Origin: Candidatus Eiseniibacteriota bacterium
GTDB lineage: Bacteria; Eisenbacteria; RBG-16-71-46
Length of the DNA: 64,000 nucleotides
Reading direction: 5' to 3'
NCBI GenBank assembly: GCA_016178725.1
Contig: JACOSV010000027.1
Location: forward strand, 1 to 64,000
A program made the translations under genes and the position numbers. Positions within the stretch are counted from its first letter, which is position 1. Each line of letters begins with the position of its first letter. The notes beneath the pieces are model-generated. The model worked only from the letters and a program-made list of their open reading frames with translations. It ran no database searches and had not been told where the DNA came from. Positions 1-64,000 of this stretch are shown in pieces.

Positions 1-51
1 CTGGCGGCGGATCTCGCGGACGCGGGCTTCCACCTCGGGCTTCTGCGCCAT
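1..51 (-). CDS. N-terminus of an unidentified protein (runs off the window)
   Basis: An ATG on the minus strand at 51 opens a frame (MAQKPEVEARVREIRRQ) that leaves the window after 17 codons. AAGGGAG lies about eight bases upstream, a good ribosome binding site, which is the main support for a true start. The visible residues are charged and helical but too few to assign a family. Confidence 0.45.
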   Translation of the reverse strand, partial: MAQKPEVEARVREIRRQ

Positions 52-121
52 CGGACACTCCCTTCGGTAGTCGGTTCTACCGCAGAAGTCTCCCTTATCT
101 CAGACCTTGACCGTGTCCCAC

Positions 122-238
122 TTACGCTGACACGAAACAGGTAGCCGGGCTCCGAGGCGGCGGAGCACTGCGAAGCAGAAGCCGCAGAGCCTGCAACACG
201 GGCTCCTTGTCGGGTTCATAGGTACGAGCGATCTTCAA
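122..238 (-). CDS. possible 38-residue protein with TTG start
   Basis: The frame reads KIARTYEPDKEPVLQALRLL and ends with a Pro/Arg-rich tail. A TTG start at 238 follows AGAGAGGA at a usable distance. From memory, short proteins of the type 'ARxYxPDxxxxxxALRxLL' occur beside phage-type integrases in many genomes, but no integrase is visible here, so the island may hold only a remnant. The frame stays open further upstream without recognisable content. Weak call. Confidence 0.25.
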   Translation of the reverse strand: MKIARTYEPDKEPVLQALRLLLRSAPPPRSPATCFVSA

Positions 239-365
239 GCTCAGTCCTCTCTTTGACGTCTCGGACAACGTCGTGATCCCGGGCTTCGGTCGTGTGACCC
301 CTTTGTGACCCCTTGAAAGTTCTCTCCCGGGTATTGCAGACCACTCCAGACCACGAAAACGAATC

Positions 366-394
366 GGCCTCAGCGCGTGCAACTCGCTGAGGCC
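366..394. repeat. perfect 10-bp inverted repeat (hairpin)
   Basis: GGCCTCAGCG and CGCTGAGGCC flank a 9-base loop. There is no T tract on either side, so a classical intrinsic terminator is not supported. It lies in an otherwise gene-poor, lower-GC strip (about 240-520) where I see no other convincing gene. It could be a recombination or attachment remnant, or a terminator relying on other signals. Confidence 0.5.
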
Positions 395-540
395 ACAATC
401 AAGTAGATGCTGCTGGCGGACTTCCCCGACTGGGAGGCGAGTGAACTGCTAGCGGCTTTCGAGACCGTTCGATTCAACGGCTCTCGCACCCTCTGCCGCG
501 ACGGGTTGACTGGCGGTGGGTGGAACTCCAAGGTCGGCGC

Positions 541-774
541 GTGAGCCTGCTCCTTCCTCAGACCCGCACGGGCACGGTGCGCTCGGCGACGCCGGTGAGC
601 ATCCACGGCGACCGCTACGTGGACCTCGTGATCGCGCTCGAGGGTGAGGCGGGCCCAGCCGTGGTCGGGCGGGTGGGCGCCGACGACTGCCCTGCATTCC
701 TCGCGCCCGACGAGCGCGTGAGCGTGCGCTTCACCATGGGCGTCATCGTCCGGGTGGAGCGAGTGATTGGCTAG
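541..774 (+). CDS. small hypothetical protein, 77 residues
   Basis: The protein has alternating hydrophobic/charged strands (for example TGTVRSATPVSIHGDRYVDL and RVSVRFTMGVIVRVERV) that suggest an all-beta, OB-like fold. No enzyme motif or membrane segment is present. GTG at 541 is chosen because AAGG sits seven bases upstream; an in-frame GTG at 520 would add seven residues. It stands alone in the accessory strip before the zinc-ribbon gene. Function unknown. Confidence 0.45.
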   Translation: MSLLLPQTRTGTVRSATPVSIHGDRYVDLVIALEGEAGPAVVGRVGADDCPAFLAPDERVSVRFTMGVIVRVERVIG

Positions 775-967
775 CCGCTGAGGCGGCCCGGACGAAACGA
801 TCCAGCAAGGCGCAATCGCGCGTCACTTACTCTCGTTGTGGGTAACGAGTGGTGTGGCCGTGACCACTCCTGCCCACGAAGTCGAGATCTGAAGGGCGTG
901 CAGCGCTCAATCTCCATGGGATTGGAGCCGTCTTGTCGGTGGGTGGCCAATTAGAGAGGGCGGGACA

Positions 968-1270
968 ATGGAAGTCGCGAAGATCATCCCATGCCCGAAG
1001 TGCCCCAAGACGATGGTGAAGATCGGCGCTGGCAGGCGCAGAGGGGACCTCGTGGAAATCCACTACCACTGCTGGAGCTGCCGCGCGCTCCTGACGATCG
1101 ACGCCAAGACGGGCCAGCATGAGGATGGACTGTCTGATCAAGCCCTAGCGCAGCTCTCAGAACTCCAGATGCTTCGTCTGATCGGATCCGCTGCCCTGCC
1201 TGGCGACAAGTATCCATGGAGTCGCGTTCCTCGGGCGGAGCGTCCCTTGATGTCCGGCGGTGGCTCGTAG
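968..1270 (+). CDS. small protein with a CxxC...CxxC zinc-ribbon-like core
   Basis: This 100-residue protein has two cysteine knuckles, CPKC near residue 9 (with a further CP just after) and CWSC near residue 36, separated by a basic loop, as in zinc ribbons. The C-terminal half is Leu-rich and helical (SDQALAQLSELQMLRLIG) and could mediate dimerisation. GGGCGGG lies just upstream of the ATG. The family is not recognised; a nucleic-acid or protein-binding role would be a guess. It sits in the lower-GC accessory strip next to the XRE regulator. Confidence 0.55.
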   Translation: MEVAKIIPCPKCPKTMVKIGAGRRRGDLVEIHYHCWSCRALLTIDAKTGQHEDGLSDQALAQLSELQMLRLIGSAALPGDKYPWSRVPRAERPLMSGGGS

Positions 1271-1417
1271 GATTCGGGGTATAGGTGATCCTGCCTGTTG
1301 CACGTCCAGGGCCTCCACACTCTTCAGGGCGGGCGAAGAGACAGCTCGGCCCGAGTCGGCGACTCTCCGTGTGCGCCTTGACTCAGGCGGCGAGCGCGGT
1401 GTTCACCGCAGTCAGCA

Positions 1418-2200
1418 TCAGCTCGGGCGGGCGGGTTTGATCGAGACGAACCTTGTCACCCGAGTTCGTCTCGCTGATGAAGGGATGACTTCGCCACGCT
1501 CCCACCGATGGACCGCCGCTCGGCTAACACCGAACCGGCGACCCACGGCTTCCTGACTCAGTCCTAGCTCGAGTCGCTTCGCGCGGAGGCGCTCGCCTAG
1601 CGTCGCCGGGCGGATTCCAATAGGCGGTGTTCTTCGCCAGCGGGTGAGGTCGAAGAACGAAAGGCCCACCCCCATTGGCAGGTGGACCTCCCCATCTCCG
1701 AGTGAGAGGTCTGCCTCAATCCGCCTGAGGATCTCTCCAACTCTCCGCGCCATCCAGCGGCTCGGCTGTCGGTTTCCTCGTTCCCAGTGGCAGAGGCTCC
1801 CCTCATCGAGCCCGACCTTCTCCGCAAACCTCCTCCTAGTTAGTCCGAGCCGGCGACGGATGGTCCAGAGCCGCCCGGGAAGCGTGTCGGAGATGGACTC
1901 GGGGTCGTAGCCGAGGAAGTCGAGGATCGCCGGCCAGTGGGCGATCAGGGGCGCAGCAAGGCCCCGCTCCCATCTGGCCACGGCTTCCGTCCTCAAGCCC
2001 CAGCCGGCTGCCAGATCGGACTGCTTGAGACCGAGATCCATCCGCCGCTTGCGTAAGTGTTCCCCGAGCGTCTTTGGCGTGACGGGGTAACCCCGTGGCG
2101 GCAGGGTGATTCTGTGGCCGCGCCAGCGGAGCGGGGCAAAGGCAACGCCGAGCTGCCCGTGCGGCTGGCGCGGGCATCCCAGGCGCGGATGTCGCTGCAC
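1418..2200 (-). CDS. regulator with three tandem XRE-type helix-turn-helix domains
   Basis: Three Cro/CI-like domains occur in series, each ending in the hallmark WERG: one beginning TLGEHLRKRRMDLGLKQ, a second beginning GRLWTIRRRLGLTRRR, and a third beginning TLGERLRAKRLELGLSQ. The first carries the 'GYP-x4-TLG...LGYDP' frame of a widespread uncharacterised XRE family. It probably binds DNA. The start is uncertain: no ATG, GTG or TTG lies close before the first domain, and GTG at 2200 falls inside sequence that on the other strand is comM-like, so the true 5' end may have been lost at that junction. The third domain is clipped after its recognition helix. Confidence 0.6.
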   Translation of the reverse strand: MQRHPRLGCPRQPHGQLGVAFAPLRWRGHRITLPPRGYPVTPKTLGEHLRKRRMDLGLKQSDLAAGWGLRTEAVARWERGLAAPLIAHWPAILDFLGYDPESISDTLPGRLWTIRRRLGLTRRRFAEKVGLDEGSLCHWERGNRQPSRWMARRVGEILRRIEADLSLGDGEVHLPMGVGLSFFDLTRWRRTPPIGIRPATLGERLRAKRLELGLSQEAVGRRFGVSRAAVHRWERGEVIPSSARRTRVTRFVSIKPARPS

Positions 2201-2627
2201 GCCGGCCGACGTCGGGCGCCACGCGGCGCGCATCAGCGGACCCGTGCTCGACCGCATGGACATCCAGATCGAGGTGCCCGCGCTCACGTCCGAAGAGCTG
2301 ATGGCGACGTCGCCCGGCGAGCCGAGCGAGGGCGTGCGTGAGCGGGTGCTGGCGGCGCGCGCGCGGCAGGCGGCGCGCGGCGCGCTCAACGCCGAACTCG
2401 CCACCGCGGCGCTGCGCGAGGTGTGCGCGCTCGACGCCGCGGCACGGCGTCTGATCGCCGACGCCGTGGATCGCGGCGGCATGTCCGCGCGCGGCGTGCA
2501 CCGGGCGATGCGCGTCGCGCGCACGATCGCGGATCTCGCCGGCGAGGAGCGGGTCTCGGCGACGCGCCTCGCCGAGGCGCTGCAGTACCGGGCGCACGAG
2601 GCAGGCCGTGCCGGGCGCGGCGGCTAG
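2154..2627 (+). pseudogene. comM: 5'-truncated comM/yifB (Mg-chelatase-like AAA ATPase), C-terminal third only
   Basis: Translation from about 2154 gives CPCGW, then RISGPVLDRMDIQIEVPAL, LNAEL and ARTIADLAGEERVSATRLAE, the C-terminal part of the ComM/YifB family (helicase promoting natural transformation). Homology begins abruptly at CPCGW, where family members read AAMNPCPCG, so the N-terminal domain and the P-loop are absent. The sequence to the left is less GC-rich and encodes an XRE regulator in the opposite direction. This looks like disruption of comM by an insertion or rearrangement; an assembly join is the alternative. Confidence 0.75.
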
Positions 2628-2675
2628 CGCGAATTGCGTCGCGCCGGCGGTCCGATCACGGCACACTGTGCCCCC

Positions 2676-3305
2676 ATGCGCGCCGCTCGGGCCCTCGTGC
2701 TGCTCGCCGGATGCCTGGCGATCCTCGCCGCGCCGGCACGCCGACCGGACGCCGCGACCGATCCGCGTGCCGCCGCCGATCCGCACGCAGCCGCCGCGCC
2801 GGCCGACAGCTCGATCCTCACGCTCGCGGGACCGGACGAGCCGGGCATGCGCATGGTCGTCACCGGACGCGTGCTCGAGCGAGACGGAAAGACGCCCGCG
2901 GCGCGCTTGCGCGTCGGCGTCTATCACACCGACGCGTCGGGCCGCTACGGCGTCCATCGCACGCGGCGCTCGTTCCCGCCGGTGCGCGATGCGCGATTGA
3001 GCGGCTGGCTCGTCACCACGGCGGATGGCCGGTTCGAGGTCCGCACCGTGCGGCCCGGCCCCTACCCCGGCAGCCGTACGCCCGCGCACATCCATTTCAT
3101 CGTGCGCGAGCGGCCGCGGCGCGGCCTGTTGCGCGCGATCGCGGGCGGGCCCGGCGACGTCGCGTTCGAGCTGCGCTTCGCCGACGATCCGCTGCTGCGC
3201 CGCCGCGGTCTGTTTCCGGCCGAGACGCTGCTCGTGAGCGTCCGCCCGGTCGACGTGGACGCGGGCGGAGTCCAGCACGTCAGCGTCGACCTGCGGATGC
3301 GATGA
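2676..3305 (+). CDS. secreted intradiol ring-cleavage dioxygenase-like protein
   Basis: An N-terminal signal sequence (MRAARALVLLAGCLAILAAP) precedes a domain like protocatechuate/catechol intradiol dioxygenases. Visible family signatures are VTGRVLERDGKTPAA, VYHTDASGRYG, a central DGRFEVRTVRPGPYPG and AHIHF; the two Tyr and two His expected to hold non-haem Fe(III) are present. Intradiol enzymes open catechols to muconates, but secreted members of the superfamily often have unknown substrates and may only bind. ATG at 2676 is chosen for the signal peptide. Its stop overlaps the next start (ATGA). Confidence 0.7.
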   Translation: MRAARALVLLAGCLAILAAPARRPDAATDPRAAADPHAAAAPADSSILTLAGPDEPGMRMVVTGRVLERDGKTPAARLRVGVYHTDASGRYGVHRTRRSFPPVRDARLSGWLVTTADGRFEVRTVRPGPYPGSRTPAHIHFIVRERPRRGLLRAIAGGPGDVAFELRFADDPLLRRRGLFPAETLLVSVRPVDVDAGGVQHVSVDLRMR

Positions 3306-4462
3306 CGCCGGGAGCGCCGATCCCGTCCGATCCCCTCGCCCCCGACGCCGTCGCCGAGCTCGCGGCGGCGCTGATCCGCATTCCCTCGGTCAATCCCGCG
3401 ATCGCGCCCGCCGAAGCGCACGGCGAGGCGGCGGTCGCCGCGTTCGCGTGTGAGTGGCTCACGGCGCGCGGCGTGCGCGCGTGGCTCGAGGAGGCGGCGC
3501 CGGGTCGCCCGAACGCGGTCGCCGAGGTCGTCGGCGGCCCCGGTCCGACGCTGGTGCTGTGCGCGCATCTCGACACCGTCGCCACCGCCGGCATGACCAT
3601 TCCGCCGTTCGCGCCCGAGGTGCGCGACGGCCGCCTCTACGGCCGCGGCAGCTACGACATGAAGGGCGCCGCCGCCGCGACGATGGTGGCCGCGGCGGCG
3701 CTGCGGGCGGGCCCGTTCGGCGGACGGGTGATGCTGGCGCTCGTCGCCGACGAGGAGCACGCGAGCCTCGGCGCGCACGACTTCGTGCGCCGTCATCGCG
3801 CCGACGGCTGCATCCTCACCGAGGCGAGCGAGGGCGACCTCGTGCTCGCGCACAAGGGATTCGTGTGGGCCGAGCTCGTGACGCGCGGCCGCGCCGCGCA
3901 CGGGAGCCGCTGGGATCTGGGCGTGAGCGCGGTGGCGCGCATGGGGCGCATCATCGCGGCGCTCGACCGCTTCGATCGCGAGACGCTGCGCGCGCGCACG
4001 CACCCGCTGGTCGGCCCCGCGTCGATGCACGGCGCGACGGTCCATGGCGGCGCCGGGATCTCGACCTACGCCCCCGAGTGCCGGCTCGAGGTCGAGCGCC
4101 GGACGCTACCGGGCGAAACGCCGGAGCAGGTGATGGCGGAGCTGGGTGACGTGGTGCGCGCGGCGGGCGAGGAGGCGGAGATCCGGCTGCTGCTCGCCCG
4201 CCCGCCGCTCGACGGCGATCGCGACGCGCCGCTCGCGCGCGCGGTGCGCGAGGCCGCGGCCGCGGTGACCGGCGCGGCGCCGCGGGAGCGCGGCGTCGCC
4301 TACTGGATGGACGCGGCGGTGTTCGCCGCGGCCGGAATCCCGGCGGTGGATTACGGACCGACCGGCGCCGGCGCGCACGAGGACGTCGAGTGGGTCGACG
4401 TCGCGTCGCTCGCGACCACGGCGCGGGTGCTGACCGAGGCCGCGCGGCGCTTCACGGCCTGA
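3302..4462 (+). CDS. M20-family metallopeptidase/deacylase (ArgE/DapE type)
   Basis: This is a 386-residue cytoplasmic zinc hydrolase. CAHLDT (His89, Asp91), GRGSYDMKG (Asp119) and ADEEH (Glu151/152) are the metal and catalytic residues of ArgE/DapE/CPG2 enzymes, followed by the inserted dimerisation domain (around RTLPGETPEQVMAELGDV) and a closing GAHEDVEWVD. Such enzymes remove acyl or succinyl groups from amino acids or cleave small peptides; which substrate applies cannot be read here. It overlaps the preceding dioxygenase-like gene by ATGA, so the two are probably co-translated. Confidence 0.85.
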   Translation: MTPGAPIPSDPLAPDAVAELAAALIRIPSVNPAIAPAEAHGEAAVAAFACEWLTARGVRAWLEEAAPGRPNAVAEVVGGPGPTLVLCAHLDTVATAGMTIPPFAPEVRDGRLYGRGSYDMKGAAAATMVAAAALRAGPFGGRVMLALVADEEHASLGAHDFVRRHRADGCILTEASEGDLVLAHKGFVWAELVTRGRAAHGSRWDLGVSAVARMGRIIAALDRFDRETLRARTHPLVGPASMHGATVHGGAGISTYAPECRLEVERRTLPGETPEQVMAELGDVVRAAGEEAEIRLLLARPPLDGDRDAPLARAVREAAAAVTGAAPRERGVAYWMDAAVFAAAGIPAVDYGPTGAGAHEDVEWVDVASLATTARVLTEAARRFTA

Positions 4463-4498
4463 TCGCACGACCGGACCGCCCGGCCCGGAACGCCGCGA

Positions 4499-4816
4499 TT
4501 AGAAGTGGTGCTTCTTCGGCTTCTTGTTCTTATTGCCCGACGAGCCCGGCGTGGGGACGTACGACTCGGGGACGACGATGACCGAGCCATTGAGCCCGCC
4601 GTTGCCGGTCGAGAGTCCGTCGATGATGTCGATCGGCGGCTGATCCACGCTCATCCCGGCCGCCGCGCGCTGCGCCGCGGCGCCAGCGACCGAAGCGGAC
4701 GCGTCGGGATTCGGCGCCGTCGGGAGATGACCGCAGCTCGTCGCGGTCACGACGAGTGCAAGGCCGGCGGCCACGAGGGCCGCGTATCGCGAAACCGGGT
4801 TGGGACGCATGTTCAT
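4499..4816 (-). CDS. small lipoprotein with basic C-terminus
   Basis: A hydrophobic signal ends in a lipobox-like TATSCGH, so the mature protein would be lipidated. The rest is short, low in structure (Pro/Ala/Gly rich), and ends with a strongly basic tail, NKNKKPKKHHF. AGGAG precedes ATG 4816 at a good distance. No known domain is recognised. Two other small exported proteins in this window (near 57 kb) also end in a Gly/Lys/His-rich tail, so it may belong to a loosely related exported set. Confidence 0.65.
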   Translation of the reverse strand: MNMRPNPVSRYAALVAAGLALVVTATSCGHLPTAPNPDASASVAGAAAQRAAAGMSVDQPPIDIIDGLSTGNGGLNGSVIVVPESYVPTPGSSGNKNKKPKKHHF

Positions 4817-5082
4817 CGTCGGCTCCTGGTGAAGGGGGTGATGCGTGTCACATCCTTCCAGCGCAAGTCCCGTTCCGTTCCACGGCGCGATTTCGGCCGC
4901 CGATCGCCGCCCTTTTCGTGCGCCGTGCACGCGGTTTCGCACGGCATGCCGCGGGTCGCACGGTCCAGCCGCGATGCGCGGGCGAAATGGCGAAAGCGAC
5001 CTCCCGAAGGTTGGGGCGAATGCCCCGCTCGGGCGGCAGCGCCCGGATGGCGCGACATCGGCGCGGCACGGCCGCGCGCGGA

Positions 5083-5829
5083 TTAGAGGAGCTGGCGCGA
5101 GCGGAAGCTCACCGTGCCGCGGCTCGCCACGATCACGTGGTCGAGCACGCCGATCCCGACCAGCTCACCGACCTCGACGAGCCGCCGGGTGATCGAGAGG
5201 TCTTCCTCGCTCGGCTCGGGATCGCCGCTCGGATGGTTGTGCACCAGCACCACGCTCGCGGCCGAGTGCAGGATCGCGGGCAGGAACACCTCGCGCGGGT
5301 GGACGATGGACGCGTTGAGGCTGCCGATCGAGACGGTCTCGCGGCACTGCAGTTCGTGGCGGGCGTTGAGCAGCAGCACCACGAAGTGCTCGCGGCGCGC
5401 GCGCGCCAGGTCACTCACCAGCGCCAGCACGTCGTCGGGTCCGCGGATCGCAGGGGCCGCGCGCGGCGGCTCGGCGGCGCGACGGCCGAGCTCGAACGCC
5501 GCGATCGCGGCGGCCGCGCGCGCCGGCCCGATGCCCTGAACGCGCAGCCAGCGCGCGAGGGGCCAGCCGGCGAGCTCGCCCGGGGCGCGGCGCGCCAGCG
5601 CGCCGGCGATGCGGAACGCGCTGCGCCCCGGCGTTCCGGAGCCGAGGATCAGCGCCAGCAGGTCGGCATCGGTGAGCGCCGACGCCCCGCGAGCGCGCAG
5701 CTTTTCGCGCGGCCGCAGCCGCCGCGGCGCCGCGGCGGGCGCGTCGATCGGAACGCGGGCGGCCGCGCCGGCGGGCGGTGACGGCGGATCCGGCGCCGGC
5801 GTCTCGGCGCGCAGGGCGACGCGATGCAT
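5083..5829 (-). CDS. radC: RadC-like JAB-domain protein
   Basis: The 248-residue protein has an N-terminal UPF0758 helix-hairpin-helix-like region (LTDADLLALILGSGTPG, then VQGIGPARAAAAIAAFELG) and a C-terminal JAB/MPN domain with HNHPSGDPEPSEED (His197, His199, Asp203), the metal-binding motif of the family. RadC was once linked to DNA repair, but its biochemical role is not settled. A Pro/Ala-rich stretch of about 35 residues at the N-terminus is longer than usual, so the true start may be further in. Confidence 0.9.
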   Translation of the reverse strand: MHRVALRAETPAPDPPSPPAGAAARVPIDAPAAAPRRLRPREKLRARGASALTDADLLALILGSGTPGRSAFRIAGALARRAPGELAGWPLARWLRVQGIGPARAAAAIAAFELGRRAAEPPRAAPAIRGPDDVLALVSDLARARREHFVVLLLNARHELQCRETVSIGSLNASIVHPREVFLPAILHSAASVVLVHNHPSGDPEPSEEDLSITRRLVEVGELVGIGVLDHVIVASRGTVSFRSRQLL

Positions 5830-5940
5830 GGACGAAACTCCCCCTTTCCGCCGCCGCGGCGGTCGAGGATAATCAACGACCGCTCTCGGCGGGCGCCCGC
5901 GTCGGGCGCCCCGCGTTCATCTCACGGAGGTCGTATCAGC

Positions 5941-6825
5941 ATGCGTCGTGCCCTGCTCGTTCTGCTCGCCCTCGCCCTGCTTCCTTCGGGAGCCCGCGCC
6001 TACAAGCCGAGCGGGCCCGTGGACGCCGTGGGCATGCTCGACTACCGGCAGGGGCCGCGCTTCAAGGTGGGCGACTGGGTCCGCTATCACACGAAGGGCG
6101 AGAGTGCACAGGGATTCAAGACCGACTACACCGTGACCATCCTCATCGCTGGCGAGGAGAGGTGGTGGGGCGAGGACTGCTTCTGGGTCGAGACCCAGAC
6201 GGTGTACGGCAGCGGCCATCCCGAGGTCGCGGCGTCGCTCCTCTCCTACTCGGTGTTCGAGGACTCGCTCCCCAGCCGGCACTTCCAGCGCTACATCCGC
6301 AAGTTCACGGAAGGCGAAGACGAGCACGGCATGCTGATCCAGCAGCCGTTCATGCGCGCGCCGTCCGAGCTGACCCATCGCGGCTACGGCGAGTACGAGC
6401 CGCCGCGCACGTACGACACGCTGGGTGTCGAGAAGATCGACGTGGCGAAGGCGTCGTTCAAGGGCCTGCGCGTGCGCGAGACCTATCACGAGGCGGTCAC
6501 GAAGCAGTACGGCGACACGACGGTGTACTTCGAGCTGACCGAGAAGCACGACAGCTGGACCTCGAAGGAGATCCCGATCACCGGACTCCTGCGCATCGAT
6601 CAGGACAACACGCAGCGGCGGCGCGCGTGGATGATCGGCGAGTCCAAGGACGCGCCGCTGCAGATCGTCGAGCGCTCGACGGGGAGCACGGTGTTCGAGG
6701 CGATGGGATCGCGGATGCGTTCGATTCATCTGCCCGCGGCGGTCCTGCGCCCGCTGCGCGAACAGCCGAGCCAGGAGCGCAAGCCCGCGGCCCCGCCGAC
6801 GCGGCGCGGCGGCTCGAGCGGCTAG
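5941..6825 (+). CDS. secreted protein of unknown function, 294 residues
   Basis: A clean signal peptide (MRRALLVLLALALLPSGARA) leads into a soluble domain rich in beta structure and aromatic residues (KVGDWVRYHTKGES, YTVTILIAGEERWWGEDCFWVE), reminiscent of lipoprotein-carrier-like barrels, but no family is recognised. GGAGG stands upstream of ATG 5941. The C-terminus is a disordered Pro/Arg-rich tail. It is divergent from radC and convergent with ftsY. Confidence 0.75.
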   Translation: MRRALLVLLALALLPSGARAYKPSGPVDAVGMLDYRQGPRFKVGDWVRYHTKGESAQGFKTDYTVTILIAGEERWWGEDCFWVETQTVYGSGHPEVAASLLSYSVFEDSLPSRHFQRYIRKFTEGEDEHGMLIQQPFMRAPSELTHRGYGEYEPPRTYDTLGVEKIDVAKASFKGLRVRETYHEAVTKQYGDTTVYFELTEKHDSWTSKEIPITGLLRIDQDNTQRRRAWMIGESKDAPLQIVERSTGSTVFEAMGSRMRSIHLPAAVLRPLREQPSQERKPAAPPTRRGGSSG

Positions 6826-6835
6826 CTAGCGCGCG

Positions 6836-7753
6836 TCAGTCGAAGAGGCCGCGCGCGAACGCCTCCGGATCGAACGGCTGCCAGTCGTCGATCCCCTCGC
6901 CGAGCCCCACGACCGACACCGGCAGCTTCAGCTCGTCGACGATAGCGAGCACCGCGCCGCCGCGCGCCGTGCCGTCCAGCTTGTTGACCGCGAGGCTCGT
7001 CACCGGAACGTGGCGCCCGAACTCGCGCGCCTGCGCGATCCCGTTCTGCCCGAGCGTGGCGTCGAGCACGAGCAGCGTGTGGTGGGGCGCCCCGGGCACG
7101 AGCCGCGCGCATACGCGCGCCACCTTCTCGAGCTCGGCCATCAGATTGTGCTTCGTGTGCAGACGGCCGGCGGTGTCGATCAGCGCCACGCGAGTCCCTC
7201 GCGCGAGCGCGGCGCTCACGCCGTCGTGCACGACCGCCGCCGGATCGGCCCCGCTGCGCGCGCTCACGATCTCGACGCCCGCGCGTCCCGCCCACACGTC
7301 GAGCTGCTCGGCAGCCGCGGCGCGAAACGTGTCGCCGGCGACCAGCAGGGTCGGGCGGCCTGCTCGCGCCAACGACGCCGCGAGCTTGCCGGCGAGCGTG
7401 GTCTTGCCGACGCCGTTGACGCCGACGATCAGCGCGACCCAGAGCGACGCGCCCGGCGCGGGATCGTCCGGCTCGAAGCGCGCGCGCCGCTCGCCGAGCA
7501 GCTCCGCCGCGACCCGCTCGAGCGCCGCGCCGAGATCGAGCTCCGGCTCGCGGCGCATGCGCGCCTCGGCGGCGTCGATGAGGCGCTCGGCGGTGGAGGG
7601 ACCGACGTCGGCCGCCAGCAGCGCCTCGTCGAGGCGTTCGCGCGTCTCGGGATCGACGGCGCCGCGGCGGCGCAGCAGCACCGCCATCGGACCGCCGAGC
7701 CGCTCGCGCGTGCGCGCGAGGCCCGCGCGGAACCGGTTCCAGAGATCCACCAC
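6836..7753 (-). CDS. ftsY: FtsY, signal recognition particle receptor
   Basis: SRP-type GTPase of 305 residues: a short N domain, P-loop GVNGVGKTT (111-119), DTAGR, the NKLDGTARGG specificity motif and the C-terminal GLGEGIDDW. It docks the SRP-ribosome complex at the membrane for co-translational insertion. The long acidic A domain of enterobacterial FtsY is absent, as in many bacteria. It lies 30 bases after smc, a conserved smc-ftsY pairing. Two successive GTG codons open the frame. Confidence 0.95.
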   Translation of the reverse strand: MVDLWNRFRAGLARTRERLGGPMAVLLRRRGAVDPETRERLDEALLAADVGPSTAERLIDAAEARMRREPELDLGAALERVAAELLGERRARFEPDDPAPGASLWVALIVGVNGVGKTTLAGKLAASLARAGRPTLLVAGDTFRAAAAEQLDVWAGRAGVEIVSARSGADPAAVVHDGVSAALARGTRVALIDTAGRLHTKHNLMAELEKVARVCARLVPGAPHHTLLVLDATLGQNGIAQAREFGRHVPVTSLAVNKLDGTARGGAVLAIVDELKLPVSVVGLGEGIDDWQPFDPEAFARGLFD

Positions 7754-7783
7754 GGCCTCACGCCCGCCGGTGGAGGGCGACGA

Positions 7784-10700
7784 TCACCCCGAGGTCGCTC
7801 CGGCCAGCGCTTCGTCGCGCGCCGCGCTCGCGGCGCCCTTCGCCGGGACCGGACCCGCCTCGCCGCCGTCCCAGCGCACCGAGACCAGCCGCGAAACGCC
7901 GAGCTCCTGCATCGTGACGCCGTAGAGGCAGCGCCCGGCCTCCATGGTCTTCTTGTTGTGCGTGATGACCACGAACTGCGTGCGGCCGCTGAACTGCTGG
8001 AGCATGCGGATGAACCGGTCCACGTTCGCGTCGTCGAGCGGCGCGTCCACCTCGTCGAGCAGGCAGAACGGCGACGGCTTGACCAGGTAGATCGCGAACA
8101 GCAGCGCGATCGCGGTGAGCGCGCGCTCCCCGCCCGACATCAGGCTGATGCTCTGGAGATGCTTGCCCCGCGGCTTGGCGACGATCTCGATCTCGCACTC
8201 GAGCGGGTCCTCGCCGACGGCGCGCAGTTCGGCGTCGCCGCCCTCGAACAGCGTCTTGAAGACGTTGCGGAAGTGCTCCTGCACCTTCGCGAACGTCTCG
8301 ACGAACAGGACGCTCGCGGTCGTGTTGATCTTCTCGATCGCCTCGAGCAGTTGCGCCTTGGCGCTGGTCAGGTCGGCGCGCTGCTGCACCAGGAAATCGT
8401 GCCGCTCCTTCTTCTTCGTGTACTCCTCGAGCGCCAGCACGTTGACCGGGCCGAGCGAGTTGAGCCGGTCGCGGGCCTCGGTGAGCTCGCGTCCAGCCTG
8501 CTCGGCGTCGAATTCGGGCGGCAGCGGCTCGGGCGTCCACGATTCGGGATCCATCCGGTATTCGGTGCGCAGCCGTTCGAACGTGCGATCCAGCTCGGCG
8601 CGCGACTGGACGCGCTCGAGCTCGATCTGGTGCGTGAGCTCGGCGAGCTCGGTCTGTTCGAAGCGGCGACGGCGTGCGTCGTCCTCGCCCGCCTGCACCT
8701 CGTCCTTGAGCGTGGTGAAGCGCTGCTGCAGCTCCCGCACGCGCACGCGCTGCTCGGCCTCCGAGCTCTGCAGCCCGGTCAGCCCGGCCTGGAGCCCGGC
8801 GACCTCGGCGGCGATCGCCGCCATGCGCGCGCGCGCGGTGCGCTCCTCCTCGAGCCGCGCCATGAGCGCCGCGTCCAGCTCGCGCCGCGTCTCCTCAGCG
8901 CGCGCCTTCTCGGTCTGCCACTCGCCCTGCTCACGCGACATCCGCAGCAGCGTCTCGCGCACGCCGTGCGAGGCGGCCGCGGCCTCATCGCGACGCGCCT
9001 CGAGCGCGGCGACGGCGCCGTCGAGATCGGCGACCTGGAGCCGCGCCTCCTCGACCTGCTTCTGGAACGTCGCGAGCTCGGTTTCGGCCGCGGCGAGCGC
9101 CCGGCCCAGCGACTCGAGCTCGGTCTCGAACACCGCGATCTCCTCGGCGCGCTCCATCGACTCGGCCCGCGACCATCCCGCCTCGCGTTCGCCGGTCTCG
9201 AGCACGCGCGCCTCGGCCTCGAGCGCCGCGCGCCGCTGGTCGAGCGCCGCCTGCGCGCGCTCGCGGTCGGCGAGCGTCTCGCCGCGCTTCGCCTCGAGCG
9301 CGTCACGCTCGCGCGACAGACCCTCGACCTGAAGCATCATCTCGGCGAGCCGGCCGCTCAGCTCGCGGATCTCCATCTCGCGGTGGAGCAGTCCGCCGCC
9401 GCGCGCCGATGCGCCGGCACGGACGCGGCCCTTCTCCCACACCTCGCCGTCCACGCTCACGAAGCGCAGTCCGCCCTCTGACTCCCGCGCGAGCCGCGCG
9501 GCGGCCGCGCGATCCTCGACCACCACCACGGCGCCGAGCAGTCGCTCGATGAACGCCCGGCACCGGTCGGGGCAGCGCACGAGATCGGATGCGCGCCCGA
9601 CGACGCCCGGACCGGCCGGGATCGGCTGGAGCGCGCCGCCCGAGACGGTCGACAGGTCCACCAGCGTCGCGCGCCCGCCGGAGAGCCCGCGCAGGCGTTC
9701 GACGCCGGCCGCGAGCGCATCGCCGTTCTCCGCGAGCACGAACGCCGAGGCCTCGCCGAGCGACGCCTCGAGCGCGCCGAGATGGCGCGCCGGCACCTCG
9801 AGCACGTCGGCGAGCATGCCCACGAGCCCGGGCACGCGGCCGCCCTCTTCGAGCAGACCCTTGACCCCTTCCGAGACGCCCTCGTAGTTGCGCTTGAGCT
9901 CGAGCAGCGTCGCGAGCCGCGACTCCGCGCCGGCCACCTCCTGCCGCTGCGCCGAAAGCGCGGCGTCCGCCGCGCGCGCCTTCTCGGCGAGATCGGCGAT
10001 CGCCTGTTCCACGCCGCTCATCATCCGGCGCGCCTCGTCGAGCTCGAGCGCCAGCCCGTCGCGCTTCGCGCGGGCGCCGGCGATCGCGCCCGCGAGCGCG
10101 GAGCGCCGCGCCTCGAGCTCGGCCCGGCGCGTCTCCGACGCGTCGCGGCGCTCGCGCAGCGACGCCTGTCGCTCGCGGATCCGCTCGCACGCGGCACGGC
10201 GCTCGGCCTCGGTCGAGAACAGGTCGAGCGAGAGCTGCTGGCGCGTGGCCGCGACGGTGCGGCGCTGGCGCAGCTCCGATTCGACCGCCGCGAGCGCCTC
10301 GTCGGCGGCGCCGACCGAGCCCTGCGCGTCGCCGAGCGCCGCGCGCGTCGCGGTGAGATGCGTATCGGCCTCGGCCTCGCGCGCGGCCGCCTCGGCCATG
10401 CGCTCGCCCAGACGCGCGGCCTCGGCGGCGTCTTCGCCGGCGCGCAGCCCGAGCCCTTCGGCGCGCTCGCCGAGCAGAACCACCTGATGCTCGGCCGCGC
10501 CGCGCGCCTCCTCGCGGTCGCGCAGCGCCGACTGCGCGAACGACAGCTCGCGCTCGCGCTCGAGCAGCACCAGCTTCATGTCGTTGAGCTTCGCTTCGAG
10601 CGCATCGAGCTCGGCGGTCACGCCCTCGCGGCGCACCGCTTCCTCCTGCCAGCGCTCGCGCGCCTCGGCCTCGCGGCGCCGCAGCGCATCGACGCGTCCC

Positions 10701-11392
10701 GCGGTGAGCGCGAGATCGAGCCGCTGCACCTCGTCGCGCAGGCGCTGGTAGCGGCGCGCCTTGCCGACCTGCCGCGCGAGCGAGCGCAGCTCGCGCTCGA
10801 TCTCGAAGACGATGTCGTTGAGGCGCGTGAGGTCGCCCTCGGTCGCGTCGAGCTTGCCGAGCGCCTCTTTCTTGCGCGACTTGTACTTCGTGATACCCGC
10901 GGCCTCCTCGAACAGGAAGCGCCGGTGCCCCGAGTTGTCCGAGAGCACGTTGTCCACCATCGAGCGCTCGATGACCGAGTAGGCGTGGCTGCCCATGCCG
11001 GTGTCGAAGAAGAGGTCGCGGATGTCCTTGAGCCGGCACGGCGTCTTGTTGAGGAAGTACTCCGAGAGCCCGGAGCGGAAGACGCGCCGCGAGATCGTGA
11101 CCTCGCTGAACTCGGTGGGCAGGATGCCGCGATCGTTCTTGAACGTGAGGTGGACCTCGGCCATGCCGAGGGGCTTCCTCGTCGGGCAACCGTTGAAGAT
11201 CACGTCCTCCATCGTGCCGCCGCGCAGCTGCTTCGCGCTTTGCTCTCCCATCACCCAGCGGATCGCGTCGGAGACGTTGGTCTTGCCGCACCCGTTCGGG
11301 CCGATCACGCCGGTGATGCCTTCGCCGAAGATGAGGTCGGTCTTGTCGACGAAGGACTTGAAGCCCTGGAGCTCGAGACGGTAGAGGAACAT
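7784..11392 (-). CDS. smc: SMC, chromosome condensation and segregation ATPase
   Basis: 1202 residues with the standard architecture: N-terminal Walker A GPNGCGKTN and IRWVMGEQS, long coiled coils (dense Glu/Arg/Ala/Leu heptads), a central hinge around VPGLVGMLADVLEVPARHLG, a second coiled coil, then the ABC signature LMSGGERALTA and Walker B CLLDEVDAPLDD. It compacts and segregates DNA with ScpA/ScpB, which are not in this window. ATG 11392 (MFLYRLELQGFKSFVDK) matches family N-termini. It begins five bases after the selA stop. Confidence 0.97.
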   Translation of the reverse strand: MFLYRLELQGFKSFVDKTDLIFGEGITGVIGPNGCGKTNVSDAIRWVMGEQSAKQLRGGTMEDVIFNGCPTRKPLGMAEVHLTFKNDRGILPTEFSEVTISRRVFRSGLSEYFLNKTPCRLKDIRDLFFDTGMGSHAYSVIERSMVDNVLSDNSGHRRFLFEEAAGITKYKSRKKEALGKLDATEGDLTRLNDIVFEIERELRSLARQVGKARRYQRLRDEVQRLDLALTAGRVDALRRREAEARERWQEEAVRREGVTAELDALEAKLNDMKLVLLERERELSFAQSALRDREEARGAAEHQVVLLGERAEGLGLRAGEDAAEAARLGERMAEAAAREAEADTHLTATRAALGDAQGSVGAADEALAAVESELRQRRTVAATRQQLSLDLFSTEAERRAACERIRERQASLRERRDASETRRAELEARRSALAGAIAGARAKRDGLALELDEARRMMSGVEQAIADLAEKARAADAALSAQRQEVAGAESRLATLLELKRNYEGVSEGVKGLLEEGGRVPGLVGMLADVLEVPARHLGALEASLGEASAFVLAENGDALAAGVERLRGLSGGRATLVDLSTVSGGALQPIPAGPGVVGRASDLVRCPDRCRAFIERLLGAVVVVEDRAAAARLARESEGGLRFVSVDGEVWEKGRVRAGASARGGGLLHREMEIRELSGRLAEMMLQVEGLSRERDALEAKRGETLADRERAQAALDQRRAALEAEARVLETGEREAGWSRAESMERAEEIAVFETELESLGRALAAAETELATFQKQVEEARLQVADLDGAVAALEARRDEAAAASHGVRETLLRMSREQGEWQTEKARAEETRRELDAALMARLEEERTARARMAAIAAEVAGLQAGLTGLQSSEAEQRVRVRELQQRFTTLKDEVQAGEDDARRRRFEQTELAELTHQIELERVQSRAELDRTFERLRTEYRMDPESWTPEPLPPEFDAEQAGRELTEARDRLNSLGPVNVLALEEYTKKKERHDFLVQQRADLTSAKAQLLEAIEKINTTASVLFVETFAKVQEHFRNVFKTLFEGGDAELRAVGEDPLECEIEIVAKPRGKHLQSISLMSGGERALTAIALLFAIYLVKPSPFCLLDEVDAPLDDANVDRFIRMLQQFSGRTQFVVITHNKKTMEAGRCLYGVTMQELGVSRLVSVRWDGGEAGPVPAKGAASAARDEALAGATSG

Positions 11393-11397
11393 CCCTG

Positions 11398-12876
11398 TCA
11401 GTCCTCCAAGGCGTCCGGCGGGGCACCGGCCAACGGCCGGCCCGCCGGCGCGGATGTCGGCCAGGGGGAGCGTCCGAGCGCTTCGGCCAGCTCGGGGAGC
11501 TCGTCGTCGCGGAGCGTCCGCACGTCCATCCTGAACTTCCCTGTCCGGATGTAACCGATCACCGGCGGGTCCGCGGCGCGGGCCCATCGGTCCAGCTCGT
11601 CCACCGCGCGCGCGGGATGGCGGACCGCGACCACCCATCCGGGCAGCCGCTGGAGCGGCAACGCGCCGCCCCCCACCTCACCCGCACCCCGCTCGACCGA
11701 GACGTCGAGCTCCGGAACCCGCATCCGGAGCGCCTCGGCCAGCGACCGCGCCCGCGCCTCGAGCCGGTCCTCGGCTCCCCCGAGCATCGCCACGGCCGGG
11801 ATCTCGGCCGCCGCGCGCGACGGGTCTGCATACGCGGGAAGCGTCGCTTCGAGCGCCGCCAGGGTCAGCTTGTCCACCCGCAGCGCCCGCGCGAGAGGAT
11901 CCTTGCGCAGTCGCTCGATCAGACGTCGCCGGCCCAGAATCAGGCCGGCCTGCGTGGCGCCCAGCAGCTTGTCGCCCGAGAAAGTAACGACGTCGCAACC
12001 GGCGGTCAAACTTTCTCTCACCGTCGGCTCGCGCTCGAGACCCATCGCCGAGAGGTCGACGAGCGCGCCGCTGCCGAGATCCTCGATCAGCGGCACGCGG
12101 CGGCGATGCGCGAGGCGCGCGAGCTCCTCGAGCGTCGGCCGGGTGGTGAACCCGGCGACGCGGAAGTTGCTGGGATGGACGCGCAGGATCGCCGCGATCT
12201 CCCGGCCGTGGCGGTCGAGCGCGCGCTCGTAGTCGCGCAGGTGCGTGCGGTTGGTGGTGCCCACCTCGAGCAGCCGCGCGCCGCTCTTCTCCATCACGTC
12301 CGGGATGCGGAACGAGCCGCCGATCTCGACCAGCTCGCCGCGCGAGACGACGACACGGCGCGGCGCCCCGTTCGCGGATGCGCCGGCGAGCGCCGAGAGC
12401 GCGAGCAGCACCGCCGCCGCGCCGTTGTTCACGACCATCGCCGCCTCGGCGCCGGTCAGGCGCGTGAGCCAGCGCTCGACGCCGGCGCCGCGCTCGCCGC
12501 GGCGGCCGGTGTCGAGGTCGAACTCGACGCTGCAGTAGCCGCGTGCCACGTCGTCCACGGCGCGGCGCGCGGCGGCGCTCAAGGGCGCGCGGCCGAGGTT
12601 CGTGTGGAGGACGATTCCGGTGGCGTTGAGCACCCGGCGCAGCGCCGGGCGCAGCGCGCCGTGCGCGCGCGTGGCCGCGGCCGCGGCGAGCGTCTCGGGC
12701 GTGGGCGGAGCGCCGGCGGCGCGGCGCAGTGCGGCGCGCCGGTCCGCGAGCTCGGCGCGAACCGCCTCGACCACGAGCGGGCGCGGGATCCGCGCGAGCG
12801 CGTCGGCCAGCGCCGGATGGCGAAGCAGCGTCTCGACCGCGGGCAGGGCGCGGAGGATCGGGGCGCGTCGGGGCAT
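11398..12876 (-). CDS. selA: SelA, L-seryl-tRNA(Sec) selenium transferase
   Basis: PLP enzyme of 492 residues that converts Ser-tRNA(Sec) to Sec-tRNA(Sec) using selenophosphate. Visible signatures: NATGIVLHTNLGRAPLS, NNGAAAVLLALSALA, EVGTTNRTHLRDYE and VTFSGDKLLGATQAG, with Lys303 the expected Schiff-base lysine. The C-terminal domain ends VIGYIRTGKFRMDVRTL. Its presence implies that the organism decodes UGA as selenocysteine somewhere; selB, selD and selC are not in this window. It is the first gene of selA-smc-ftsY. Confidence 0.95.
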   Translation of the reverse strand: MPRRAPILRALPAVETLLRHPALADALARIPRPLVVEAVRAELADRRAALRRAAGAPPTPETLAAAAATRAHGALRPALRRVLNATGIVLHTNLGRAPLSAAARRAVDDVARGYCSVEFDLDTGRRGERGAGVERWLTRLTGAEAAMVVNNGAAAVLLALSALAGASANGAPRRVVVSRGELVEIGGSFRIPDVMEKSGARLLEVGTTNRTHLRDYERALDRHGREIAAILRVHPSNFRVAGFTTRPTLEELARLAHRRRVPLIEDLGSGALVDLSAMGLEREPTVRESLTAGCDVVTFSGDKLLGATQAGLILGRRRLIERLRKDPLARALRVDKLTLAALEATLPAYADPSRAAAEIPAVAMLGGAEDRLEARARSLAEALRMRVPELDVSVERGAGEVGGGALPLQRLPGWVVAVRHPARAVDELDRWARAADPPVIGYIRTGKFRMDVRTLRDDELPELAEALGRSPWPTSAPAGRPLAGAPPDALED

Positions 12877-13059
12877 GACGCGCGATTGTAGCGAGCGCGC
12901 CGGGCGCGCGCGAGCGCAGGCGCCCCGCGGGACACGGCGGGGCGCGACGGCGGGAATCAGAAACGGACGGGAGCGGCGCCGGGTGAATGAGCCGGAGGGC
13001 GGTCCAGCCGGTTCGGGGAGCGCGATGCGGTGCGGGATGTCCCCGGCACGGGATGCGAG

Positions 13060-13158
13060 CTAGCTGCGGTTGCGAGCCTTTTTGTTGCTGCTATGACGCT
13101 GCCACCAGAGGAAGCCGAACAGGACGACCGCACCCCAGAGCACGATCTGCATCATCAT
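13060..13158 (-). CDS. 32-residue single-span membrane protein
   Basis: The frame has three consecutive ATG codons, then IVLWGAVVLFGFLWWQR as a single membrane helix and a basic tail (HSSNKKARNRS) that would face the cytoplasm. AGGTG lies seven bases before ATG 13158. It is too short for usual gene callers. It lies just after tadC in the same direction, so it may be the last gene of the Tad operon, though a hairpin (13205-13224) separates them. Function unknown. Confidence 0.6.
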   Translation of the reverse strand: MMMQIVLWGAVVLFGFLWWQRHSSNKKARNRS

Positions 13159-13204
13159 CTCGAATCACCTCGCCTTCGCGATCCGCCCACCCCGGGCGGG
13201 ACTC

Positions 13205-13224
13205 CCCGTCCCACGAAGGACGGG
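13205..13224. other. hairpin downstream of tadC
   Basis: CCCGTCC and GGACGGG pair around a 6-base loop between the tadC stop and the small membrane-protein gene. No T run follows on the minus strand, so it could be an mRNA end-stabilising or processing structure rather than a terminator. Confidence 0.35.
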
Positions 13225-13249
13225 TCTCCGAATCACGGCGCCGCGCCGA

Positions 13250-14170
13250 TCAGCGGTCGGCGGAGAGCGCCTTGAGGAGCTGGATGCCCGCGGGCCCGAG
13301 GATGATGACGAGCAGCGCGGGGAAGATCAGGAACACCAGCGGGAACGCGAGCTTGATGCTCGCCTTGCGCGCCATCTGCTCGGCGCGCTGGCGCCGCTTG
13401 GTGCGCATGGACTCGGCGTGCGCGCGCAGCGACTGGGCGACGCTGGTGCCGAGCTTGTCGGTCTGGATGAGCATCGCGACCAGCGAGTAGACGTCCTCGA
13501 CCCCGGTGCGCTCGGCCAGGTTGCGCAGCGCGTCGGTGCGCGACACGCCGGTCTGCATCTCGGAGTTCACCATCGCCAGCTCGTCCGAGAGCTGGCGGCT
13601 CGCGAGCCGGATCTCGACGCCGACGCGCTGCAGCGCGGCCCCCAGTCCGAGTCCCGCCTCAACGCACACCACCATCAGGTCGAGCGCGTCCGGCAGCGCC
13701 GAGAGGATGTCGCCGTGCCGCTGGCGCTGGCGGATGCCGATGAACATCGTCGGCACGTAGAAGCCGATGAACCCGAGCGCCACCGAGGCCACGAACGTAT
13801 TGCCGAGCGGCCGCGCCGCGAAGTACGCGAAGGTCGTCCAGGCGATCGGCAGCGCCGCCGCCATCAGGATCTTGCTGCCGAGGAAGATGAGCGGCGCGTC
13901 GGCGCGTCGGAAGCCGGCGCGCACCAGACCGGTGCGCATGGCGTCCGAGCCGTCGGACGCGGGCAGGAAGCCGCCGACCTGGGCGATCAGCTTGAGCAGC
14001 AACGTCGGGCGTCGGCCGTAGGCCACGGAGGCCGTGTTCGCGTGCAGCAGGCGCAGCTCGCGCAGCCGCAGCGTGACCGGGTTCCGCTCGGTCACGGCCG
14101 TGGTGTACGCGGCGTACGCCGCCACCGACACCGCCCCGAAGATCAACACGCTCATCAGGATGAGGATCAT
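13250..14170 (-). CDS. tadC: TadC, type II/IV secretion F-domain membrane protein of the Flp pilus
   Basis: The 306-residue platform protein has an N-terminal membrane helix (MILILMSVLIFGAVSVAAYA), two more mid-protein helices, a T2SSF domain (LPDALDLMVVCVEAGLGLGAALQRV) and a C-terminal hydrophobic segment (LAFPLVFLIFPALLVIILG). With TadB it forms the inner-membrane base on which the TadA ATPase acts. ATG 14170 follows AAGGTG and starts two bases after the tadB stop, indicating coupling. Confidence 0.9.
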   Translation of the reverse strand: MILILMSVLIFGAVSVAAYAAYTTAVTERNPVTLRLRELRLLHANTASVAYGRRPTLLLKLIAQVGGFLPASDGSDAMRTGLVRAGFRRADAPLIFLGSKILMAAALPIAWTTFAYFAARPLGNTFVASVALGFIGFYVPTMFIGIRQRQRHGDILSALPDALDLMVVCVEAGLGLGAALQRVGVEIRLASRQLSDELAMVNSEMQTGVSRTDALRNLAERTGVEDVYSLVAMLIQTDKLGTSVAQSLRAHAESMRTKRRQRAEQMARKASIKLAFPLVFLIFPALLVIILGPAGIQLLKALSADR

Positions 14171-14172
14171 GG

Positions 14173-15129
14173 TCACACCTTGATGTTGACGATCTTCCGG
14201 ATGATGAGAGCGCCCATGAACTGCATGGAGGCCGCGACCCACAGCGCTGCGCGGCCCGCCTCACTGGCGATCATCGGCCGGAAGTAGTCGGGAGTGGTGA
14301 CGAACATGAAGACGCCGATCGAGACCGGCAGGCACAGGAGAATCGCGCCGGTCAGACGGCCCTGGGCGGTGAACGTCTGGATGTCGCCGAGGATCCGGAA
14401 CCGGTCGCGGATCAGCTTCGACGTGTTCTCGAGGATCTCGGCGAGATTGCCGCCGGTCTCGCGCTGCAGCACGATCGCGGTGACGAAGAAGCGCAGGTCG
14501 AGCGAATCGACGCGGCGCGTCAGATTGAGCAGCGAGTCGCGGAAGTCGAGGCCGAGCGACTGCTCCTCGACCGTGATCGCGAACTCGCCCCGCACCGGCT
14601 CGGGCGACTCCTCGGCCACGATCTGCATCGCCGCCGAGAACGAGAGCCCCGCGCGCAGCGCGCTCACCAGCAGATCCAGCGAGTCCGGGAACTCCTGCGC
14701 GAACGCCTTCATGCGCACCGATTTCCGGTAGAGCACGTAGATGTAGGGAATCGGCGCGGCGAGCACCATGAACAGCACCGCCGGCATCGCGCGGTGGAAG
14801 ATCAGGATGCCGAGGAAGTAGCCGCCGATCGCGAACGAGGCGATGAGCAGCAGCAGCGCGCCCACGCGCAACGTCAGCCCGGCCTGGTAGAGCAGCATCT
14901 CGAGCCGCTGCCCGAGGTTGATCTTGCGCAGCAGGGCGTCGAGCCACGGGATCGCGCTGTAGCGAACGTCGCGCTCGACCTTGAGCTTCGGCAGATCGTG
15001 CGTGCGGGCGGCGATATCGTGGAGCCGCGCCTGCAGCGCCCGCGCCCCTTCGCCGCCGCGGTGGACGAACACGCCCACCACGGCCACGACGACCGCGAGG
15101 AACAGCAGGATGGTGAATACCAGAATCAC
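14173..15129 (-). CDS. tadB: TadB, inner-membrane platform protein of the Flp pilus
   Basis: The 318-residue protein has an N-terminal membrane segment (ILVFTILLFLAVVVAVVGVF), a central hydrophobic pair, the T2SSF core (FPDSLDLLVSALRAGLSFSAA, then LRFFVTAIVLQRETGGNLAEIL) and C-terminal helices. It partners with TadC. GTG start at 15129 is preceded by AGGAGG. It lies ten bases after tadA. Confidence 0.92.
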   Translation of the reverse strand: MILVFTILLFLAVVVAVVGVFVHRGGEGARALQARLHDIAARTHDLPKLKVERDVRYSAIPWLDALLRKINLGQRLEMLLYQAGLTLRVGALLLLIASFAIGGYFLGILIFHRAMPAVLFMVLAAPIPYIYVLYRKSVRMKAFAQEFPDSLDLLVSALRAGLSFSAAMQIVAEESPEPVRGEFAITVEEQSLGLDFRDSLLNLTRRVDSLDLRFFVTAIVLQRETGGNLAEILENTSKLIRDRFRILGDIQTFTAQGRLTGAILLCLPVSIGVFMFVTTPDYFRPMIASEAGRAALWVAASMQFMGALIIRKIVNIKV

Positions 15130-15138
15130 GGACGCCTC

Positions 15139-16497
15139 CTACGAGCGGTGACCGCGGTCGAAGATCTCGGTCGGCAGGTCCACGCCCGCGAGCCGGATGC
15201 GCTCGGCGCACTTGGGGACCAGTCCGGTGGCCTCGAAGTACCCGGTGAAGCGTCCCTCGGCATCCACGCCGGTCGGCGCGAAGCGGAAGATCTCCTGCAT
15301 GGTGACGACGCTGCCCTCCATGCCGAGCAGCTCCTGCACCGAGAGGATGCGGCGCGTGCCGTCGCTCATGCGCGACACGTGCACGATCATCTCGATCGAG
15401 GAGGCGATCTGCTCGCGGATGGCCTTGTCGGGCAGCGAGTGTCCGGCCATGAGCACCAGGTTCTCCATCCGGTGCAGCGCGTCCCGCGGACCGTTCGAGT
15501 GGATCGTGGTCATCGAGCCGTCGTGGCCGGTGTTCATCGCCTGGAGCATGTCCAGCACCTCGTCGCCGCGCACCTCGCCGACGACGATGCGGTCGGGCCG
15601 CATGCGGAGCGCGTTGCGCACGAGATCGCGCTGGTTGATCTGCCCCCTGCCTTCGATGTTGGGCGGACGGGTCTCGAGCCGCACGACGTGCGGCTGCTGC
15701 AGCTGGAGCTCGGCCGAGTCCTCGATCGTGACGATGCGCTCCTCGCTCGGGATGTAGCGCGAGAGGATGTTGAGCAACGTCGTCTTGCCGGAGCCGGTGC
15801 CGCCGGTGACCAGCACGTTGAGCCGCGCGCGCACGGCGCCGGTGATGAGCTGGGCGAGTTCCGGCGTCAGACTGCCGAGCCCCATGAGATCGTCGATGGA
15901 CAGAGCCCGGCGGCGGAAGCGGCGGATCGAGAGGATCGGTCCGTCGAGCGCGGCGGGCGGGATGATGGCGTTGACGCGCGAACCGTCCGGCAGGCGGGCG
16001 TCGACGAGCGGCGTGGATTCGTCGATGCGGCGGCCGACGCGCGAGATGATGCGGTCGATGATGTGGCGCAGGTGCGCTTCGTCGCGGAAGCTGACGTTGG
16101 TCATCTCGAGCTTGCCGAGACGCTCGACGTAGACCTGGCGATGGGTGTTGACCAGGATGTCGCTGATCTCCTCGTCGAGCAACAGCGGGGTGATCGGCCC
16201 GAGGTCGAACGTGTCGTGGAGCAGCTCGGTGATGAGCTTCTCCTCGTCGCCGCGGGTGAGCCGGATGTCGGCCTCGACCAGCATGCGGCGCGCGAGGTGC
16301 TCGACCTGCGCGCGGCGCTGGTTGTCGTCGAGATCCTCGAGCAGCGTCAGGTCGAGCTTGGCGATCAACTCGCGGTGGAGCTGCTTCTTGATGACCTGAT
16401 AGCGGTCGGGCTCGGCCTCGGCCGGCCGCACCGCGAGCAGCGGGGCGTTGGCGGGCTGGGCGCCGTTCGAGCGTCCGAGACGGTGGCGCAGATTCAT
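15139..16497 (-). CDS. tadA: TadA/CpaF, secretion ATPase of the Flp pilus
   Basis: The 452-residue hexameric ATPase powers pilin assembly. Visible features: Walker [17 protein letters not shown], an Asp box, Walker [21 protein letters not shown] and the His-containing [17 protein letters not shown]. The N-terminal region ([20 protein letters not shown]) is the usual CpaF N-domain. ATG 16497 begins six bases after the tadZ stop. Confidence 0.95.
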
Positions 16498-16503
16498 GGT
16501 CGT

Positions 16504-17712
16504 CTACCCCTTTCCAAACAGACGCAGGCGGCCGGGACGTTTGACCGGAACGGTCTCGATCGGCTCCTCGACGCTCTGGGACGGAACCAGCTTGCGCGCG
16601 AGCGCGTGGATGTCGCGCCCGGCGCGGGAATCGTTGTGTTCGCCACACAGCGGCTTGCCCACGTTGATCGCGGTGCTCACCGCCGCATAATCGTTGGTGA
16701 TGGTGCCGAACACCGGCATACCGAGCGTCTCCTCGATCTGGGCGACCGAGATGGCGCTCTGCTCGCCGCGGCGGTTGACGACCAGCCGCACGCGGTCCGC
16801 CGACACCAGATAGTTGAGCTTCTGGAAGATCTCGAGCGAGCGGCGCGCGGCGCGCACCGACGGGATGCTCGGCTCGGTCATCAGGAGAATCGTGCTCGAG
16901 CGGTCGAAGATCTCGAGGGTGATCTCGTTGAAGACGTGCGGCGCGTCCACCACCACCAGATCGAAGGTCGAGTGGAGGATGTCGAGCACGTTCGCGACCT
17001 GGTCGGGCGTGATGCCGTCGACGCGGTCGAGGTGTTCGGGCTGCGACAGGACGAACAGCCCGGACGGGTGCTTGATCAGGCAGTCGTGGACGCTGGCCGA
17101 GTCGATGCGCGGCGCGCTCAGGACGTCGCCGAGCGACTTGGTGGGCGCGAGCCCGAGCATGAACGCCGCGTCGCCGGACTGGTAGTCGAAGTCGGCGAGG
17201 ACGACCTCGCGCGAGGTCATGCGCTTGAGGCTGATCGCGAGGTTGGTGGCGGACGTGCTGACGCCCGAGCCGCCTTTGTTGCAGAAGACGGTGACGACAC
17301 CGTGCGATGCGCCGGCGCCGGCGCCGTTCTTGCGCGCCGCCTGGCGCGCGACGCGCTCGACCGCCTCGCGCAGCGCGCCGCGGTCGAGCGGACGGCGCAG
17401 CACCTCCTGCGCACCCGCGCGCAGCGCGCGCAGCAGCGTGTCGGGGTCGAAGACGTCGCTGGCGAAGAAGATCGCGGAGTCGGAATGCTCGAGCTTGTAC
17501 TGCGACGCCGCGTTGAGCGCGTCCTCGACCGGCTGCGCCAGCTCGAGGATCAGAATGGCCGGGCGCACCTGGTTCGCGAGCGCGAGCCCGGCGCGCATGT
17601 CGTTCCGCTCACCGGCGATCTGGATGCCCGTAAACGTCTCGAGCGCCGTGCGCAGCTGACCGCGCTCGTGATCGTCACGATGGACCAGCACGACCGACAG
17701 GATAGGATTCAC
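16504..17712 (-). CDS. tadZ: TadZ/CpaE, ParA-like pilus localisation ATPase
   Basis: 402 residues. The N-terminal third (PILSVVLVHRDDHERGQL) has a receiver-like fold with an atypical acidic site, as in CpaE/TadZ proteins. The C-terminal part is a MinD/ParA-type ATPase with deviant Walker A NKGGSGVSTSATNLA and LVVVDAPHVFN. TadZ places the Tad machine at the pole or cell surface. GTG 17712 follows GAGGGA and lies 14 bases after the preceding gene. Confidence 0.88.
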   Translation of the reverse strand: MNPILSVVLVHRDDHERGQLRTALETFTGIQIAGERNDMRAGLALANQVRPAILILELAQPVEDALNAASQYKLEHSDSAIFFASDVFDPDTLLRALRAGAQEVLRRPLDRGALREAVERVARQAARKNGAGAGASHGVVTVFCNKGGSGVSTSATNLAISLKRMTSREVVLADFDYQSGDAAFMLGLAPTKSLGDVLSAPRIDSASVHDCLIKHPSGLFVLSQPEHLDRVDGITPDQVANVLDILHSTFDLVVVDAPHVFNEITLEIFDRSSTILLMTEPSIPSVRAARRSLEIFQKLNYLVSADRVRLVVNRRGEQSAISVAQIEETLGMPVFGTITNDYAAVSTAINVGKPLCGEHNDSRAGRDIHALARKLVPSQSVEEPIETVPVKRPGRLRLFGKG

Positions 17713-17726
17713 GTTGCGTTCCCTCG

Positions 17727-18758
17727 CTACTGGATGAGTCGGAGCGTGAACACCGTGCTGTTGCAGTTGCCGCCGGTTCCCGGGACGACGTCGTGGACGA
17801 ACTCGGCCAGGACCTCGCCCTTGCCGGACAGCTGCGAGACGATGAAGAACGCGGCGATCCCGGTGACGGTCACCGAGGTCCGGCCGTTGCCGATCGGCGT
17901 GATGATCGGCACGTTGATGACGCGTGAGCCGTTGCCGACGTAGTCCTTGTAGCAAATGTTGGAGCGTCGATCGGTGTCGTTGTTCCAGCGGGTCTTGAAC
18001 CCCGCGTCCGTCGGACCGCTCATGACGCCGGGTTCGGTCTGGAGGACCTCGCCGATCGAGATGCAGCAGCCATAGCCGGCGCCGAAGAGGCAGCGGAACG
18101 TTTTGGCGCCGGTCGTTCCCATCCCCGAGCAGCCGCCCTCGTTGCAGTCCGGGAAGTCCACGGCGAGATAGTTGCCCGGCCCGACCTTGCCGCCGCCCGC
18201 GTCCTTGAGCGTGTAGTTGATGCCGCAGCCCACCTGGAAGTTGGCATCGCCCACGGGCGGCACGGCGCCGAGCGGCACCATCTTCTCGCACTCCGAACAG
18301 GTCAGCTCCGCCTTCGCCGTGGCCGACGCCTTGAGATCGACGCTGGTGAAGCCGAGCACCTGCGCCACGTGCGTGACCATCGCGCCGCCCGCGCCGGCGT
18401 CGCGGCGCACCGTCACCTTCACCGTGTTGGCGTTCGGATTCACGGTCACGTCGCCCGCCTGCAGCGAGACCGGTGTCGGACCGTTGGTGAACGCCTTGTT
18501 CTCGCCGGCGGTCTGCTGCGCGCGAATCAGCGCCGAGTCGGGGCGCACCTTCCCGGTGGTGAGATCGACTGCCGACGCCCCGGCCAGCGCCGCCGCGTCG
18601 GCGGCGTTCTGCAGCTCGGACTGGGTCGCCATGACCTTGGCCACGTCGATGCCGATGGCGATGAAGCCGAGCATCATCAAGAGGAACAGCGCCGTCCAGA
18701 TGATGACGACGCCGTGCTCGTTGTGGCGGCCTTCATTGCGCGTGGTCTGTTCGGTCAT
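17727..18758 (-). CDS. tadG: TadG-like pilus assembly protein, cysteine-rich
   Basis: The protein starts with a TadE/TadG-type segment: RHNEHGVVIIWTALFLLMML, where the Gly before the hydrophobic helix resembles a prepilin cleavage site, then QNAADAAALAGASA, a hallmark of putative Flp pilus-assembly proteins. The roughly 300-residue exported part is beta-rich and has ten Cys (LTCSEC, YGCC and others), suggesting disulfides. It lacks the long VWA region of classical TadG, so it is an ancillary pseudopilin-type component by inference. Confidence 0.8.
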   Translation of the reverse strand: MTEQTTRNEGRHNEHGVVIIWTALFLLMMLGFIAIGIDVAKVMATQSELQNAADAAALAGASAVDLTTGKVRPDSALIRAQQTAGENKAFTNGPTPVSLQAGDVTVNPNANTVKVTVRRDAGAGGAMVTHVAQVLGFTSVDLKASATAKAELTCSECEKMVPLGAVPPVGDANFQVGCGINYTLKDAGGGKVGPGNYLAVDFPDCNEGGCSGMGTTGAKTFRCLFGAGYGCCISIGEVLQTEPGVMSGPTDAGFKTRWNNDTDRRSNICYKDYVGNGSRVINVPIITPIGNGRTSVTVTGIAAFFIVSQLSGKGEVLAEFVHDVVPGTGGNCNSTVFTLRLIQ

Positions 18759-18773
18759 GACTCCCCTCGTTCC

Positions 18774-19883
18774 CTACTTGACGGGCCGATCGGTCGGCAG
18801 CGCAGGCAGCGCCGTCGCCGCCGTTTCGACGATCTCCGGCGACACCACGACCAGCAGGTCGTGGTCGACGTTCTCGGTCCGCGTGTTGGTGAAGAAGAAG
18901 CCGAGCAACGGAATCTGGCCGAGCACCGGCACGCGCTTCACGACCTTGGTCTTGTCGTTCTGCTTGAGGCCGCCGATGACCAGGTGCTCGCCCGCGTTCA
19001 GGTTCACGGTCGTCGAGGCCTTGCGCGTGATCAGCGTCGGCACGACGAAACCCGAGAGCCGGAGCGGATTGCTGAAGTCGATCTGGCTCACCTCGGGGGC
19101 GACGTTGAGCGAGATGCTGCCGTTCTCCTCGACGGTGGGCGTGAACTCGAGCTTCACGCCGAACTCCTTCCACTGAATCGTCACCGTGGAGAGGCCCGCC
19201 GCGGCCCCCGACGCGATCGGGATCGCGATCTCGCCGCCGGAGAGGAACGTCGCCTTGTCGCCGCTGCGCGCCATCAGCGTCGTGTTCGCGAGCGTGCGCA
19301 GGTCGCCCTTCTCCTCGAGCGCCTTCCACTGGGTCTGCAACGACCACATGCCGTTGTTCTTCGCGTAGGCCAGGAACCCGTCGGTGCCCGGGCCGACCGA
19401 GAGCGGGATCGAGGGATCCGACACCTTGGTCGTGTACAGGCCGCCCTCGAGGGCGCCGTCGAGCCACGGCGAACTGCTGGTGCCCGTGCCGAACCAGTCG
19501 AAGCCGACTTCCTTCTTCGCCTCATTGTTGAGCTCGGCGACGCGGACGTGCAGCGCCACCTGCTTGGTGCCGTTCGGGACGAAGACCTCGACGTCGTACA
19601 CCTTGAAGCGCGCGCCCTCGTTGTAGACGACCAGCGTCGTGATGCCGGGGGACTTGGCGTTGACGACCACGGTCTTCTGCGAGCCGACCGCCGCGTCCGC
19701 GATCTTGGGCTCCGCGATCGCGACCGTGCGCACGTCTTCCGTCGACGTCACGACTTCAGCGCGACCCACCGGGATCCGGATCTTGTCGTGGGTCTCCGCG
19801 GCCGCGGCCCCCACGACGAAGGTGATGCCCATCAGGACCGTCGCTGCGGCCCTCATCGCCGACCTCGTCTTCCTTGAGAACAT
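18774..19883 (-). CDS. rcpA: RcpA/CpaC, outer-membrane secretin of the Flp pilus (short form)
   Basis: A signal peptide is followed by the pilus-assembly N-terminal domain (VVTSTEDVRTVAIAEPKIAD, ITTLVVYNEGARFKVYDV) and the secretin domain, which includes STVTIQWKEFGVKLEFTP, HLVIGGLKQNDKTKVVKRVP and VLGQIPLLGFFFTNTRTENV. At 369 residues it is shorter than many CpaC proteins, and no BON domain is apparent. It should form the outer-membrane gate for the Flp fibre. Confidence 0.92.
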   Translation of the reverse strand: MFSRKTRSAMRAAATVLMGITFVVGAAAAETHDKIRIPVGRAEVVTSTEDVRTVAIAEPKIADAAVGSQKTVVVNAKSPGITTLVVYNEGARFKVYDVEVFVPNGTKQVALHVRVAELNNEAKKEVGFDWFGTGTSSSPWLDGALEGGLYTTKVSDPSIPLSVGPGTDGFLAYAKNNGMWSLQTQWKALEEKGDLRTLANTTLMARSGDKATFLSGGEIAIPIASGAAAGLSTVTIQWKEFGVKLEFTPTVEENGSISLNVAPEVSQIDFSNPLRLSGFVVPTLITRKASTTVNLNAGEHLVIGGLKQNDKTKVVKRVPVLGQIPLLGFFFTNTRTENVDHDLLVVVSPEIVETAATALPALPTDRPVK

Positions 19884-19917
19884 CTTCGCCTCCTGGTAGG
19901 TACGGCCGTCGATGAGG

Positions 19918-20790
19918 TCAGTTTCTCGAGCTGTCGGCGACGGCTGGGGTCTCGGTGACGTTCGCGCTGCGGATGATGCGGATCTTGCTCTTCTCGGTGG
20001 AACGGGCCGCGACTGGCGCAGACGCCGGCGGCGATCCGCGCCAATGCCGGGGTGCGGCGCCGGGCTTGGCCGGCGCGTCGTTCTGGCCCAGCATCTGGCG
20101 GGTCGAGAGCGCTTCGACCTTGGCCACGGTCTGGTCCTCGGGGTTGCGGAGCACGAGATGGATCTTGCCTTCGTGCATCGCCAGCGCGAGCGTCTCGGCG
20201 CCCTGCGGGTCCACGAGGATGGTCACGCTCTGCACGGTGATCGGCTTGTTGTCCTGCTGCTCGGTCTTCTGGCCCGAGGCGAGGACCTCGACGTTCTGCA
20301 GCACGGTGCGCGTCACCGCGTCCTCGATGCTGCTGCGCGGCTCGACGGTCGCGAGCACGTCGACGCGGTCACCGGGGAGCACGAAGCCCGACACGCCGGA
20401 CACCTGATTCACCTCGAGGCTCGCGGCGCGCATGTTGGGCCGCACCAGCATCGAGAGACCGCCGCCGCGCGACGAGAGCTTGATCGCGGTCACCGGCTCG
20501 CGCGCGCTCATGAACACCTTGGTGGTCTGGCCGGCCACCGAGTCCATGCTCGCGAAGGCGCCGTCGGGGACGCTCTCCTTCGGATAACGGACGACGCGCA
20601 GCATGGGCTTGTCGAGCTTCACGCCGAACGTCAGGTCCGTGGCGCACACCACCACGTTGCGGTAGTTCGCGTCGTTCTGCGCGGCCGCCTGGCTGGCGAG
20701 CGAGGTCAAGCCGTAGTAGCCGACCACGGCCGCGGCCACTCCCAGCAGAACCGCCACGATCATGAAGCTCTTGCCCTTACTCGCGGTCAC
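19918..20790 (-). CDS. cpaB: RcpC/CpaB, Flp pilus assembly protein
   Basis: An N-terminal membrane anchor (FMIVAVLLGVAAAVVGYYGL) is followed by a SAF domain (NVVVCATDLTFGVKLDKPML) and the RcpC domain (GFVLPGDRVDVLATVEPRSS, then VTILVDPQGAETLALAMHEG). It is a periplasmic partner of the secretin. The C-terminal 60 residues are Ala/Pro/Arg-rich and probably disordered. The start is GTG at 20790. Confidence 0.92.
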   Translation of the reverse strand: MTASKGKSFMIVAVLLGVAAAVVGYYGLTSLASQAAAQNDANYRNVVVCATDLTFGVKLDKPMLRVVRYPKESVPDGAFASMDSVAGQTTKVFMSAREPVTAIKLSSRGGGLSMLVRPNMRAASLEVNQVSGVSGFVLPGDRVDVLATVEPRSSIEDAVTRTVLQNVEVLASGQKTEQQDNKPITVQSVTILVDPQGAETLALAMHEGKIHLVLRNPEDQTVAKVEALSTRQMLGQNDAPAKPGAAPRHWRGSPPASAPVAARSTEKSKIRIIRSANVTETPAVADSSRN

Positions 20791-20808
20791 AGTCGCGTCC
20801 CTCCATTC

Positions 20809-21234
20809 CTAGGAAGATCCCTCGTTGCGCATCCAGGCCTGGCCTTTCAGCGGCATGGGATTGGTGAAGCCGGCCCCGAACAGGTTGAAGACTCCGGGGA
20901 AGATCCAGTTGAAATCGGCGGTGACCGTCACGGACACCTGACGCGACGCGTCGGGTCCTGCGACGACCACGCTCGTGATCGCTACGGCCGCCCCCCCGGC
21001 GACCTGATTCACGCGCGCCGTCACCAGCGCGCTGTCGGCCGAGGAGCTCACGGCGCGGACGCGGACGCCCTCGCGCGCGGCCTGTTCGAGAATGTTCTTC
21101 ACGAAGAAGGCGCGCCCAAAGTCGACGGCGGCAACGGTCAGGAGCAGCAGCAGGGGCATGATCAGGGTGAACTCGATCAATGCCGTGCCGCGTTCCGGCC
21201 GGCGGGTCATGCGAGATTCGGAATTCTGGGCCAT
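20809..21234 (-). CDS. tadE: TadE-like pseudopilin
   Basis: The 141-residue protein has the TadE signature RGTALIEFTLIMPLLLLLTV, with Gly before the hydrophobic helix and Glu at the position required for prepilin processing. It is followed by an alpha/beta C-terminal part. ATG 21234 is chosen because AAGGA lies seven bases upstream; an upstream start at 21270 would overlap the peptidase gene. It is likely processed by the adjacent prepilin peptidase. Confidence 0.88.
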   Translation of the reverse strand: MAQNSESRMTRRPERGTALIEFTLIMPLLLLLTVAAVDFGRAFFVKNILEQAAREGVRVRAVSSSADSALVTARVNQVAGGAAVAITSVVVAGPDASRQVSVTVTADFNWIFPGVFNLFGAGFTNPMPLKGQAWMRNEGSS

Positions 21235-21254
21235 ATCACCATCCTTATCGGCAC

Positions 21255-21761
21255 TCACGGCCGCACCCATAAGGCGAGAGTTGAGCCGGCGAACACCGCC
21301 AGCGCGAACGGGAAACGGACGCCGGTCGAGACCGGCGGCATGTCGACCCTGGCCATCGCCGCCTGCGCCATGACCGAGGCGTGGTTCAAGGCCTGACGCA
21401 GCACTCCGCGGCGCAGCGCCACGACCAGCGCGATCACCCCACCCATCACGAGCGAGGCGAGCACGGCGATCAGGGCCTGCGGCCAGGCGAGCCAGGCACC
21501 CACGGCGGCCATGAGCTTCACGTCACCGGCGCCCATCCAGCGGAGGCGCCAGCCGGGCAGGAGAATCGCGCCCGCGAGCAGCGCACCCGCGACCGCGGAA
21601 CGGGCGCCGCCCCACCCGCCGAGCGCCGCGTGCACGGCCACGCCGAGCACGAGCGCCGGGAAGGTGAGCAGGTTCGGAATCCTGCGCGTCCGAACGTCCG
21701 CCTGGGCAGCGGCGACCATCAGCACGACGACCGGCAGTGCGACCCAGAGCGGAGCGTTCAT
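21255..21761 (-). CDS. tadV: TadV/CpaA, type IV prepilin peptidase
   Basis: The 168-residue polytopic membrane aspartic protease carries both catalytic motifs: ADVRTRRIPN (first Asp) and WMGAGDVKLMAAVGAW (GxGD-type second Asp). It lacks the methylase domain of PilD, as usual for TadV. It would cleave the Flp pilins and TadE/TadG-like proteins. Confidence 0.93.
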   Translation of the reverse strand: MNAPLWVALPVVVLMVAAAQADVRTRRIPNLLTFPALVLGVAVHAALGGWGGARSAVAGALLAGAILLPGWRLRWMGAGDVKLMAAVGAWLAWPQALIAVLASLVMGGVIALVVALRRGVLRQALNHASVMAQAAMARVDMPPVSTGVRFPFALAVFAGSTLALWVRP

Positions 21762-21787
21762 GGACGTGTGTCCTTACCGTGAGGGGA

Positions 21788-21970
21788 CTACTGCTTGTCC
21801 AGCGCGTCCTTCGCGCGGGTGAAGGCGTTGACCAGCGAGCCCTTGATCCCGATCGGGTCGAGAATGATCGTCACGAGGGCGACGGCGGCGACGAACGCGG
21901 CGAGAAGGCCGTACTCGATCAGGTCTTCGCCGTTCTCGTCACGGACGAAACTGCGGGCGATGTTCAACAT
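21788..21970 (-). CDS. flp: Flp-type pilin, copy 2 in transcription order
   Basis: The 60-residue prepilin has a basic leader ending ENG, then EDLIEYGLLAAFVAAVALVT: Gly before the cut, and the Glu-Tyr pair conserved in Flp pilins. The mature fibre subunit would be about 45 residues. GAGGAG precedes ATG 21970. From residue 8 onward it is identical in protein to the copy at 22132-22314, so the two arose by tandem duplication. Confidence 0.93.
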   Translation of the reverse strand: MLNIARSFVRDENGEDLIEYGLLAAFVAAVALVTIILDPIGIKGSLVNAFTRAKDALDKQ

Positions 21971-21990
21971 GTTCTGGACTCCTCACGTGG

Positions 21991-22008
21991 TCCCGGCACG
22001 TGCCGGGA
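21991..22008. other. perfect 18-bp palindrome in the leader of the second flp gene
   Basis: TCCCGGCAC is followed directly by its complement GTGCCGGGA, 20 bases before the flp start. In mRNA it would form a 5' hairpin near the ribosome binding site. The other flp copy has a related hairpin at 22348-22363. It could stabilise mRNA or bind a dimeric regulator. Confidence 0.5.
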
Positions 22009-22131
22009 GTGGATCAGCACGACGCTCGCGCGTCGCCGTCCACGACAGCGGCCACGAGTGCGACATCCGAAGTGCGACCCCGGCCGCTGGCGGCGCGGAC
22101 GAGGTCGCCTCGGTGGGGGATGCGATGTGTC

Positions 22132-22314
22132 TTACTGCTTGTCGAGGGCGTCCTTCGCGCGGGTGAACGCGTTGACCAGCGAGCCCTTGATGCCGATCGG
22201 GTCGAGGATGATCGTCACCAGCGCGACGGCGGCGACGAACGCGGCGAGAAGGCCGTACTCGATCAGGTCTTCGCCGTTCTCATCGCGCACGAAGTTGCGG
22301 ACGGTGTTCATCAT
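22132..22314 (-). CDS. flp: Flp-type pilin, copy 1 (operon-leading)
   Basis: The 60-residue prepilin begins MMNTVRNFVRDENG and then has the same mature sequence as the second copy. GAGGAG lies about ten bases before ATG 22314; the adjacent ATG at 22311 is possible. It uses the rare stop TAA. It is the first gene of the leftward Tad operon, downstream of a possible sigma-54 promoter. Confidence 0.93.
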   Translation of the reverse strand: MMNTVRNFVRDENGEDLIEYGLLAAFVAAVALVTIILDPIGIKGSLVNAFTRAKDALDKQ

Positions 22315-22347
22315 GGTGGGCTGACTCCTCTGCAGGGGACGAACGTT

Positions 22348-22363
22348 CCCGGCCTCCGCCGGG
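22348..22363. other. hairpin in the leader of the first flp gene
   Basis: CCCGGC and GCCGGG pair around a 4-base loop, 34 bases before the flp start at 22314. It shares its stem bases with the palindrome before the second flp copy, so it was probably duplicated along with the gene. Confidence 0.4.
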
Positions 22364-22483
22364 GTGGACACTCGTCGGCGCTCATGCGCCGCCGTTCACG
22401 GCAGCGACCGGGCTCCTCCAGCGCGCGGACGACCTCTCGTCCGGCGCGCCCTGGCCGCGGCGTGCAGTGTGTCGCCGTTCTTT

Positions 22484-22500
22484 TGCAAGACTGCGGCCAA
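22484..22500 (-). promoter_or_regulatory. possible sigma-54 promoter for the Tad operon
   Basis: The minus strand reads TTGGCCGCAGTCTTGCA. It keeps the -24 GG and -12 GC with the correct spacing and the TTGCA block of the sigma-54 consensus, with three mismatches in the central part of the -24 element. It points at flp, giving a leader of about 150 bases. Sigma-54 control is known for several pilin genes. Sequence match only. Confidence 0.35.
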
Positions 22501-22902
22501 GTGCGAGGCCTATCGCGCCGCGCGGCCGCAACCACGCGCGCTCGAACGCACTGCGGGCGTCGACCCGTGCGTGACCACCGCACGATGCACACCCCGCTCG
22601 TGCGCGTTGAGTGGGAAACCGTCGAAGATGCCGACTCGCCCGCGGGCCTTTTACCCCACGCGGTCCATTGCATGCTGCACGCGCGCGGTCGTGAGCTTCG
22701 CCCGCGACCGGCGCCGGGAGCCGCCTCGCGCGCCGATCCGACGCGACCGGCGAGAGGCTCCTCCGGCGTTGAAGTCGTCTCAAGGCGCGCGTCCGCGGAC
22801 CCGATAACCCTCGCGATGCCCAGCGGTCACTCCGTCGTCTCGGCCGACGGACCCCGCCCCGCATCGCGGCCCACGGCCCGCGATCCGTCCGGAGATCCCA
22901 CG

Positions 22903-24897
22903 ATGCACGTCACGCGTCTCGCGCCGGCGAGGATGCTTACCGTCGCATTCTTCGCCGCGCTCGCCGCCGCGTCGCCGGTTTTCGCCGCCCCCACCGCCGA
23001 CGATCCGTTCTCGATCGTGCGCGACGAGCAGACGGTGATCGGCGCCGCGAAGCGGCCGCAGCCGCTCTCCGAGACGCCGAGCGCCGTGACCGTGATCACC
23101 GCCGAGGAGATCCACGCGCACGGGTATCGTTCGCTCGCCGAGGCGCTGCGCTGGGTGCGCGGCGTGTTCGTCACCGACGATCGCAACTACTCCTACGTCG
23201 GCGTGCGCGGCCTGCAGCGCCCGGGCGACTACAACAACAAGGTCCTGCTCGCGATCGACGGCCACACGATGAACGGCAACGTGTACGCCGACGGCCTGTT
23301 CGGCGGTGAGCTCGGCCTCGACCTCGAAAACGTCGAGCGCATCGAGGTCGTGCGCGGTCCGGGGTCGGCGCTCTACGGCGGCTACGCGGTCCTGGCGGTC
23401 GTCAACGTGGTGACGCGCCGTCCGAGCCGCGATCCGGGCGTCGCGGTCGGCGGCTGGAGCGGCAGTGCCCGGAGTCGGCGCGGATTCGCCACGATCGCCT
23501 CGTCGCGCCCCGGCCGGCCCGAGTGGTCGATCAGCGGCTCGTGGCTCGGCTCGCGCGGAGCGGACCTCTACTTCCCGGCGCTCGACGGCCCGCTCACGCA
23601 CAACGGCATGTCGATCGGCGCCGACGGCGAGGATGCGCACGCGTTCTTCGCCACCGCCGAATGGCTGGGCGTGCGGCTCGTCGCCAAGACGAACGAGCGC
23701 ATGAAGCGCATCTCGACCGGATCGTTCGGCACGACGTTCGACGATTCGCGCAACCGCACGTACGACGGCCACGACTACGTCGAGCTCTCGGGCGCGCGCG
23801 AGCTCTCGCAGGCGTTCGAGCTCCACGGCCGCGTCTACTGGGACGATGCGCACTACCATGGCTATTACGTCTACGGCCCGGACAGCGCCACATATGTCAA
23901 CTACGACGCGGGCGACGGCGAGGTGCTCGGCACCGAGCTGCGCGCGCACTGGTCGCCCGAGGCGGGCGAGGTCGTGACGCTGGGCGTCGAGGGCCAGATC
24001 CAGCCGCGCATCGAGCTCGTCAACTACGACATCGCCCCGTACGTGCTCCATCTCGACAAGGAGGCCCGGCGTCACACGGTCGCTGCCTACGCCGAGGACG
24101 AGCAGCGCCTGGGCGCCGCGACCACGGCGACCGCCGGCATCCGCGTCGACGACACGCCCGGGTTCGCTCCGGTCGCCAGCCCGCGGCTCGACATCGTGTG
24201 GCGGTCATCGCCGACGCTCACGTGGAAGCTGCTCGCCGGATCCGCGTTCCGCGCGCCGAGCCTCTACGAAACGGAGTACGAGGCCCAGTACACGCTGGCG
24301 AACCCGTGGCTCGGGCCGGAGCGCGTCGTCACGCTCGAGGGCGGCCTCGTGCGCGCCGCGGGCCCGCTGACCTGGACGCTCTCCGCCTACGCGAACCGCG
24401 TCCGCGGGCTGATCGATCTCGTCCAGGTGGATTCGCTGAACCAGCGCTTCGGCAATCGTCAGCGCGTCTTGAGCCGGGGTGTCGAGGGCGAGGTCGCGGT
24501 CGTGCGCGCCGGCGGAACGCGCGCGCGCCTCGCGCTCGCCTGGCAGACCAGCATGGACGAAGACCTCGACCGCGAGCTCTCGAACTCGCCGCGCTGGAAC
24601 GGCCACGTGACGGTGACGCACGCGCCGCCCGAGAGCCGATACACGCTCGGTGCCGGCCTGCGCGTGCTCTCGCCGCGCGTCACGCTCGCCGGCGCGCGCA
24701 CGGCCTGGGCGACCGTCGCCGATGCGCGCGTCGCCGTGCGCGTCGGACGCGCCACCGAGCTCGGCTTCGAGGTCCGCAATCTCCTCGACGCGCGTTACGG
24801 CGATCCCGGCTCGAGCGAGCAGGTGATGGATCAGATCGCCCAGGACGGCCGGACGCTGTCGGCGACACTGACGGTGCGCCCGCCCCTCCACCCGTGA
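22903..24897 (+). CDS. TonB-dependent outer-membrane receptor
   Basis: The 664-residue protein has a signal peptide, a plug domain with ETPSAVTVITAEEIHAHGYR and NVERIEVVRGPGSALYGGYA, then a 22-strand-type beta-barrel ending in the receptor C-terminal block (LGFEVRNLLDARYGDPGS). Uptake is powered by TonB/ExbBD; a tonB gene lies at 35.6 kb. The ligand cannot be read, though NxxNVVTRRP-type plugs occur in siderophore and cobalamin receptors. GGAG precedes ATG 22903. The stop overlaps the next start (GTGA), coupling it to the binding protein. Confidence 0.92.
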   Translation: MHVTRLAPARMLTVAFFAALAAASPVFAAPTADDPFSIVRDEQTVIGAAKRPQPLSETPSAVTVITAEEIHAHGYRSLAEALRWVRGVFVTDDRNYSYVGVRGLQRPGDYNNKVLLAIDGHTMNGNVYADGLFGGELGLDLENVERIEVVRGPGSALYGGYAVLAVVNVVTRRPSRDPGVAVGGWSGSARSRRGFATIASSRPGRPEWSISGSWLGSRGADLYFPALDGPLTHNGMSIGADGEDAHAFFATAEWLGVRLVAKTNERMKRISTGSFGTTFDDSRNRTYDGHDYVELSGARELSQAFELHGRVYWDDAHYHGYYVYGPDSATYVNYDAGDGEVLGTELRAHWSPEAGEVVTLGVEGQIQPRIELVNYDIAPYVLHLDKEARRHTVAAYAEDEQRLGAATTATAGIRVDDTPGFAPVASPRLDIVWRSSPTLTWKLLAGSAFRAPSLYETEYEAQYTLANPWLGPERVVTLEGGLVRAAGPLTWTLSAYANRVRGLIDLVQVDSLNQRFGNRQRVLSRGVEGEVAVVRAGGTRARLALAWQTSMDEDLDRELSNSPRWNGHVTVTHAPPESRYTLGAGLRVLSPRVTLAGARTAWATVADARVAVRVGRATELGFEVRNLLDARYGDPGSSEQVMDQIAQDGRTLSATLTVRPPLHP

Positions 24898-25808
24898 GCG
24901 ATCGGCACGGCGCGCGCGCCGCGGTCGCGCGCATCGGAGCGCTGGCGCTCGCGGTCGCGCTATGGGCGCCGTGCGCGCGCGCCGGTCAGGTGGTGGTGAT
25001 CACGTCACGCGCCTTCGCCGCCTACGACGCCACGGTCGCCGGCTTCGCGGCAAGCTACCGCGGACCGGTCACGCGCTTCGCGCTCGACGACCCCGACCTC
25101 GCGTCGCGCATCGGCGCGCTGCGACCCGACGCCATCGTCGCGGTCGGCCTGCGCGCGGCGCTGTTCGCGCGCGACCAGTTCCCGCGGACGCCGACGGTGT
25201 TCTGCGCCGTGCAGGATGCCGCCCGCCGCGAGCTCACCGGCGCCTGGATCACCGGCGTCACCACCGAGGTCCCGCCCGCGGTCGAGTTCGCGGCGTGGCG
25301 CAGGGTGGCGCCCGACGTCCGGCGCGTCGCGATGTTCTACGGCGCCGCATCCGGCGCCCAGCTCGCGCGCGCCGCGAGGACCGCCGCGGCCGAGCACGGC
25401 TTCGATCTGGTCGAGGTGCCGCTCGCCGACCTGTCGCAGCTCGCCTCGCGCGCGAGGGAGATCGCCCCGCGCGTGGACGCGCTGTGGCTCCCCGCCGATC
25501 CCACCGTGGCGGCGAGCGAGGCGTTCCAGTTCCTGCTGCGCCTGTCGCTCGATCAGCGCAAGCCCCTGTTCGTCTTCTCGGACGCGCTGGTGCGCGCGGG
25601 CGCGATGGCGGCCATCGCGCCGGACTACGGCGTCGCGGGCGAGCAGGCCGCCGGGGCGGTGCGCCGCATCGAGGCCGGCGAACGGGCCGGCGACATCCCG
25701 GTGGTGGCGGTGCGCCGCACGCACGTCGTCGTGAACGAAGCGACCGCGCGGGCCGTGGGCCTCGCGGTGCCCACCGCGGTGCTGCGCGACGGCGAGGTGC
25801 TGAAGTGA
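24894..25808 (+). CDS. periplasmic binding protein of the ABC_sub_bind (TrpX-like) family, no transporter partner
   Basis: The 304-residue exported protein has a signal peptide (ALALAVALWAPCARAGQ) and a periplasmic-binding fold with RPDAIVAVGLRAALFARDQ, TPTVFCAV and a long second lobe ending with PTAVLRDGEVLK, like ABC_sub_bind (PF04392) proteins. No permease or ATPase accompanies it. It is overlapped on both sides (GTGA) by a TonB-dependent receptor and a histidine kinase, so it more likely presents a ligand to the kinase than to a transporter. The sensing role is inference. Confidence 0.82.
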   Translation: MSDRHGARAAVARIGALALAVALWAPCARAGQVVVITSRAFAAYDATVAGFAASYRGPVTRFALDDPDLASRIGALRPDAIVAVGLRAALFARDQFPRTPTVFCAVQDAARRELTGAWITGVTTEVPPAVEFAAWRRVAPDVRRVAMFYGAASGAQLARAARTAAAEHGFDLVEVPLADLSQLASRAREIAPRVDALWLPADPTVAASEAFQFLLRLSLDQRKPLFVFSDALVRAGAMAAIAPDYGVAGEQAAGAVRRIEAGERAGDIPVVAVRRTHVVVNEATARAVGLAVPTAVLRDGEVLK

Positions 25809-28312
25809 AGGCGCGGCTGATGCGGGCGTTGGGCGGGCTGCGCGTGCGCGTCGCGCTGCTGCTGCTCGTCGGCCAGCTGCTCGCCGGCTCCGGCTTCTAC
25901 GTCCTGTTCGAGACGCTGACCCGCGACTGGGCGCGCAACGCGATGACCGCCGACGGCCGCGTCGAAGCCGAGCGCGTGGCGAAGGACGCGGTGACGCCGC
26001 TCGTGCTCGGCGACCGCGCCGGGCTTCAGGAGCTGATCACCCGCCCGATGCGCGACCCCGACGCGGTCGGCGCGACCGTGCTGACCCCCGACGGGCGACC
26101 CGTCACGACGCGCGTGCTCGACCGCCGGCTCTGGTCGCCGGCGCTCGCCGGCGGGCTGCCGCGCCAGCGGCGCGAGGCCGAGATCACGCGGCACACGGTG
26201 GACGGCGTCGAGATGGTGAGCATCGTCTGCGCCATCGTGCGCCATAGCGGCACCACGGGACCCCTGCGCGAGAACGCCGACGATCTGCTCGACCTCCCCA
26301 CGCCCGAGGCGCGCACGGCCCGCCGCGCCGAGCTGCTCGGCTGGGTGCGGATCGAGTACTCGACCGTGCGTCTGGAAGGCGACCTCGGCAACGCGCGGCG
26401 GCTCGGGGCGATGGTGCTGGCGCTCGCCGTCGTGATGGGGCTCATCGGCTCGCTCGCGCTGCTGCGCGTCGTCGTCCGCCCGCTGCGCGAGGCGGGCGGC
26501 CTCGCGCGCGAGATCGCCGGCGGCAACCTCGAGCGCCGGCTGCCGGTGCGCGGCACCGACGAGCTCGGCGCGCTGGCCGAATCCATGAACACGATGGCCG
26601 CGGCGCTCGCCCAGTCGCACGCACGTGAGCGGACCGAGGCCGCGGCGCTGCGCGAGACCACCGAGGCGGTGGTCGCGATCGCGCAGGGCGCGCGGGTCGC
26701 GCGCGACCCGGCCGGCGTGTTCCGCGTCGTCGCGGCGCAGCTGCGCGCCGTCACGCGCTGCGACGGCGTCGCGCTCGCGGTGCCGACGGCGCCGACCCAG
26801 TCGCTGACGTTCCAGCACTTCGACCCGCCGGCGCTGTGGGGCGGCCTGACGGTCGGTTCCGAGTTCGACGGACCGCTCGCGGTGGCGTTGAGCGGCGTCG
26901 AGCCGCCGTCGCTCCGGCTCGAGACCGCCGAGCACGTCTACCCGCTGACCACGACGCTGGCCGCGCGCGGGATCGGCGCGGCGTTGCTGGTGCCGCTGAC
27001 GCTCGAGAGCGGTCCGCCCGCGGCGCTGCTGCTGGTGGCGCGCGACGCCTCGGCGTTCGGGCGATCCGAGGGGCGCATCGTGACCGGCCTCGCGAGCCAT
27101 CTCGCCGCGGCGCTCCATGCCGGTCAGCTGCGCGACCGCCTGCAGCGCGCGATCGAGGAGCTGCGCGTCACGCAGGAGCAGCTCGTGCGCTCGGAGCGGC
27201 TCCGCGTCGCGGGCGAGCTGGCGTCGGGTATCGCGCACGAGTTCAACAACGTGCTGGCGGCGATCCTCGGCCGCGTCCAGCTCCTGCGCCGCCGCGCCGA
27301 TCACGGCGCGGTGCCGGGCAACGAGCTGACCGAGGCGCTCGGCATCCTCGAGGTCGCGGCCCACGACGGCGCCGAAACCGTGCGCCGCCTGCGCCAGTTC
27401 AGCACCGGATCGGGCGGCGAGACCACCGACATCGTGGACCTCGACGTCGTGATGCGCGAGGCGGTCGAGTTCACCCGGCCGCGCTGGAAGCACGAGGCGG
27501 CGAGCGGCCGCGAGGCGATCGATCTCGAGGTCGCCACCGCCCCCGGCGTCTACGTGCTCGGTCACGCGAGCCAGCTGCGCGAGGTGTTCACGAACCTGGT
27601 GCTCAACGCGATCGACGCGTTGCCGAACGGCGGCCGCATCCGTCTCACCGCGGAGAACGACGGCGGCACGGTGCGGGCGGCGGTCGAGGACAATGGCGTC
27701 GGCATGTCGCCCGAGACGCTGCGCCGCGCGTTCGAGCCGTTCTTCACGACGAAGGGCGTCGGCGGCACCGGCCTCGGGCTCTCGATGGTCTACGGCATCG
27801 TCCAGCGCCACGACGGCACGCTGGACGCGAAGAGCACGCCCGGGGCCGGCACGCGCATCACGCTCGAGTTCCCGCGCGCCGAGGACGGCGTCGCGCCGGC
27901 CGCGCCGGCCGAGACCGTGCGCCTCGCCGGCGAGGACCCGCGCGCGCTGGACGTCATGGTCGTGGACGACGAGCCGGCGGTGCGCGAGCTGGTCATGGAC
28001 ATCCTCACGGCACTCGGCCACGAGGTGACCGGCTACGAGAGCGCCGAGGCGGCGCTGCGCGAGTTCCGGCCCGGCCGCTTCGACCTCGTGCTCACCGATC
28101 TCGGCATGCCGGGCATGAACGGCTGGCAGCTGAGCCAGCGCCTGCGCGAGAGCGACGGCGACGTGACGATCTACTTCGTCACCGGCTGGGGCGAGGAGCT
28201 GAACGCGGATCAGGTGCGGCGCGCGGGCGCCGACGGCGTCATCGGCAAGCCGTTCAGCATCGACGACCTCGACGCGGTCACGCGCCGCGCCGCCGAGCCC
28301 CGCGCGGCATAG
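25805..28312 (+). CDS. membrane hybrid histidine kinase (HAMP-GAF-HisKA-HATPase-REC)
   Basis: 835 residues. TM1 near 13-30 and TM2 near 205-225 bound a periplasmic sensor region of about 170 residues. HAMP follows (RPLREAGGLAREIAGGNLER), then a GAF-like domain (FRVVAAQLRAVTRCDGVALAV), HisKA with phospho-acceptor His478 (SGIAHEFNNVLA), HATPase (NLVLNAIDALPNGG, DNGVGM, FEPFFTTKGVGGTGLGL) and a C-terminal receiver with Asp765 (LVLTDLGMPGMNGW). There is no DNA-binding output, so an Hpt or separate regulator must lie elsewhere. GTG 25805 overlaps the binding-protein stop. Confidence 0.92.
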   Translation: MKARLMRALGGLRVRVALLLLVGQLLAGSGFYVLFETLTRDWARNAMTADGRVEAERVAKDAVTPLVLGDRAGLQELITRPMRDPDAVGATVLTPDGRPVTTRVLDRRLWSPALAGGLPRQRREAEITRHTVDGVEMVSIVCAIVRHSGTTGPLRENADDLLDLPTPEARTARRAELLGWVRIEYSTVRLEGDLGNARRLGAMVLALAVVMGLIGSLALLRVVVRPLREAGGLAREIAGGNLERRLPVRGTDELGALAESMNTMAAALAQSHARERTEAAALRETTEAVVAIAQGARVARDPAGVFRVVAAQLRAVTRCDGVALAVPTAPTQSLTFQHFDPPALWGGLTVGSEFDGPLAVALSGVEPPSLRLETAEHVYPLTTTLAARGIGAALLVPLTLESGPPAALLLVARDASAFGRSEGRIVTGLASHLAAALHAGQLRDRLQRAIEELRVTQEQLVRSERLRVAGELASGIAHEFNNVLAAILGRVQLLRRRADHGAVPGNELTEALGILEVAAHDGAETVRRLRQFSTGSGGETTDIVDLDVVMREAVEFTRPRWKHEAASGREAIDLEVATAPGVYVLGHASQLREVFTNLVLNAIDALPNGGRIRLTAENDGGTVRAAVEDNGVGMSPETLRRAFEPFFTTKGVGGTGLGLSMVYGIVQRHDGTLDAKSTPGAGTRITLEFPRAEDGVAPAAPAETVRLAGEDPRALDVMVVDDEPAVRELVMDILTALGHEVTGYESAEAALREFRPGRFDLVLTDLGMPGMNGWQLSQRLRESDGDVTIYFVTGWGEELNADQVRRAGADGVIGKPFSIDDLDAVTRRAAEPRAA

Positions 28313-28315
28313 ACG

Positions 28316-29020
<705 letters not shown>

Positions 29021-29024
29021 GACG

Positions 29025-29819
29025 TCAGCCTCCCGCCCCGAGGTCGGCGTGAACCTCTTCGCCGAGATACGCCTCGATCACCTTGGGATCGGAGCGGATC
29101 TCGGCCGGCGTGCCCTCCGCGATCTTGAGGCCGTAGTCGAGCACGACGATGCGCCGGCAGATGCCCATGACGACGCGCATGTCGTGCTCGATAAGGAGGA
29201 TCGTGACCGCGAAGCGCGAGCGCAGCGTCTCGATGAGATGCATCAGCTCGTCGCTCTCCTGCGGATTGAGGCCGGCCGCCGGTTCGTCGAGCAGCAGCAG
29301 CTTCGGCCGGCCGGCGAGCGCGCGCGCGATCTCGAGCCGCCGCTGCTGGCCGTAGGGCAGCTCGCTCGCGAGCGCATCGGCCCACGCCGAGAGGCCGAAG
29401 TACTCAAGCAGCGCGTCGCCCTGCGCGCGGCATTCGCGCTCGTCGGCGTGGAAGCTGCGGTTGCGCACCACCGCGTCGAGCAGCGAAGCGCGCGTGTGCT
29501 GGTGCGCGGCGATGCACACGTTGTCGCGGCACGAACGCGAGGAGAAGAGCCGGATGTTCTGGAACGTGCGCGTGATGCCACGGTGCGCGATCGCGTGCGG
29601 CTTGAGCCCGCGGATCGAGCGTCCGGCGAGCCGCACGTCGCCGCTGGTCGGCGCGTAGACGCCGGTGATGACGTTGAACACGGTCGTCTTGCCGGCGCCG
29701 TTCGGACCGATCAGTCCGACCAGCTCGCCGGTCGCGATCGACACGTCGAGGTCGGCGACCGCCTTGAGGCCACCGAACTGCATCGTGACGTGATCGAGCT
29801 CGAGCAGCGTGTCGCTCAC
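29025..29819 (-). CDS. livG: LivG, branched-chain amino-acid ABC transporter ATPase
   Basis: The 264-residue ABC ATPase shows Walker [19 protein letters not shown], the LivG block [16 protein letters not shown], signature [18 protein letters not shown], Walker [14 protein letters not shown] and [11 protein letters not shown]. Its start overlaps the livM stop (ATGA-type). It pairs with LivF as the motor heterodimer. Confidence 0.95.
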
Positions 29820-30805
29820 ACGCTCTCCCGCGCCGGCTTCACGCGGCGCCGGAGCCAGCCGAGCGAGATCTCGCGGCTCCCCATCAGACCGCCCGGCCGC
29901 GTGATCATCAGCACGATCAGCATGAGCGAGTAGATGACCATGCGGTACTCGCGCACCGGCCGCAGTACCTCGGGCAGCAGCGTGAGGACGATCGCCGCCA
30001 GCACCGAGCCCGAGATGCTGCCCATGCCGCCGAGCACCACCATCGCCACGACCTCGATGCTCTTGAGGAACGTGAACGAGTTGGGATTGAGGTACGAGAG
30101 GAAGTGTGCGAAGAGCCCGCCGGCGATCCCGGCGAAGAACGCTCCGATCACGAATGCCAGCACCTTGTAGCGCGTCGTGTCCACGCCTAGCGACTCGGCC
30201 GCGACCTCGTCGTCACGGATCGCGAACAGCGCGCGGCCGTGCGTGCTCAACGCGAGATGGCGCGCGAGCAGGATCACGGCGGCGACGCCGGCGCCGACCC
30301 AGAAGATGCTCGCCCAGCCCGGGATGCCGGGCAGTCCGCGCGCGCCGCCCACCGCGTCGACGTTGAGGATCAGCACGCGGATGATCTCGCCGAAGCCGAG
30401 GGTCACGATCGCGAGGTAGTCGCCGCGCAGCCGCAGCGACGGCAGTCCGACGAGGAAGCCGGCGATCGCGGCGAGCGCGCCGCCGAGGATCAGCGCCGCG
30501 AGCAGCGCGACGCCGTGCGCGACGAACGGCGCCATGCCGACGGCGACCAGCTCGGACGCCCACGGCGCGCCGACCTTGAGCGAGAACATCGCCGAGCTGT
30601 AGGCGCCGATCGCCATGAAGCCGGCGTGGCCGATCGAGAACTGCCCGGTGAAACCGTTCACGAGGTTGAGCGAGACGGCGAGGATGATGTTGATGCCGCA
30701 GAGGACGATCACCTGAGCGATGTAGGGATTGACGATCCGCGGCAACGCGGTGTCGACGGCGAGCAGCACGGCGAGCAGCCCCGCGCACCACAGGAGCTGC
30801 TTCAT
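29816..30805 (-). CDS. livM: LivM, branched-chain amino-acid ABC transporter permease
   Basis: The 329-residue inner-membrane permease has about ten hydrophobic helices. Family blocks: LNLVNGFTGQFSIGHAGFMA, LRLRGDYLAIVTLGFGEIIR and MVVLGGMGSISGSVLAA. It starts one base after livH ends. It forms the translocation path with LivH. Confidence 0.95.
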   Translation of the reverse strand: MKQLLWCAGLLAVLLAVDTALPRIVNPYIAQVIVLCGINIILAVSLNLVNGFTGQFSIGHAGFMAIGAYSSAMFSLKVGAPWASELVAVGMAPFVAHGVALLAALILGGALAAIAGFLVGLPSLRLRGDYLAIVTLGFGEIIRVLILNVDAVGGARGLPGIPGWASIFWVGAGVAAVILLARHLALSTHGRALFAIRDDEVAAESLGVDTTRYKVLAFVIGAFFAGIAGGLFAHFLSYLNPNSFTFLKSIEVVAMVVLGGMGSISGSVLAAIVLTLLPEVLRPVREYRMVIYSLMLIVLMITRPGGLMGSREISLGWLRRRVKPARESV

Positions 30806-30806
30806 C

Positions 30807-31709
30807 TCACACCTTCTCGGCGGGCGGCTGGCCGAGCAGGCCCTGCGGCCGCACCAGCAGGATGACGATGAGCAGCACGAACGCGATCGCGTCGCGCCAC
30901 GTCGGCGAGAGGTAGCCGACGACCATGACCTCGGCGATCCCCATCACGAGCCCGCCCAGCACGGCGCCGGGGATGTTGCCGATCCCGCCGAGCACCGCGG
31001 CGACGAATGCCTTGAGCCCGGGCATGATGCCCATGTAGGGCTCGATCTTGGGATTCTGCAGCGCCACCAGCACGCCGGCCGCCGCCGCGAGCATCGAGCC
31101 CAGCACGAACGTAAAGGTGATGATGCGGTCCACCGAGATGCCCATGAGCGCGGCGGCGGTGTGGCTGTACGACACCGCGCGCATCGCCTTCCCGACGCGC
31201 GTCTTCAGCACGACGAAGCGCAGCCCGAGCATCAGCGCCACCGACACGGCGAGGATGATGATCTGCTGGTTCGAGATCGAGACGCCCATGCCGAGCGGCA
31301 CGTTGGCGGACGGGATGATCTGCGGGAAGAACTTGGGATCGGCGCCGAACAGCAGCATGCCGCCGTTTTCGAGCAGCAGCGAGACGCCGATTGCGGTGAT
31401 GAGCGCCGCGAGCCGCGAGGACTTGCGCACCGGCTTGTAGGCGAAGCGCTCGATCACGAAGCCGACGATGCCGCAGCCGAGCATCGAGAGCAGCAGCACG
31501 CCGGCGGCGCGCAGCGGGTTGGGATCGTTCGCGGCGCCGGTCAGACGGGCGATGTAGAAGCCGAAGAACGCGCCCAGCATGTAGACGTCGCCGTGGGCGA
31601 AGTTGATCAGCCGCAGGATGCCGTAGACCATCGTGTAGCCCAGCGCGATCAGGGCGTACACGCTGCCCCACGTGATGCCGTTGACGAGCTGCTGGAGGAA
31701 TTCGGTCAC
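30807..31709 (-). CDS. livH: LivH, branched-chain amino-acid ABC transporter permease
   Basis: The 300-residue permease has the LivH N-terminus (LVNGITWGSVYALIALGYTM, INFAHGDVYMLGAF) and AAVLGGIGNIPGAVLGGLVM near the end. It is located between the binding protein and livM in the standard liv order. Confidence 0.95.
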   Translation of the reverse strand: MTEFLQQLVNGITWGSVYALIALGYTMVYGILRLINFAHGDVYMLGAFFGFYIARLTGAANDPNPLRAAGVLLLSMLGCGIVGFVIERFAYKPVRKSSRLAALITAIGVSLLLENGGMLLFGADPKFFPQIIPSANVPLGMGVSISNQQIIILAVSVALMLGLRFVVLKTRVGKAMRAVSYSHTAAALMGISVDRIITFTFVLGSMLAAAAGVLVALQNPKIEPYMGIMPGLKAFVAAVLGGIGNIPGAVLGGLVMGIAEVMVVGYLSPTWRDAIAFVLLIVILLVRPQGLLGQPPAEKV

Positions 31710-31738
31710 GGCGGCCTAGGCGCCCGTCCGAGCGGCGA

Positions 31739-32959
31739 TCACGGATTGATGGTCGTGTTGTAGACCTTCTTGCCGTCCTTGATTTCGAGCACCACCGCCG
31801 ACTTGGTCGCGTTGCGATGATCGTCGAGCGTGATGATGCCGGTCACGCCGGGATAGTTCGACGTGCCGGCGATGATCGCGCGCAGCTTGTCGAGCGCCGC
31901 CTTGCGGTCCGCGCCGCCGGCCTGCGACGAGCCCAGGGCCTTGAACGCCGGCGGGTCCTGCTGCGAGAGCTTGTCGAGCGACAGGAACAGCACGTTCGCC
32001 GCGTCGTAGGCGAGGCCGACGATCGCGTTCGGTTCCATCCCGTACTTCTTCTTGTGCTTGCCGAGGAACTCCTGGAGCTTGGGATCGGGATTGTCCGCCG
32101 CGAAGTGGTTCGAATAGAAGCTGCCCTCGAGCGCCTTGCCACCGATCGTGATCAGCTGGTCGCTCTCCCATCCGTCGCCGCCGAGGATCGGCTGCGCGAG
32201 CCCGAGCTCGCGCGCCTGCCGCGCGATGAGCCCGACGTCGCCGTAGTAGCCGGGCACGTAGATCGCCTCGGGGTTCTTGGCCTTGATCGCCGTGAGCTGC
32301 GCGCGGAAGTCCTGGTCGCCCGCGCTGTACGCCTGCAGGGCGACGATCTGGCCGCCCATTTTGGTGAACGCGTCGGTGAAGAACTGCGTCAGCCCGACGC
32401 TGTAGTCGTTCTTCACGTCCTTGAGAATTGCGACGCGCTTGAGGTGCTTGTTCTGCGCCGCGAATTTCGCCATCACCGTGCCCTGGAAGGGATCGATGAA
32501 GCACATGCGGAAGATGTAGTTCCCGATCTCGGTCACCCGGGGATTGGTCGAGGAGGGCGAGATCATCGGCACGCCGGCCGTCTGGCAGATCGGGCCGCCG
32601 GCGAGGCTGCGGCTCGAAGCGACCTCGCCGATCACCGCGATCACGCGGTCCTGGTTGATCAGCTTCTGCACCGCGGTCGCCGCCTCTTCGGGCTTGCCCT
32701 GGTCGTCCTCGGCCACGACGCGCACCGGCAGGCCGCCGACCTTGCCCTGCTTCTGCGCGACGAGGTCGTCCATCGCCAGATCGACGCCGCGCTTGGTGGA
32801 CTGGCCGAAGTCGGCGTCGCCGCCGGTCATCGATCCGTATTCGCCGATCACCAGCTCGTCCTTGCTCGAACCGCCGCCGCCGCCGCCGCATCCGGCGAGG
32901 GCGCAGGCGAGAAGCACCACGAGCGCATGCGCGGGGCGGAACGCGAACCGTGACCGCAT
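31739..32959 (-). CDS. livK: LivK-type substrate-binding lipoprotein
   Basis: The 406-residue type I periplasmic-binding protein has a lipobox (LACALAGCGG), a Gly/Ser linker, then VIGEYGSMTGGDADFGQSTK, VVAEDDQGKPEEAATAVQKL, VIAVIGEVASS and MISPSSTNPRVTEIG, the Leu/Ile/Val-receptor pattern. Its partners lie directly downstream. Closely related proteins can bind amides, urea or other amino acids, so specificity is open. Confidence 0.92.
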   Translation of the reverse strand: MRSRFAFRPAHALVVLLACALAGCGGGGGGSSKDELVIGEYGSMTGGDADFGQSTKRGVDLAMDDLVAQKQGKVGGLPVRVVAEDDQGKPEEAATAVQKLINQDRVIAVIGEVASSRSLAGGPICQTAGVPMISPSSTNPRVTEIGNYIFRMCFIDPFQGTVMAKFAAQNKHLKRVAILKDVKNDYSVGLTQFFTDAFTKMGGQIVALQAYSAGDQDFRAQLTAIKAKNPEAIYVPGYYGDVGLIARQARELGLAQPILGGDGWESDQLITIGGKALEGSFYSNHFAADNPDPKLQEFLGKHKKKYGMEPNAIVGLAYDAANVLFLSLDKLSQQDPPAFKALGSSQAGGADRKAALDKLRAIIAGTSNYPGVTGIITLDDHRNATKSAVVLEIKDGKKVYNTTINP

Positions 32960-33075
32960 CGTTCAGTCTCCTTGAGATGGGTGGTCGGATGAGTCGGGAA
33001 CAGGTAGCACGCGTTCGCGCGCCGAAGCAAGCAGCATCTGGCCCGGCGCGGCGGACGTGCGGTAGAGTGCGCTGC

Positions 33076-34845
33076 ATGTTCCCGGCTTCGTGCGCACGGA
33101 TGCGCCGCGCGGTCGCGACCGCGCCGGTCGCGGCCCTGATCGTCATCGCCGCGGGCTGCGCCACGGTCCCGCAGGGCCACGCTCCGGCGCCCACGCCGGC
33201 GCCGCAACCCCCGCCGCCGCCGGTCACCGCGATCCTGGGCTACGAGGCGATGGCGGATTCGCTCGCGAGCGTGGATGCGAGCGGGCTCGCGGGCAGACGC
33301 ATCGCGCTCGACCCCGGGCACGGCGGTTTCTTCCGCGGCGCGCTCGGCGTCCACGGGCTCACCGAGGCCGAGGTCAACCTCGGCGTCGCGCTCAAGCTGC
33401 GCGATCTGCTGGTCGCGCGCGGCGCGACCGTGTTCATGACGCGCGACCGCGACCGCGACTTCCTCACCCCCGCCGACAGCTCGCTCAAGGCCGACCTCAC
33501 CGAGCGCGCGCGGCTCGCGAACGCGTTCGCCCCCGACCTCTTCCTCTCGATCCATCACAACGCCGACGCCGGCGGCGCGCACGACGTGAACGAGACGCAG
33601 ACCTACTACAAGCTCGGCGACTCGGGCCCTTCGCTCGACGTCGCGCAGGACGTGCACCGCGGGCTGGTGCGCAACGTCGGCATCCGCCCGCACCGCGTCT
33701 CACCCGGCAACTACTTCGTGCTGCGCAACAGCGACGCGCCCGGGATCCTCACCGAATCGAGCTACATCACGAACCCCGGGGTCGAGGAGCGTCTGCGCCT
33801 GCCGGAGAAGCAGGAGATCGAGGCCGAGGCGCTGTGCGTCGGGCTCGCGCGCTACTTCGCGCGGCCGTTGCCCGCGATCGCGAGCTTCGCGGCGGTCCTC
33901 GCGCGCGATCCGGCGGCACGCGCCGAGACGACGTTCGTGGACGGCGATCCCGTGCTCGAAGCGCGCGTAACCGGCGCGTTCGACGAAGCGTCGATCGAGA
34001 TCGACGGCGCCGCCGCGGCGCCCGGGCGCACCGGCGACCGGCTCGCGTGGCGCCCGTCCGGATCGTGGGCGCCCGGGACGCACGTCGCGACGCTGCGCGT
34101 GCGGCTCGCCGGCGTGGGCGCCGCACGCGAGCGGCGGCTGCGCTTCCACGTGTCGGGAACGCCGGCGATGCTGCGCGCCGCGACGTGGCCGGAGGGCGCG
34201 GGGCGCGACGGCCGGCCCTTCGGCGTCAGGGTCGAGATCCAGGACGCGCTCGGCCGGCCGTGCCCGGATTCCGCGCGGGTCCGGCTGCGCGGCGTGCGCG
34301 CCGGCGGCCTCGCGCCGCGCGATACCGAGATCACCGCGGTCGACGGCGTGGGCTGGGCGTACTTCCGCGCCCGGCCGGTGGGCCGCGACACGCGCCCGCG
34401 CATCCGCGTGGTACTCGTGGCGCGCGCGGCGGCGCGCACGGGCACCGATGGCGATCCGGCCCGCGACGATCCGCCGGCCGTGCGGCCCGAGACGCTGACG
34501 ATCCAGCCGTCGCGGCCCGCCGCGCGACCGACGTCGGAAGGCGCGGCGCCGGCGCGACCGACGTCGGAAGGCGCGGCGCCGGCGCGACCGACGTCGGAAG
34601 GCGCGGCGCCGGCGCGACCGACGTCGGACGCCCGGGACGCGCGAGCCGGCGCGCACGGTCGCCTGGCTCACTCGCGACGGATTCGCGGCGATCCCGCGCG
34701 ACAGCGCGGGCGCGGTGCGTGCGCCGCGGCTCGCGGGCTACCGGCGCATCGCCTCCGACGGCGCGGCGCCGCAGTTCGCGGCGATCGCGGGCGGCGTGCT
34801 CGCGGCGCGGCGCGTCACGCTCGATCCCGAGGGCGGCGGCGATGA
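33076..34845 (+). CDS. N-acetylmuramoyl-L-alanine amidase lipoprotein; reading frame broken near 34.5-34.65 kb
   Basis: A lipoprotein signal (VAALIVIAAGCATV) and Pro-rich linker precede an Amidase_3 domain with all zinc/catalytic residues: LDPGHGG, TEAEVN, FLSIHHNAD and LTESSYITN. It would cleave the lactyl-alanine bond of peptidoglycan in the periplasm. A beta-rich region follows (about residues 300-475). The frame then runs through 3.6 copies of a 30-bp repeat and continues as an Arg-rich out-of-frame tail, while the natural continuation lies one base over (see 34715-35557). Authentic coding in this frame ends within 34500-34650. Confidence 0.85.
   Translation: MFPASCARMRRAVATAPVAALIVIAAGCATVPQGHAPAPTPAPQPPPPPVTAILGYEAMADSLASVDASGLAGRRIALDPGHGGFFRGALGVHGLTEAEVNLGVALKLRDLLVARGATVFMTRDRDRDFLTPADSSLKADLTERARLANAFAPDLFLSIHHNADAGGAHDVNETQTYYKLGDSGPSLDVAQDVHRGLVRNVGIRPHRVSPGNYFVLRNSDAPGILTESSYITNPGVEERLRLPEKQEIEAEALCVGLARYFARPLPAIASFAAVLARDPAARAETTFVDGDPVLEARVTGAFDEASIEIDGAAAAPGRTGDRLAWRPSGSWAPGTHVATLRVRLAGVGAARERRLRFHVSGTPAMLRAATWPEGAGRDGRPFGVRVEIQDALGRPCPDSARVRLRGVRAGGLAPRDTEITAVDGVGWAYFRARPVGRDTRPRIRVVLVARAAARTGTDGDPARDDPPAVRPETLTIQPSRPAARPTSEGAAPARPTSEGAAPARPTSEGAAPARPTSDARDARAGAHGRLAHSRRIRGDPARQRGRGACAAARGLPAHRLRRRGAAVRGDRGRRARGAARHARSRGRRR
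34522..34628. repeat. 30-bp repeat, 3.6 tandem units, inside the amidase gene
   Basis: The period is exactly 30 bases; each unit contains ggaaggcgcggcgccgg followed by cgcgaccgac. The plus-strand coding frame reads ARPTSEGAAP per unit. The same unit with three substitutions occurs at 60516-60565 inside thpR, there in the opposite orientation to coding. The unit has no stop in any of its six frames. The reading frame of the host gene differs before and after this array. Confidence 0.9.
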
Positions 34846-35557
34846 CGCGGCGGGGATCGGCCCGTCCGGAACGCGCGGCGCCAATCTCAACCTCGAGGTC
34901 GCGCGCATCCTCGCCGGGTTCCTCGCCGCCGCCGGCGCCGAGGTGCACCTCACACGCGACGGCGACTTCGCCGTGACCGAGGTCGAGCGCGTTCAGGGCA
35001 GCGAGACGTTCAACGCCGACCGCTACCTGCGCATCGGCCACCGCCTGCGCCGCTTCGGCTACTTCTATTCCAGCGCCGCGGGCCGGCAGTGGGCGCAGGG
35101 CGCCGCGTCCGCGTTCACGATGCTCAAGCTCCCGGCGCCGGCGTTCGGTGAGGAGGCGCTGTACGCGCTGCAGCAGACGTCGTGCCCCTCGATGTACGCG
35201 AGCTGGGCGCGCGTCGACTCGACGGCCGACGAGGGGACCCTGCTCGCCCCGGGCGCGCTGCGCGCCGAGGCCTACGCGCTGTTCGTCTCGCTCGTGCGCG
35301 AGTTCACGGAGCACCGCCGCGCCTGGCCGGTGGACTCCCTCGAGGTGCGCGACGCGGACGGGCGCCCGGTCGCGGGCGCGGTCGTGACCCTCGGCGACGC
35401 CCTCACGCTCGAGACCGACCGCGCGGGCCGGGCGCACTTCGCGCTGCTCGAGCCGGGCGCGATCGAAGCGGTGGTCGAGGACCGGCGCGTCCGAGCGCGG
35501 CGCGTTTTGCTAGACTCATCGCGAGGCGCCGTCCTGACCGGGTCGCGCGGAGACTGA
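34715..35557 (+). CDS. C-terminal part of the amidase gene: degenerate second Amidase_3-like domain
   Basis: In the +1 frame relative to the upstream part, sensible coding resumes at about 34640 (REPARTVAWLTRDGFAAIP) and continues to 35557. It resembles an amidase fold again: RRVTLDPEGGG, LNLEVARILAGFLAAAGAEV, HLTRDGD and YLRIGHRL. The catalytic GHGG and SIHHN motifs are changed, so it is probably non-catalytic, perhaps wall-binding. A carboxypeptidase-like beta domain ends the protein. No ribosome binding site supports independent translation from GTG 34715. It is most likely one gene with the upstream part, split by a frameshift, sequencing error or recoding. Confidence 0.65.
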   Translation: MRAPRLAGYRRIASDGAAPQFAAIAGGVLAARRVTLDPEGGGDDAAGIGPSGTRGANLNLEVARILAGFLAAAGAEVHLTRDGDFAVTEVERVQGSETFNADRYLRIGHRLRRFGYFYSSAAGRQWAQGAASAFTMLKLPAPAFGEEALYALQQTSCPSMYASWARVDSTADEGTLLAPGALRAEAYALFVSLVREFTEHRRAWPVDSLEVRDADGRPVAGAVVTLGDALTLETDRAGRAHFALLEPGAIEAVVEDRRVRARRVLLDSSRGAVLTGSRGD

Positions 35558-35595
35558 CCCCCCTCGCCGCCGCAGCGCCTCCCGGGGCTGCCGCC

Positions 35596-36285
35596 ATGAA
35601 CCACGGAATCGAGGGCTACTTCGCCGAACGCGCCCGATCGGCGCGCCGCATCGCGATGATCGCGGCGTGCCTCGGCGGCGCGCTGCTCGGCCTGATCCTC
35701 GCGACGCAGATCGCGTTCGTGCGTCACCCGATGCGCGATCTCCTGCGGCGCAGCGTCCGGTTCGGCTTCGAGGGGCCCGACCAGTACGTGCGGCGCATCA
35801 CGCTCCAGCAGCTCGCCGGCAGCGGGCCGGTGTTGCGCAACGTCGGGGCGGTGGACGCCCGCCACTCGCGCCGCGGCGGCGCGGCGCGCACGCGGGCACG
35901 GCTCGAGCCGCTCGCGCCGCCGGAGCCGCACGCGATCGTCATCGGCCCCGGGCTCTCGGACAGAGATCTGGTCGCGCGCGCGGTGTCGCGGCTCGCCAAC
36001 GTCCCGGTCGTGCAGTCGCAGGATCTCGTGATCGAGCATTCGGCGCTGCCCATCTATCCGCAGGAACAGTCCGACCACGGCGTCGAGGGCAAGGTGATGG
36101 TGCAGGCGCTGGTCGACACGGCGGGGCGTGTCGTGGACGTGCAGCTGCTCGCCAGCAGCGGCGTCGCGCCGTTCGAGCGCTCGGCGCAGGAGGCGGTGTG
36201 GCAGTACCGCTTCCGTCCCTACCGCTCGCTGGGCTCGGCGAGCGAGGTGTACGCGATCTTCCGCTTCGCGTTCCGCGTCTACTAG
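35596..36285 (+). CDS. tonB: TonB-family energy transducer
   Basis: The 229-residue protein has a single N-terminal membrane helix (IAMIAACLGGALLGLILATQ), a periplasmic linker and a C-terminal TonB domain (PIYPQEQSDHGVEGKVMVQA, VVDVQLLASSGVAPFERSA, AVWQYRFRP). It transmits the proton-motive force from ExbB/ExbD (not seen here) to receptors such as that at 22.9 kb. The middle linker lacks the long Pro/Lys rod of E. coli TonB. Confidence 0.85.
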   Translation: MNHGIEGYFAERARSARRIAMIAACLGGALLGLILATQIAFVRHPMRDLLRRSVRFGFEGPDQYVRRITLQQLAGSGPVLRNVGAVDARHSRRGGAARTRARLEPLAPPEPHAIVIGPGLSDRDLVARAVSRLANVPVVQSQDLVIEHSALPIYPQEQSDHGVEGKVMVQALVDTAGRVVDVQLLASSGVAPFERSAQEAVWQYRFRPYRSLGSASEVYAIFRFAFRVY

Positions 36286-36333
36286 CCGATCGCGCTCACG
36301 CCGCGGCGGCGGCGCGACGGCCGCGGGCGGCGG

Positions 36334-36855
36334 TCAGATCTGGAACTTGCCGAAGTCCTCGGGATTGAGCTTCTCGAGGTAGCGGCGCAGCTGCTCGGCC
36401 TTCTCCTCGTCGGTCATCGACGGCGCGTCGGGCGCGCTCTCTTCGGCGGCCGGTTCGTCCGCCGGCGCGGGCTGGAGCAGCTTCTCATTGACGAAGATCG
36501 GCGCCTTGGCGCGCAGCGCGACCGCGATCGCGTCCGAAGGGCGCGCGTCCACCGACAGCACGTCCTTCTCGCGCTCGACGATGATGCTGGCGAAGAACGT
36601 GTTCTCGCGCAGGTCGGCGACGATCACGCGCGTCACCTTGGCCTTCAGCCCTTCGAGCACGATGTGGATCAGGTCGTGCGTGAGCGGGCGCGGAAACGCC
36701 TCCTCGGAGAGGATGCGGCGGATCGCCTGCGCCTCGCCCGGGCCGATCCAGATCGGCAGGATCCGCTGCCCTTCGGATTCGCGCAGGATCACGATGTTCT
36801 GCTGGGTCTTGTGCTCGAGGATCAGCCCGTTGACGCGGGCCTCGACGATCTTCAC
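36334..36855 (-). CDS. bifunctional nuclease-family protein (BFN, DUF151)
   Basis: The 173-residue protein has the BFN core: VNGLILEHKTQQNIVILRES, RILPIWIGPGEAQAIRRIL, RPLTHDLIHIVLEGL, and DARPSDAIAVALRAKAPIFV. Plant and Thermotoga relatives are nucleases; the bacterial role is little defined. The C-terminal tail (DEEKAEQLRRYLEKLNPEDF) resembles a UVR-type helix pair seen in many bacterial members. GTG 36855 overlaps the chaperone gene stop (GTGA). Confidence 0.88.
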   Translation of the reverse strand: MKIVEARVNGLILEHKTQQNIVILRESEGQRILPIWIGPGEAQAIRRILSEEAFPRPLTHDLIHIVLEGLKAKVTRVIVADLRENTFFASIIVEREKDVLSVDARPSDAIAVALRAKAPIFVNEKLLQPAPADEPAAEESAPDAPSMTDEEKAEQLRRYLEKLNPEDFGKFQI

Positions 36856-38168
36856 GGCTTGCCCGACGGCGGTTTGGAGGTCGCGGCCCGCGTCGCGCGT
36901 GCGGCGCCCGGCGCGCGATGGGTCGAGTCGGCCTCGAGGTTCATGAACGAGGGCGCCTCTTCGGTGCGCATGTGCTCGATCATCCAGTGCGCCGAGTCGG
37001 CGAGCTCGGACCTGGGATAGCGCTGAAGGAGATCCTTGAACGCCCGCTCGGCCTCGTCGTAGTCCTTGATCTCTTCCGAGTAGACGAAGCCGATCATGAA
37101 CTGCGCCTGCGGGCTCACGTCGCTGTTCGGGAACTCGTCGACGACGCGCTTGTAGGCGGCGATGCGCGGGCCGGCGCCGGTCGCCTCCTGCGCGCGGCGG
37201 AACAGCTCCTGCGCGGTCTCCTTCTTCGCCAGGAACGCCTTGATCGCCGCGGAGTCGGCGGAGAATCCGACGGCCGCCTTCTCGGCGGCGAGCTGCCTGC
37301 GATAGAAGTCCTGCGATCGCGTCTGCCCGAGCTGGCGCACGATCACCGAGCGCACCTGATCGAACGGACGCACGGATTCGGCGCGGACCGTGTCCACCTT
37401 GATCACGTGCCAGCCGCGCGCGCTCTTGTACGGTCCGCCGATCGCATGGCTGCCGAGCGCCATCGCCGACTCGGCGAGCGTCGGCTGCGCGCCGATCGAG
37501 CCGAACACGCCCTCGCGCGTCACGGTGCCGAGCGAGCCGCCCATCGCGCGCGTGAGCGAGTCGGCCGAGTAGCGGGCCGCGAGCTTGTTCCAGTCCTGGC
37601 CGCTCTTGGCCCACGTCTTGATGCGGCGCGCGTCGGCCTCGGTCTTCGACAGGATGTGGCGCAGCGTCACGCTGGCCGGCGAGCGGTAGTCGGCGGCATG
37701 CGCCTCGTACCACGCCTTGGCTTCGGAATCCGCGGGCACCGGGTTGGCGGCCATCACCTCGTTCACGTAGGTGCGGATCAGGAGGTCGCGCTCCGTCTGC
37801 TCGATCTGGCTCTTCACCTCGGGCCGGCTGGCGACGCCGTGCCGGCGCGCGGCCAGCAGCCACACGCGCTCCTCGACGAGCCGGTCGAGGAACTGGCCGC
37901 GGCCGTCGGGCGTGTTGTAGTTGGTGCGGTAGGGTTCGGGCAGCTCGTCGATGCGCTGCTGCACCTCGCGCGCGGTGATCGCGTCGCGGCCGACTCGCGC
38001 GAGCACGGTGTCGCGTCTCGCGGCGCCCCTCCTCGCGCCCGCGGCGGCCGGCGACTTCCCGGCGCCCGCGGCGACCGGCGACTTCGCCGCGCCGGCGGCG
38101 AGCGACCTCGCCGCCGGCGCGACGCAAAGCGCGAGCGCGAGCGCCGCCGTCGCGAGCCGCTGCGTCAT
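36852..38168 (-). CDS. SurA/PpiC-like periplasmic peptidyl-prolyl isomerase
   Basis: 438 residues: signal peptide, an Ala/Lys-rich linker with AAGAxKSP repeats, a SurA-N-like helical region (DAITAREVQQRIDELPEPYR), a parvulin domain (TLRHILSKTEADARRIKTWA, GGSLGTVTREGVF, GPYKSARGWHVIKVD) and a C-terminal TPR-like stretch (AYKRVVDEFPNSDVSPQAQF). It would help fold outer-membrane proteins. ATG 38168 overlaps the rplI stop (ATGA). Confidence 0.88.
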   Translation of the reverse strand: MTQRLATAALALALCVAPAARSLAAGAAKSPVAAGAGKSPAAAGARRGAARRDTVLARVGRDAITAREVQQRIDELPEPYRTNYNTPDGRGQFLDRLVEERVWLLAARRHGVASRPEVKSQIEQTERDLLIRTYVNEVMAANPVPADSEAKAWYEAHAADYRSPASVTLRHILSKTEADARRIKTWAKSGQDWNKLAARYSADSLTRAMGGSLGTVTREGVFGSIGAQPTLAESAMALGSHAIGGPYKSARGWHVIKVDTVRAESVRPFDQVRSVIVRQLGQTRSQDFYRRQLAAEKAAVGFSADSAAIKAFLAKKETAQELFRRAQEATGAGPRIAAYKRVVDEFPNSDVSPQAQFMIGFVYSEEIKDYDEAERAFKDLLQRYPRSELADSAHWMIEHMRTEEAPSFMNLEADSTHRAPGAARATRAATSKPPSGKP

Positions 38169-38608
38169 GCGCGCACCACCCACACCTTGATCGTCGCCTC
38201 GACGCCGTGGCCCACCTTGACGGTCACGTCGTAGCGGCCGAGCTGCTTGATGTGGTCGCCGAGCTCGATGCGGCGCTTGTCGACGATGTGCCCGGCGCGC
38301 GCGAGCGCCTCGGCGACCTCGGCCGAGGTGACCGAGCCGAACAGCGTGTCCTCTTCGTTCGCCTGCGCGGGCACGTTGACCTCGACGCCGTCGAGCTTCG
38401 CGGCCTCGGCGCGCGCCGCGGCGACGAGCTTCTCCCGCTGCGCCTGATTCTGGCGCGCCAGCTCCTGGTAGAGATTGGCCGCGCGCGTGCACGAGGCGAT
38501 CGCGAGGCGCTTCGGCAGGAGGTAGTTGCGCGCGAACCCGGGCTTCACGTTCACGGTCGCGCCCTTGCTGCCGACACCGGACAGATCTTCGAGCAGAATG
38601 ACATGCAT
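38165..38608 (-). CDS. rplI: 50S ribosomal protein bL9
   Basis: 147 residues with the bL9 N-terminal RNA-binding signature (VILLEDLSGVGSKGATVNVK, GFARNYLLPKRLA), a connecting helix and the C-domain (GSVTSAEVAEAL, IKQLGRYDVTVKVG). It is the last ribosomal gene of the rpsF-ssb-rpsR-rplI set. Confidence 0.97.
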   Translation of the reverse strand: MHVILLEDLSGVGSKGATVNVKPGFARNYLLPKRLAIASCTRAANLYQELARQNQAQREKLVAAARAEAAKLDGVEVNVPAQANEEDTLFGSVTSAEVAEALARAGHIVDKRRIELGDHIKQLGRYDVTVKVGHGVEATIKVWVVRA

Positions 38609-38612
38609 CGGA

Positions 38613-39608
38613 TCACTCCTGGGATGAGTCCCCGTCGGGGACGGCTTCGAGGCGGCGATAGTCGAGCCAGACGTCGCTCAATCCCACGCACATCGTGGCG
38701 AGCACGAACGCCGGCCAGGCCATGGCGAATACGAACACGAAGGTCAGAGCGATGAACGAGGGAGGGACGCCGCGCGCGAGCAGCAGCGATTGTACGACCG
38801 CGATTCCCTGCACACAATATGCGAGGCCCATGTTGAGCAGCAGCGTCCACGCGCTCGGCCCCCACGCCTGCCAGCGCGCGACCACGAGACCGAGACCGAG
38901 CAGCAGCAGCCACACCGCGGGATCGGGAAGACGCCACGTCGCGAGCTCGCCGCGCGCGAGCGCCGGCCAGCGCAGCCGCCGGCCGAGCCGGTCGGCGAGA
39001 CCGCGGCCGAGCGCCACGAGCAGCAGCATCCACATGAAGAGCACGGTCGGCACTGCGTACGGAAGCGCCCACTTCTCGAACGCCGCGGTCTCATGCAGAC
39101 GGTCGGCGATGGCCTTGATCTGCGCCGCGTTGAGCCCGATCTCGTGGTACGACGCGAGCGCCTGCTGATCGAACTCGCGCAGCGCGCGCTCGAGCCGCGT
39201 GACCATGTCGGCGTAGGACGTCATCCACGGCAGCATCGCGGCGAGCAGCAGCACCGGCAGCAGCATCCACGCGCGCTGGCCCTCGCCGAGTCCGCCGCCC
39301 TCCTCGCGCAGGCCCATCCACGCGCCGGTCAGCGCGGCGACCGGGATCCACCACACCCAGAGGCTGAACGGACCCTCGATCACCATCGCCGCACCGAACA
39401 GCGCCACCGGGACGAGCACGCCCCAGGCGCCCCAGCGCCATGCCGCGAGCAGCGAGGCCGTGACCGCGAGCGGGACGAGCAGCCAGAGACCGCCCCACGG
39501 CATCGGCGTCATGAGCGGCCCGCCGATCAGCAGCAGCACGAGGACGAACGTGCGGAAGCCGGAACGGCGTCCGCGCGGCGCGCCCGCCGGGTCAGCGATA
39601 GATGTCAC
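38613..39608 (-). CDS. DUF2232-type polytopic membrane protein
   Basis: 331 residues with about eight hydrophobic helices. DUF2232 proteins commonly lie between rpsR and rplI in diverse bacteria; the position and topology match. Function unknown. The GTG start at 39608 overlaps the last 17 bases of rpsR, and no clear Shine-Dalgarno is seen, so translation may depend on rpsR. Confidence 0.82.
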   Translation of the reverse strand: MTSIADPAGAPRGRRSGFRTFVLVLLLIGGPLMTPMPWGGLWLLVPLAVTASLLAAWRWGAWGVLVPVALFGAAMVIEGPFSLWVWWIPVAALTGAWMGLREEGGGLGEGQRAWMLLPVLLLAAMLPWMTSYADMVTRLERALREFDQQALASYHEIGLNAAQIKAIADRLHETAAFEKWALPYAVPTVLFMWMLLLVALGRGLADRLGRRLRWPALARGELATWRLPDPAVWLLLLGLGLVVARWQAWGPSAWTLLLNMGLAYCVQGIAVVQSLLLARGVPPSFIALTFVFVFAMAWPAFVLATMCVGLSDVWLDYRRLEAVPDGDSSQE

Positions 39609-39834
39609 TGGTGAACGGCAGCAGGGCCAGGATGCGCGCCCGCTTCACCGCGACGGTGATCTGCTTCTGGTGGCGCGCGCACGTGCCCGACACGCGGCGC
39701 GGCACGATCTTGCCGCGATCGGTGATGAAGCGGCCCAGCCGCTTGTCATCCTTGTAGTCGACGAAGCCCACCTTCTCGAAGCACAGCTTGCAGTACTTCT
39801 TCTTGTATCCCTTGCCTTCACGTTCTTTGGCCAT
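39592..39834 (-). CDS. rpsR: 30S ribosomal protein bS18
   Basis: 80 residues with KDDKRLGRFITDRGKIVPRR and TCARHQKQITVAVKRARILA. Two CxxC/CxxH knuckles (YCKLC near 15-18, CARH near 52-55) mark it as a zinc-binding (C+) form. Confidence 0.97.
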   Translation of the reverse strand: MAKEREGKGYKKKYCKLCFEKVGFVDYKDDKRLGRFITDRGKIVPRRVSGTCARHQKQITVAVKRARILALLPFTSDIYR

Positions 39835-39873
39835 GGTTCCTCGCTTGGACAGCGTGTGTCTCCGATTCCACGA

Positions 39874-40323
39874 TCAGAACAGCTCCTGCTCGTTCCGGTC
39901 GTCCGCTTCCGTCACCGGGCCCCGCGCGGACGACCGCCGCGCCGGCGGCGCCGGCTCTCCGGCCGGAGCGCCCTCGGGACGCCGCTCGAGGAAGTGCACC
40001 ATCTCGGCGCGCACCTCGAGACGCGTCTCCTTGCCGCCGCGCTCGGGCTCGAGATCCCGCATCTGCAGGCGACCCTCGACCAGCACCGCGTTGCCCTTCT
40101 TCAGATACTGCCCGCACACCTCGGCGAGACGCTGATACGTCATCACCGTCACGAATCCCGTCTGCTCCTGCGCGCTGCCGTCGCGGCCGCGATAGCGGCG
40201 GTGGAACGCCAGCCCGAAGCTGGTGACCGCCGTGCCGTCTCCCGCGTAGCGCTTGTCCGGGTCCCGCGTCAGCCGGCCGCTCAACAGCAGCCGGTTGATC
40301 TCGGGAAGCTTGAGCTCGCTCAT
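39874..40323 (-). CDS. ssb: single-stranded DNA-binding protein
   Basis: 149 residues with an SSB OB-fold (INRLLLSGRLTRDPDKRYAG, GNAVLVEGRLQMRD). The tail ends RNEQELF, acidic with a terminal Phe but lacking the canonical DDDIPF, which binds repair partners in E. coli. It sits between rpsF and rpsR as usual. Confidence 0.93.
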   Translation of the reverse strand: MSELKLPEINRLLLSGRLTRDPDKRYAGDGTAVTSFGLAFHRRYRGRDGSAQEQTGFVTVMTYQRLAEVCGQYLKKGNAVLVEGRLQMRDLEPERGGKETRLEVRAEMVHFLERRPEGAPAGEPAPPARRSSARGPVTEADDRNEQELF

Positions 40324-40357
40324 GCGTCACGTCTCCCGGGGGCGCTTGGAATTCTCT

Positions 40358-40711
40358 CTACTCGTCGCCCGCGTCCTCGACCGCCGCGATCACCTCGGGG
40401 TCCGCCTTCGCCACGGTCAGCTCCGGCGGCACGTGCATCACGGTCAGCACGCGCATCACCGACTCGTTGAGCCGGAGCCGGCGCTCGATCTCCTTCACCA
40501 TCGCGCCCGGGCCCTGATAGAGCAGCATCGTGTACACGCCGTCGCGCTTGCGCCCGATCTCGTACGCGAGGCGCTTCTTGCCCCAGCGCTGCACCTCGAT
40601 CAGCTCGCCGCCGAGATCCTTGATCCACTGGCTCACGCGTTCGATCTCTTAGCCGATCTTCGCCTCGTCCGTTCCCGGCTCGAGGATGAAGGTCGTCTCG
40701 TACTTGGTCAC
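40358..40711 (-). CDS. rpsF: 30S ribosomal protein bS6 gene interrupted by an in-frame TAA
   Basis: GTG 40711 follows GGAGG, overlaps the pth stop (GTGA) and encodes TKYETTFILEPGTDEAKIG, the expected bS6 N-terminus (first beta strand). Codon 21 (40651-40649) is TAA. The same frame then continues EIERVSQWIKDLGGELIEVQ and RWGKKRLAYEIGRKRDGVYT, the rest of bS6, to 40358. So one base keeps the 116 sense codons from being contiguous. A single GAA-to-TAA change would explain it. Restart at GTG 40636, five codons later, would give a 92-residue protein lacking strand one. Sequencing error, a true nonsense mutation or recoding cannot be told apart here. Confidence 0.85.
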
Positions 40712-41310
40712 GGTTCCTCCGTCTCCTGCGTCGCTCTGCGGTTGTAGCGGTTCATCGCCACGGCGAGCCCGTCGTCCAGCCAGCGCTCGACCGCGTCCGC
40801 CGCCCGCGTGATCATCGTCTCCACCTGGTCCGCGTCATCGGGACCGAATGTCTCCAGCACGTGCTCCTTCAGCGCCCCGGCGCCCTCTACGGCGCCGACA
40901 CCGAGCCGCAGCCGCGCCCAGCCGTCGCCGGCCAGCGCCGCCTCGAGACTCTCGAGACCGCGATGGCCGCCGCTCGATCCCCCGGGCCGAAACCGCAGCA
41001 TCCCGAGCGGCAGATACACGTCGTCGCTCACCGCCAGCAGCCCTTCGCGCGCGTCGCCGTGCCGCGCCATCCACGCCGCGAGCGCCGCGCCGCTCACGTT
41101 CATGAACGTGAGCGGAAGGACCAGATGCACGTCGCGTCCGTCGCGACCGGCCGTCCACTCGCGATACACGGGTCCCGCCCACGTCTCGCGCGCCCGCCAC
41201 CGCGCCGCCAGCGCCTCCACCACCCGCCAGCCGACGTTGTGGCGCGTCCGGTGGTACCGCGGCCCCGGATTGCCGAGGCCGAAGACCAGATGCCGCGAAT
41301 TGACGTCCAT
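40708..41310 (-). CDS. pth: peptidyl-tRNA hydrolase
   Basis: 200 residues with LVFGLGNPGPRYHRTRHNVG (His of the catalytic site), PLTFMNVSG, SDDVYLPLGMLRFRPGGSSG and GHRGLESLEAAL. It recycles peptidyl-tRNA released from stalled ribosomes. Its stop overlaps the rpsF GTG start. Confidence 0.97.
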   Translation of the reverse strand: MDVNSRHLVFGLGNPGPRYHRTRHNVGWRVVEALAARWRARETWAGPVYREWTAGRDGRDVHLVLPLTFMNVSGAALAAWMARHGDAREGLLAVSDDVYLPLGMLRFRPGGSSGGHRGLESLEAALAGDGWARLRLGVGAVEGAGALKEHVLETFGPDDADQVETMITRAADAVERWLDDGLAVAMNRYNRRATQETEEP

Positions 41311-41320
41311 CGCGGCCCAC

Positions 41321-42034
41321 CTACTTCTTTCCCTTCTCCTTCGCCGCGTCCTTGTCGCCCGCCTTCTTCTCGGCGCCCTCCGCGGCTTCGCCTTCCTCCT
41401 CCTTCTTGCCCTTGGCGATGACCTCGGGCTCCGTCGCCGCGGCCTCGGCCACGGCCTCCTCCGGCGCCTTCTCCTCCATCACAGTCGGCGGCACCACCGT
41501 CGCGACCGTCGCGTCGCCGTCGGTCAGGATCGTCACGTCCGGCACCTTCGCGTCCCGCACGTGCACCGAGTCGCCGATGCCGAGGTGCGACACGTCCACG
41601 TCGATCGACGGCGGGATCGCGGTCGGCAGGCAGCGCACTTCGAGGTCGCGCAGGATCGTCTCGAGGATGCCGCCGCCGTCCTTGACGCCGATCGGCAGGC
41701 CGACCAGACGAACGGGCACGCGCACCTCGATCGTCTCGGTGAGCGAGATGTGCTGGAAGTCGAGATGCAGCACGTGGTGCGTGAGCGGGTCGTACTGCAC
41801 GTCACGGATCAGCGCCGTGTACTCCTGGCCGCTCACCGCGAGATTGACGATCGGGTTGCCGCCCCGGTGCTGGCGCAGGGCGACGTCGAACTCGCGCGCG
41901 CCGACCGAGACGGCGACCGGATCCTCGCCGTGGCCGTAGAGCACGGCGGGGATCATTCCGGCCGCGCGCGACTTGCGCGCGCCGCCCTTGCCGAGCGACT
42001 CGCGGCGCGCGGCGTTCAACGGGATCACTGCCAT
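41321..42034 (-). CDS. rplY: 50S ribosomal protein bL25 (CTC/TL5 form)
   Basis: 237 residues: 5S rRNA-binding domain (RKSRAAGMIPAVLYGHGEDP, HHVLHLDFQHISLTETIEVR), the beta C-domain of CTC-type L25 (ILRDLEVRCLPTAIPPSIDV) and a long acidic/basic Glu-Lys-Ala tail. AGGAGG precedes ATG 42034. The usual neighbours prs and pth flank it. Confidence 0.96.
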   Translation of the reverse strand: MAVIPLNAARRESLGKGGARKSRAAGMIPAVLYGHGEDPVAVSVGAREFDVALRQHRGGNPIVNLAVSGQEYTALIRDVQYDPLTHHVLHLDFQHISLTETIEVRVPVRLVGLPIGVKDGGGILETILRDLEVRCLPTAIPPSIDVDVSHLGIGDSVHVRDAKVPDVTILTDGDATVATVVPPTVMEEKAPEEAVAEAAATEPEVIAKGKKEEEGEAAEGAEKKAGDKDAAKEKGKK

Positions 42035-42045
42035 GGCATGTCCTC

Positions 42046-42978
42046 CTAGACGAACAACGAGCTCAACGAGCGTTCTTCGTGAATGCGCTGCACCGCCTCG
42101 CCGAGCAACCCGGCGACGGACAGCACCTTGACCTTGGGCGGCAGCGTGCCGGGCTCGCGGCCGACGGTGTCGGTGACCACGAGCTCGGCGATCGGCGACT
42201 TCGCCAGCCGCTCGCCCGAGCTCGGGCTCAACACGCCGTGCGTGACGCCGGCGTAGATCTCCTTCGCGCCCGCGGCGCGGATCGCCGCCGCGGCCTGGCA
42301 CAGCGTGCTCGCCGTGGTCACGACGTCGTCGAACAGCACCGCGTTCTTGCCGTCGACGTCGCCGATGATGTTCATGATCTCGACCGCGTCCGGCCGCGGC
42401 CGGCGCTTGTCGGTGAGCGCGAGATCGGCGCCGAGCCGCTTGGCGTAGGCGCGCGCCATCTTGACGCCGCCCACGTCGGGCGCGACGACCACCAGATCCT
42501 CGAGCTCCTTGCCGGCGAAGTAATCGATCAGCACCGGCGCGGCGTAGAGGTGGTCGAACGGAATGTCGAAGAAGCCCTGGATCTGGGCGCTGTGGAGATC
42601 AATGCACAGCGCGCGATCGGCGCCGGCGACGGTGATCAGGTTGGCGACCAGCTTGGCCGAGATCGGCGCGCGCGGCTGGTCCTTGCGGTCCTGACGCGCG
42701 TAGCCGAAGTACGGCACGACCGCGGTGACGCGCCGCGCCGAGGCGCGCTTCGCCGCGTCGAGCATGACCAGCAGCTCCATGAGATTGTCCGCGGGCGCAC
42801 CGGTCGCCTGCACGACGAAGACGTCGCTGCCGCGGATGTTCTCGTTGAAGCGCACCGAGACTTCGCCGTCTTCGAAGCGGCCGACGTCGGCGTCGCCGAG
42901 CGGCACCTGCAGCCGGTCGCAGATCGCCTGCGCCAGCGTCCGGCTCGCGTTGCCCGCGAAGATGCGACAGGGATCCAC
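42046..42978 (-). CDS. prs: ribose-phosphate pyrophosphokinase (PRPP synthetase)
   Basis: 310 residues: FAGNASRTLAQAICDRLQVP, VPYFGYARQDRKDQPRAPIS, DLHSAQIQGFFDIPFDHLYA, and the PRPP loop VLFDDVVTTAST. It makes PRPP for nucleotides, His and Trp. GTG 42978 is chosen over longer readings because GGAGG lies eight bases upstream and the product starts at the family N-terminus. Confidence 0.96.
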   Translation of the reverse strand: MDPCRIFAGNASRTLAQAICDRLQVPLGDADVGRFEDGEVSVRFNENIRGSDVFVVQATGAPADNLMELLVMLDAAKRASARRVTAVVPYFGYARQDRKDQPRAPISAKLVANLITVAGADRALCIDLHSAQIQGFFDIPFDHLYAAPVLIDYFAGKELEDLVVVAPDVGGVKMARAYAKRLGADLALTDKRRPRPDAVEIMNIIGDVDGKNAVLFDDVVTTASTLCQAAAAIRAAGAKEIYAGVTHGVLSPSSGERLAKSPIAELVVTDTVGREPGTLPPKVKVLSVAGLLGEAVQRIHEERSLSSLFV

Positions 42979-43037
42979 GTGTTCAGCCTCCACGCGCCGC
43001 GCCCTCGACGCGCCGCACGCGCGGCGCGTCGCCAAGA

Positions 43038-43056
43038 CCCGGGGTCCATCCCCGGG
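43038..43056. other. hairpin just after tRNA-Gln
   Basis: CCCGGGG and CCCCGGG pair round a 5-base loop, seven bases beyond the tRNA 3' end in its direction of transcription. No T tract follows. It may mark tRNA 3' processing or partial termination before prs. Confidence 0.4.
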
Positions 43057-43062
43057 CCCCAG

Positions 43063-43137
43063 TGGCTGGGGCGGGAGGATTCGAACCTCCGGATGCGAGA
43101 TCCAAAGTCTCGTGCCTTACCGCTTGGCCACGCCCCA
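43063..43137 (-). tRNA. tRNA-Gln (anticodon TTG)
   Basis: A complete cloverleaf on the minus strand: acceptor TGGGGCG/CGCCCCA, D arm GGCCAAGCGGTAAGGC, anticodon loop CTTTGGA (anticodon TTG), T arm with GGTTCGAATCC, discriminator G and an encoded CCA (43063-43065). It lies between spoVG and prs in the same direction. Confidence 0.96.
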
Positions 43138-43324
43138 CCAACGAAACGGGATTCCCGTTGCGGTCCGACGCCGCCGGCCGCGCGGAGCGCGGGCGAAGGC
43201 GAAGGGGTGGCAGCCGCTGGCCCGAAGGAACTACCGGGAGAAAAGCGCGCGGAGACTACCGGCGGTCACGGGTGATGTCAACCGCCGACGGTGCGGGCCG
43301 GGGGCGTCCCCCGGGCCACGGAGA

Positions 43325-43633
43325 TCAGTACACGTGCTCGGAGTGCCTGCCCTGCGCGACGTTCGGCGCACCCGGATTGGCGAGCTCCCGCTGGTACTCG
43401 GTCATGACCACCTCGGTCAGGTACTTGCGGGTCACATCGTTGATCGGGTGGGCGAGGTCCTGATGCTGTCCGTCCGGGCGCTTGCGGCTCGGCATCGCCA
43501 CGAACAGACCCGAGTTCCCGTGGATGATCTTGAGCCCACGGATCACGAACGAATCGTTGAGCGTGATGCTGACGAACGCCTTGAGCTTGTCGTCGTTCCG
43601 CAATGAAATGCGCACCTCGGTGATCTCGATCAT
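43325..43633 (-). CDS. spoVG: SpoVG, RNA/DNA-binding regulator
   Basis: 102 residues matching SpoVG: ITEVRISLRNDDKLKAFVSI, NDSFVIRGLKIIHGNSGLFV, AMPSRKRPDGQHQDLAHPIN. SpoVG binds nucleic acids and modulates septation and surface-gene expression in several bacteria; it is not restricted to spore-formers. ATG 43633 matches the family start. ispE lies upstream. Confidence 0.96.
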   Translation of the reverse strand: MIEITEVRISLRNDDKLKAFVSITLNDSFVIRGLKIIHGNSGLFVAMPSRKRPDGQHQDLAHPINDVTRKYLTEVVMTEYQRELANPGAPNVAQGRHSEHVY

Positions 43634-43739
43634 GATCGGCTCACCGTGGACGCCGTCCCGGCCCGGAACGAGGGCTCGTGATCGGATCGACAGGCGGTAG
43701 CATCGACTTGAGCTGTCTGCATCCTTGCCTCCGCTCAAG

Positions 43740-44678
43740 CTACGGCAGCGTGATGATGGTGAGTCCGCGGCCTCTCGAACGCACGAGGAAGACGGTCTCA
43801 CTCCCGGCGAAACGTTCGACGACGTGTTGTCCGGGACGTCCGGCCCGAATGACCCCGAAGACCGCTGACCCGGTGCCGGTCAAGTGCGGCGCTTCGACCC
43901 CCGCGACACGCAGACGGTCGCGGAGCGACAGAAACTCTGCCCGATGCTTTCCTGGCACACCCTCGAATGAGTTCCCGAGACGCGCGACGACGTTCGGCGT
44001 TATCGCCTCGCGCCCAATACGTTGAGCGATTCTTAGTTTGGACCCCCACCCTGTCAAGCCATATTTCCCGCGGTCCATGGCGCGAAACGCTGCCGCCGTC
44101 GAGACCCGCCATGGGGGCAACGCGATCAGCGCGCGAAACGGCGCGGCGAGCCGGAGCCGGCGGAGACGCTCGCCCCGGCCGAGGCCGAGCGCGGTGCCGC
44201 CGAAGAGGGCGAACGGCACGTCCGATCCCAGCGCCGCTCCGATCGCAGGCCGTTCGGCCGGAGCGATCGCGAGGCCGTGGAGCCGGGCGAGCCCGGCGAT
44301 CGCGGCGGCGGCATCGGCGCTTCCGCCGCCGAGGCCGGCGCCCGCCGGGATCCGCTTGACGAGATGGAAGTGAGCGCCGCCCGTAAGCCGGTAGCGTGCG
44401 GCAACCAGGCGCGCCGCGCGCAGGACCAGATTGTCGCGCCCGGCCGGAATGCGCCCACGCCCCCTCAGGCCCGCGCGCCGGACCGAAGCGTCCTCGTAGC
44501 GGATCGCGAGCGAGAACCCGCGCGTGCGGCGCTCGACGGTGAGCGTGTCGGCGAGCGAGATCGACTGGAACACGGTGGCGAGATCGTGGAACCCGTCCGC
44601 CCGCCGCGGGCCGACGGCCAGTCCGAGGTTCAGCTTCGCGCGCGCCTCGACGCGCACCCGCGCCGGCCGGACGCTCAC
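43740..44678 (-). CDS. ispE: 4-diphosphocytidyl-2-C-methyl-D-erythritol kinase
   Basis: 312-residue GHMP kinase of the MEP isoprenoid pathway: AKLNLGLAVGPRRADGFHDL, the ATP loop PAGAGLGGGSADAAAAIAGL, GSDVPFALFGGTALGLGRGE and HLTGTGSAVFGV near the end. The last third (near 43.8-44.05 kb) is visibly less GC-rich than the rest, perhaps from local recombination. GTG 44678 overlaps the preceding stop (GTGA). Confidence 0.94.
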   Translation of the reverse strand: MSVRPARVRVEARAKLNLGLAVGPRRADGFHDLATVFQSISLADTLTVERRTRGFSLAIRYEDASVRRAGLRGRGRIPAGRDNLVLRAARLVAARYRLTGGAHFHLVKRIPAGAGLGGGSADAAAAIAGLARLHGLAIAPAERPAIGAALGSDVPFALFGGTALGLGRGERLRRLRLAAPFRALIALPPWRVSTAAAFRAMDRGKYGLTGWGSKLRIAQRIGREAITPNVVARLGNSFEGVPGKHRAEFLSLRDRLRVAGVEAPHLTGTGSAVFGVIRAGRPGQHVVERFAGSETVFLVRSRGRGLTIITLP

Positions 44679-45568
44679 GCGACGTTGCGGTAGAGGATGA
44701 CCACCACGGTGATCACGTAGAGCACGACGCAGCCGCCGAGCGGCCGGTCGGTGAGCAGCACCTGCGAGGGATCCTCGGTGGATTCGGCGGCGCGGACGAG
44801 ATAGAGGTAGCGGAAGATCCCGTAGGCGACGAACGGCACGGTGAGCAGCAGCGCCTCGGTGTGGAACTTGGCCACCGTCGCGGGCCAGATCGTGTAGAGC
44901 GCGTAGCTCATCAGGCTCGACGCCGCCGAGACCATGAGCAGGCCGTCGAGCAGATCGGGCGTGTAGTGCTCGAGCACCGCGCGCTGGCGCGCCGCGCCGT
45001 CGCCGGCGTTCATCAGCTCGCGGCGGCGCTTGGAGAGCGCGAGGAACAGCGCGCCGAAGAACGTGCACACGAGCAGCCACGGTGAGAGCTCGGTTTCCGG
45101 CGCGATCGGCAGCATGAGCTGAACGCCGGCGATCGCGCGGATCACGAACCCGAGCGCGACGAAGAACACGTCGACCAGCACGACCTGCTTGAGCCCGAAC
45201 GTGTACGCGAGGTTGAGCGCGAGGTAGAGCACCGCCGTCCACGCGAACGGCCAGCCGAGCCATAGCGACAGCGCCGCGACCGCGGCGAGCACGGGGACCA
45301 GGGATCCCCACGCGGCGCCGACCGGCAGCCGGCCCGAGGCGATCGGCCGCAGCCGCTTCCTGGGGTGCTGGCGGTCGGACTCGACGTCCTTGAGATCGTT
45401 GAGCAGGTAGACCGCGCCGGAGAGCAGCGAGAACGCGACGAACCCGGCCGCGGCGTGGAACAGCAGGCGGGGCTCGGTGATGTGCCGCGAGAACAGGACG
45501 CCCGCGAACAACAACAGATTCTTGGTCCACTGCCGCGGGCGCAGCTCCTGGACGAGCGCGGAGATCAT
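44675..45568 (-). CDS. UbiA-family prenyl-phosphate (decaprenyl-phosphate phosphoribosyl-type) transferase
   Basis: 297 residues with about eight membrane helices. LRPRQWTKNLLLFAGVLFSR, the Asp-rich LNDLKDVESDRQHPRKRLRP and a second site LAYTFGLKQVVLVDVFFVAL match the decaprenyl-phosphate phosphoribosyltransferase branch rather than quinone UbiA. In mycobacteria this begins decaprenyl-phospho-arabinose synthesis; PRPP would come from Prs. Here a role in surface glycan precursors is inferred from the gmhA/rfb neighbours. ATG overlaps the gmhA stop. Confidence 0.85.
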   Translation of the reverse strand: MISALVQELRPRQWTKNLLLFAGVLFSRHITEPRLLFHAAAGFVAFSLLSGAVYLLNDLKDVESDRQHPRKRLRPIASGRLPVGAAWGSLVPVLAAVAALSLWLGWPFAWTAVLYLALNLAYTFGLKQVVLVDVFFVALGFVIRAIAGVQLMLPIAPETELSPWLLVCTFFGALFLALSKRRRELMNAGDGAARQRAVLEHYTPDLLDGLLMVSAASSLMSYALYTIWPATVAKFHTEALLLTVPFVAYGIFRYLYLVRAAESTEDPSQVLLTDRPLGGCVVLYVITVVVILYRNVA

Positions 45569-46197
45569 CGCCGGGCCGGGCGGCGGGCCGCCTTCTTTCG
45601 CTCGAACATCGCGCGCTCGACCAGCTCGCACAGCGTGTGGCCGAGCGTGATGTGCGCCTCCTGGATGCGCGGCGTGATCGCGCCCGGCGCGACCAGCGCG
45701 AGATCGCATTGCGACGCGAAGCCGCGGCCCTTCGCGCCCGTGAATCCGATGACCGTCATGCCGCAGGCGTGCGCCGCGTGCACCGCGTTCAGCACGCTCG
45801 CCGAGCGCCCGCTGGTCGTGATCGCGACCAGCACGTCGCCGGGGGCGCCGAGGCCCTCGAGCTGGCGCGCGAAGACGGCGTCGTAGCCGAAGTCGTTGCC
45901 GATCGCGGTCAGCGACGACGAGTTGGTCGTGAGCGCCACCGCCGCGAGCGCGGGACGGTCTACGAGGTAGCGCCCCGCGAGCTCGCAGGCGAGATGCTGT
46001 GCGTCGGCCGCGCTGCCGCCGTTGCCGCAGAAGAACACCGTGCCGCCGTTCTCGAGGCAGGCGATCAGCGCCTCGGCCGCCGAGGCGAGCGCGCCGGCGC
46101 AGGCGCGCTCGATGCGCGCGCTGTTGCGCGCCGCGTCGCGCAGCGTGGCGCGCGCGTGCCGTTCGAGCGGTCCGTGCGCCTGGCTCCGTCGTCTCAT
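45565..46197 (-). CDS. gmhA: SIS-domain phosphoheptose isomerase
   Basis: 210 residues with an SIS fold: GGTVFFCGNGGSAADAQHLA, ALTTNSSSLTAIGNDFGYDA, VLVAITTSGRSASVLNAVHA and PRIQEAHITLGHTLCE. GmhA converts sedoheptulose-7-phosphate to D-glycero-D-manno-heptose-7-phosphate for LPS core or glycan heptose. The ATG shares its A with the rfbD stop. Confidence 0.9.
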   Translation of the reverse strand: MRRRSQAHGPLERHARATLRDAARNSARIERACAGALASAAEALIACLENGGTVFFCGNGGSAADAQHLACELAGRYLVDRPALAAVALTTNSSSLTAIGNDFGYDAVFARQLEGLGAPGDVLVAITTSGRSASVLNAVHAAHACGMTVIGFTGAKGRGFASQCDLALVAPGAITPRIQEAHITLGHTLCELVERAMFERKKAARRPARR

Positions 46198-47081
46198 CAA
46201 CCCTCCACGGCGCCGACCGCGGCGCGCGCCGGTTCCGGCGCCGCGCGGAGCGCGAGGTAACGGTGCACCGCGTCCTTCCACTCCGGCATCGCGTGGCCAG
46301 TCGCCTTTTCGAACCGATCACAGCTCAACACCGAGTACGCCGGCCGAGGCGCCGGCCGACCGAGCGTCGCGCTGTCGATCGGCTCGAGCGAAGCGTCGAG
46401 TCCCTGGTGCGCGAGCAGCTCGGCCGCGAGCCCGTGCCACGTGCAGGCGCCGGCCGCCGTGCAATGATACGTGCCGACGGCGCCGGCCGTGGCGAGCTGG
46501 ACCAGCCCGACCGCGAGATCGGCGGTCCAGGTCGGCGATCCGGTCTGGTCGTCCACGACGCGCAACGGCTCTCCCGCCCGCGCCCGCGCGAGCACGGTAT
46601 CGATGAAGTTGGCACCGCCGGCGCCGAAGAGCCAGGCGGTGCGGACGATCGCGTGACGCGGGTTCGCGGCGCGCACCGCCTCCTCCCCGCCGCGCTTGGA
46701 CGCGCCGTACACCGATCGCGGCGCGGTCGGCGCGTATTCGTCGTACGGCGCGCGCGCGTCGCCGCCGAACACGTAGTCGGTCGAGATCGCAAGCACGCCG
46801 GCGCCGGCCTCGGCCGCCGCCTGCGCCGCGTTGCGGGCGCCGAGCGCGTTCACGCGCCACGCGCGCTCGGGCTCGCGCTCGCAGTCGTCCACCCGCGTGA
46901 ACGCCGCGAGGTGGAACACCCACTCGGGCCGGAACGCGCGCGTGTGGCGGCGCAGCGCGGCGATGTCGGTCACGTCGGCGTCGGCGCGCGCGAGCGCGAG
47001 CACGCGATGCCCCGCCCGCTCGAGCGCCGGCACGAGCGCCGTGCCGAGCATGCCGGCCGCCCCCGTGACGATCGCCTTCAG
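46197..47081 (-). CDS. rfbD: dTDP-4-dehydrorhamnose reductase, apparent CTG start
   Basis: 294-residue SDR enzyme making dTDP-L-rhamnose: IVTGAAGMLGTALVPALERA, the ISTDYVFGG motif, YGASKRGGEEAV (catalytic Tyr/Lys) and a C-terminal substrate domain. The family N-terminus (MKAIVTGAAG) corresponds to CTG AAG GCG, where CTG overlaps the rfbA stop as CTGA, in the place where neighbours use ATGA/GTGA, with GGAG upstream. No ATG/GTG/TTG gives a sensible start. Confidence 0.9.
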   Translation of the reverse strand: MKAIVTGAAGMLGTALVPALERAGHRVLALARADADVTDIAALRRHTRAFRPEWVFHLAAFTRVDDCEREPERAWRVNALGARNAAQAAAEAGAGVLAISTDYVFGGDARAPYDEYAPTAPRSVYGASKRGGEEAVRAANPRHAIVRTAWLFGAGGANFIDTVLARARAGEPLRVVDDQTGSPTWTADLAVGLVQLATAGAVGTYHCTAAGACTWHGLAAELLAHQGLDASLEPIDSATLGRPAPRPAYSVLSCDRFEKATGHAMPEWKDAVHRYLALRAAPEPARAAVGAVEG

Positions 47082-48202
47082 GCCAGCTCCACGCGGCTCG
47101 AGTCGCCGATCATCAGCCGGTGCGCGCGCGGCCGCGCGTCGCTCGCGGTCACCACCACGTCGCGGCCGATGAGGCTCGATTCGATGCGGTGCGGCACGTG
47201 CTCGAGCCGGCTGCGCTCGAGCACGATCGAGTGCTCGATCTCGGCGTGGACGATGCGCACGCCCTCGCCGAGCGCCGTGAACTGGCCGACGTACGCGTCG
47301 GCCACGTGCGCGCCCGCGCCGATCACCAGCGGCCCGCGCAGGCGCGAGCGCTCGACCGTCGCCCCCGCGTCGATCCGCACCGCGCCCTCGACCTGCGTCG
47401 CGGCGTCCACCGTGCCGCGCACGTCGCTCGCGAGGTCGCTCAAGACGATGCGGTTCGCCTCGAGCAGGTCCTCGAGCTTGCCGGTGTCCTTCCACCAGCC
47501 CTCGATCACGTGCGAGCGCACGTTGCGCCCGCTCGAGATCAGGTGCTGGATCGCGTCGGTGATCTCGAGCTCGCCGCGCGCGCTCGGGCGGATCGCGTTC
47601 ACGGCCTCGAAGATCGAGGCGTCGAACAGGTACACGCCGACCAGCGCCAGATCGCTCTTCGGCCGCTTCGGCTTCTCCTCGAGCCGCACGACGCGCTCAC
47701 CCGCCAGCTCGGCGACCCCAAAGTCCGACGGCGTCTTCACGTGCGCGAGCAGGATCTGCGCGTCGGGCGACTCGCGCTCGAACTCGCGCACGAAGCGCGT
47801 GATGCCGTTCTTGATCAGGTTGTCGCCGAGGTACATGACGAACGGCTCGTCCCGGATCCACGGCTGCGCGATCTTGACCGCGTGCGCGAGGCCCAGCGGC
47901 GCCGACTGCTCGATGTAGGTGACGCGCAGGCCGAACGCCGCGCCATCGCCGACCGCGGCGCGGATCTCGGCCTGGCTGTTGACCATCACCGTGAGCGGCT
48001 GCCCGCTGCGCCGATCGGGCTCGAGCATCTCGCGCGGATCGCTGACGACGATGCCGACGTCGGTGATGCCGGCGTCGCGGATCGACTCGAGGCCGTAGAA
48101 GAGCACCGGCTTGTTCGCCACCGGCACGAGCTGCTTGGCGCTCGTGTGCGTGATCGGACGCAGCCGCGTGCCGCGGCCGCCGGCGAGGACCAGGGCCTTC
48201 AC
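47078..48202 (-). CDS. rfbA: glucose-1-phosphate thymidylyltransferase (long RmlA type)
   Basis: 374 residues. The nucleotidyltransferase domain shows LVLAGGRGTRLRPITHTSAK, FVMYLGDNLIKNG, EEKPKRPKSDLALVGVYLF and EGWWKDTGKLEDLLEANR. A C-terminal left-handed beta-helix of hexapeptide type (VEGAVRIDAGATVERSRLRG) makes it the long form. It supplies dTDP-glucose for rhamnose. GTG 48202 gives the family start KALVLAGG; the ribosome binding site is weak. Confidence 0.93.
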   Translation of the reverse strand: MKALVLAGGRGTRLRPITHTSAKQLVPVANKPVLFYGLESIRDAGITDVGIVVSDPREMLEPDRRSGQPLTVMVNSQAEIRAAVGDGAAFGLRVTYIEQSAPLGLAHAVKIAQPWIRDEPFVMYLGDNLIKNGITRFVREFERESPDAQILLAHVKTPSDFGVAELAGERVVRLEEKPKRPKSDLALVGVYLFDASIFEAVNAIRPSARGELEITDAIQHLISSGRNVRSHVIEGWWKDTGKLEDLLEANRIVLSDLASDVRGTVDAATQVEGAVRIDAGATVERSRLRGPLVIGAGAHVADAYVGQFTALGEGVRIVHAEIEHSIVLERSRLEHVPHRIESSLIGRDVVVTASDARPRAHRLMIGDSSRVELA

Positions 48203-48233
48203 GATCGCACGCGCGGCCGGATGCGCTGCGCCC

Positions 48234-50951
48234 TCAGCCGAGCGCCGCGGCGAACAGCCGCCGCGCCTCGGCCAGCGCATCGCCGAGCTTCGCCGCGTCG
48301 CCCGCGCCGGCGAGCGCGAGGTGCGGCTTGCCTCCGCCCGAGCCGCCGGTCACCTTCGCCACCGCGCGCACCAGCTCATCGGCGCGCAGCTTCTTCTCGG
48401 CGATCAGGTCGTCGGTGACGGTGGCGAGGAACGTGAGCTTGCCGCCCGAGCGCACCGCGAGCAGCGCCGCCCCGCGCCCGAGCGCCGTGCGCAGCCGGTC
48501 GGCGGCTTCGCGCGCGGCGCCCGCGTCGGCCTGCGTCCTGACCTCGAGCACGAGCCAGCGTCCGTGCGCCGCCGCGGTCGCCGACGCGGCCGCGGTCGCG
48601 AGCTCGGCCTGGAGCCCGCCGCGCTCCGCCTCGGCCTGCGCCTTGCGCAGGCGTTCGAGCTCGCCCTTCAGCTTCTCGATCTGATCGGGCACGGCGTCGG
48701 GGCGCGACTGGAACAGCGCCGCGGCGTGCGCGAGCGTCCGCGCCTGCGCGTGCAGGTGGTCGAGCGCGACGTGGCCGCACAGCGCCTCGATCCGCCGCAC
48801 GCCGCTCGCGATCGCCGTGTCCGAGATCAGCACGAACGCGCCGATGTCGCCGGTGCGGCGCACGTGCGTGCCGCCGCACAGCTCGCGGCTGGTCGGGATC
48901 TCGGCCTCCTCGACGCCGGGCACGGTGACGACGCGCACCTCGGCGCCGTACTTCTCGCCGAACAGCGCCATCGCGCCGAGCTGTTTCGCCTGATCGATCG
49001 GCATGACCTCCCAGCTCACCTCGCGGTTGCGCAGCACCCACTCGACGATCCGCCGCTCGATCGCACGCAGCTGTTCGTCGGACGGCGCCTCGAAGTGCGT
49101 GTAGTCGAAGCGCAGGCGGTCGGGCGCCACCAGCGATCCCGCCTGACGCACGTGCGTGCCCAGCGTCTGGCGCAGCGCGGCATGCAGCAGATGGGTCGCG
49201 GTGTGATGGCGCATGGTCGGGAAGCGCTGCGCCGGATCCACCACCGCCTTGAGGCCGCCGCGCGCGCCGGCCGAGAGCAGGCTCTCGCGATCGCCGTTCG
49301 TGAGCCTCACGCGGTGGACGATGCTCTCGCCCTCGCGGAAGACGTGCGTCAGCTCGGCGGTGATGCCGATCGCCTCGATCCAGCCCCGGTCCGCGACCTG
49401 GCCGCCCGACTCCGCATAGCACGGCGTGCGATCGAGCACGAGGTCGAGCTCGCCGGCGCCGTGTGCGCGCCAGCGGCGCAGCGTCGCGCCGGGCGCGGTC
49501 AGGCCCTGGAAGCCGACGAACTCCGAGTCGCGCCCTTCGGTGACGTTCGTCCACGCGGCGGCCGCGCCGTCGTCGCCGCGCTCGAACCGGCTCGCAGCGC
49601 GCGCGCGGTCGCGCTGCGCGCCCATCGCCTTGTCGAAGCCGGCGCGATCCACCGTCACACCGCGCTCGGCCGCGATCTCTTCGGTGAGCTCGACCGGGAA
49701 GCCGTACGTGTCGTGGAGCGCGAACGCGTCCTCGCCGTCGATCGTCTTCGCGCCCTTCGCGAGCAGGTCGTCGAGCCGCGCGAGACCGGCCTCGAACGTC
49801 TCCACGAAATTCGCCTCCTCGCGGTCCAGCACCTTGACGATCTCGCCGCGGTGCTGCGCCAGCTCGCGGTAGTGCCCGCCGAACCGCTCGATCGCGCGCT
49901 CGGCGCAGCCGGCGAGGAACGCGCGGCCGATCGCGAGCGAGCGCTGCGAGCGCCCGCGCGTCACGGCGCGGCGCAGCAGGCGGCGCAGCACGTAGCCCGC
50001 GCCCTCGTTGCCGGGCAATGCGCCCTCGGCGATCGCGAACGTCAGGGCGCGCGTGTGATCGGCGATGATGCGCGCATCCCGCGCCGCGGCCGGCCGGTCG
50101 GCGTGCCGCGAGAGCGCGCGCACGTGCGCCACCAGCGGCTCGAAGAGGTCGGTGTCGAAGATGCTGTCCTTGCCCTGGACGATCAGCGCCAGGCGCTCGA
50201 TCCCCATGCCGGTGTCGATCCCCGGGCGCGGCAGCGGCGCGAGCGTTCCGTCCGCCTGCGCGTCGAACTGCGGGAACACGAGATTCCAGAACTCCATGTA
50301 GCGGTCGCCGGGATCGCCGGGCCGCTCGCCCCAGAACGCGTCGGCCGGCAGGCCGGCAGGGCGCCGCTCGCCGAGATCGAAGTAGATCTCGCTGCACGGG
50401 CCGCACGCGCCCCGGCCGCCCGCCGGGCCCCAGAAGTTGTCGGCGCGACCGAGTGCGACGACGTGGTCCGCGGGCAGACCGACCTTCTTCCACAGCGCGG
50501 CCGCCTCGTCGTCGCGCGGGAGCTTCCCTTCGCCCTCGAAGACCGAGGCGTGGAGTCGCTCGCGCGGCAGCCCCAGCACCTCGGTGACGAACTCCCAGGC
50601 CAGCGCGATCGCCTCCTCCTTGAAGTACGCGCCGCGCTCGCGCGGGCCGAACGAGAAGTTGCCGAGCATCTCGAAGAACGTGTCGTGCCGCGGCGTGCGT
50701 CCGACATTCTCGAGGTCGGTGAGGCGCAGGCACTTCTGCACCGAGACCGCGCGCGTGAACGGCACGTCGGCGGCGGTGTAGTAGGGCTTGAACTGCACCA
50801 TCCCGGCGGTGGTGAAGAGCAGCGACGGGTCGTTGGGCACGAGCGGCGCCGACGGCACGGCGGTGTGGCCGCGCGCGACGAAGAAATCGAGGAACGCCTT
50901 GCGCAGCTCGGATGCCGTGCGCACCGCGGGTGAAGCCGGTTTGGCACTCAT
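48234..50951 (-). CDS. alaS: alanyl-tRNA synthetase
   Basis: 905 residues: class II core (GHTAVPSAPLVPNDPSLLFT, VSVQKCLRLTDLENVGRTPR), an anticodon-independent helical domain, the editing domain with MRHHTATHLLHAAL and ELCGGTHVRRTGDIG (zinc/editing residues), and the C-Ala domain including the Gly-rich GGSGGGKPHLALAGAGD. It is linked to recA-recX as in many bacteria, here with ada and osmC between. Confidence 0.97.
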   Translation of the reverse strand: MSAKPASPAVRTASELRKAFLDFFVARGHTAVPSAPLVPNDPSLLFTTAGMVQFKPYYTAADVPFTRAVSVQKCLRLTDLENVGRTPRHDTFFEMLGNFSFGPRERGAYFKEEAIALAWEFVTEVLGLPRERLHASVFEGEGKLPRDDEAAALWKKVGLPADHVVALGRADNFWGPAGGRGACGPCSEIYFDLGERRPAGLPADAFWGERPGDPGDRYMEFWNLVFPQFDAQADGTLAPLPRPGIDTGMGIERLALIVQGKDSIFDTDLFEPLVAHVRALSRHADRPAAARDARIIADHTRALTFAIAEGALPGNEGAGYVLRRLLRRAVTRGRSQRSLAIGRAFLAGCAERAIERFGGHYRELAQHRGEIVKVLDREEANFVETFEAGLARLDDLLAKGAKTIDGEDAFALHDTYGFPVELTEEIAAERGVTVDRAGFDKAMGAQRDRARAASRFERGDDGAAAAWTNVTEGRDSEFVGFQGLTAPGATLRRWRAHGAGELDLVLDRTPCYAESGGQVADRGWIEAIGITAELTHVFREGESIVHRVRLTNGDRESLLSAGARGGLKAVVDPAQRFPTMRHHTATHLLHAALRQTLGTHVRQAGSLVAPDRLRFDYTHFEAPSDEQLRAIERRIVEWVLRNREVSWEVMPIDQAKQLGAMALFGEKYGAEVRVVTVPGVEEAEIPTSRELCGGTHVRRTGDIGAFVLISDTAIASGVRRIEALCGHVALDHLHAQARTLAHAAALFQSRPDAVPDQIEKLKGELERLRKAQAEAERGGLQAELATAAASATAAAHGRWLVLEVRTQADAGAAREAADRLRTALGRGAALLAVRSGGKLTFLATVTDDLIAEKKLRADELVRAVAKVTGGSGGGKPHLALAGAGDAAKLGDALAEARRLFAAALG

Positions 50952-50996
50952 GAGGCCCGGAAGATAGCGGGTCTCGCCGGGCTAGAAAAGGATCGT

Positions 50997-51047
50997 GGCG
51001 CTCGCGGAGGAGAGCGTGCCGCGACGAGGCACGTGTCCGCGAGCGCC
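50997..51047 (-). terminator. composite hairpin with T run after ada
   Basis: A perfect 12-bp outer stem (GGCGCTCGCGGA with TCCGCGAGCGCC) encloses an inner 6-bp stem (CGTGCC/GGCACG). On the minus strand it is followed by CCTTTTC. It lies nine bases beyond the ada stop and before alaS, so it should end the ada transcript. Confidence 0.6.
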
Positions 51048-51055
51048 CTGGACCG

Positions 51056-52117
51056 TCAGCGCGCCGATCGCGCCTCCAGCTCGAGCAGCCGGCGCTTGCG
51101 CCACACACCGCCGCCGTAGCCGACCGGCGATCCGTCCTTGCCGATCACGCGGTGACACGGGACCACGATCGCGAGGCGATTGAGCCCGTTCGCGGCGCCG
51201 ACCGCGCGCATCGCGCGTGGCGCGCCGATCCGCTTCGCCAGCGTCTGGTACGAGCAGGTCGCGCCGTACGGCACGCGCGCGAGCGCGCGCCACACGCGCC
51301 GCTGGAACGGCGTGCCGGGATGGACCAGCGGCACGTCGAACGTGCGGCGCGCGCCGGCGAAGTACTCCGCGAGCTCCGTGCGCATCCGGCGCGTGTGCGC
51401 GTTCTCGCCCGGCACCAGCGTCGCGCGCAGCCGGCGCCGCAGCGTCTTGAGCTGCGTCTCGAGCATGCGCCGGTCGGTGAACTCGAGCAGGCAGACGCCG
51501 TGCTCGTCGGCGCCCGCGATCATCGGGCCGAGCGGCGTGTCGATCATCGCCAGCGCCACGGTGCGCACGTGCTCGCCGGCGCCGGGGGGCGCCCCGAACG
51601 CGCGACCGAACGCTTCGCGGAATCCGCTGTGCGAGCCGTAGCCGCTGTCAAACACCGCGTCGTCGATCGATCCGCCGGCACGGATCCGGGCGAGCGAGCC
51701 GGCGAGCCGGCGCGCGCGGCACCACGCCGCGAACGTCATGCCGTGGTGCGCCTGAAACCAGCGCCGCGCGCGCGCGGGCTCGATTCCGAGCGCACGCAGA
51801 TCGGCGGCGGTCACGCGGTGGTCCTCGGCCCGATCGGCGAACGCGGTCAGACGCGCGACCCACTCGGGCACGTCGGCGCCCGCGGCGGCCGGCCGGCAGC
51901 GGCGGCACGGCCGGTATCCGGCGAACATCGCGTCGCCCGGCGAGGCGTAGAACTCGACGTTCTCGGGACGCGGCTTGCGGGCGGTGCACGACGGCCGGCA
52001 GAAGATCCCGGTCGTGCGCACGGCGGTGAGGAAGACGCCGTCGTACGACGCGTCCGAGGCGAGGAAGGCGCGCAGCATCTCGCTGCGGTCGGGTAGAGCG
52101 TTCGGCAGAGCGTTCAT
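51056..52117 (-). CDS. ada: Ada, methylation-response regulator and O6-methylguanine-DNA methyltransferase
   Basis: 353 residues: N-terminal Ada zinc domain with Cys40, Cys44, Cys71 and Cys74 (FCRPSC, CRRC), which accepts methyl from phosphotriesters; an AraC-type helix-turn-helix ([34 protein letters not shown]); and a C-terminal MGMT domain with [10 protein letters not shown] near residue 320. It repairs alkylated DNA and activates its own regulon. GGAGGTG precedes ATG 52117. Confidence 0.95.
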
Positions 52118-52222
52118 CGGAACACCTCCGGATGGAGATCGGTGCGGCATGCGGACGAACCGAAGACTAGGGACTCCGCCGCTTCGGCCTCCACCGGGAA
52201 TGCGACAGCGAATTCGCCCGCG

Positions 52223-52648
52223 CTACGCCTCGAGCGTCGCCTCCATCGTGACCTCGGCCTTGAGCAGCCGAGAAATCGGGCAGCCGGCCTTCGCGCCGTT
52301 CGCGATCTCCATGAACTTCGCGCGATCCGCGCCCGGCACCTTCGCCTTCACCGTGAGGTGGCTCTTCGTGACGGTCGGCTTGCCGTCCACCGTGTCGAGC
52401 GTCACCACGGCTGCGGTCTCAACGCGTTCGGGCGAGAGTCCGGCGCGACCGAGCTCGGCCGAGAGCGCCATCGAGAAGCATCCCGCGTGCGCCGCGGCGA
52501 TCAGCTCCTCGGGATTCGTGCCGGCCTTGCCCTCGAAGCGCGTCGCAAACGTGTACGCGGCGTTCGCCAGCACGCCGCTCGCGGCGCTCATCGTGCCCTT
52601 GCCGCTCTTCAGATCTCCGGTCCAGACCGCGCTCGCCCTGCTCTGCAT
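52223..52648 (-). CDS. osmC: OsmC-family peroxidase
   Basis: 141 residues with [20 protein letters not shown] (first catalytic Cys and Glu) and [20 protein letters not shown] (second Cys). OsmC enzymes reduce organic hydroperoxides with a Cys pair. It is encoded between recX and ada in the same direction. Confidence 0.93.
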
Positions 52649-52672
52649 GAGGGTCTCCTTTCGTTCGGCCGG

Positions 52673-53209
52673 TCACTCCCGCTCGCGGCCGGGATCGTCG
52701 CGGATCACCTGCTCGATCACGTCGCCGTCGAAGCCGCGGCGGGCGAGTAGAGCATAGAGCCGCTGGCGCCGCACGCGCGGTTCGAGCGCCGCCAGCCGGC
52801 GTGCCGCCTGCGCCACGACGCGACGCGCCAGCGCCGCCTCGTCGGCGCTGCCGCGCTCGGCTTCGAAGCGCGCGCGGGCGGCGGCGATCGCGTCGGCGGC
52901 GATGCCGCGGCGGCGGAGATCCTGCTCGAGCCGTCGCCAGCCCGCCGCGCGCCGTCCCCAGCGCTCGGCGAGGAACGCGAGCGCGTACTCGGCGTCGTCC
53001 ACGAGCCCGACCGCGCCGAGCCGCTCGATCACGCTCTCGACGACCGGCGCGGCGTAGCCCTTCTCGCGCAGTCGCCGCGCGAGATCGCTGCGCGTGCGAC
53101 GCGTGCGCTCGAGCAGCTTGAGCGCCGCCTCGCGGGCCGCCTCGGGATCGCGGGCGCGCTCCTCGGCGAGCGTGCCGGTGATGCCGCCCGGACCACGTCG
53201 CACGCGCAC
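52673..53209 (-). CDS. recX: RecX, RecA modulator
   Basis: 178 residues made of three-helix RecX repeats: [60 protein letters not shown] and a last repeat ending [12 protein letters not shown]. RecX caps or inhibits RecA filaments. It starts one base after the ICMT-family gene; recA lies 1.3 kb upstream with two unrelated genes between. Confidence 0.9.
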
Positions 53210-53210
53210 G

Positions 53211-53918
53211 TCAGTACGCGCCGGGGACGAGGCGCGCGGTGCGGGTCATGTAGTCACGATACGAGTCGCCGAACTGCTCCTGCATGAACGCCTCCTCGAC
53301 ATCCATTCGGCGCTTGAACATCCAGAACACGACCGGCATCAGCGCCAGCGCGACGGCGCTGCGGAAGACGCCGGCGAAACCGAGATCCATGAGGATGATG
53401 CCGAGGTACGACGGATGCCGCACGAGGCGGTAGAAGCCCGACGTGTGCAGCGTGTGTCCCTCCTGCACCGCGACCACCGAGACGAAGCGGCGGCCGAGCT
53501 CGAGCATGGGCCCGAGGCGCAGCGCGACGCCGAGCGCGAGCACGGCGAGGCCGGTCCAGCGCAGCGCGTCGCCGCCCGGAAGCACGGCGATGTCGCGCGC
53601 GTCCATGTAGGGCATGACGAACGCCGTGAAGAGCGAGTGGAAGACGAGCAGCGGGAAGAACGGCCGCCAGTCGGGCGCGTGCTTGAGGCCGCGGCTGCGG
53701 CCCGACGTGCTCCACGTCATCACCGGGATCATCGCGAGGTGCAGGATCACGACACCGACCCGCACCGGGTGCGCGAAGAACCCGGCGACGCTGCCCCATC
53801 CCAGCACCATCAGGAACAGGAACAGCAGGACGTTGAGGGGAATGCCGATCAACTGGCGGATCGAGGGCGGCCGGCCGGCCGGCCCCCGATCCGCCGATGC
53901 GTGGCCCACGTCGCTCAC
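53211..53918 (-). CDS. isoprenylcysteine carboxyl methyltransferase (ICMT/PEMT) family membrane protein
   Basis: 235 residues with about five membrane helices and the family C-terminal motif: HTSGFYRLVRHPSYLGIILM, then FKRRMDVEEAFMQEQFGDSY and DYMTRTARLVPG. Bacterial members methylate lipids or unknown acceptors with SAM. GTG 53918 overlaps the stop of the upstream lipoprotein gene (GTGA). Confidence 0.88.
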   Translation of the reverse strand: MSDVGHASADRGPAGRPPSIRQLIGIPLNVLLFLFLMVLGWGSVAGFFAHPVRVGVVILHLAMIPVMTWSTSGRSRGLKHAPDWRPFFPLLVFHSLFTAFVMPYMDARDIAVLPGGDALRWTGLAVLALGVALRLGPMLELGRRFVSVVAVQEGHTLHTSGFYRLVRHPSYLGIILMDLGFAGVFRSAVALALMPVVFWMFKRRMDVEEAFMQEQFGDSYRDYMTRTARLVPGAY

Positions 53919-54415
53919 ATCCCCGGGGGCCGCATATCGCTGTTGAACGTGTCGACGATGATCTTCCAAGCCCAGTTCATCCTCTTGAAGGTGGTCGCGT
54001 ACTTGCCGACATCGTGCATCGACTTGCCTTTGGGGGCCGGGGCGGTCATGTCGTAGCTCCCGAGATCGATCACGAGATCGCCGGCCTCGGAGACGATCTT
54101 GGTGTTCGATTGCATGGTCACCTTGACGCCCGGCATGGCGAGCATGCCCGCCCACGCGCGCTGAATCGCGTCCTTTCCGTCGGCGCGCGGAGCGTTCGGC
54201 GGCAGGAAGTGCGCGTCGGCGGCGTAGCACGCGACGACCGCCGCCGTATCGTGAGCCGCGGCGGCCGCTGCGAACGTCGCGTTGGCACTGTCGATCGCCG
54301 CCGAGATCGCGGCCTGATTCACCGCCGGCGCCGACTGCTGCGCGCCGCCGGAGCAGCCGCACGCGGCGGCGAGCAGCATCGCAGGGAACATCCAGCGAGG
54401 AATACGAGCACGCAT
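53915..54415 (-). CDS. SnoaL/DUF4440-like lipoprotein
   Basis: 166 residues: signal with lipobox LLAAACGC, then a cone-shaped SnoaL/NTF2-like domain (AAISAAIDSANATFAAAAAA, VVACYAADAHFLPPNAPRAD, GKDAIQRAWAGMLAM, WAWKIIVDTFNSD). Such domains bind small ligands or act as nuclear-transport-factor-2-like enzymes; no specific activity can be assigned. AGGAGG precedes ATG 54415. Confidence 0.85.
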   Translation of the reverse strand: MRARIPRWMFPAMLLAAACGCSGGAQQSAPAVNQAAISAAIDSANATFAAAAAAHDTAAVVACYAADAHFLPPNAPRADGKDAIQRAWAGMLAMPGVKVTMQSNTKIVSEAGDLVIDLGSYDMTAPAPKGKSMHDVGKYATTFKRMNWAWKIIVDTFNSDMRPPGM

Positions 54416-54441
54416 GAACGCCTCCTGATCGGGGTCGAGCT

Positions 54442-54458
54442 GCCCGCGCACCGCGGGC
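54442..54458. other. hairpin downstream of recA
   Basis: GCCCGCG and CGCGGGC pair across a 3-base loop between the recA stop and the lipoprotein start. No T run follows, so termination would be partial at best. Confidence 0.4.
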
Positions 54459-54476
54459 GGAACGAAGGCCGGCAGG

Positions 54477-56699
54477 CTAGCGCTTGCGATCCCCGCTCGC
54501 CACCAGCGCCGGCTGCGGGCGCGCCGAGTTGCCGGCGGGCTTGCTCGCCACGGGCGGCGGGCTCGCGGCGCGCTCCGCCGTACCGTTGGCGGCGGCGGGC
54601 GGCGGCGCGAGCGTGCGCAGTCCGAGCAGCGGCAGGAGCTTCGCCTCGAGCTGGGCTCGTACGTCAGCGTGCTCGCGCAGGAACAGCCGCGCGTTCTCGC
54701 GGCCCTGGCCGATGCGCTCCGGGCCGAACGAGAACCACGTGCCGCTCTTCTCGATCACGCCCTTGTCCACGCCGAAGTCGATCAGCTCGCCTTCGCGCGA
54801 AATGCCCTCGTTGTAGACGATGTCGAACTCGGCCTCGCGGAACGGCGCGGCGACCTTGTTCTTGACCACCTTCACCTTGGTGCGGTTGCCGACCGCCACA
54901 TCGCCTTCCTTGAGCGTCGCGATGCGGCGTATGTCCAGGCGCACCGACGCGTAGAACTTGAGCGCGCGCCCGCCGGCGGTGGTCTCGGGCGAGTTGTGCA
55001 CGATGACCCCATCGACCAGGTACGAGTGGTTGCCCTCGACCTGGATGTCGAACCGGTGCGTCGCACGCGTCGCGGGCTTGCGATAGCGCTTGACGATCTT
55101 CGCGGGAACGGCGCGAAGCTCCTTGCGCTCCGCGAGCGCCGTCGCGACGGCGCCCTCACCCGTCGCCGGACTCCAGGCGAATTGTCCGCGACGACTCGGA
55201 TGCAGTTTGTACTGCACGCAGGGGTGCAGCCACGGTGCGATCAGGGCATGCAGCCGCGCCGTCTGCCCGGAGCTGAACCAGAATCCCCGGCCATCGTCGC
55301 GCGGTCGACCGACACCGAGCTGTTCGAGTCGTTCGCACACCGCCTCACGGCACGTGCTCTGGAGCGACTTGTTGTAGAGGACGGCCCTGCCCTTTCCCCA
55401 CTGTTCGAACGAGCCCCCGAACGAGCCGTCGTCGCCGTACCAGACGGCGAGCCCACGCGCGTCGAGCTCGGCCAGGATCTCGGTGCTCGCGGTGCGCTCT
55501 CCGTCCGCCGAGTACAGCTGGGAGCGCAGGTCAGCCAGGAACGGGGCGGCGAGCGTGTCGAAGCCGGTTCCATTCCCGACCCGAGCCATTCCACGCGAAA
55601 GCGGGCCCAGCATCGCGTGCTTCCATTCGACGTATTCCGCCTGCTCCGGTCCGTGGCCGACACGGAAGGTGGCCGTGTGCGTGCCCACCTGTCGCAACGA
55701 ACCGTCGCCGAGCGCGCTGCCGATGATGACCTGGCGCTGATCGTCCGAGATCGCGATGTCCTCGACCGACACGAGCACCTCGTCGCCCACACCCAGCTCA
55801 CCGGCCGGAACCTCTCCGTTGGGAGTGAAGATCATGTGTCCCGGGGTTGCCGCGAACTTCCGGCGGCCCGATGGTCCGCCCTCGACCTCGAACTGCAGGA
55901 AAGTGTCGGTCGGGCCATTGTCGAACCAGTTCATCACCTTGCGAGGCTCGATGGCGCCGGTCACCGGATCGTAGGACAGAACCTCGACCGGCATCTTCTG
56001 GTTGACGATCTTCCCGATCTTCTCACTCGATCCGTCGGCGAGCATGACGCGAGTGTTGTAGTGGAAGCAGCCGAACATCACGCCGATCTGCATGCGGATC
56101 TGGTTGATGAAGATGACGCTGGTTTTGCTCTTGGAGATCGAGCCGGTGAGCTTGCGCAGCGCCTGCGACATGAGCCGCGCCTGGAGCCCGACGTGCGAGT
56201 CGCCCATCTCGCCTTCGATCTCGGCCCGCGGCACGAGAGCGGCGACCGAGTCGATCACCACCACGTCCACCGCGCCCGAGCGCACGAGGTGGTCGGCGAT
56301 CTCGAGCGCCTCTTCGCCCGTGTCGGGCTGTGCGACGTGGAGGTTGGCGATATCCACGCCCAGCTTCTGCGCGTAGGCGGCGTCGAGCGCGTGCTCGGCG
56401 TCGATGAACACCGCGTTGCCGCCCGAGCGCTGCGCGTTGGCGATGATCGTGAGCGCGAGCGTCGTCTTGCCCGACGACTCGGGTCCGTAGATCTCGATCA
56501 CGCGGCCGCGCGGGATGCCGCCGATGCCGAGCGCCATGTCGAGCGCGATCGATCCGGTCGAGATGATCTCGACCGGCACCAGCGCCTGCTCCTCACCGAG
56601 CTTCATGATGGCGCCCTTGCCGAACTGCTTCTCGATCTGCTGCAGGGCGAGGTCCAGCGCCTTCGTCTTTTCCTTGGCGGAGGGCGTGTTGGGAATCAT
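54477..56699 (-). CDS. recA: RecA recombinase with an in-frame intein
   Basis: 740 codons. Residues 1-210 are the RecA N-part: GPESSGKTT (Walker A, 72-80), [20 protein letters not shown] and [14 protein letters not shown] (loop L2 region start). Residues 211-569 are an intein. Residues 570-740 resume [20 protein letters not shown] and end with a Pro/Ala-rich tail. The spliced protein would have 381 residues. It drives strand exchange and SOS cleavage. ATG 56699 follows GGAG; a TATGAT-like -10 lies at 56757-56762 on the minus strand. An orthodox LexA box was not found. Confidence 0.96.
54993..56069 (-). mobile_element. RecA intein with LAGLIDADG homing endonuclease, 359 residues
   Basis: It begins with Cys ([13 protein letters not shown], block A) directly after GVMFG and ends VDGVIVHN followed by Ser+1, as protein splicing requires. 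Block B is [10 protein letters not shown] (Thr-x-x-His); blocks F/G are [20 protein letters not shown]. Two endonuclease motifs are present: [12 protein letters not shown] and [10 protein letters not shown], both with acidic residues, so DNA cleavage may be intact. The DNA looks less GC-rich than recA itself. It lies at a conserved loop site of RecA, where RecA inteins of some mycobacteria also reside (from memory). Confidence 0.95.
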
Positions 56700-56860
56700 C
56701 GGCTGCGTCTCCTTCGCAGGGGCGTTCGTTGTGCGGGGCGCGGGGCACGTGGCCGGATCATAGCCGCGCCCGCGCGTCCCATCGAGGGTCGGGCGCATAC
56801 TACACATTTGGGCAGGGGATGGGAAGAGGCAATTCGGGCCGGGAATTGGCGGGGAAAACG

Positions 56861-56893
56861 ACCCGAGCCGGGGGCGACTGCCCCGGCTCGGGT
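56861..56893 (-). terminator. intrinsic terminator upstream of recA
   Basis: A perfect 13-bp stem (ACCCGAGCCGGGG with CCCCGGCTCGGGT, 7-base loop) is followed on the minus strand by CGTTTTCCCC. It lies 17 bases beyond the stop of the small secreted-protein gene and separates that unit from recA. Confidence 0.75.
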
Positions 56894-56909
56894 GAGTGCA
56901 GTGGTCAGG

Positions 56910-57347
56910 TTAGTGCTTCTTACCGCGGTCCTTGCCGCGGTCCACGATCACGTCGGGACCGCCGTCGGTCGGCTGCTTACACAGTTCCTGACTGACCGTG
57001 TAGGGAAAGGTCCCTGCCCCGCTGACGATGCCGCCGGCGACCTCACCCGGAGCGATGGTGAACGTGGTGGGGCTTCCGAACGGGGAGCCATGCGTGAACG
57101 TAATCGTGACCGAGGCAGTCGTCGAGTCGTGCCATGCGACCAGGTCGGCACCCTTGGCGTGGGCGTGGATCTGATCGAGAGTCGTGCACACCCCCCGGGT
57201 CGTGATCTCGATGTACGTCATCTTCGGAGGCGGCGTGGCGTTCGCGCGCCTCCCTCCGGACGGTGTCGCGCCGAGCAGGAACATCCCGCCGAGAACCACG
57301 AATCCAACCGCGATCACCCGGACTCCATGCCATCCTGACCCATTCAT
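56910..57347 (-). CDS. small secreted protein with C-terminal GPDVIVD tail
   Basis: 145 residues: hydrophobic signal (VIAVGFVVLGGMFLLGAT), a beta-rich domain with two Cys (GVCTTL, ELCKQ) likely disulfide-linked, and a tail GGPDVIVDRGKDRGKKH. The tail is shared with the neighbouring gene product (GGPDVIVDDG...). Less GC-rich than the flanks. No known family. It is followed by a strong terminator. Confidence 0.75.
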   Translation of the reverse strand: MNGSGWHGVRVIAVGFVVLGGMFLLGATPSGGRRANATPPPKMTYIEITTRGVCTTLDQIHAHAKGADLVAWHDSTTASVTITFTHGSPFGSPTTFTIAPGEVAGGIVSGAGTFPYTVSQELCKQPTDGGPDVIVDRGKDRGKKH

Positions 57348-57383
57348 GCGACCTCCTCTTCTTTCATCGACCGAGCTGCTCGA

Positions 57384-57935
57384 TCAGTGCTTACCGCCCG
57401 GATTGCCCGGCACCCTGCCGTCATCCACGATCACGTCCGGCCCACCGCCGAAGGTGTGTAGGCAATCCGCCGGCAGCGACCTGTAATAGAAGGTCCTATT
57501 CCCATTCTGCTTCCTGTCGTACCCAACGATGCCCCCATCGCTACCGCCTGGCTCCACGTCGAGGTGCCTCTGCTGCACCAGCGGACTCGTCCCTGTGAAG
57601 TCGATTCTGACCGATCCATCTTTCGGAGACAGGCGGGATATCCAGACGACCGAGTCACCGGTATCGACCCCCTTCATCTCGGGCGGGCTGAACGTCACGC
57701 ACAGCTTCTTGGATGCCGAGGCGCTCTTGACCACATAAATGTGCTTGGTGATGCCGTTCCACGGCGGAGGAGTGTCGCCGGCGATGTGCGTGCGAGACGT
57801 GTCCATCGTCGCCCCGCCCGTCGTCATGGCATGCGTGCTCTCCGCGGGCGCCCCGAAGGGCGTCGAGGTCTTCGACTGACATCCGAGCACGCTCAACAGG
57901 GCGACGATTCCGACCCAAACACGTCGATGGCCCAT
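57384..57935 (-). CDS. small lipoprotein with C-terminal GPDVIVD tail
   Basis: 183 residues: lipobox VALLSVLGCQ, a Thr/Gly-rich linker, then a domain (KHIYVVKSASASKKLCVTFS, DSVVWISRLSPKDGSVRIDF) that recalls cupredoxin-like beta sandwiches without clear copper ligands. It ends CLHTFGGGPDVIVDDG and a Gly/Lys/His tail. It is paralogous at the C-terminus to the next gene. GGGGAGG precedes ATG 57935. The Ser/Thr kinase gene lies directly upstream in the same direction. Confidence 0.75.
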   Translation of the reverse strand: MGHRRVWVGIVALLSVLGCQSKTSTPFGAPAESTHAMTTGGATMDTSRTHIAGDTPPPWNGITKHIYVVKSASASKKLCVTFSPPEMKGVDTGDSVVWISRLSPKDGSVRIDFTGTSPLVQQRHLDVEPGGSDGGIVGYDRKQNGNRTFYYRSLPADCLHTFGGGPDVIVDDGRVPGNPGGKH

Positions 57936-57974
57936 CCTGCGACCTCCCCGCGTGCGCGTCGAACCGCTCATGAC

Positions 57975-60461
57975 TCAACCTCCGGACTCGTGTGATGTTC
58001 CGGGATCCTCGACGTGGATGGCCGCGCGCGCCGCGATCAACTTCCGAAATCGATCATCCTTGCGCAGTTCGGCCAGCGATGGATCGCGCAGCAGGCGCTC
58101 GCGGCCGAGTCCGCGCCGCATCGCCTCGCCGATCCATCGTAGCGCGGTCCGGCGTTCGCCGAGAGTCTCATATGCAATTCCGGCCTGCGCGAGGATTGAT
58201 ACATCCTGTCCGCCGAGCGAGAGCGCTCGCGACACCGCCTCGCGCGCGCGCACCGGATCGCCGATTTCGGCGAACCAGCAACCCAGCCACACCCACTCCT
58301 CCGCGAAGTTGGGATTGATGCGCACGCGCTCGAGGCCGAGCGCGACCGCGCGCTCGAACGCTTCGCGCGCGCGCGGCGCGCCGCCCTGCGTCTGCTGGCA
58401 GGCGCTGCCGAGGTGCCCCCACATGCGCGAGTCGAGCGGCTTGAGCGCCACCGCGCGTTCGAACGCCTGCGCCGATTCGGCGTGGTGCCCGAGGTAGTAC
58501 TCGACCGTTCCCACGCCCGCCCATGCGATCGCATTCGGACGGATCGCGATCGAGCGGCGGTACGCCTCGAGCGCGTCCTCGAGCCGGTCGAGCGAGAAGT
58601 AGGCGGCGCCGAGGTGCGCGTGGCCCCGCGCGTTCTCGGGCGAGAGCTGCGTCACCGCGCGCCACGGCTCGACCGCGAGCGCGTAGCGCGCCTGCCGGAA
58701 GCAGACGACGCCGAGCCGGTCGTACCCGGCCCACGCGCTTGGGCGCAGCGCGATCGCCTGACGCGCCGCGGCCTCCGCGCCGTCGAAGCGCCCGAGCCGT
58801 TCGTGCGCGAGCGCGAGCCCGAGCCATGCGTCCGGCAGATCATGGCGCACCGCGATCGCGCGCCCGAACGTGGCGATCGCCTCCTCGTGCCGGCCGACCG
58901 AGTTGTGCACATCGCCGAGCGTCACCAGCACCTCCGGGGCATCGGGATCCAGCGCGAGCGCGCGCGCGCAGGCGTCGGCCGCCTTCATCTCCCACACCGC
59001 CTGAACAACGAGTCCGTACTTGTCGAGGTACGCGCGGGCGAGCGCCGCCGCCGCCAGCGCCGAATCGCCCTCGTCGGCCGTGAGCGTCTCGAGCAGCCGG
59101 ATCGCGCCGTCCACCGACGCCTCGTCGTCGAAGCGCTGCAGGTACCCGAGCGCCTGGAGGTAGCGCTCGTGCGACGCGGGATCGCGCGTCGCACGCCGCC
59201 GCGGCGCCCCGGCCGGCCGGGCGTCGAGCACGGCGAGCAGCTTCTCGGTGAGCCGGTCCTCGAGCGCGAAGAGCTCCGCCGCCATGCCGTCGAGCGTGTC
59301 GCCGCCGATCGTGACGCGCGTCGCGAGATCGGTGACGCCGTACGTGATGCGCACGTGCGGGCCGATGCGCCGCAGCGTGCCCTCGACGACGAAACGTGCG
59401 CCGAGCGTCTCGGCCCGCCGCGCCCACGTCTCGCCCGGCTCGGCGTCCGGCTCGGGCGCCACCACGGCGATCTCGGGAACGGCGGCGAGGCTCGCCGTTA
59501 CCGCTTCGGTCAGGCCGCGCGCGAGCGCGTCCGACCCGCCGCCCTCACCCGAGAGATCGCGAAACGGCGCGACCGCGACCGTACGGCGGCCGGGCGTGAA
59601 CAGCTCGAGCGGCGACGCGGGCCGCGCGGCGTCACCGCCGCCCGCCGCGCGCAGATCGGCGATGAACGCGTCGGCCTCCTGATAGCGGTCGGCCGGTCGT
59701 TTGGCGAGCGCTTTGAGCACGGCGCGGTCGATCCACTCCGGCAGATCGGCACGCCGCTCGCTCGGCCGCGCGGGCGCTTCGTTGGCCGCCGCGTAGATCA
59801 GCGCCTCGGCGTGGCGCGACCGGAACGGCAGCGCGCCGGTGAGGAGCTCGTAGAACACGACGCCGAGGCCGTAGAGATCGCTGCGCGGATCGGCCTCATC
59901 GCCGGCCGCGACCTCGGGCGAGACGAACGCCGGCGTCATCAGCACGCGATCCGCCGCCGTGAACCGCGAGCGCCCCTCGATCAGCGCGAAGCCGAAGTCG
60001 ATCACGAATACGCGACCGTCGCGATCGATCATGATGTTGCCGCCCGACACGTCGCGGTGGACCACGCCGCGGCTGTGCGCGTGGCCGAGCGCTTCGGCTG
60101 CGGCGACGGCGATCCGCACCGCCTCGGCGACGGGAAGACGCGCGCGCGCGGCGAGAGCGGACGCCGTCTCGCCGTCCACGAGCTGCTGCGCGACGTAGAC
60201 CTGCCCCTGCCATTCGCCGGACCCGAACGTCGTCGGGATGCCGGGGTGATCGAGCAGCCGCGTCGCCTCGATTTCGCGCAGCAGACGGCGGCGCGCTTCG
60301 GCGGAGCCGAGCAGGCGCTCGGCCAGCAGCTTGAGCACGGCCGGTCGGCGGATGATCGTGTCCTCGGCGCGCCACACCACCGCCTGCCCGCCGCCGTCGA
60401 GCGGCTCGACGACGCGGAAGCGGCCGACGAGATCGCCGGGCGCGGGGGTGCGCGGGCTCAT
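57975..60461 (-). CDS. Ser/Thr protein kinase with FlgO/TolB-like and TPR domains
   Basis: 828 residues. The kinase domain (about 14-270) has Gly loop LDGGGQAVVW, Lys44, HRDVSGGN (Asp137, Asn142) and DFG (155-157). The loop has Ser where HRDxKPxN kinases carry Lys. No membrane span follows; instead a FlgO/TolB-N-like domain (VAVAPFRDLSGEGG, FVVEGTLRRIGPHVRITYGV) and about ten TPR units (AIATFGRAIAVRHDLPDAWL, HAHLGAAYFSLDRLEDALEA). This layout is common in Acidobacteria-like phyla. Its stop and start overlap those of its neighbours. The substrate is unknown; reduced kinase activity is possible. Confidence 0.9.
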   Translation of the reverse strand: MSPRTPAPGDLVGRFRVVEPLDGGGQAVVWRAEDTIIRRPAVLKLLAERLLGSAEARRRLLREIEATRLLDHPGIPTTFGSGEWQGQVYVAQQLVDGETASALAARARLPVAEAVRIAVAAAEALGHAHSRGVVHRDVSGGNIMIDRDGRVFVIDFGFALIEGRSRFTAADRVLMTPAFVSPEVAAGDEADPRSDLYGLGVVFYELLTGALPFRSRHAEALIYAAANEAPARPSERRADLPEWIDRAVLKALAKRPADRYQEADAFIADLRAAGGGDAARPASPLELFTPGRRTVAVAPFRDLSGEGGGSDALARGLTEAVTASLAAVPEIAVVAPEPDAEPGETWARRAETLGARFVVEGTLRRIGPHVRITYGVTDLATRVTIGGDTLDGMAAELFALEDRLTEKLLAVLDARPAGAPRRRATRDPASHERYLQALGYLQRFDDEASVDGAIRLLETLTADEGDSALAAAALARAYLDKYGLVVQAVWEMKAADACARALALDPDAPEVLVTLGDVHNSVGRHEEAIATFGRAIAVRHDLPDAWLGLALAHERLGRFDGAEAAARQAIALRPSAWAGYDRLGVVCFRQARYALAVEPWRAVTQLSPENARGHAHLGAAYFSLDRLEDALEAYRRSIAIRPNAIAWAGVGTVEYYLGHHAESAQAFERAVALKPLDSRMWGHLGSACQQTQGGAPRAREAFERAVALGLERVRINPNFAEEWVWLGCWFAEIGDPVRAREAVSRALSLGGQDVSILAQAGIAYETLGERRTALRWIGEAMRRGLGRERLLRDPSLAELRKDDRFRKLIAARAAIHVEDPGTSHESGG

Positions 60462-61099
60462 GACGCGAGCACCGCCTCGGCGCGCACCGCATACTTGGAT
60501 CCCGCCGCGCGTACAGAATTGGAAGGCGCGGCGCCGGCGCGACCAACATTGGAAGGCGCGGCGCCGGACGCGAGCGTGCTCTCGATCACGCGCACGCGGT
60601 CGACGCGGAAGCGCGGCGCCGGATCGGGCCCGACGTCCTGGAGGCGCCCGCTCCAGTCCTGATCGCGCGCACGCACGCGCGCGATCGTGAGGTGCGGCGC
60701 GAACGGGCGGGCGGCGGGCGCGAACCCCTGCGCCACGAGCGCGCGCTCAACGCCCGCGGCGAGCGCGACCAGCGCCTCGCCCCCCTCGGCGAGCCCGAGC
60801 CACAGGACGCGCGCGCGCTGCGCGGCGGGGAACGCGTCCGCCGCGCCGAGCAAGGCGTCGAACGGCGCGACGCCGGTGACCCCCTCGCGCGCCGCGGTGA
60901 TCACGCGCGCGAGTGCGCCGCGTTCATAAACCGCGTCGCGGCGCCGCTCATCCAGATCGCCCATGAACCGCAGCGTGTAGTGCAGGTTCTCGCGCCGCAC
61001 CCAGGCGAGACCGTCGCCCTGGCGCCGCACGCGCGCGATCGCATCCGCCACCGCCGCCTGCACCGGCGCGGGCGGGAACACGGCGAGGAAGATGCGCAC
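60458..61099 (-). CDS. thpR: RNA 2',3'-cyclic phosphodiesterase (2H family) with repeat insertion
   Basis: 213 residues with both HxTx motifs of the 2H phosphoesterases: ENLHYTLRFMGD and FAPHLTIARV. ThpR opens 2',3'-cyclic RNA ends. The usual C-terminus (STL-xx-GSxYxVxAEAPL) is split here by about 22 residues, GAAPSNVGRAGAAPSNSV, encoded by a 30-bp repeat (60516-60565). The frame is kept. It is placed between cinA and recA as in many genomes, with the kinase block inserted. Confidence 0.9.
   Translation of the reverse strand: MRIFLAVFPPAPVQAAVADAIARVRRQGDGLAWVRRENLHYTLRFMGDLDERRRDAVYERGALARVITAAREGVTGVAPFDALLGAADAFPAAQRARVLWLGLAEGGEALVALAAGVERALVAQGFAPAARPFAPHLTIARVRARDQDWSGRLQDVGPDPAPRFRVDRVRVIESTLASGAAPSNVGRAGAAPSNSVRAAGSKYAVRAEAVLAS
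60516..60565. repeat. 30-bp repeat, 1.7 units, inside thpR
   Basis: attggaaggcgcggcgccgg occurs twice with 30-base spacing, joined by cgcgaccaac. It differs from the 34.5 kb array by three substitutions per unit. Relative to the coding strand it is inverted compared with the copy in the amidase gene. Confidence 0.9.
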
Positions 61100-61102
61100 G
61101 GC

Positions 61103-62362
61103 TCATCCGTCCAGCGCGGGGTCGAGCGGCAAACCCTGGAGCGTGCGCCGCACGAGATCGAGCGCGGTCTGCGCCGCGCGCTCGCGGATCGCGCGCCGCG
61201 TGCCCATGAATCGGTACGTGCGCACCGCGGCGCCGTCCGGCGCGGCGACGGCGATGAACACCGTGCCCACCGGCTTCTCGTCGCTGCCGCCCGTGGGCCC
61301 GGCGACGCCGGTGATGCCGGCGCCGACCTCGACGCCCGCCTGCTCGCGCGCGCCGCGCGCCATCTGCTCGGCGACCGGCGCGCTCACCGCGCCGTGCCCG
61401 TCGAGGTCCACCGGGCGCACGCCGAGCAGCGCGACCTTCGACGCGTTCGAGTAGGTGACGTAGCCGCGCTCGAAGTAACGCGAGGACCCGTCGATGTCGG
61501 TGAGCCGGCGCGCCATGAGGCCGCCGGTGCACGATTCGGCAACGGCAATCCGCCAGCCCCTCGCGACGAGCAGATCGCCCACGACCTCCTCCATCGTCCG
61601 CGCGCCCTCGGCGTAGATCACCGGGCGCACGCGCGCCTCGAGTTGCTCGTGCGCGCGCATCGCGACTTCATGCACCGGCGCCGGATCCGCGCCGGCGACG
61701 GTGACGCGCAAGTCCACGCCGAAATAGCTCGGCAGGTACGCGAGCGCGGCGCCCGGCCAGCGCTGCGGCAGCTTGCCGATCCGCTCGTGGAGCTGACTCT
61801 CGAACGCGCCGGCGGTGCGGAGCGTGAACGACTCGACGGCGAGCCCCGAGCGCTCGCGGAAGTACGGGATCACGAACTCGACCGCCAGCGCCTCCATCTC
61901 CTGCGGCACGCCGGGGAGCAGGATCACGGGCTTCTCGTCCTGCGTGATCAGCAGTCCGGGCGCGGTGCCGAGCGGGTTGGGCCACGCGGTCGCGCCGCGC
62001 GGCAGCAGCGCCTGGCTCTCGACCGACGCGGGGAGCTTGCGGCCCGATCGCTTCGCGCGATCGCGGATGCGCGCGAGCACGTCGTCGTCGAGCTGGAGCC
62101 GGCGGCCGAGCGCCGCCGCGACGGCCTTGCGCGTGATGTCGTCCGGCGTCGGCCCGAGCCCGCCCGTCATCACGACGCCGTCGGCGCGCGTGAGCGCGCG
62201 GCGCAGCGCCTCGCCGATGCGCTCGCCGACGTCGCCCACAGTCGTGTGCCAGACGACCGGGACGCTCACCTCTTCGAGCGCGCGCGCGAGGAAGGCGAAG
62301 TTGGTGTCGAGCGTGCGGCCGGAGAGGACTTCGTTGCCGATCGTGATGATCTCGACTTGCAT
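61103..62362 (-). CDS. cinA: CinA, competence/damage-inducible protein
   Basis: 419 residues: N-terminal MoCF-like domain (IITIGNEVLSGRTLDTNFAF, VVMTGGLGPTPDDITRKAVA) with ADP-ribose/NAD pyrophosphatase function in relatives, and a C-terminal nicotinamide-nucleotide amidase domain (RIAVAESCTGGLMARRLTDI, GITGVAGPTGGSDEKPVGTV). It recycles NMN. It is cotranscribed with thpR (three bases between). Confidence 0.95.
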   Translation of the reverse strand: MQVEIITIGNEVLSGRTLDTNFAFLARALEEVSVPVVWHTTVGDVGERIGEALRRALTRADGVVMTGGLGPTPDDITRKAVAAALGRRLQLDDDVLARIRDRAKRSGRKLPASVESQALLPRGATAWPNPLGTAPGLLITQDEKPVILLPGVPQEMEALAVEFVIPYFRERSGLAVESFTLRTAGAFESQLHERIGKLPQRWPGAALAYLPSYFGVDLRVTVAGADPAPVHEVAMRAHEQLEARVRPVIYAEGARTMEEVVGDLLVARGWRIAVAESCTGGLMARRLTDIDGSSRYFERGYVTYSNASKVALLGVRPVDLDGHGAVSAPVAEQMARGAREQAGVEVGAGITGVAGPTGGSDEKPVGTVFIAVAAPDGAAVRTYRFMGTRRAIRERAAQTALDLVRRTLQGLPLDPALDG

Positions 62363-62467
62363 CGGGCGGCGAGCATAGAGGAAACGCGCGAGGGCGGCAG
62401 CGTGCGCGGCGCGGCGCGGGAAAACGCGGGAGTTACGGCGCGGCCGCGATACGCGGCCGATCGTGGT

Positions 62468-62851
62468 TCAGTACGCGGGGCCGGCGGCCTTGCCGTGCGT
62501 GTACCACCACGACGTCTGTGAGACCCCGAGCGCCGAGTTGCGCGACAGCAGGATGTAGAGACTGTCGCGCCCGATCCCGCGCGGCGCGCCGAACTCGCTC
62601 CGGCGCAGGCGCGGGTTCAGGTCGATCGTGCGGCGGCCGATCGGAAGCCCGCGTGATACCTCGTCGCGCCCCCACCAGCGGATCGGCGGCGTCTCGTTCT
62701 CCGGCCGGCCGGAGCGACTCTCGTCCATCGGCCAGTGCGCGTCGGCTTCGAGCTTGACCGTGCCCGGCGCGAGCACGTTCACGGTGACGCGCAGGCGGAT
62801 CGATCCGTCGCGGCCGATCGTCGGCTGCACGCCGTCACCGCCGCCATCCAC
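62468..62851 (-). CDS. hypothetical 127-residue protein coupled to the DUF5671 gene
   Basis: GTG 62851 lies inside the 3' end of the upstream gene (16-base overlap). The product has beta-type sequence (GSIRLRVTVNVLAPGTVKLE, RDSLYILLSRNSALGVSQTS) and no membrane span. It could be the authentic next gene, or the C-terminal part of the upstream protein separated by a frame change. No family recognised. Confidence 0.5.
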   Translation of the reverse strand: MDGGGDGVQPTIGRDGSIRLRVTVNVLAPGTVKLEADAHWPMDESRSGRPENETPPIRWWGRDEVSRGLPIGRRTIDLNPRLRRSEFGAPRGIGRDSLYILLSRNSALGVSQTSWWYTHGKAAGPAY

Positions 62852-63914
62852 CCATGCGCTCCACCATGATGGTGAAACATTTGTGGCCCGCGCCGTGGCG
62901 CCAGAATTCCGACTCTCTCGGTTGCATCGGGGCCGGGTCGGAGGCAGTCCGAAAATCGGCACAGAGTCGGTATGTGAGCGAGTCGATTCGCTGATAGCCG
63001 TAGGGCAGGTGGCTTTCGGGATCCTCGATCAGCGAACGGTCGAACCCGCCGTGCGGGTTGTCCAGCACCTCGGGGAGAATGGCCGGCAGGGTGCCCGCGT
63101 TGCTCTCATGCAGCTGGATCGCTGTGACGATCTGCGAGAGCGCCTGAACGCGCTGCGCGTCGAGCTGCCGCCAGCGCTCCTTGATCGGAGAGCCGGCGGC
63201 GACCATGCCGGCGATCATCACAACGATCACGCCCGCGGCCGCAAGGCGCGCGCCGAGCCTCATGCCGCCGGTCGCGCCCGCGGCGCCCCGTTCATCGCGG
63301 CGCAAGCCGCCGAGATAGTGGCCGAACACGCTTCCGGCGATCGAGAGCACGACCAGAATCTTGAGCGCGAGCGGCGTCACGAGCTGGCCTTCGAGCGCGC
63401 AATTCACGAGGACGATGAGATCGCCGATGATCACGAGAGCCGCGACGAAGAGCGTCAGATACGTGAGCCACTTCCGAACGGGCGAGCCGGCGCGTTCGGG
63501 CTCGCGTTCGACCTGCCGGCCGATCAAACGCGAGAACGAGAGATAGACCGGGAACGCGATGATGAGCCCGGCGAGAGCGCTGCGAATCCACTGGCCCCAG
63601 GGGCCGGAGTCGTAGGGAACGCGGACGGGATCGGGGAATGCGCGCTGAATGATGCCGAACAGCACCTGACCGGTGTCAAAGGCGCTGGTGTAGAGCGCGG
63701 CGAACAGAACCAGGTAGAGGAACGCCTCGCGCGCGTTGAGCGACGGGCGGCGGCGCGGCACCGGGATCGGAAACCCCGTCTCGGTCCAGCTTCGCAGCGC
63801 CGCCTCTATCTCGTCGGCCCGCCAGCCGGCCGCAATGAGCTGACTGCGGATCGCGTCACGCGACAAGCCACGCGCGAGCGCTTCGTGTACGAAGCGAGCC
63901 AGCTCCGCGTTCAT
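62835..63914 (-). CDS. DUF5671-type membrane protein
   Basis: 359 residues. The N-terminus is a short helical module (ELARFVHEALARGLSRDAIR, AAGWRADEIEAAL) like SHOCT-type oligomerisation segments, then AREAFLYLVLFAALYTSAFD and about four more helices, and a C-terminal periplasm-like region (DAQRVQALSQIVTAIQLHES). From memory this matches DUF5671 proteins. Function unknown. Confidence 0.75.
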   Translation of the reverse strand: MNAELARFVHEALARGLSRDAIRSQLIAAGWRADEIEAALRSWTETGFPIPVPRRRPSLNAREAFLYLVLFAALYTSAFDTGQVLFGIIQRAFPDPVRVPYDSGPWGQWIRSALAGLIIAFPVYLSFSRLIGRQVEREPERAGSPVRKWLTYLTLFVAALVIIGDLIVLVNCALEGQLVTPLALKILVVLSIAGSVFGHYLGGLRRDERGAAGATGGMRLGARLAAAGVIVVMIAGMVAAGSPIKERWRQLDAQRVQALSQIVTAIQLHESNAGTLPAILPEVLDNPHGGFDRSLIEDPESHLPYGYQRIDSLTYRLCADFRTASDPAPMQPRESEFWRHGAGHKCFTIMVERMGGWRR

Positions 63915-63924
63915 CGCGATAACC

Positions 63925-64000
63925 CTACCTCGTCCACCCCGCGGCCCGCATCGCCCACGCGCCGAGGTGGAACGCGCCGCAGGCGGTGATCCCGGCGATC
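63925..64000 (-). CDS. C-terminus of an unidentified protein (enters from the right edge)
   Basis: The minus strand reads IAGITACGAFHLGAWAMRAA, then GWTR and TAG at 63927-63925, a hydrophobic end typical of a membrane protein. It is ten bases before the DUF5671 start, so probably the same operon. Too short to name. Confidence 0.5.
   Translation of the reverse strand, partial: IAGITACGAFHLGAWAMRAAGWTR

Follow-up and report, generated by a model that had tools for sequence, protein, structure and literature searches.

Closest described systems

Palindromic repeats within protein-coding sequence have been described mainly in Rickettsia and Wolbachia, and we know of no solved mechanism for their spread. 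Rickettsia palindromic elements (RPEs) are short, lineage-specific palindromes which lie in frame in many conserved genes as well as between genes and are translated through (PMC2229807, PMC3733652). REP sequences also have copies within genes, uvrA and other repair genes included (PMC3733652). MITEs such as the Coxiella QMITEs, NEMIS and ERIC are small non-autonomous inverted-repeat elements able to fuse in frame to genes (PMC5896051, PMC2229807).

The repeats studied here are represented by two arrays in the window (the whole 64-kb stretch of DNA analysed). They are likely to represent a palindromic insertion element of REP/RPE type, non-autonomous and confined to one lineage, a confidence which covers the element and its insertion; the assignment of a transposase is much weaker. 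What sequence comparison itself shows is the family, its one-sided tetranucleotide and conserved stem, its restriction to the lineage and a net gain of 27 bp at empty alleles.

The family resembles RPEs, including R. conorii RPE-4/RPE-6 (CGTC REPs), by their description, in that palindromic repeats stand in frame in unrelated conserved genes and are absent from the orthologues. In contrast to RPEs, it has no CGTC tag, usually adds a clean net 27 bp, folds into a single stem with a 12-nt centre, is very GC-rich and CGGC-flanked, and grows into head-to-tail arrays. REP/REPIN and RAYT features were compared from PMC3733652 and PMC8266576. The likeness consists of a multicopy hairpin of 20-40 bp after a conserved tetranucleotide (here 27-30 bp, at ~53 loci), copies in uvrA and an IS200-like HUH enzyme in the genome. 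However, the tetranucleotide is CGGC rather than GTAG, at two empty sites it is already part of the native sequence, GTAG or CGTC never occurs as the flank, no RAYT scores above its cut-off and no element copies lie beside the Y1 gene. The inverted-pair layout of REPINs was not seen among the family loci. Non-autonomous IS200/IS605 derivatives share the hairpin and, to judge from few exact empty sites, may share the lack of target duplication and the one-sided conserved tetranucleotide, but the element is far shorter than an IS200/IS605 end pair, and no autonomous parent copy of it was found. Inverted arms like those of MITEs are present; unlike MITEs, the element shows no duplication where orthologues supply an empty allele, and it has at most a quarter of their length. 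The family works like REPs and RPEs while lacking their tag and a RAYT, and differs from them in length, target and tandem growth.

In a distant, GC-rich lineage, the element is shorter, its empty alleles are clear, its target tetranucleotide lies on one side only and its hosts include uvrA, mfd, nuoL, kdsA and further core genes, all of which makes the target rule, the unit and the candidate enzyme directly testable. The family is also a natural set of nine-residue insertions that core proteins tolerate in frame.

Two arrays in the window

The first array lies antisense in an amidase gene and comprises three full 30-bp units (34518-34607, minus strand, orientation O), followed within 34608-34628 (minus strand) by CGGC (34608-34611) and a fourth, 5′-truncated unit, at the edge of which the amidase frame is lost. 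In the frame of the repeat finding, the identical units are 34522-34551, 34552-34581 and 34582-34611, with a partial copy to 34628 (TRF score 215). The second array consists of two 30-bp units (60503-60562, minus strand; 60 bp inserted) lying sense in the 3′ part of thpR, and the CGGC tetranucleotide 5′ of the block (60563-60566, minus strand) is the family's conserved flank. Its repeat span, 60507-60566, had been reported as 1.7 copies; it in fact holds two units, the first of which is more diverged and has 7 mismatches. Both arrays stand on one strand of the window and their host genes on opposite strands, which bears out the original prediction's statement that the repeat is inverted with respect to coding. 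Its further statements that the 30-mer is stop-free in six of six frames and that the DNA rather than a peptide is conserved also hold, and copies occur in several frames and either orientation. One frame of the 27-mer, the commoner form, contains a TGA.

The 16-bp core has five exact occurrences in the 3.07-Mb genome of origin, all within the amidase and thpR arrays, and is absent from the relatives in an exact search. The refuting outcome named with the prediction, that only these two copies exist genome-wide, holds for the exact 30-mer, confined to these two loci, but not for the family with its ~53 loci. At both loci the centre is 3 bases longer than usual, hence 30 bp; the 30-bp unit, which had been taken as the repeat itself, is a lengthened form special to them, and the usual unit is 27 bp. 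Exact scans of the genome_contigs and viral_contigs sets, from which the genome of origin is possibly missing, gave zero matches to the 30-mer and the 27-mer consensus, and Rfam reported only a tRNA in the window. A separate 27-bp tandem array (TCCCCGCGCCCGCGGCGACCGGCGACT, 2.7 copies) at 38030-38114 of the window does not match the hairpin family.

The first part of the amidase gene (Amidase_3, PF01520; 32950-34845, plus strand) is in frame with the array and out of frame after it. The continuation, at 34637-35557 on the plus strand, has the conserved PGTREP..WLTRDGF and a second Amidase_3-like domain, i.e., domain 1 and the array occupy one frame, and PGTREPARTVAWLTRDGF and the second domain another. 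In the relatives the amidase is a single ORF of ~800 aa with two Amidase_3-like domains, and ~20 residues which they conserve are absent here at the array edge, beside the truncated unit. This edge reflects either a broken gene or an assembly error. The amidase array is the only intragenic copy seen with the frame lost, and for that reason it is a poor example of the frame-keeping rule and thpR a good one. The claim that the repeat sits in genes without truncating them is accordingly correct as regards the unit length and thpR, and fails for the amidase.

The frame of thpR (RNA 2′,3′-cyclic phosphodiesterase, TIGR02258; 60458-61099, minus strand) is intact through the insertion. With the units deleted in silico it reads ...STLASGGSKYAV..., the spacing of which equals that of ...ESRLSPLGSIYTV... 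in the relatives; the residues ESTLASGGSKY left after removal have the spacing of ESRLSPLGSIY in relative G011. The extra 60 bp are accounted for by the element block in an alignment that comprises G011, G008, G005 and G002, the ORFs of several other relatives being wrong. The downstream Ser/Thr kinase and TPR gene (57975-60461, minus strand) starts ~40 bp past the thpR array, which thus also lies within the upstream region of this gene (window 60461-60503).

A hairpin family restricted to one lineage

Further arrays, with units that are related but different, first emerged when the genome of origin was searched with a sequence model and at the DNA level. In orientation O they share CGGC-GCCGCG-centre-CGCGGCG. 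A covariance model built from 9 terminal units gave 46 matches in this genome at E ≤ 0.5, compared with 0-4 in each of 28 relatives; with a model trained on 32 copies, this genome yielded 64 units at E ≤ 0.05, compared with 0-1 in each of 58 relatives, of which the same-genus genome had none. Training copies match such models by construction, but more than 20 of the loci lie outside the training set and are new. The three matches in relatives look unrelated on inspection. The hairpin family appears, on these searches, to be private to this lineage and effectively absent from the 58 relatives.

After inspection, ~53 loci remained, mostly single copies, a count reached from 57 parsed rows by dropping C16:16695, C34 and C69 as doubtful and by counting once an array that is divided between the ends of contigs C50 and C11. 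False positives at C25:53730, C33:24063, C39:27115, C49:35891 (gltX) and C69:7242 were removed. Four identical 27-mers occur at unrelated loci. The contig ends C50:132243-132338 and C11:5442-5502 both stop inside one 27-bp array with the unit GCCGCGATCCAGACCGATCACGC..; the two contigs are probably neighbours, and the shared array, near a subtilase N-terminus, is longer than reads could span. At C16:16695 (L178) and C34:25583 (L165), GGCGCCGCGCCTTGCG.. is followed by a −10-like box at promoter spacing, just before genes; these sites resemble the element and may be a promoter motif instead, and both were excluded from the counts. That the arrays might be promoters (TTG..-35 plus −10 at C83, C16 and C34) suits only a few intergenic loci, and this reading was dropped.

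The family consensus is GCCGCGMTCCAAGTCGRTCACGCGGCG, and 46 of the 57 terminal units are exactly 27 bp long. The layout GCCGCG-centre-CGCGGCG forms a GC-rich hairpin with a single stem and a 12-nt centre; the arms make up a 7-bp stem which is 97% paired. The innermost stem pair is GC in 42 units, CG in 4 and TA in 1, and another is CG in 46 and TA in 1, all paired. The covariation score of the stem was reached by 0 of 500 shuffles. Since the four CG copies may share descent, these replacements would correspond to about three independent compensations, and the stem is maintained by compensatory changes.

Compensation of this kind could also reflect an RNA function, and it is conceivable that the hairpin is kept because it serves in regulation or in the chromosome (through RNA stability, termination or protein binding), with mobility secondary. 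About half of the copies lie near gene ends or starts, as is known for REPs (PMC3733652). Nevertheless, close relatives possess the same genes without the element, and many copies lie within coding sequence in both orientations, which makes this explanation improbable compared with that of an insertion element.

The insertion element reading is further consistent with the flanks. The preceding tetranucleotide is CGGC in 41, CGGT in 6 and CGGG in 3 of the 57 rows (50/57 together), and the four upstream bases are C in 53, G in 55, G in 55 and C in 48 of 57, figures inflated by the inclusion of CGGC in the search models. The downstream flank of the 57 rows has no comparable conservation. A locus-specific spacer acting as target duplication was considered and dropped once single copies showed a common centre.

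Occupied and empty alleles

The comparison of occupied and empty alleles, proposed with the original prediction, yielded empty alleles in five genes plus ThpR; the in-frame hosts number more than 20. The thiolase, the FprA-like reductase, NuoL and an ABC-ATPase are each longer by nine residues (27 bp) than orthologues in relatives G001, G002, G003 or G020, and UvrA, with two units, is longer by 18 residues (54 bp). In the G001 orthologue of fpr, GAGCCG|ACCGGCGAG indicates a unique 27-bp insertion beside a native CGGT (O strand), and the G002 orthologue of uvrA has CTCGGC|GG at the insertion site. The target flank CGGC/CGGT is thus native at both sites. In the other inspected hosts with an in-frame copy, in silico deletion of the block left proteins of native appearance, e.g., KdsA MKRFAIGAAEVGGPRLLVIAGPCVIES. 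No target duplication was seen at the inspected sites and orthologous empty alleles, few of which are exact empty sites; the empty alleles are orthologues ~60-80% identical in protein, and the exact boundaries come from few sites.

These alleles bear on the proposal that each array arose locally by minisatellite slippage of native coding sequence, with a chance likeness between the two genes. The arrays are indeed head-to-tail and homogeneous, and the relatives' amidase has EGxP-like residues near the array. But the 27-mer family stands at ~53 unrelated loci, mostly as single copies, and the orthologues show clean gains with no native sequence expanded. This account is very improbable and is refuted for the family, yet slippage is the likely cause of array growth. 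A period of 26 fits slippage on CGGCG, and a re-insertion-type junction was found at C39 only. Array-internal units end in CGGC, not GGCG, and neither simple re-insertion nor slippage predicts such ends.

Insertion and mobilisation

The element would insert cleanly 3′ of CGGC or CGGT, in either orientation, in and between genes, without obvious target duplication. A conserved hairpin, a tetranucleotide on one side only and the lack of a duplication are the traces left by single-strand Y1 systems (IS200/IS605, RAYT). We tentatively suggest, at rather less than even confidence, that movement proceeds via single-stranded DNA and that a Y1 HUH (IS200/IS605-like) transposase, perhaps the product of the genome's single-copy IS200-type gene, acts on the hairpin in trans. 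This one Y1 gene (L186, G000:C19:31214-31552) is located just downstream of a lexA-like gene and scores as IS200 type (75.2 bits, cut-off 55) rather than RAYT (29.8, cut-off 80). No RAYT gene with flanking REPs was found in the genome. The 3.3-kb Y1 locus contains no convincing element copy and no visible insertion-sequence ends.

Nearly every family genome searched carries the Y1 gene while lacking the element; this conservation rules the gene out as a lineage-specific partner. Because of this conservation, and because no convincing copy flanks the gene, the Y1 gene is a candidate only, probably domesticated. A more speculative and, taken whole, unlikely picture is that of a new class of ultra-short mobile DNA: a nine-codon, 27-bp hairpin would insert without scar 3′ of CGGC, its length and stop-poor frames permitting life in essential genes, and an IS200-type TnpA (not a RAYT) that is inherited vertically and domesticated would move it in trans.

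Host genes and reading frame

About half of the ~53 loci are intragenic and about half lie outside genes. Pfam and NCBIfam confirmed as hosts UvrA, Mfd, NuoL, thiolase, KdsA (DAHP synthetase family), TsaD, RpiB, lumazine synthase, FTR1, an ABC exporter, GH57, a GatA-like amidase, a subtilase, an epimerase, a HAD hydrolase, ThpR and an aspartyl protease, the last with two copies in opposite orientation. Among 27 coding loci, 14 copies are sense and 13 antisense. Extragenic copies often adjoin gene ends or starts, and at C43 the stop codon comes from the element.

Coding units are all 27 or 30 bp, multiples of three without in-frame stops, and units of 25/26, 28 and 29 bp occur outside genes only (Fisher p ~0.006, with coding status assigned by hand, partly from the open frame). 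Insertions into loops and termini would be tolerated because 27 bp equal nine codons and five of six consensus frames are stop-free. Frame-breaking length changes would survive only between genes, and some copies would then expand in tandem, by 27 or 30 bp in genes and 26-29 bp outside. The preference for insertion between codons tracks the phase of CGGC in coding sequence; a codon-phase bias as proof of coding adaptation was therefore rejected, being explained by CGGC phase in a GC-rich genome (p ~0.19). As off-length units exist outside genes and CGGC explains the phase bias, purifying selection acting on a 27-bp element explains frame-keeping at least in part. The predicted small interspersed element is thus largely right, while its adaptation to coding sequence is only partly shown, about half of the loci being extragenic.

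Short hairpin inserts in conserved genes also recall the mobile bypassing elements of yeast mitochondria, which ribosomes skip. Coding units that are invariably multiples of three and stop-free in frame, with other lengths confined to intergenic positions, indicate that frame matters and that the inserts are most simply translated, and bypassing is highly improbable. An artefact of the metagenome-assembled genome, which the contig ends within one array and the broken amidase frame might suggest, is scarcely credible given that the ~53 copies are diverged and stand in distinct, single-copy surroundings, where the flanking frames are intact and orthologues support the junctions.

The GH57 gene (G000:C20:42401-44462, L168) carries one internal copy and another that forms its C-terminus, right before the start of the next gene.
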